Assembly: GCA_947302945.1 (NCBI GenBank)
Contig: CAMYWZ010000004.1
Location: 1 to 16,686 of the forward strand
Direction: 5' to 3'
DNA from: an uncultured Bacillota bacterium
GTDB lineage: Bacteria; Bacillota; Clostridia; Peptostreptococcales; Anaerovoracaceae
Length of the DNA stretch: 16,686 nt
The translations under genes and the position numbers were made by a program. Under the pieces are notes generated by a model, which was not told the DNA's origin, ran no database searches, and saw only the letters and a list, made by a program, of their open reading frames with translations. Positions 1 to 16,686 of the stretch are shown here, one piece after another (within the stretch, counting starts at the first letter, position 1; the number at the start of each line of letters is the position of its first letter).

Positions 1-733
1 AAGCCTCGCCGCGCTGCACTATGGCGCCTACAAGGCCGCCTTCGCTGTGCTTTAGGGCCAGCTCCACGCTCTCGGAGATACGCCCCTCCGCGCCGGGCTT
101 TACGACTATGCGGTCCACGACTATGTCTATGCTGTGCTTGAAGGTCTTGGAAAGGCTGATCTCGTCCTCGCCGAGGGTCTTTATCTGGCCGTCGACGCGC
201 ACGCGGATGAAGCCCTCGCGCTGTATGCGCTCGAGGACCTTTTCGTGCATGCCCTTCTTCTGGCGCACCACGGGCGCCAGCACGGTGACCCTTGCGCCGT
301 CCCCTTTGTCCATGATGAGGCCGGCTATCTGGTCCACGCTCTGGCTGCTGATCTCGCGGCCGCAGACCGGGCAGTGAGGCACGCCTATGCGTGCGTAGAG
401 AAGCCTGAGGTAATCGTAAACTTCCGTGACGGTGCCGACGGTTGAGCGCGGGTTCTTGGAGGTGGTCTTCTGATCTATGGAAATTGCCGGCGAGAGGCCG
501 TCTATGGAGTCCACGTCCGGCTTGTCCACCTGGCCCAGAAACTGCCTTGCGTAGGCCGAAAGGCTCTCCACGTAGCGCCTCTGCCCTTCCGCATAGATCG
601 TATCGAAAGCCAGGCTGCTCTTTCCCGACCCCGAAAGCCCGGTTATGACCACCAGCTTGTCCCTCGGTATCGTAAGATCTATATTCTTTAGATTATGGGC
701 CCTCGCCCCCTTGATGACTAAGTCTTTCTGCAT
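1..733 (-). CDS. uvrA: UvrA, excinuclease ABC subunit A (N-terminal part; runs off the window)
   Basis: UvrA is the damage-sensing ATPase of nucleotide excision repair; it loads UvrB onto damaged DNA. The first 244 codons are visible and the rest lies left of base 1. The product begins [15 protein letters not shown], the usual UvrA start. It has a Walker A motif GLSGSGKSS at residues 32-40, the [20 protein letters not shown] segment at 47-66, and CPVCG at 120-124, the first half of a zinc module. The ATG at 731-733 is preceded by AAGGGAAG (about 742-749). In many bacteria uvrA directly follows uvrB; here a DUF559 gene and two structured repeats lie between them, and the uvrA ribosome binding site is immediately beside one repeat hairpin. 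No defect is visible in the part seen. Confidence 0.97.
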
Positions 734-750
734 CTTATACTTCCCTTCTG

Positions 751-795
751 CCTTCCCCTTCAGGGGAAGGTGTCTGCGTCAGCAGACGGATGAGG
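751..795. repeat. Double-hairpin palindromic repeat, left copy (inverted relative to the right copy)
   Basis: The first hairpin is CCTTCCCC (751-758), loop TTCA, GGGGAAGG (763-770). The second is GTCTGC (772-777), loop GTCA, GCAGAC (782-787). A tail GGATGAGG follows (788-795). The same layout occurs inverted at 1141-1182. The loop of the second hairpin contains the stop codon of the DUF559 gene (779-781, TGA on the minus strand), and the arm and tail encode its last residues (SSVC and neighbours). The outer edge abuts the uvrA ribosome binding site. The element resembles REP-like palindromes; I cannot see from one window whether it is dispersed in the genome. Confidence 0.85.
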
Positions 796-1135
796 CATTA
801 ATATGATTCAAAATGTCTTCACAGACACCCTCAAAGTTATTATTCACATCTGAATTGCTATATCTAAGCACTTTTATCCCTTTGTTCTCAAAAAATCTAT
901 CACGTTGAGTGTCTTTTTCTTTACCCTCTGATTGATAATGCTGCGATCCATCAAGTTCTATAGCTATATGTGCTTTTGCACAGTAAAAATCCACAATATA
1001 ATTTCCAATGACTTTTTGTCTGTTTACTGTTACAGATAAACTCTTCAAAAAATCGTACCATAGATGACGCTCTTCTTTTGTCATGTTTTTACGCAGATCT
1101 TGCGCATTTGGTGTTAACAATGGATTTCTGTTCAT
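779..1135 (-). CDS. DUF559 (Vsr-like, PD-(D/E)xK fold) endonuclease-domain protein, 118 aa
   Basis: This small protein matches the DUF559 family, which is related to the very-short-patch repair endonuclease Vsr and the restriction-endonuclease fold. Visible family features are the N-terminal [12 protein letters not shown] helix (19-30), [14 protein letters not shown] with Asp49, and IELDGSQHY with Glu60, Asp62 and His66, together the likely metal-binding site. No biochemical role is established for most members. The gene is strikingly AT-rich beside its GC-rich neighbours, which suggests transfer. It lies between two inverted double-hairpin repeats. The tail of the right repeat supplies GGATGAGG five bases before the ATG, a plausible ribosome binding site, and the left repeat supplies the final codons and the TGA. 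It sits in the same direction between uvrB and uvrA. Family call is firm; activity is inferred. Confidence 0.88.
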
Positions 1136-1140
1136 TGATA

Positions 1141-1182
1141 CCTCATCCGGCGCTTTGCGCCACCTTCCCCTGAAGGGGAAGG
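1141..1182. repeat. Double-hairpin palindromic repeat, right copy
   Basis: On the plus strand the order is tail CCTCATCC (1141-1148), hairpin GGCGC-TTT-GCGCC (1149-1161), one A, then hairpin CCTTCCCC (1163-1170), loop TGAA, GGGGAAGG (1175-1182). Read on the minus strand it matches the left copy base for base in the first hairpin and the tail, while the second hairpin has a different sequence that still pairs. On the minus strand the GAGG of the tail falls five bases upstream of the DUF559 ATG (1133-1135). Confidence 0.85.
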
Positions 1183-1201
1183 CATATATGTAACTATACT
1201 G

Positions 1202-3183
<1,982 letters not shown>

Positions 3184-3187
<4 letters not shown>

Positions 3188-3426
3188 GACAGCACCTCGT
3201 AGAGGCTTGCCGCGTCGTCCTTGCCGACGTGATCGGGGGTGGAGAGCACGCGGACCTTCATCTCGGACTTGCCGAAGGCGATGGTGATCTCGTCCCCCGG
3301 CTTTACGTCCTTGCCGGGCTTTGCCTCCTTGCCGTTGACGAATATCCTTGCGTCCTCGCAGGCATCGTGCGCCACGCTGCGCCTCTTGATAAGGCGCGAA
3401 ACCTTAAGGTATTTATCGACTCTCAT
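3184..3426 (-). CDS. rqcP: RNA-binding S4 domain protein, RqcP (YabO/Hsp15-like)
   Basis: The 80-residue product is a single S4 domain: [23 protein letters not shown], then the [19 protein letters not shown] segment typical of YabO. It closely resembles Bacillus RqcP, which works with RqcH on stalled 50S subunits to add C-terminal alanine tails to nascent chains in ribosome-associated quality control. The conserved basic residues near Arg2 and 14-KRR-16 are present. The gene overlaps uvrB by four bases. A promoter lies immediately upstream and there is no Shine-Dalgarno sequence before the ATG, so the message may be leaderless. The Hsp15/RqcP family call is strong; the RqcP role is by homology. 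Confidence 0.9.
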
Positions 3427-3435
3427 AATATATTG

Positions 3436-3464
3436 ATTGTATCACAAAACGCGCCCGTTTACAA
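3436..3464 (-). promoter_or_regulatory. Extended -10 promoter for the S4 gene-uvrB transcript
   Basis: On the minus strand, -35 TTGTAA (3459-3464), a 17-base spacer and -10 TACAAT (3436-3441) with a TG one base before it (extended -10). Only nine bases separate the -10 box from the ATG at 3426, so transcription would begin about two or three bases before the start codon. The -35 overlaps the terminator hairpin of the upstream operon. Confidence 0.55.
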
Positions 3465-3472
3465 CGGACGCG
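3446..3472 (-). terminator. Intrinsic terminator of the ECF transporter operon
   Basis: Read on the minus strand, arm CGCGTCCGTT (3472-3463), loop GTA, arm AACGGGCGCG (3459-3450), giving a ten-base-pair stem with one G-T wobble, then TTTTGTGAT. It begins about 20 bases after the stop of the S component gene. The T tract is short, so termination may be partial and allow read-through into the S4 gene and uvrB. Confidence 0.6.
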
Positions 3473-3491
3473 AACAATTGTTTTATAATTT

Positions 3492-4190
3492 TCATACTCC
3501 GTATTTGAGTTTGACGCGCTGGAGCTTTTCGCCGAACGGGCGGCCGAGGACAAGAAGGAAGACGACGTTGGAGACTGCGTATCCTATGGTATAGGGAATC
3601 GCGGTCCCGAGGGCTGCCGCGTAGAGCTGCCAGCTGAAGCCCTCGCCGTACCAGAGGACTGTCCAGATGTCCATGATCATGGAGTACGCCACGCCGGCAA
3701 GCGCGCCGTAGACCGCCAGCGCCACCCTGCTCTTCCTGAGCGGCTTTCCCAGGTAGCCCGCGACGAGGCCTATCATGCCCCAGGCGAACATCTGGAAAGG
3801 AGTCCACGGACCCTGCCCGAACTGGAAGTTGGAGATGACCGCCGTTAGCGACCCTACCAAAAAGCCGGACTCGGGTCCTATCCATATGGCTGTGATTATG
3901 ACTATGGAAGTGATAGGCTTGAAGGCCGGTATCATCGAAAAGACCGCCCGTCCGATGACGGAAAGCGCTGTCATGACCGCGATTATAACCATCCTGCGGG
4001 TGCCCACGACCTTTTTGTCGAAGCTGGCGTAAAACAGCAGCATGGCGAAGATCAGGCAGACGACCGTGATCCACGCGTACGAGTTGTCAGGGAACACGAA
4101 GACCCCCGCTGCCACCGCGAGCGGAAACAGCAGGAAGGGCACCGCGACCCTTATCGTCTTCCTTAAGTTTTCGTTCTTTATCCTGATCAT
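3492..4190 (-). CDS. ECF transporter S component (substrate-binding membrane subunit), probably corrinoid
   Basis: S components bind the vitamin substrate within the membrane and are driven by the EcfT/EcfA module. The 232-residue product is very hydrophobic, with membrane segments near 14-33, 38-55, 66-85, 93-118, 132-150, 155-180 and 190-215. It carries the RRMVIIAVMTALSVIGR stretch (65-81) and GPWTPFQMFAWGMIGLVAG (127-145) typical of ECF S components. The ATG overlaps the ATPase stop as ATGA, with the fused ATPase and EcfT directly upstream, so this is a dedicated (group I) ECF system. Specificity cannot be read from the sequence; the cobalamin riboswitch on the operon suggests cobalamin or another corrinoid, as for CbrT-type systems. 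Confidence 0.88.
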   Translation of the reverse strand: MIRIKNENLRKTIRVAVPFLLFPLAVAAGVFVFPDNSYAWITVVCLIFAMLLFYASFDKKVVGTRRMVIIAVMTALSVIGRAVFSMIPAFKPITSIVIITAIWIGPESGFLVGSLTAVISNFQFGQGPWTPFQMFAWGMIGLVAGYLGKPLRKSRVALAVYGALAGVAYSMIMDIWTVLWYGEGFSWQLYAAALGTAIPYTIGYAVSNVVFLLVLGRPFGEKLQRVKLKYGV

Positions 4191-5806
4191 CCCTGCAGTC
4201 TGAGCGCCTGAATGGCGTCCTCGTGGGTTATGCAGCCGTGGAACCAGCCTCTGGTGAGGCGGTTGACCGCGGTGGTGTAGAAGTTGTTCTCGGAGAAGAA
4301 TTCCCTGGGTGCTCCTGTGGACGTGACCTCGCCCCTGAAGAACATGGCGCAGCGGTCCGCGGCCATGGCCGCGAATTCAACGTCATGCGTTACTATGACT
4401 ATGGTCATGCCGCCGTCCCTGAGCTTTTTGAGTATGCCAACGATGCGGGCGGCCGCGCTGGCGTCGATGCCCTTGGTCGGCTCGTCCAGCAGCAGGAGCC
4501 TTGGCTTGGTGGCAAGCACCTTCGCCAGCGCCACGAGCTGCTGCTCGCCGCCGGAAAGATCGTAGGGGTGCTTGTCCATGAGACTCTCGATGTCATAGGG
4601 CAGGTCCTTTGCCGCCTCCCCCGCGTCCGCAAGCTCCTCGCGGACGGTATTGCGCAGGAAGATGGTCTGAACGTCCTGCGGCAGCATCGTAAGGCAGTTC
4701 CTGTAGAGCTCCTGATTCCTGTATTCTTTAATGTCTTTTCCGAAGATGCGGACTTTGCCGCTGTAGGGCTTGTTGAGCCCTGCGACTGCGCCCAGACAGG
4801 TGGTCTTGCCGCTGCCGTTGCCGCCCAGGATGCAGAAGAGCTCGCCCTCGTGCACAGCCAGCTTGGTGCCGCGCAGCACGTCGTGGCCGTTCCGTCCGTA
4901 GCGGAACCAGACGTCGTCCATCTCCAATGCAAGCGGCGCGCTGCTCTCGGAGGACGGATCGAAGACCGGCTGTTTTTCGCAGCCGAAACCGCCTATCCAC
5001 TGCCTGCCTTCGCTTATTGTCAGAGGACACTCGCCCCTGCCGTCCATGGCGGAAAAGAGCCTGACGGTGCTGGGCATGGCCATCAGCAGATCCTGCCTTT
5101 CGCGGAGCCTTGCGCATACCTCGCGCGGTTTTCCGTAGTGCAGCAGCCTGCCGCCCCTGTCCATGATCAGCAGCCTGTTTGCCGCCGGGACCACCTCCTG
5201 GAGCCTGTGCTCCACGATGATCACCGTAAGTCCCATGTCGCTGTTGAGTTTCTGCACAGTGGTCAGAAAGTCCGACGCGGCTATGGGGTCCAGCTGGCTG
5301 GTGGGCTCGTCCAGTATCAGTATCCTGGGCTGCATCACCATGATCGAAGCCAGGTTCAGAAGCTGCTTCTGGCCGCCGGAAAGGTCCGCGACATCCATCT
5401 CGAACCAGTTTTCTATGTCGAAATAGCTGGCTATCTCCGATACTCTGCGCCTGATGACGTCCTGGGGATACCCCATGTTCTCAAGGCCGAAGGCCAGCTC
5501 GTGCCATACTTTGTCTGTTACTATCTGATGCTCCGGGCGCTGCATGACGAAGCCTATGGAGGCCGCCGCCGTCTTAGCGTCTATCTGACCAATGGGCACT
5601 CCGTCCAGAAGCACCTGCCCCGAAAGCTCGCCCGCAGGCGTGAGCTCCTTCTTCAGCATGCGGAGAAGCGTCGATTTGCCGCAGCCTGTCGGCCCGGAGA
5701 CCGCGACCAGATCCCCTTCCTCCACGCCGAAGCTGACGCCCTTTAAGGCGTCTTCAGTACCAAGCGTGTACCGAAAGCTCAGATCTCTGACTGTAAGGAT
5801 CTCCAC
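4187..5806 (-). CDS. ECF transporter ATPase with two fused ABC domains (EcfA-EcfA')
   Basis: This cytoplasmic subunit powers the ECF importer. One 539-residue chain holds both ATPases. Domain 1 has Walker A GPTGCGKS at 38-45, signature LSGGQ at 142-146 and Walker B ILILDEPT at 162-169. Domain 2 has GGNGSGKTT at 328-336, LSGGE at 417-421 and LLLLDEPT at 437-444. The chosen start is GTG (5804-5806), with AAAGGAGG eight bases upstream. A longer in-frame extension to 6013 exists but only mirrors the EcfT gene in another frame and has no ABC homology. The gene overlaps ecfT by 28 bases at its start and the S component gene by four bases at its end. No catalytic defect is seen. Confidence 0.93.
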   Translation of the reverse strand: MEILTVRDLSFRYTLGTEDALKGVSFGVEEGDLVAVSGPTGCGKSTLLRMLKKELTPAGELSGQVLLDGVPIGQIDAKTAAASIGFVMQRPEHQIVTDKVWHELAFGLENMGYPQDVIRRRVSEIASYFDIENWFEMDVADLSGGQKQLLNLASIMVMQPRILILDEPTSQLDPIAASDFLTTVQKLNSDMGLTVIIVEHRLQEVVPAANRLLIMDRGGRLLHYGKPREVCARLRERQDLLMAMPSTVRLFSAMDGRGECPLTISEGRQWIGGFGCEKQPVFDPSSESSAPLALEMDDVWFRYGRNGHDVLRGTKLAVHEGELFCILGGNGSGKTTCLGAVAGLNKPYSGKVRIFGKDIKEYRNQELYRNCLTMLPQDVQTIFLRNTVREELADAGEAAKDLPYDIESLMDKHPYDLSGGEQQLVALAKVLATKPRLLLLDEPTKGIDASAAARIVGILKKLRDGGMTIVIVTHDVEFAAMAADRCAMFFRGEVTSTGAPREFFSENNFYTTAVNRLTRGWFHGCITHEDAIQALRLQG

Positions 5807-6657
5807 CTTGCTTCCTCCTTTAACTGAAGATATACGGGTATAGCTCCGAGAAGTGCGTAAGCCGCGTAGCAGACAACGGCTGCCGGCGATGCTCCCGGAG
5901 TTACTATCTGAGGATACCACACGTAGGCCAGTTTCCCGAGGCCTATGGCAAGGACTGCCGCCAGCCCGAGGACCGCCGTGGCAGCCATCAGAGCCTTGTC
6001 GCTCTTCTGCCATCCGAATATCGAGAAGCGGCTGCGCCTTCCGACGCCGTAGCCGCGCGCCGTCATGCTGTCCGCGGTTATGATGCCGTTCTCAAGAGCC
6101 CAGGAGACCATCACTGACATTATCCTCATGCCTCCCCGGATCTTGTCGATCGCGTTGTCTTCCTTGTAAAGCCCGGTCACCTGCTGCGCCTGGCGTATCT
6201 TCTTTATCTGCTGCCCGTAGAGCGGTATGTACCTGAGCGCCATGGACAGTATCAGCGCTATTTTAGGCGACACGCTGCCGAAGACGTAGAGCAGCTTGTC
6301 TGTGGTCATGATGCTGTTGAAGCTGGAGAACCACACCACCGTGGAGCATATGATCAGCCCTATCGTAAGGCCGTAGCGCAGAGCCTCGAGCGTTACCGGG
6401 TTGTCGTTGAGGATGAACAGCACCGTGACGCCCTTGTGCACGAAGAGCGGATTGACTATCATGCTGATGACCGGGAATACGGCAAAAGGCAGCAGTTTTT
6501 TGAGCGCGCCAGCCCCATCCTTGGCCATGCGGAACGCAATGCCGAAAAACAGCGATATGCACACCAGCACGGGGTTGGTGCAGAACATCACCGGCACTAT
6601 CACGAAGAGGTAATAGATGAATACCGCTATTGGATTGTGGTCCTTGAAACTCTTCAA
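5779..6657 (-). CDS. EcfT-family transmembrane coupling subunit (CbiQ-like)
   Basis: EcfT links the S component to the ATPases in the membrane. The 292-residue product has membrane segments near 10-45, 52-82, 95-112, 125-146, and two more after 220. The cytoplasmic coupling region includes SMALRYIPLYG (138-148) and SMTARGYG (197-204), the conserved ARG-containing coupling motif. The start is TTG (6655-6657), one base after the TAA of the preceding gene, with GGAAAG just upstream as a possible ribosome binding site; no in-frame ATG lies nearby. A TTG start and this spacing imply coupling to translation of the upstream gene. The 3' end contains the ribosome binding site of the ATPase gene. Confidence 0.92.
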   Translation of the reverse strand: MKSFKDHNPIAVFIYYLFVIVPVMFCTNPVLVCISLFFGIAFRMAKDGAGALKKLLPFAVFPVISMIVNPLFVHKGVTVLFILNDNPVTLEALRYGLTIGLIICSTVVWFSSFNSIMTTDKLLYVFGSVSPKIALILSMALRYIPLYGQQIKKIRQAQQVTGLYKEDNAIDKIRGGMRIMSVMVSWALENGIITADSMTARGYGVGRRSRFSIFGWQKSDKALMAATAVLGLAAVLAIGLGKLAYVWYPQIVTPGASPAAVVCYAAYALLGAIPVYLQLKEEARWRSLQSEI

Positions 6658-6658
6658 T

Positions 6659-8278
6659 TTACTTTCCGTTGTACTCGTTGCCTATGTCTTTGCCGAGGTC
6701 CGTGGTGTACAGCCACTCCACGAAGTCCCCCTCGGAAAGCACGTACTCGTCCGCGTTGACGCTTGCGAATTCCCCGTTGACTCTGTACATCCAGCCGGAC
6801 AGATCCCCATAATCAAGCTCGTAGATGTTTGCTATGCCGGCTATGTAGCCGCCGCGGTTCTCTATCTGTATGGAATTCTTCCTGACCGCGGAGATCAGCT
6901 GGTCCAGAGCGGTCTGCCCCTTGCTGACAACGATCTCCGTCCTTGCCAGAACTATGCCGTCAGCCGGAATGTGAGCCGCCTTGCCGGCGACCGTAGCCGC
7001 GCTTATGTATATCTCGGTCTTTATGGGGTCGGTGATCGCTCCTCCGCTCCCGTAGTAGTCCGAGGGTCTTTCGATGTTTATGAACCTTATGCCCGCCGCA
7101 GCCACAGCCGCGACGATCAGCACGAACGCGTAGGATTTCCAGCTGCGCTTTTTAAGAAGCAGCAGGATGATGCATGCGATGACAGCCGCCGCTGCCGTGA
7201 TGCCGTAGAGCCAGGGCTTCAGGCTCCTGGCCTGCCCGCCCTGATTTACGGGATCAGTCCCCGGATCGTCCGGATCTGCCGGATCCGTCTGGCCGCCGGA
7301 GGGCTGCTTTACAGGCCTTTCCGCGTGAGGCTCGGAGAAGCTTCCGAACACGTACAGGCTGCCCTTCCCTTTGAGCATCATGTCGAAGCTCACCAGAGAA
7401 TACAGCGTCTGGACCGTGGCGGAGCTGTTGGCAGCCGTCCCGACCGTGTGAGCGTACTGCCCCGGAGCGGTTTTAAAGCTGTCGAGTATGTCAAGTATGG
7501 TCTTCCCGCCCTTGATGAAGCGCGCGTCCCCGCGGCAGTCTATGCTGAGGCTGCTGAGGGCAACCAAAACCTGGGCCGTGCTCTCGGCGTTTTCATCTCC
7601 GAAGGACGCGAAGTATCCGCTGTCTTTCTGGCGCAGGGACAGAAGCTCCACGCCTTTGTCGGCCGCGGCCTTCACCTTTTCCTGCGAATAATACGGGGCA
7701 AGCGTCTGAAGCGCCATGGCGGTGACGTCCACGTCGCCGTTGTCGCCCATGACGGCCCAGCCGCCGTCGGGAAGCTGGAGGGCCAGGATCTCGTCTATGA
7801 CGCTTTCCGCCGTGTGCGAACTGCTCTTCGCCCCGTTGCTTAAAACGTGCAGGCCGTATATCCAGGTCATGATGCCGCCTGCGCCTGTGGCTTCTTCCGC
7901 CGCCTTGTCTATGTAGCTGCTCTTGCTGCCGAGCGCCTGAAGTATGAGTGCCGCCTTGAGCCTTGTCGAAGCGCTTTTTTCGCTTATGGTCGGAGCGTAC
8001 TTTTCGTAGGCGGCGCGGTATTCGGAGAAATCCAGCTCCCCCGGATATTGCTGCCGCAGGCTCAGAATGAACCATTCCTCGTTCGAGCCGGCGTGGTCCG
8101 CGTAGTACCAGACCAGCTCCTGAAGATCCTTTGCCCCTGCGCTTTCCATGCAGGCGGCAAAGATGTCTTCGATCAGCGTTTCAGGGCTTTCATCCGCAGC
8201 AAAACAATGTCCCGGGAAAACCAGGGACATTGTTAATGCCAATAATACGATTATTGCTTTTTTCAGCGTTTTGATCAC
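6659..8278 (-). CDS. Intrinsic-factor-like membrane protein: alpha/alpha-barrel (prenyltransferase/squalene-oxidase repeat) domain, TM hairpin, DUF4430 domain
   Basis: This 539-residue protein starts with a signal peptide (LKKAIIVLLALTMSLVFPG, probable cleavage after CFA at 25-27). Residues about 40-305 form helical repeats of the prenyltransferase/squalene-oxidase type, for example LQLPDGGWAVMGDNGDVDVT (167-186) and SGYFASFGDENAESTAQVLV (220-239). An Asp/Pro-rich linker (328-349) leads to two membrane segments (about 356-376 and 382-400) joined by the basic loop KKRSWK. DUF4430, the transcobalamin C-terminal-like domain, occupies about 421-527 with SGWMYRVNGEF at 494-504. Both soluble domains should face outward. 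The same alpha plus beta pair makes up intrinsic factor and transcobalamin. The start is GTG, overlapping the upstream TGA as GTGA. Corrinoid binding is inferred from architecture and the riboswitch. Confidence 0.9.
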   Translation of the reverse strand: MIKTLKKAIIVLLALTMSLVFPGHCFAADESPETLIEDIFAACMESAGAKDLQELVWYYADHAGSNEEWFILSLRQQYPGELDFSEYRAAYEKYAPTISEKSASTRLKAALILQALGSKSSYIDKAAEEATGAGGIMTWIYGLHVLSNGAKSSSHTAESVIDEILALQLPDGGWAVMGDNGDVDVTAMALQTLAPYYSQEKVKAAADKGVELLSLRQKDSGYFASFGDENAESTAQVLVALSSLSIDCRGDARFIKGGKTILDILDSFKTAPGQYAHTVGTAANSSATVQTLYSLVSFDMMLKGKGSLYVFGSFSEPHAERPVKQPSGGQTDPADPDDPGTDPVNQGGQARSLKPWLYGITAAAAVIACIILLLLKKRSWKSYAFVLIVAAVAAAGIRFINIERPSDYYGSGGAITDPIKTEIYISAATVAGKAAHIPADGIVLARTEIVVSKGQTALDQLISAVRKNSIQIENRGGYIAGIANIYELDYGDLSGWMYRVNGEFASVNADEYVLSEGDFVEWLYTTDLGKDIGNEYNGK

Positions 8279-8985
8279 TTCTTGACGGTGATCTTCTGAG
8301 CGGAGACGGTATAGATGGCGTCGGTGTCGATGGCTACTATCCTGTAGATACCGTTCTTAAGAGTGATGGTGGCATTGCCGTCCTCACCTGTGGTAACACC
8401 GCTGTCAACGAGGTTGCCCTTGCTGTTGATGTAGCAGATCTTCGCTCCCTTAAGCGGCTGGAGCTTGGCGTTCCAGTTGGCATCGAAGCCCATGTACTGC
8501 ACGTTTACGTTGACCTTGTCGGCAGCTGCTTCCGCGTTAAGTATGATGTACACGTCGGAGAAGTTCTTTGCGTCCTTGTAGACAAAGACGTCTACTCTGT
8601 CGCCGGCCTTGACGGGATCGGTAAGGCCCATGGACATTGCGCCATTGACGTAGTAGCCGTAAGAACCGCCGTTCTCGATGCCCCAGAGCTTGGTGATCGA
8701 GTCGCCCCACTCTGTCTTGGCGGTCGTGAATCCGGCTTCGCCGTCAGCAAACCAGTTGGCGTGCACGGCTTTGATGACTTCGCCTACGGTGGTGCCCTCG
8801 GCGGGGATCTCCAGAGCCTTTGCGGCTATGAAGCTTCCGTCCTTAGCCTTGCCGAGCTCTGCTTCTACGGTAAGGGTGACGTAAGCTGCGTTTGCGGGGT
8901 CAGTATCCTTGACGCCGCATCCTGCGAGCACGAGGACCATGGCAAGGACCATGACCAGGCTCACGAGTCTGAAACTCTTTTTCAT
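8275..8985 (-). CDS. DUF4430 lipoprotein, putative corrinoid-binding surface protein
   Basis: The first gene of the riboswitch-controlled operon encodes a 236-residue lipoprotein. It has a basic N-terminus, a hydrophobic stretch and lipobox VLAGC with Cys23 for lipid attachment. Residues about 36-137 fit DUF4430, the domain related to the C-terminal half of transcobalamin and intrinsic factor (TTVGEVIKAV 65-74, GGSYGYYVNGAMSMGL 106-121, GDRVDVFVY 128-136). Residues about 140-236 look like a beta-sandwich carboxypeptidase-regulatory-like or Ig-like module (VTTGEDGNATITLKNGIYRI, 197-216). I chose the ATG at 8983-8985 because GGAGG lies five bases upstream and the signal peptide begins there; the in-frame upstream codons to 9051 lie in the riboswitch terminator. 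Ligand binding is not proven. Confidence 0.9.
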   Translation of the reverse strand: MKKSFRLVSLVMVLAMVLVLAGCGVKDTDPANAAYVTLTVEAELGKAKDGSFIAAKALEIPAEGTTVGEVIKAVHANWFADGEAGFTTAKTEWGDSITKLWGIENGGSYGYYVNGAMSMGLTDPVKAGDRVDVFVYKDAKNFSDVYIILNAEAAADKVNVNVQYMGFDANWNAKLQPLKGAKICYINSKGNLVDSGVTTGEDGNATITLKNGIYRIVAIDTDAIYTVSAQKITVKK

Positions 8986-8998
8986 ACTATCCTCCATG

Positions 8999-9034
8999 AA
9001 AGAAATAACGGCCACTGCAGCTGCAGCGGCCGTT
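8999..9034 (-). terminator. Riboswitch expression-platform terminator hairpin
   Basis: On the minus strand, AACGGCCGCTGCAG (9034-9021) is followed directly by CTGCAGTGGCCGTT (9020-9007), a 14-base inverted repeat with one G-T wobble (the centre must form the loop), then ATTTCTTT. It lies between the cobalamin aptamer and the GGAGG of the lipoprotein gene, where a ligand-controlled terminator would be expected. Confidence 0.65.
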
Positions 9035-9067
9035 TTCCTCTGTGCATACAATGATCCGATCGTCTTG

Positions 9068-9256
9068 AGCCAAGCAGGTCTTCTGACTTGCGCCTAACGG
9101 ATATCCGGCGGATCTTCTGCCTTCTCGGGCGATAAGCCCAATGGCATTCAGAAGACCCTTCAGCGCTTACAGCGGCGGTCCCGTCCGCGATTCACACGCG
9201 GTTCCCTATTATTTCCTCCGGCCCGGTCCGTGAACTTTCCGGAAAGAACACTTGGT
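9068..9256 (-). promoter_or_regulatory. Cobalamin riboswitch aptamer
   Basis: Read on the minus strand, the conserved pieces come in order: AATAGGGAACCGCGTGTGAA (about 9210-9191), then GGGACCGCCGCTGTAAG (about 9182-9166, the conserved internal GCCACTG-like box), a peripheral hairpin built on GTCTTCTG/CAGAAGAT, and the B12 box AAGTCAGAAGACCTGCTTGG (about 9090-9071). CCAAG at 9255-9251 can pair with CTTGG at 9074-9070 to close P1. The family senses adenosyl- or other cobalamins and usually represses uptake genes when ligand is abundant. A terminator hairpin follows, so control is probably by premature termination. Confidence 0.92.
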
Positions 9257-9278
9257 GTGCAATATTTTACTATTTTTG

Positions 9279-9307
9279 ATTTTATCACCTATTATTTTGC
9301 CGGTCAA
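9279..9307 (-). promoter_or_regulatory. Promoter of the corrinoid-uptake operon
   Basis: On the minus strand: -35 TTGACC (9302-9307), a 17-base spacer and extended -10 TGATAAAAT (hexamer TAAAAT at 9279-9284). The predicted start near 9272 lies about 16 bases before the P1 stem of the riboswitch, giving a leader of about 287 bases before the lipoprotein ATG. Confidence 0.8.
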
Positions 9308-9319
9308 GTATCTAATTTG

Positions 9320-9357
9320 CAACAAAAGGCCCCCTGCCGCAGATGGCGGGGAGCCTT
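9320..9357 (-). terminator. Intrinsic terminator after the small hydrophobic reading frame
   Basis: On the minus strand, AAGGCTCCCCGCC, loop ATCTGC, GGCAGGGGGCCTT (one mismatch, one G-T pair), then TTTGTTG. It stands about 35 bases downstream of the stop at 9395 and just upstream of the riboswitch promoter. It marks the stretch 9395-9499 as the 3' end of a once-transcribed minus-strand gene. Confidence 0.7.
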
Positions 9358-9394
9358 GTACAAAAGCCGGGAGAAGCGTTTCCCCAGAGTTTGC

Positions 9395-9499
9395 TTAGAG
9401 AATGTATCCGCAGATAACGTATGCTATCGAGGACGCGATGGTCACGATCGGGAACACCAGCAGGCCCCACTTGAAGATCCACTTCGGGCTCTCCTGCAT
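9395..9499 (-). pseudogene. Small hydrophobic reading frame (34 aa), probable 3' remnant of a membrane protein gene
   Basis: The frame reads MQESPKWIFKWGLLVFPIV and continues through TIASSIAYVICGYIL to TAA; residues about 10-33 would form one membrane helix. It has a downstream terminator of its own but no Shine-Dalgarno sequence before the ATG (9497-9499) and no promoter, because the sequence upstream on this strand is antisense to a sensor-kinase fragment. I therefore read it as the tail of a longer gene whose 5' part was lost near 9500. It could instead be a complete small membrane peptide. I do not recognise the family. Confidence 0.4.
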
Positions 9500-9646
9500 G
9501 GTATCGGTAGCAAGGCGGCGCCCGGCCACGGACTTGGCATCTCGAGCATACGCCGCGCGGTCGAAAACAACGGCGGCATCCTTACGACGTCCACGGACGA
9601 GTACCACAACTTCATCCTGACGGTGCTGATACCGCTTTCCGAATGA
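9500..9646 (+). pseudogene. C-terminal fragment of a GHKL-type sensor histidine kinase
   Basis: In the plus-strand frame ending at TGA 9644-9646 the codons read GIGSKAAPGHGLGISSIRRA, then VENNGGILTTSTDEYHNFIL and TVLIPLSE. This is the G2 box and final strand of a GHKL ATPase domain, as in the C-termini of AgrC/LytS-like kinases, where GHGLG contacts nucleotide and (F)xVxxxIP ends the domain. Nothing before about 9500 in that frame resembles the rest of a kinase (no H box, N box or G1 box), so only about 48 codons remain and the fragment is non-functional. A strong terminator follows seven bases later, consistent with a true native gene end. Confidence 0.65.
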
Positions 9647-9690
9647 AAAAAGAGCCTTCCGGTCATTGCCGGAAGGCCCGTTTTCTTTTT
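9646..9690. terminator. Bidirectional intrinsic terminator
   Basis: GCCTTCCGG (9654-9662), loop TCATTG, CCGGAAGGC (9669-9677): a perfect nine-base-pair stem. On the plus strand TTTTCTTTTT follows (9681-9690), serving the kinase remnant. On the minus strand TCTTTTTT follows (9653-9646), serving the LUD gene and the ABC operon. Confidence 0.88.
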
Positions 9691-9694
9691 GCGT

Positions 9695-10300
9695 TCAGAA
9701 CCCCAGATCCTCGTCTATCAGCACTATCTCCACGTCCAGTCCCATGCTGGGGCGCCAGGTGACTGTCATGGTGCGGCAGATGCGCTCAGGACTGTTGCAG
9801 TCGAAGCACTGTTTGCCCTCCAGAGCGCAGGGGGTCTTGCGGCCGAGACGCTTTGAGTTAGTGGGGCCTGCGATGTTTCTGGCCCTTTCGACCGCTGTGT
9901 GGAAGTCCTCCGCTATCTTGTTGCGCCCTACTACGTAGTAGACCTTATCGTGCCCGTAAATGAGCGAAGTTATGCGGTTGCAGCGGCCGTCGATGTTTAT
10001 GATCTCGCCGGTCTTCGCGATGGCGTTGGCAGAAGCGATGTAGACGTCGGTGGTCATGGCCTCGACAAGCACTTCCTTTTCGGTCTTCCCGGCAGGCACC
10101 TTCCAGTGCGATACCAGGGTATTGTGCTTTCCGAGCGACTCCATAAGCCCCATCTCTTTTACGGTTACGCTGCCGCCCGTGGCGACCGTCTTTCCGTCTA
10201 TCTGAGCGTTCAGATACTCAGCGGCAGCCTCCTTGTTTTCAAAGCAGCTTACCTTAAACCCGTTCTTTTCAAGTGTTTTCTTAAGTTCCGCGAAATCCAT
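9695..10300 (-). CDS. LUD domain protein (LutC/YkgG family, DUF162) with a C-terminal cysteine cluster
   Basis: The 201-residue product matches the LUD domain family, whose best-studied members (LutC, YkgG) act in lactate oxidation. Family features are TVATGGSVTVKEMG (38-51), TTDVYIASANAIAKTGEIIN (83-102) and DGRCNRI (104-110). The C-terminal part has four cysteines in CALEGKQCFDCNSPERIC (158, 165, 168, 175), a spacing that could hold a metal or Fe-S centre. No LutA or LutB partner is present in the window. It is the last gene of the ABC operon, 16 bases after the HAD gene, with AAAGGAGG before the ATG. Because partners are missing and the neighbour is a HAD phosphatase, a role in lactate use is doubtful. 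Confidence 0.85.
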   Translation of the reverse strand: MDFAELKKTLEKNGFKVSCFENKEAAAEYLNAQIDGKTVATGGSVTVKEMGLMESLGKHNTLVSHWKVPAGKTEKEVLVEAMTTDVYIASANAIAKTGEIINIDGRCNRITSLIYGHDKVYYVVGRNKIAEDFHTAVERARNIAGPTNSKRLGRKTPCALEGKQCFDCNSPERICRTMTVTWRPSMGLDVEIVLIDEDLGF

Positions 10301-10316
10301 GGCGCACCTCCTTTTT

Positions 10317-10922
10317 TTACAATTCTATCCCAAGTTCCTTCAAATCATCAAGCAGCTTTTTTGCGTCGACAAAGTGCAGAGGCTGCATGCCGGAAAGCTG
10401 GGCGCCCGCAAGGTTCTGGCCGTTGTTGTCTATGAACAGGCACTCCTTCGGGTCGAGCGAGAAACGCTCCAGCATCATGGTGTAGATCTCGGGCATGGGC
10501 TTTACGACCTTTACATAGGACGACGCGAACACCCCGTCGAAGTACTCGCTGCCGGGCACATGAGGCCAGTAGTCCCTGTGATGATTGCCAGCGTTGGACA
10601 GCAGATACAGCCCATACCCCGCGGCCTTCATCCTGCGGAGTATATCCGCCATGCCCTCCACAGGCATGACAGGATCGAACCAGCCGGCAGCGCAGCCCCA
10701 GACTGCTTCGTGCAGCCTTTCGGGAAGCTTCGCGCAGGCCCTTTCGGCGACCTGCTCCTCGGTGAGATAGCCCCAGTCGCATAAGGCCCAGTCCGCGCCG
10801 GCAAAGACGGTCTCGATCGGAAGTGCCTTGTCCGCCTCGCTCAGATCGTACCTGTCCGCGAAGGCTTTCGGGGTGAAGTGCATCAGGACGTCGCCCATGT
10901 CGAAAACGATATTCTTTATCAA
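10317..10922 (-). CDS. HAD-superfamily hydrolase, YihX-like (subfamily IA) sugar-phosphatase candidate
   Basis: The 201-residue product has motif I FDMGDVL with nucleophile Asp8, where Gly10 replaces the usual second Asp as in YihX-type proteins (FDLGNV). A helical cap follows, then motif II LLSNAG (Ser109, Asn110), motif III Lys141 in VVKPMPEIY, and motif IV FIDNNGQN (Asp165, Asn166). E. coli YihX dephosphorylates alpha-glucose-1-phosphate; the substrate here is unknown. The start is TTG (10920-10922), with AGGAGG about five bases upstream; the HAD motif I follows within eight residues, so a later start is impossible. It lies nine bases after the ABC permease gene and 16 before the LUD gene, so it is probably co-transcribed. 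Confidence 0.88.
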   Translation of the reverse strand: MIKNIVFDMGDVLMHFTPKAFADRYDLSEADKALPIETVFAGADWALCDWGYLTEEQVAERACAKLPERLHEAVWGCAAGWFDPVMPVEGMADILRRMKAAGYGLYLLSNAGNHHRDYWPHVPGSEYFDGVFASSYVKVVKPMPEIYTMMLERFSLDPKECLFIDNNGQNLAGAQLSGMQPLHFVDAKKLLDDLKELGIEL

Positions 10923-10931
10923 GCTGCCCTC

Positions 10932-12818
10932 CTATGGTTCAGTCTTAAGCTTCCTGCCGCCGAAGCGCTTCGCGAAGAATTCCTGACGCCTCTTCTTTGC
11001 AGCCAGGCGCTCCGAAAGATCCCTTGCGCCTACTCCGTAGACCAGCCACAGTATTATTCCCGATACTATCATTATGAACACCGTCGAGGCGCAGCGCCTG
11101 CCGGAGGCGTTCACGTTGTAGCCGTACAGGCCCTCGTCCATGGTCATGGACTGGATGACCATCGCGTAGGTCTTGCCGTACTTGCTGGCAAAGGTGGCGG
11201 ACATGTCGTACTCGGTGAACAGCGCGTTGAAGTTGAGCGCGAACACCGCCAGCACGCTCGGGAGGATTATCGGAAGCTTCACCCTCAGGAAGGTCCTTAC
11301 AGGCCCGGACCCGAGGTTTTTAGCCGCGTCCTCCAGCTCCGTGTCTATCGAGTAGAATGCCGCCTTTATCATCCTGAGGCTGAACGGGAGCTTCGTGACC
11401 ACGTAAGCCATGATTATCAGAAGCTTGACGTTTTCCGCGTAGTACAGGTTGGTGTTTGCAACGTACCACACGTCTGTGCTGTTGAAGTATGTGCGGTACG
11501 AGTAGCAGATGAGTATTGTAGGCAGCAGCCAGGGGAAGAGCAGCGCGTACTCGAGGAAGGTGCCGCTCTTCTTGTGCTTTGAGATGTAATTGCAGGCAAC
11601 GACCACGATGACGCAGGCCAGAGCGGCTGCCAGCGCCGCAAGGACGAAGCTCATCTTTATGCCGCCCAGGGTGTCCTCATTGGAGAACACGCCTGAAATG
11701 GCGCCCTCGCGGGTCTTGTAGGTGCCCCTTGAGGTGAGGAACTCGTAGTCCTCGGTGCCGAAGAAATTGATCATCGTCCAGCCTGAAAAATCAAGCCGCT
11801 TCATCCTGATGGCCGTGTAGCTCTGGAAGCTGAATATTATTATCATGACCACAGGCGTCATATAGATTATGAACAGCACGTAGGCATATATATGGGCCAG
11901 CACGTTCGCGACAGGATTGTTGATCTTCTGCTTCTGGAGCTTTGCCTTGGTCTTGGAGACCGAAAGATAATGTCCCTTGCGCTCGTAAGCTGTCAGCACC
12001 GTCAAAAGTATGATGGTGAACAGCGCTAGTATGATGGATAAGAGCGCGGCCCTTGCCTGCGGGAAGGATTCGTCCGCTGTGGAGCTGCCTGCCAGCCTTA
12101 CTATCTCCGGGTTGATGGAGTCATAGCCCAGGAGAGTAGGAGATGACATGGCGCACAGTCCCGTGATGAATGTCATAACCGTGAGCGAGAAAAGCGTAGG
12201 TATGAGCGTTGGCATTACGACCTTGAGCAGCACCTTGAAAGGATTGGCGCCCATGTTGCGCGCCGCCTCTACTGTGTTGTAGTCTATGCCCCTTATGGCG
12301 TTCCTGAGGAACAGCATGTGGTTGCTGGTGCAGGCAAACGTCATCGTGAAGACGACCGCGCCGAAGCCCGTGAACCAGGTCTTTTCAAGGCCGGGGAAGG
12401 CATTGGTAAGCAGCGGCGTGAGTATTCCGTCGTTGGCGTAAAGGAACATGTAGCCGGTTACCAGCGCGACGCCCGAATAGATCATCGTGGTCATGTAGCC
12501 CATACGCAGTATCTTCGCGCCCTTGATCTCAAAGTACTCCGTGAGGAGCACTATGGATATGCCCACGATGTTTACTGTTATTACGAGTATCACAGCCAGC
12601 TTGAGGGAGTTCCATACGTACTGCTTCATGTTTCCGGCAAGGAAGAAGCGTATGACCGCGAATGGATCCGGGTCTCCTGTGGCCGTCTTCTCCGTGAAGA
12701 TGCTGGTGAGCGTGTTCCAGCAAGGCACGACCATGAATCCCAGGAACAGATAGGCAAAGAACACCAGGCCTATCACCCTGAAAACAAAGGTCGAGTCTAT
12801 GCGTTTTTCATTCAGCAT
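10932..12818 (-). CDS. ABC transporter permease with two fused membrane domains (FbpB/AfuB-like)
   Basis: This 628-residue membrane protein carries two copies of the binding-protein-dependent permease domain. The first spans about 65-280 with the ATPase-contact loop EAARNMGANPFKVLLKVVMP (184-203). The second spans about 385-600 with EDAAKNLGSGPVRTFLRVKLP (496-516). Such double permeases occur in the ferric iron, hexose-phosphate, thiamine and 2-aminoethylphosphonate importers. I chose the ATG at 12816-12818: GGAGG lies six bases upstream, and the longer in-frame extension to 12875 has no ribosome binding site and runs through the read-through tail of the ATPase gene. Codons near 570 (NVNASGRRCAS) show no defect. 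The substrate is not determined. Confidence 0.92.
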   Translation of the reverse strand: MLNEKRIDSTFVFRVIGLVFFAYLFLGFMVVPCWNTLTSIFTEKTATGDPDPFAVIRFFLAGNMKQYVWNSLKLAVILVITVNIVGISIVLLTEYFEIKGAKILRMGYMTTMIYSGVALVTGYMFLYANDGILTPLLTNAFPGLEKTWFTGFGAVVFTMTFACTSNHMLFLRNAIRGIDYNTVEAARNMGANPFKVLLKVVMPTLIPTLFSLTVMTFITGLCAMSSPTLLGYDSINPEIVRLAGSSTADESFPQARAALLSIILALFTIILLTVLTAYERKGHYLSVSKTKAKLQKQKINNPVANVLAHIYAYVLFIIYMTPVVMIIIFSFQSYTAIRMKRLDFSGWTMINFFGTEDYEFLTSRGTYKTREGAISGVFSNEDTLGGIKMSFVLAALAAALACVIVVVACNYISKHKKSGTFLEYALLFPWLLPTILICYSYRTYFNSTDVWYVANTNLYYAENVKLLIIMAYVVTKLPFSLRMIKAAFYSIDTELEDAAKNLGSGPVRTFLRVKLPIILPSVLAVFALNFNALFTEYDMSATFASKYGKTYAMVIQSMTMDEGLYGYNVNASGRRCASTVFIMIVSGIILWLVYGVGARDLSERLAAKKRRQEFFAKRFGGRKLKTEP

Positions 12819-12819
12819 G

Positions 12820-12894
12820 TTACTCCTCCTTCGGCGCGTAGCTAATGAAGTCAGAGTTGTAGAAGCTGACTGCAAAAGACTCGCCTTCGGTTTA
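12820..12894 (-). other. Premature in-frame TAA and the orphaned C-terminal tail of the ABC ATPase
   Basis: The ATPase frame meets TAA at 12894-12892. The next 23 codons continue in the same frame as TEGESFAVSFYNSDFISYAP then KEE, ending at a second TAA (12822-12820) one base before the permease ATG. The tail looks like the last strands of the C-terminal TOBE-like domain, in which NPY-x-EGE is a common pattern, so codon 317 was probably TAT or TAC (Tyr). Possibilities are a point mutation, a sequencing error or stop-codon read-through. Confidence 0.75.
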
Positions 12895-13842
12895 GGGGTT
12901 GCGTCCGTCGTTCTTTTCTATGATGCGGAGCGTCTGCCCGAAGGCTTTTACGGTATATTTGATGTAGAGCCCGTAGTACTCGGAGGACTCTACTTTGGCG
13001 TCGAATACAAAGTGGTCCGCGTCGGTCTGCCTGTTCACATGCAGCCTTTCGAGGCGTATGTAGTGATGCCAGGAAGTGTCCAGCCCGGCGCCCTTTTCAT
13101 TCAGCGCCGCGACAATACCGTCCTCCAGGCGGTTTATGTCGCCTATGAAGTTGCATACGAATTCGGTCGCGGAATGGTTGTAGATCTCGTTCGGAGTGCC
13201 TATCTGCTCTATGTACCCTTTGTTGAATACCGCTATGCGGTCGGAGAGCGTAAGGGCTTCTTCCTGGTCGTGCGTAACGTATATGGACGTTATGCCGAAC
13301 TCCTTCTGCATCTTTTTAAGCTCGTTGCGCAGCTGCACCCTGAGCTTGGCGTCCAGGTTGGACAGCGGCTCGTCAAGACATATGATGCTGGGGCTGGTGA
13401 CGAGGGCTCTTGCTATGGCCACCCTCTGCTGCTGTCCGCCGGACAGCTGCGACACAGCCTTTTCAAGCTGTTCGTCGGTGAGGTCCACCTTTTTCGCGAT
13501 ATCCCTCACTTTTTTGTCTATCTCTTCTTTTTTGAGCTTCTGTATCTTGAGGCCGAACGCTATGTTGTCGTAGACCGTCATCGTGGGAAACAGCGCGTAG
13601 CTCTGGAACACTATGCCTATATTGCGCTTTTCTATTGGAACGCGGGTAATGTCCCTGTCTTTCATGAAGACTGTGCCCGAGGCGGGAGAAATGAATCCGG
13701 TGATCGTGCGCAGCGTGGTCGTCTTGCCGCAGCCCGACGGCCCCAGGAACGTGAAGAATTCGCCCTCTTTGACGTGAACGTTTATGTCGTGAAGGGCGGT
13801 GAAGTCTCCGAATTTAACGACTATATCATTAAGCTTTATCAT
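12892..13842 (-). CDS. ABC transporter ATP-binding protein (FbpC/PotA class), truncated by an in-frame stop
   Basis: This is the cytoplasmic ATPase of the importer. The 316-residue product has Walker A GPSGCGKT (34-41), Q-loop Gln80, signature LSGGQ (133-137), Walker B IICLDE (153-158) and switch His191. After about 230 comes the regulatory TOBE-type region. Translation stops at codon 317, but the frame stays open for 23 more family-like codons (see 12820-12894), so the encoded protein lacks its last beta strands. The nucleotide-binding part is intact, so partial function is possible. The start is ATG with AAAGG nine bases or so upstream, just after a terminator-like hairpin that separates it from the binding-protein gene. 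Confidence 0.93.
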   Translation of the reverse strand: MIKLNDIVVKFGDFTALHDINVHVKEGEFFTFLGPSGCGKTTTLRTITGFISPASGTVFMKDRDITRVPIEKRNIGIVFQSYALFPTMTVYDNIAFGLKIQKLKKEEIDKKVRDIAKKVDLTDEQLEKAVSQLSGGQQQRVAIARALVTSPSIICLDEPLSNLDAKLRVQLRNELKKMQKEFGITSIYVTHDQEEALTLSDRIAVFNKGYIEQIGTPNEIYNHSATEFVCNFIGDINRLEDGIVAALNEKGAGLDTSWHHYIRLERLHVNRQTDADHFVFDAKVESSEYYGLYIKYTVKAFGQTLRIIEKNDGRNP

Positions 13843-13857
13843 AACGTCTGACCTTTC

Positions 13858-13888
13858 AAAAAAGGCGAGCCCTTAAAAAGGGCCCGCC
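13858..13888 (-). terminator. Intercistronic terminator/attenuator between the binding-protein and ATPase genes
   Basis: On the minus strand, GGCGGGCCCTT (13888-13878), loop TTT, AAGGGCTCGCC (13874-13864), an 11-base-pair stem with one G-T wobble, then TTTTTT (13863-13858). It starts 12 bases after the binding-protein stop and ends 15 bases before the ATPase ATG. No promoter is evident between, so it probably sets a high binding-protein to transporter ratio by partial termination or by protecting the upstream message. Confidence 0.85.
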
Positions 13889-13900
13889 GTAAATGCCTTA

Positions 13901-15130
13901 TTACTTCTTAGCCTGTGTGAGTGTTGCCCAGTTGAGGTTAGCCCAGTCGGGTTCTGCCGGTGCAGCATTCTGATCTGCCCAGTAGAATCCCAGGTTGGTC
14001 ATGATGTTGGTCCACTCTGCGGAGTGGGCTGCAACGTACTGAGCGTAGTTCATGTCTGTGCCTGCGACCTTCTTGAGCGAGAAGTTGTCCAGGGTGTAGA
14101 TGGACGGTGTCTCTTTGTAGACCTTGCTTGCAGCTTCGGTGTTGCAGGGGAAGGTATCCCACTGCTCTGCCCATGCAGCCTGAGCTTCGGCTCCGCCGAA
14201 CCACTCTGCGAATGCCTTTACCTGAAGCGTGTCAGCCTCGGAACGGCCTGCCTTGTCGAGGATGCCGAGGTACTCGGCGATGTAGTAGGTGCCGTCTTCT
14301 ATCTCGACGATCTTGCAGGTGTCGGCGGTGACGGGCTTGTCGGACTTGGTGGAAGCTTCATCCAGCTTTCCGTAGAAAGCGCTGGAGTAGAACGTAGCCA
14401 CCTGGACGTCGCCCTTGTTGAGGGGGTCGAAGCCGTAGGAGTCGCCGGTGAATTTGCCGTTCGCGCAGTACTTCCACAGGGTCTTCCATCCGTCGATGGA
14501 GATGCCGCCTGCCGGGGAGCTGGGATCGGTGAACGCGTAGAGCATGGCGTTGTTGATGTTGGAGTTGGTGGTTCCGCCGACCTTGCCCTGCCTGTACCAG
14601 GTGTAGCCGCAGTCGACTATGTCAGCCCAGTGCTTGAACTTGAGAGCCTTGCCGTTGGTGCCGACAGCGTCGTTCCTGTAGATCATAAGAACGTTCTGCA
14701 CTACCAGGCCGTATGCCTTGCCGTCGTACTTGTAGTTGCCGACCTTGGAAGCCCATGCAGGTGTCCAGTCCACGAGCTTGAGGTTCTCGTAGTTGCCGCC
14801 TATGACCTGGCCCCAGCGGGTCTCGTTAAGACCGAAGAGTATGTCTCCGTCCTTGTTCTCGTTGGCCTGCTGAACTGCCTTGTCGTCTCCCTTGTAGACG
14901 GTGCTGTCGTCCAGAGAGATCTTGAATCCGTTCTTTTCCGCATAGGCTTTGAACCATTCGACACGCGGGGTATCGTTGGAGTTCGAATAGATGCGGATGA
15001 CGTAATCCTTGTTTGCCGTTACTGTGTTCTGGGTGTTGGTCTGAGCGTTGTTCGTCTTTCCGCCGTTGTTGCATGCGGCAAGGCCGATGACCATTGCAAG
15101 CGCCAGAACGATAACCAATACTTTCTTCAT
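13901..15130 (-). CDS. ABC transporter substrate-binding lipoprotein (FbpA/AfuA-like family)
   Basis: This 409-residue protein would be lipid-anchored outside the membrane and would deliver substrate to the permease. Signal peptide KKVLVIVLALAMVIGLAAC has a lipobox LAAC with Cys20, followed by a Thr/Asn-rich linker to about 42. The mature part begins YVIRIYSNSNDTPRVEWF and contains the C-lobe segment GTYYIAEYLGILDKAG with AFAEWFGGAEAQAAWAE, typical of the iron/thiamine/hexose-phosphate binding-protein group. The chosen ATG (15128-15130) has AGGAGG five to six bases upstream; the longer frame to 15190 is leader RNA. It is first in the operon, directly after a strong promoter. The substrate cannot be assigned from sequence. 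Confidence 0.92.
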   Translation of the reverse strand: MKKVLVIVLALAMVIGLAACNNGGKTNNAQTNTQNTVTANKDYVIRIYSNSNDTPRVEWFKAYAEKNGFKISLDDSTVYKGDDKAVQQANENKDGDILFGLNETRWGQVIGGNYENLKLVDWTPAWASKVGNYKYDGKAYGLVVQNVLMIYRNDAVGTNGKALKFKHWADIVDCGYTWYRQGKVGGTTNSNINNAMLYAFTDPSSPAGGISIDGWKTLWKYCANGKFTGDSYGFDPLNKGDVQVATFYSSAFYGKLDEASTKSDKPVTADTCKIVEIEDGTYYIAEYLGILDKAGRSEADTLQVKAFAEWFGGAEAQAAWAEQWDTFPCNTEAASKVYKETPSIYTLDNFSLKKVAGTDMNYAQYVAAHSAEWTNIMTNLGFYWADQNAAPAEPDWANLNWATLTQAKK

Positions 15131-15195
15131 TTTTTCCTCCTGTTGAAATAACTTATATTCTGCGGGAACTGCCCCGCTTATTGCCTGCATTATTG

Positions 15196-15224
15196 ATTTT
15201 AGCCCTGTTGCAGATAACAGTCAA
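15196..15224 (-). promoter_or_regulatory. Promoter of the ABC importer operon
   Basis: On the minus strand: -35 TTGACT (15219-15224), a 17-base spacer and -10 TAAAAT (15196-15201). Transcription should begin near 15189, leaving a leader of about 60 bases. That leader contains one small stem, GCGGG/CCCGC (15177-15173 with 15166-15162), and no recognisable riboswitch. The promoter begins only about 20 bases after the stop of the acyltransferase gene, and no terminator is seen between them. Confidence 0.75.
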
Positions 15225-15242
15225 GAAAATGTTATTTTTTTA

Positions 15243-16517
15243 TCAGGCGTTCCTTTCGAAGTCCCGCCACTTGCCGCCGCAGAGCCTGTGGAGCTCCTCG
15301 GTGGCCATGAACCACTTCTCAACGACCGGGTCTTCCGGGTAGAATTCCAGGAATTCTCCGCCGCAGAAAGTGTAGAAGCGCGAGACGTCCGTGCACATTC
15401 CGTAGGTCGGGATGTCCTTGATGTCCGCGTGGTACTTAAACTCCGCGCCGTCCCTGGTGCCTTCGTAGGAAAGCCCGCTGCGGTCCAGGGTGATGACGCC
15501 CTCGCCCACTATCTCCGAGGTCTTCTCGTCCTTGAGGTACTCGTACTTGGGCAGGGTGCCGAGCTTTACCTTCTGGGTGAGCCTGAAGGCAGTATCCTTG
15601 ATCTCCTCCTTCACCTGCGCCCTCTCCCAGTCGAACCAGGCGGTCTGGGTGCGCGGGATGACGCAGCTTTCGTCGAAGGGGTGCATCTCGTAGTCTTCGG
15701 TTATCGTGGCGCCGTTGCCGCAGGCAAGGCACTTGATGGTGTCGCCCTCGCCGAGCATCTTAAACTCCGCGCCGCACTTCGGGCACTTCCACAGCAGCGT
15801 GTGGAGGTCCTTTGCGATCTGCCCGTGGCTGGCGTACTTGTGGCGCTCCTTGAGGTTCCACTCGTAGTCGTCGTGGTACAAAAGCCTGTTCATGCGCTCT
15901 TCTATCTGCTCCGCGGTGAGCTCCTTTATCTCCTCCGGGGTGAACATGATGTCGAAGACTGTGTCCACCTGCCCCAGACGGTCGTCCAGACAGTACTTGG
16001 TGCTCGTGAGGTAGCCGCCGGAGATGATGGCGTAGTAGACAGGCACGCCAAGATGCTTTATAAACTTGCCCGTGCCTATCATGACGGGCTGGTTGTGGCC
16101 TGAGATGGAGCTCATGCCCTCGGGCATTATGCAGACGTTGCCGCCCTCGGAGAGCACGCGCTTGATCTGCTTTATGGTGTAGATGTCCGGCACGAAATTG
16201 CGCTTGGGGATGACCTGGAGTATGCTCAGGATGCCATGCAGATGGCTCCTGTAGAACTCGTTGTGGCCCACTACGAAGTTGTATTTTTTGGGCAGCAGCG
16301 GCATTCCCGTGAACATGTAGTCCAGGCGGGAGGCGTGGTTGGCGATCAGGATGTGCGGCCTGTCGTCCTTTCTGGGATCCGCCTTGAAGCTTACGTGTAT
16401 GTTGTACTTTCCGCAGACGAACTTATTGAAGGCCGGGCAGATGATGCTGTACAGTATCCCCGGCTTGTGGATCCTGCGCTTCATGAGCTTTTGCTCGAGC
16501 GTGAGTTTTTCGGACAT
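15243..16517 (-). CDS. PlsC-type 1-acylglycerol-phosphate acyltransferase with internal zinc ribbon and C-terminal extension
   Basis: Acyltransferases of this family add an acyl chain to lysophosphatidic acid or related lipids at the membrane. The 424-residue product has the catalytic HX4D motif NHASRLD (His61, Asp66), the GNVCIMPEGMSS block (126-137, variant of the usual PEGTRS) and the GVPVYY strand (157-162). After about 240 it diverges: WKCPKCGAEF and IKCLACGNG place four cysteines (245, 248, 263, 266) as a zinc ribbon, and about 335-415 looks like a beta-rich module. The usual PlsC is 200-260 residues, so about 180 residues are extra. ATG at 16515-16517, with a weak AGGCGG upstream. It lies 39 bases after the preceding gene fragment and may share its transcript. 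Confidence 0.9.
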   Translation of the reverse strand: MSEKLTLEQKLMKRRIHKPGILYSIICPAFNKFVCGKYNIHVSFKADPRKDDRPHILIANHASRLDYMFTGMPLLPKKYNFVVGHNEFYRSHLHGILSILQVIPKRNFVPDIYTIKQIKRVLSEGGNVCIMPEGMSSISGHNQPVMIGTGKFIKHLGVPVYYAIISGGYLTSTKYCLDDRLGQVDTVFDIMFTPEEIKELTAEQIEERMNRLLYHDDYEWNLKERHKYASHGQIAKDLHTLLWKCPKCGAEFKMLGEGDTIKCLACGNGATITEDYEMHPFDESCVIPRTQTAWFDWERAQVKEEIKDTAFRLTQKVKLGTLPKYEYLKDEKTSEIVGEGVITLDRSGLSYEGTRDGAEFKYHADIKDIPTYGMCTDVSRFYTFCGGEFLEFYPEDPVVEKWFMATEELHRLCGGKWRDFERNA

Positions 16518-16556
16518 GGCTTACCGCCTTTCGGGCCGCTGAAGTGTTTGCTTGCG

Positions 16557-16686
16557 TCAGTATACAAGAGTCGTGCCGTGGTCGTAGACGAAGAGCCTGC
16601 ACAGGGTGCTGATGGCCGCGGCAGCTTCCGTATACATTTCCTTATAGAAGGTCCCGGACTCCCATGGATCGTTCGTTCTGGGGTTG
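16557..16686 (-). CDS. C-terminal end of an unrecognised protein (window edge)
   Basis: The last 42 codons of a minus-strand gene enter from the right edge: NPRTNDPWESGTFYKEMYTE, AAAAISTLCRLFVYDHGTTL, VY, then TGA (16557-16559). The frame is open to the window end, its composition fits neighbouring genes, and it lies 39 bases before the acyltransferase gene with no terminator between, so they may form one transcript. I do not recognise the family from this tail. Confidence 0.6.
   Translation of the reverse strand, partial: NPRTNDPWESGTFYKEMYTEAAAAISTLCRLFVYDHGTTLVY

Follow-up and report, generated by a model that had tools for sequence, protein, structure and literature searches.

A riboswitch-associated operon of a gut bacterium that probably encodes a corrinoid capture-and-import system

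Described systems and the present locus

Gram-positive surface proteins in which an alpha/alpha toroid is fused to a transcobalamin-type beta-grasp domain were described by Burroughs et al. in 2007 as transcobalamin-like SLBB proteins, frequently accompanied by a second, paralogous surface protein and encoded in operons with a CbiO-like ATPase and a CbiQ-like protein, and they were predicted to scavenge B12 or its precursors (PMC1796856). The operon reported here shares this plan, with beta-grasp domains (that of the lipoprotein LIP by predicted fold only), a toroid fusion in the barrel protein BAR and CbiO/CbiQ-like genes, and we consider it very probable that it specifies a corrinoid (B12-family) capture-and-import system of a gut bacterium in which surface proteins feed a CbrT-like ECF transporter. 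Because the core of this idea was predicted in 2007 (PMC1796856), an earlier interpretation of this DNA from sequence alone is well supported but holds less novelty than it claimed; what goes beyond the prediction is the riboswitch linkage, the CbrT-type S component, the folds and the membrane layout. The available portion of the 2007 text uses none of the words riboswitch, B12 element, lipoprotein or energy-coupling and has neither an S component nor a membrane hairpin, both of which are found here, and it describes the bearers as usually without B12 synthesis, which the present genus seems to have (PMC1796856).

Transcobalamins are described as having a C-terminal DUF4430 domain (PMC4350170), and BAR resembles animal intrinsic factor, haptocorrin and transcobalamin, its best structural matches in the PDB, in placing the barrel before the beta domain; unlike them, it would be tied to the membrane by an inter-domain hairpin and has a transporter, not a receptor for endocytosis, as its partner, its B12 binding being predicted. 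The ECF architecture resembles that of ECF-CbrT of Lactobacillus delbrueckii, the source of the nearest solved S-component relative (PDB 6FNP; PMC5997447). There, a single ECF module serves CbrT and further S components (PMC5997447); here the module is encoded alongside an S component of its own, has its ATPases fused and is accompanied by two surface proteins. Surface capture of B12 by gut bacteria is also the role of the BtuG, BtuH and DUF4465 proteins of Bacteroides (PMC6143338, PMC8941943, PMC13398666, PMC12751083), and capture by gut Gram-positives is only partly known (PMC6977713). The Bacteroides proteins, unlike those of the present system, are Gram-negative and feed the TonB-dependent BtuB. 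They belong to domain families other than those of LIP and BAR, which may be likened to BtuG by analogy only. Our literature search found no biochemical test of the bacterial root of animal B12 carriers proposed in 2007, and the operon offers a compact, riboswitch-tagged and widespread protein set for testing both that root and Gram-positive B12 capture.

Operon structure and its cobalamin riboswitch

The window, the 16,686-nt stretch of DNA analysed here, contains five minus-strand genes that overlap or abut and form one operon from a promoter-like site to an end terminator (Table 1). As read from the sequence, the LIP stop and the GTG start of BAR at 8278 overlap in GTGA, a one-base gap at 6658 separates BAR from EcfT, EcfT and EcfA overlap by 28 bases with the EcfA GTG start at 5806, and EcfA and S overlap in ATGA with the S start at 4190. 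An earlier, sequence-only reading of this DNA had proposed a single promoter, a single cobalamin riboswitch and five tightly coupled genes, and all of these elements and overlaps were found, the promoter as a promoter-like site.

Table 1. Features of the operon, in order of transcription (window coordinates).
Feature	Position	Strand	Remarks
Sigma-70-like promoter	9279..9307	-	TTGACC-17-TAAAAT; 10/12 consensus; consensus match only
Cobalamin riboswitch aptamer (RF00174)	9056..9270	-	96.3 bits, E 2.4e-23, full length
Intrinsic terminator, probable riboswitch expression platform	9007..9034	-	12-pair stem and T-rich tail; fold z -4.56
LIP lipoprotein, 236 aa	8275..8985	-	Transcobalamin-type beta domain and C-terminal beta sandwich, predicted fold
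LIP beta domain	about 8563-8898		Residues about 30-141; predicted fold
BAR, 539 aa	6659..8278	-	Signal peptide, alpha/alpha barrel, transmembrane hairpin, DUF4430 beta-grasp domain
BAR alpha/alpha barrel	about 7364-8185	-	
BAR transmembrane hairpin	about 7088-7219	-	KKRSWKS turn
BAR DUF4430 beta-grasp domain	about 6698-7036	-	Pfam E 4.7e-16
Transmembrane coupling subunit EcfT of the CbiQ family, 292 aa	5779..6657	-	PF02361 E 4.8e-11
Double EcfA ATPase, about 539 aa	4187..5806	-	PF00005 (ABC_tran) twice; TIGR04520 over cut-off; GTG start
S component, CbrT-like, 232 aa	3492..4190	-	PF12822 (ECF_trnsprt) E 1.7e-11
Intrinsic terminator closing the operon	3450..3472	-	10-pair stem and TTTTGTGATA

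All five genes are kept at 67 of 80 related loci, where gene starts were chosen by script and anchor counts based on them are rough. Six of the 13 incomplete loci reach a contig end in or beside the operon (L033, L034, L086, L100, L106, L111), and the other seven are without a detected part despite some flank (L063, L071, L079, L083, L104, L108, L109). Some relatives form part of open frames that run to 1,000-3,000 aa or beyond.

The riboswitch of the window covers positions 1-189 of the RF00174 model and lies well above its gathering threshold of 31.5 bits; no other Rfam family reaches its gathering score anywhere in the window. Among related loci, a cobalamin-class riboswitch lies upstream at 66 of the 76 that are testable, as judged by Rfam together with two covariance models, R1 (built on 13 sites) and R2 (on 9), whose seed sites match by construction and which were adopted because a motif scan for GGGAA and GCCACTG was too strict. 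It was not found at the other ten testable loci (L037, L041, L042, L047, L057, L064, L083, L086, L090, L111), and R1/R2 matches are absent at L117, L122, L124, L125 and L126. Rfam alone, at gathering score, identifies the class at 25 of 51 loci (25 of 44, and none of seven that were picked as nothing had been found there), and the RF00174 matches in 32 of 42 genomes searched, representing 42 of the 80 loci, were kept out of the riboswitch counts. The recurrence of these genes with ECF genes and a cobalamin riboswitch, proposed earlier as a check, is borne out by the two counts of 67/80 and 66/76. The sequence-only reading had also named other vitamin riboswitches upstream in relatives as evidence that would speak against it, and none of the TPP, FMN, folate or any further vitamin class was seen at the 51 loci scanned with all of Rfam.

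The association extends across the class: at least 44 of 136 DUF4430 stretches (two of them below cut-off, and with several sometimes supplied by one protein or operon) lie downstream of a cobalamin riboswitch among the matches listed, where 0.7 would be expected, and in the TPP control none of the 136 lies downstream of a TPP riboswitch among the matches listed. The operon suggests that a corrinoid-linked annotation is often possible for DUF4430 in this class.

The ECF transporter and its substrate

The transporter set is complete, and the EcfT, double EcfA and S component previously read from the sequence are each confirmed by Pfam matches (PF02361, PF00005 twice and PF12822, respectively). 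Judged by sequence, the solved structure closest to the S component is CbrT, a proven B12 transporter: 6fnp_A, which we presume to be the CbrT chain (182 aa) in the ECF-CbrT entry, is matched at E 1.6e-10 by the single sequence and at 1.2e-18 by the profile, which gives RibU 2.1e-5 in the same search of solved structures.

The S component also passes the Pfam ECF-type riboflavin model PF07155 (42.9 bits, cut-off 26.7), and the 16 members of its family include 14 with weak NCBIfam matches to FolT-family models and seven to riboflavin-family models, the window S falling far under the FolT cut-off. These matches, and the very long open frames of some relatives, are what could be cited for an ECF transporter of another vitamin (riboflavin, folate) with surface proteins that function in adhesion or in attachment to the cell wall. 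The far better profile match to CbrT than to RibU, the prevalence of the cobalamin class upstream, the absence of riboswitches for other vitamins from the 51 loci scanned with all of Rfam and the TPP control, empty among the matches listed, all argue against this, and we regard it as exceedingly unlikely; the PF07155 match is general S-component likeness, the PDB and riboswitch evidence favouring CbrT.

The membership of EcfT and EcfA in the CbiQ and CbiO families, the cbi/cob genes of the genus and a weak CbiM match in one of the 16 S family members (E 0.0011) would fit CbiMNQO-type import of cobalt (or nickel), with the riboswitch merely mirroring cobalt use in B12 synthesis. However, the window S is closest to CbrT and has no CbiM match at E <= 0.01 (Pfam) or <= 0.1 (NCBIfam), EcfT scores 26.8 bits, far under the CbiQ equivalog cut-off of 111.8, and two surface proteins with a B12-carrier fold would be left without a role. 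The S component not being CbiM, this very improbable reading was dropped.

Within corrinoid import itself, what is taken up may, instead of B12, be precursors of corrinoids or cobamides of foreign origin (cobinamide, other lower ligands) destined for remodelling, a variant raised on the ground that these bacteria seem to build the corrinoid ring themselves. The genus has cbiC, and genome G005 has cbiD, cbiF, cbiJ, cbiET, cobB, cbiB and cobQ; in the G005 region the ORFs were picked mechanically, and several family-less ones may be on the wrong strand. L. delbrueckii CbrT takes cobalamin and cobinamide alike (PMC5997447), which agrees with the variant, but cobalamin riboswitches respond to several corrinoids (PMC9600662), and the present results do not separate these ligands; we entertain the variant tentatively, as a real though somewhat doubtful possibility.

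The surface proteins and a possible receptor

BAR had been described from its sequence as an alpha/alpha-barrel plus DUF4430 membrane protein, and the Pfam DUF4430 match, a toroid fold and the membrane hairpin are all found, Pfam matches to squalene-cyclase and prenyltransferase toroids being sub-threshold. Comparison of predicted structures with human B12 carriers had been proposed for both surface proteins, and the predicted folds of BAR and LIP do match B12 carriers, the claimed kinship of DUF4430 with transcobalamin reappearing in the BAR beta domain. The 15 best PDB chains for the predicted BAR fold (Foldseek ranks 1-15) are animal B12 carriers, with both domains covered; 2pmv aligns over model residues 26-528, with a different relative placement of the domains, and 5no0 superposes on the predicted DUF4430, or transcobalamin-type, domain at 2.2 A. 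Identity to the animal carriers is about 10-18%, and the likeness is detectable solely by fold comparison: the profile of the DUF4430 part finds no B12 carrier in the PDB at E <= 10, and the whole-BAR profile finds squalene and terpene cyclases and no B12 carrier at E <= 1. H144 and H277 are near-invariant (at least 95% of 66 sequences) and are candidate ligands of cobalamin.

LIP, formerly read as a DUF4430 lipoprotein, keeps the second half of that description, with a lipobox LAGC within MKKSFRLVSLVMVLAMVLVLAGCG, and has a transcobalamin beta-domain fold in the N-terminal half of its predicted structure. As a Pfam DUF4430 protein it was ruled out by sequence: none of the 28 LIP family members, the window's own included, matches the family, and hhalign gives a probability of 1.9%. 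Its sequence profile has no meaningful match in the PDB; the fold comparison was then supportive.

We propose that at low cellular corrinoid the riboswitch would let transcription through the terminator at 9034-9007, and that at high corrinoid the operon would be off. LIP would bind corrinoid at the outer face through its transcobalamin-type beta domain, and BAR, its barrel and beta domain both predicted to lie outside the cell and anchored by the helical hairpin, would close the two domains on the ligand in the manner of intrinsic factor and transcobalamin. LIP and BAR would then hand over the corrinoid to the S component, a CbrT relative whose turnover EcfT and the double EcfA would drive with ATP. 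For a two-protein clamp the operon supplies one barrel and a pair of beta domains of transcobalamin type, with other gene arrangements in some relatives. We judge the chances to be evenly balanced that this ECF transporter is equipped with a dedicated receptor outside the cell, formed by such a clamp, which would pick up corrinoid and then dock on the S component. ECF systems are not known to use extracellular binding proteins, so such a receptor, if real, would represent a new ECF working mode, and LIP and BAR would be relatives, still extant in bacteria, of the ancestor from which animal intrinsic factor and transcobalamin arose.

LIP and BAR each have a beta domain that is matched by a solved lone bacterial domain, PDB 3u7z (RUMGNA_00854 of Ruminococcus gnavus, a putative metal-binding protein), whose chain of about 96 residues, unlike BAR, has no barrel, and for which calcium sites are mentioned (PMC3975891).

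Organization of the operon and its leader

The sequence-only reading described five coupled genes led by a cobalamin riboswitch; this operon is real, the gene overlaps reported for it are exact when read from the sequence, and its interpretation as a system for capturing corrinoids at the cell surface and importing them is very probably right in kind. The riboswitch is full-length and is the only Rfam match at gathering score in the window, itself a single contig of an assembly of 1.38 Mb that is 72% complete. Downstream of the leader terminator is GGAGG followed by the first ATG, at 8985. Riboswitches in which bound ligand stops transcription usually place an aptamer and then a terminator ahead of the first gene, and the same order here suggests that ligand binding would stop transcription of the operon.

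Coordinates of the operon and its leader in the window
Feature	Position	Strand	Evidence
Promoter-like site, upstream of riboswitch	9307-9279	minus	
Cobalamin riboswitch	9270-9056	minus	Rfam, 96.3 bits
12-pair terminator, directly downstream of riboswitch	9034-9007	minus	
Lipoprotein (LIP)	8985-8275	minus	
Barrel, membrane hairpin and DUF4430 protein (BAR)	8278-6659	minus	
EcfT	6657-5779	minus	
Double EcfA	5806-4187	minus	
S component (S)	4190-3492	minus	
10-pair terminator, end of operon	3472-3450	minus	

Other minus-strand features include a possible 34-aa hydrophobic peptide (MQESPKWIFKWGLLVFPIVTIASSIAYVICGYIL, the end of an ORF) at 9395-9498, between a LUD-domain gene and the riboswitch. 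A binding-protein-dependent ABC importer at 10932-15190, with a double permease, an ATPase and an SBP_bac_8 protein (ATPase and permease assigned by eye), adjoins HAD and LUD-domain genes. Downstream of the operon, at 2-3426, are an S4-domain protein and then ORFs resembling UvrB, DUF559-like and UvrA proteins (these three by eye).

The transporter and its S component

In Pfam comparisons S scores 44.8 bits against ECF_trnsprt and a nearly equal 42.9 bits, above cut-off, against the riboflavin S-component model. Its best PDB match as a single sequence is 6fnp_A (E 1.6e-10), and a 16-sequence profile matches this chain at E 1.2e-18 and RibU at 2.1e-5. The available part of PMC5997447, in which Rodionov et al. 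2009 is cited, presents 6FNP as ECF-CbrT with demonstrated uptake of cobalamin and cobinamide; judging from its size, the 182-residue chain A is probably CbrT. The operon could instead encode a cobalt importer, but at the thresholds applied the window's S does not match CbiM, which argues against cobalt transport.

Conservation and riboswitch linkage among relatives

A scan of genome contigs confirmed 253 relatives of BAR, and among the best 80 all five genes are kept in 67 loci, as judged by tblastn matches to LIP, EcfT, EcfA and S on the same strand no more than 8 kb from BAR; of the other 13, six are cut off by the end of their contig, and in seven some part of the system goes undetected although flanking sequence is present. 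Locus L063, one of these seven, keeps the riboswitch, LIP and BAR, with EcfT, EcfA and S not detected within 10 kb, and the transporter partner of this surface pair may be encoded elsewhere.

Cobalamin-class riboswitches, defined as matches to Rfam RF00174 or RF01689 or to either of two covariance models built here from sites at the loci (R1, 13 sites; R2, 9 sites), start upstream of an operon gene at a distance of up to 1.2 kb in 64 of the 80 loci and of 1.5-1.6 kb in two more (L056, L104). Four loci (L034, L065, L100, L106) lie too close to a contig end for this check, and ten have no such riboswitch upstream by Rfam, R1 or R2. R1 has 60 matches in the 1.4 Mb surveyed, 13 of them seeds of R1 itself, and every one lies on the operon strand with an operon gene no more than 1.7 kb downstream; such positions make up very roughly a tenth (10%) of the sequence surveyed. 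R2 has 56 matches, one of which (L050, E 0.024) is on the opposite strand. Independently of these models, Rfam at gathering score places a cobalamin-class riboswitch in 25 of 51 scanned loci, the sole other riboswitch being of the c-di-GMP-I type and lying some 7 kb away from the L110 operon. Three loci (L082, L099, L112) have two riboswitches each, the first ahead of LIP-BAR and the other in the interval from BAR to EcfT, and the system can therefore be divided into two transcripts.

In more distant relatives (L119-L124) the barrel and DUF4430 domains are divided between proteins or lie in very large ones (up to 2,772 aa), mostly adjoining ECF genes. The two are separate neighbours next to EcfT/EcfA in L122 and L123; DUF4430 genes adjoin ECF genes with no barrel detected in L120 and L121; L124 combines a 2,772-aa barrel/DUF4430 protein with T, A and S and with a further DUF4430 gene of its own; and in L119 the barrel and DUF4430 genes are split, with EcfT and S not detected. 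R2 matches lie upstream in L119, L120, L121 and L123, and none in L122 or L124.

In an even sample of 118 genomes across the class, 55 contain DUF4430, in 136 listed stretches. At least 44 of these, in at least 23 genomes, have a same-strand RF00174 match within 15 kb upstream, versus 0.69 expected from genome sizes, although stretches sharing one operon are not independent counts. None of the 136 has a TPP riboswitch upstream, each comparison being made among the 150 matches listed.

Earlier prediction and corrinoid physiology

The available portions of Burroughs et al. 2007 (PMC1796856) describe bacterial surface proteins that fuse a toroid to a transcobalamin-type domain and are frequently accompanied by a paralogue that is also a surface protein, the operons holding CbiO-like and CbiQ-like genes as well; the authors propose a role in scavenging B12 or its precursors, and acquisition of the animal carriers from low-GC Gram-positives. 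The core of our finding is already there, and the operon is a fresh, well-marked case of the type of system predicted in 2007. The word 'riboswitch' is absent from that text. Within the accessible portions of the open-licence literature we found no experimental test of these surface proteins, and no report tying them to riboswitches or to an S component of the CbrT type.

B12-binding domains are matched in all 11 genus genomes (the window's own included) and CbiC in nine, and one contig of the same-genus genome G005 (98% complete) carries cbiC, cbiD, cbiF, cbiJ, cbiET, cobB, cbiB and cobQ, all above cut-offs; the genus therefore probably synthesizes corrinoids as well as importing them. CobD-like and BtuC-like proteins of G005 fall just or well below cut-offs. 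This combination fits salvage, or the import of foreign cobamides, and it differs from the available account of Burroughs et al. 2007 (PMC1796856), in which B12 synthesis is usually missing from bacteria that have such proteins. According to the accessible part of a review (PMC6977713), the cobamide pathway is frequently encoded in gut Firmicutes.

The window's own genome contains a second cobalamin riboswitch, a weak one (32.1 bits), at 568-794 of a 3.3-kb contig (L118, G000:C195), whose two main ORFs, on the opposite strand, match no Pfam family. G005 has a further one at G005:C7:36573-36766, in the region L168:3574-4928 (G005:C7), and it is followed by a 371-aa protein with a sub-threshold match to NEAT (iron-transport-associated; E 5.1e-5) and then by large ORFs matching no family; together these are possibly a second corrinoid-linked surface system.
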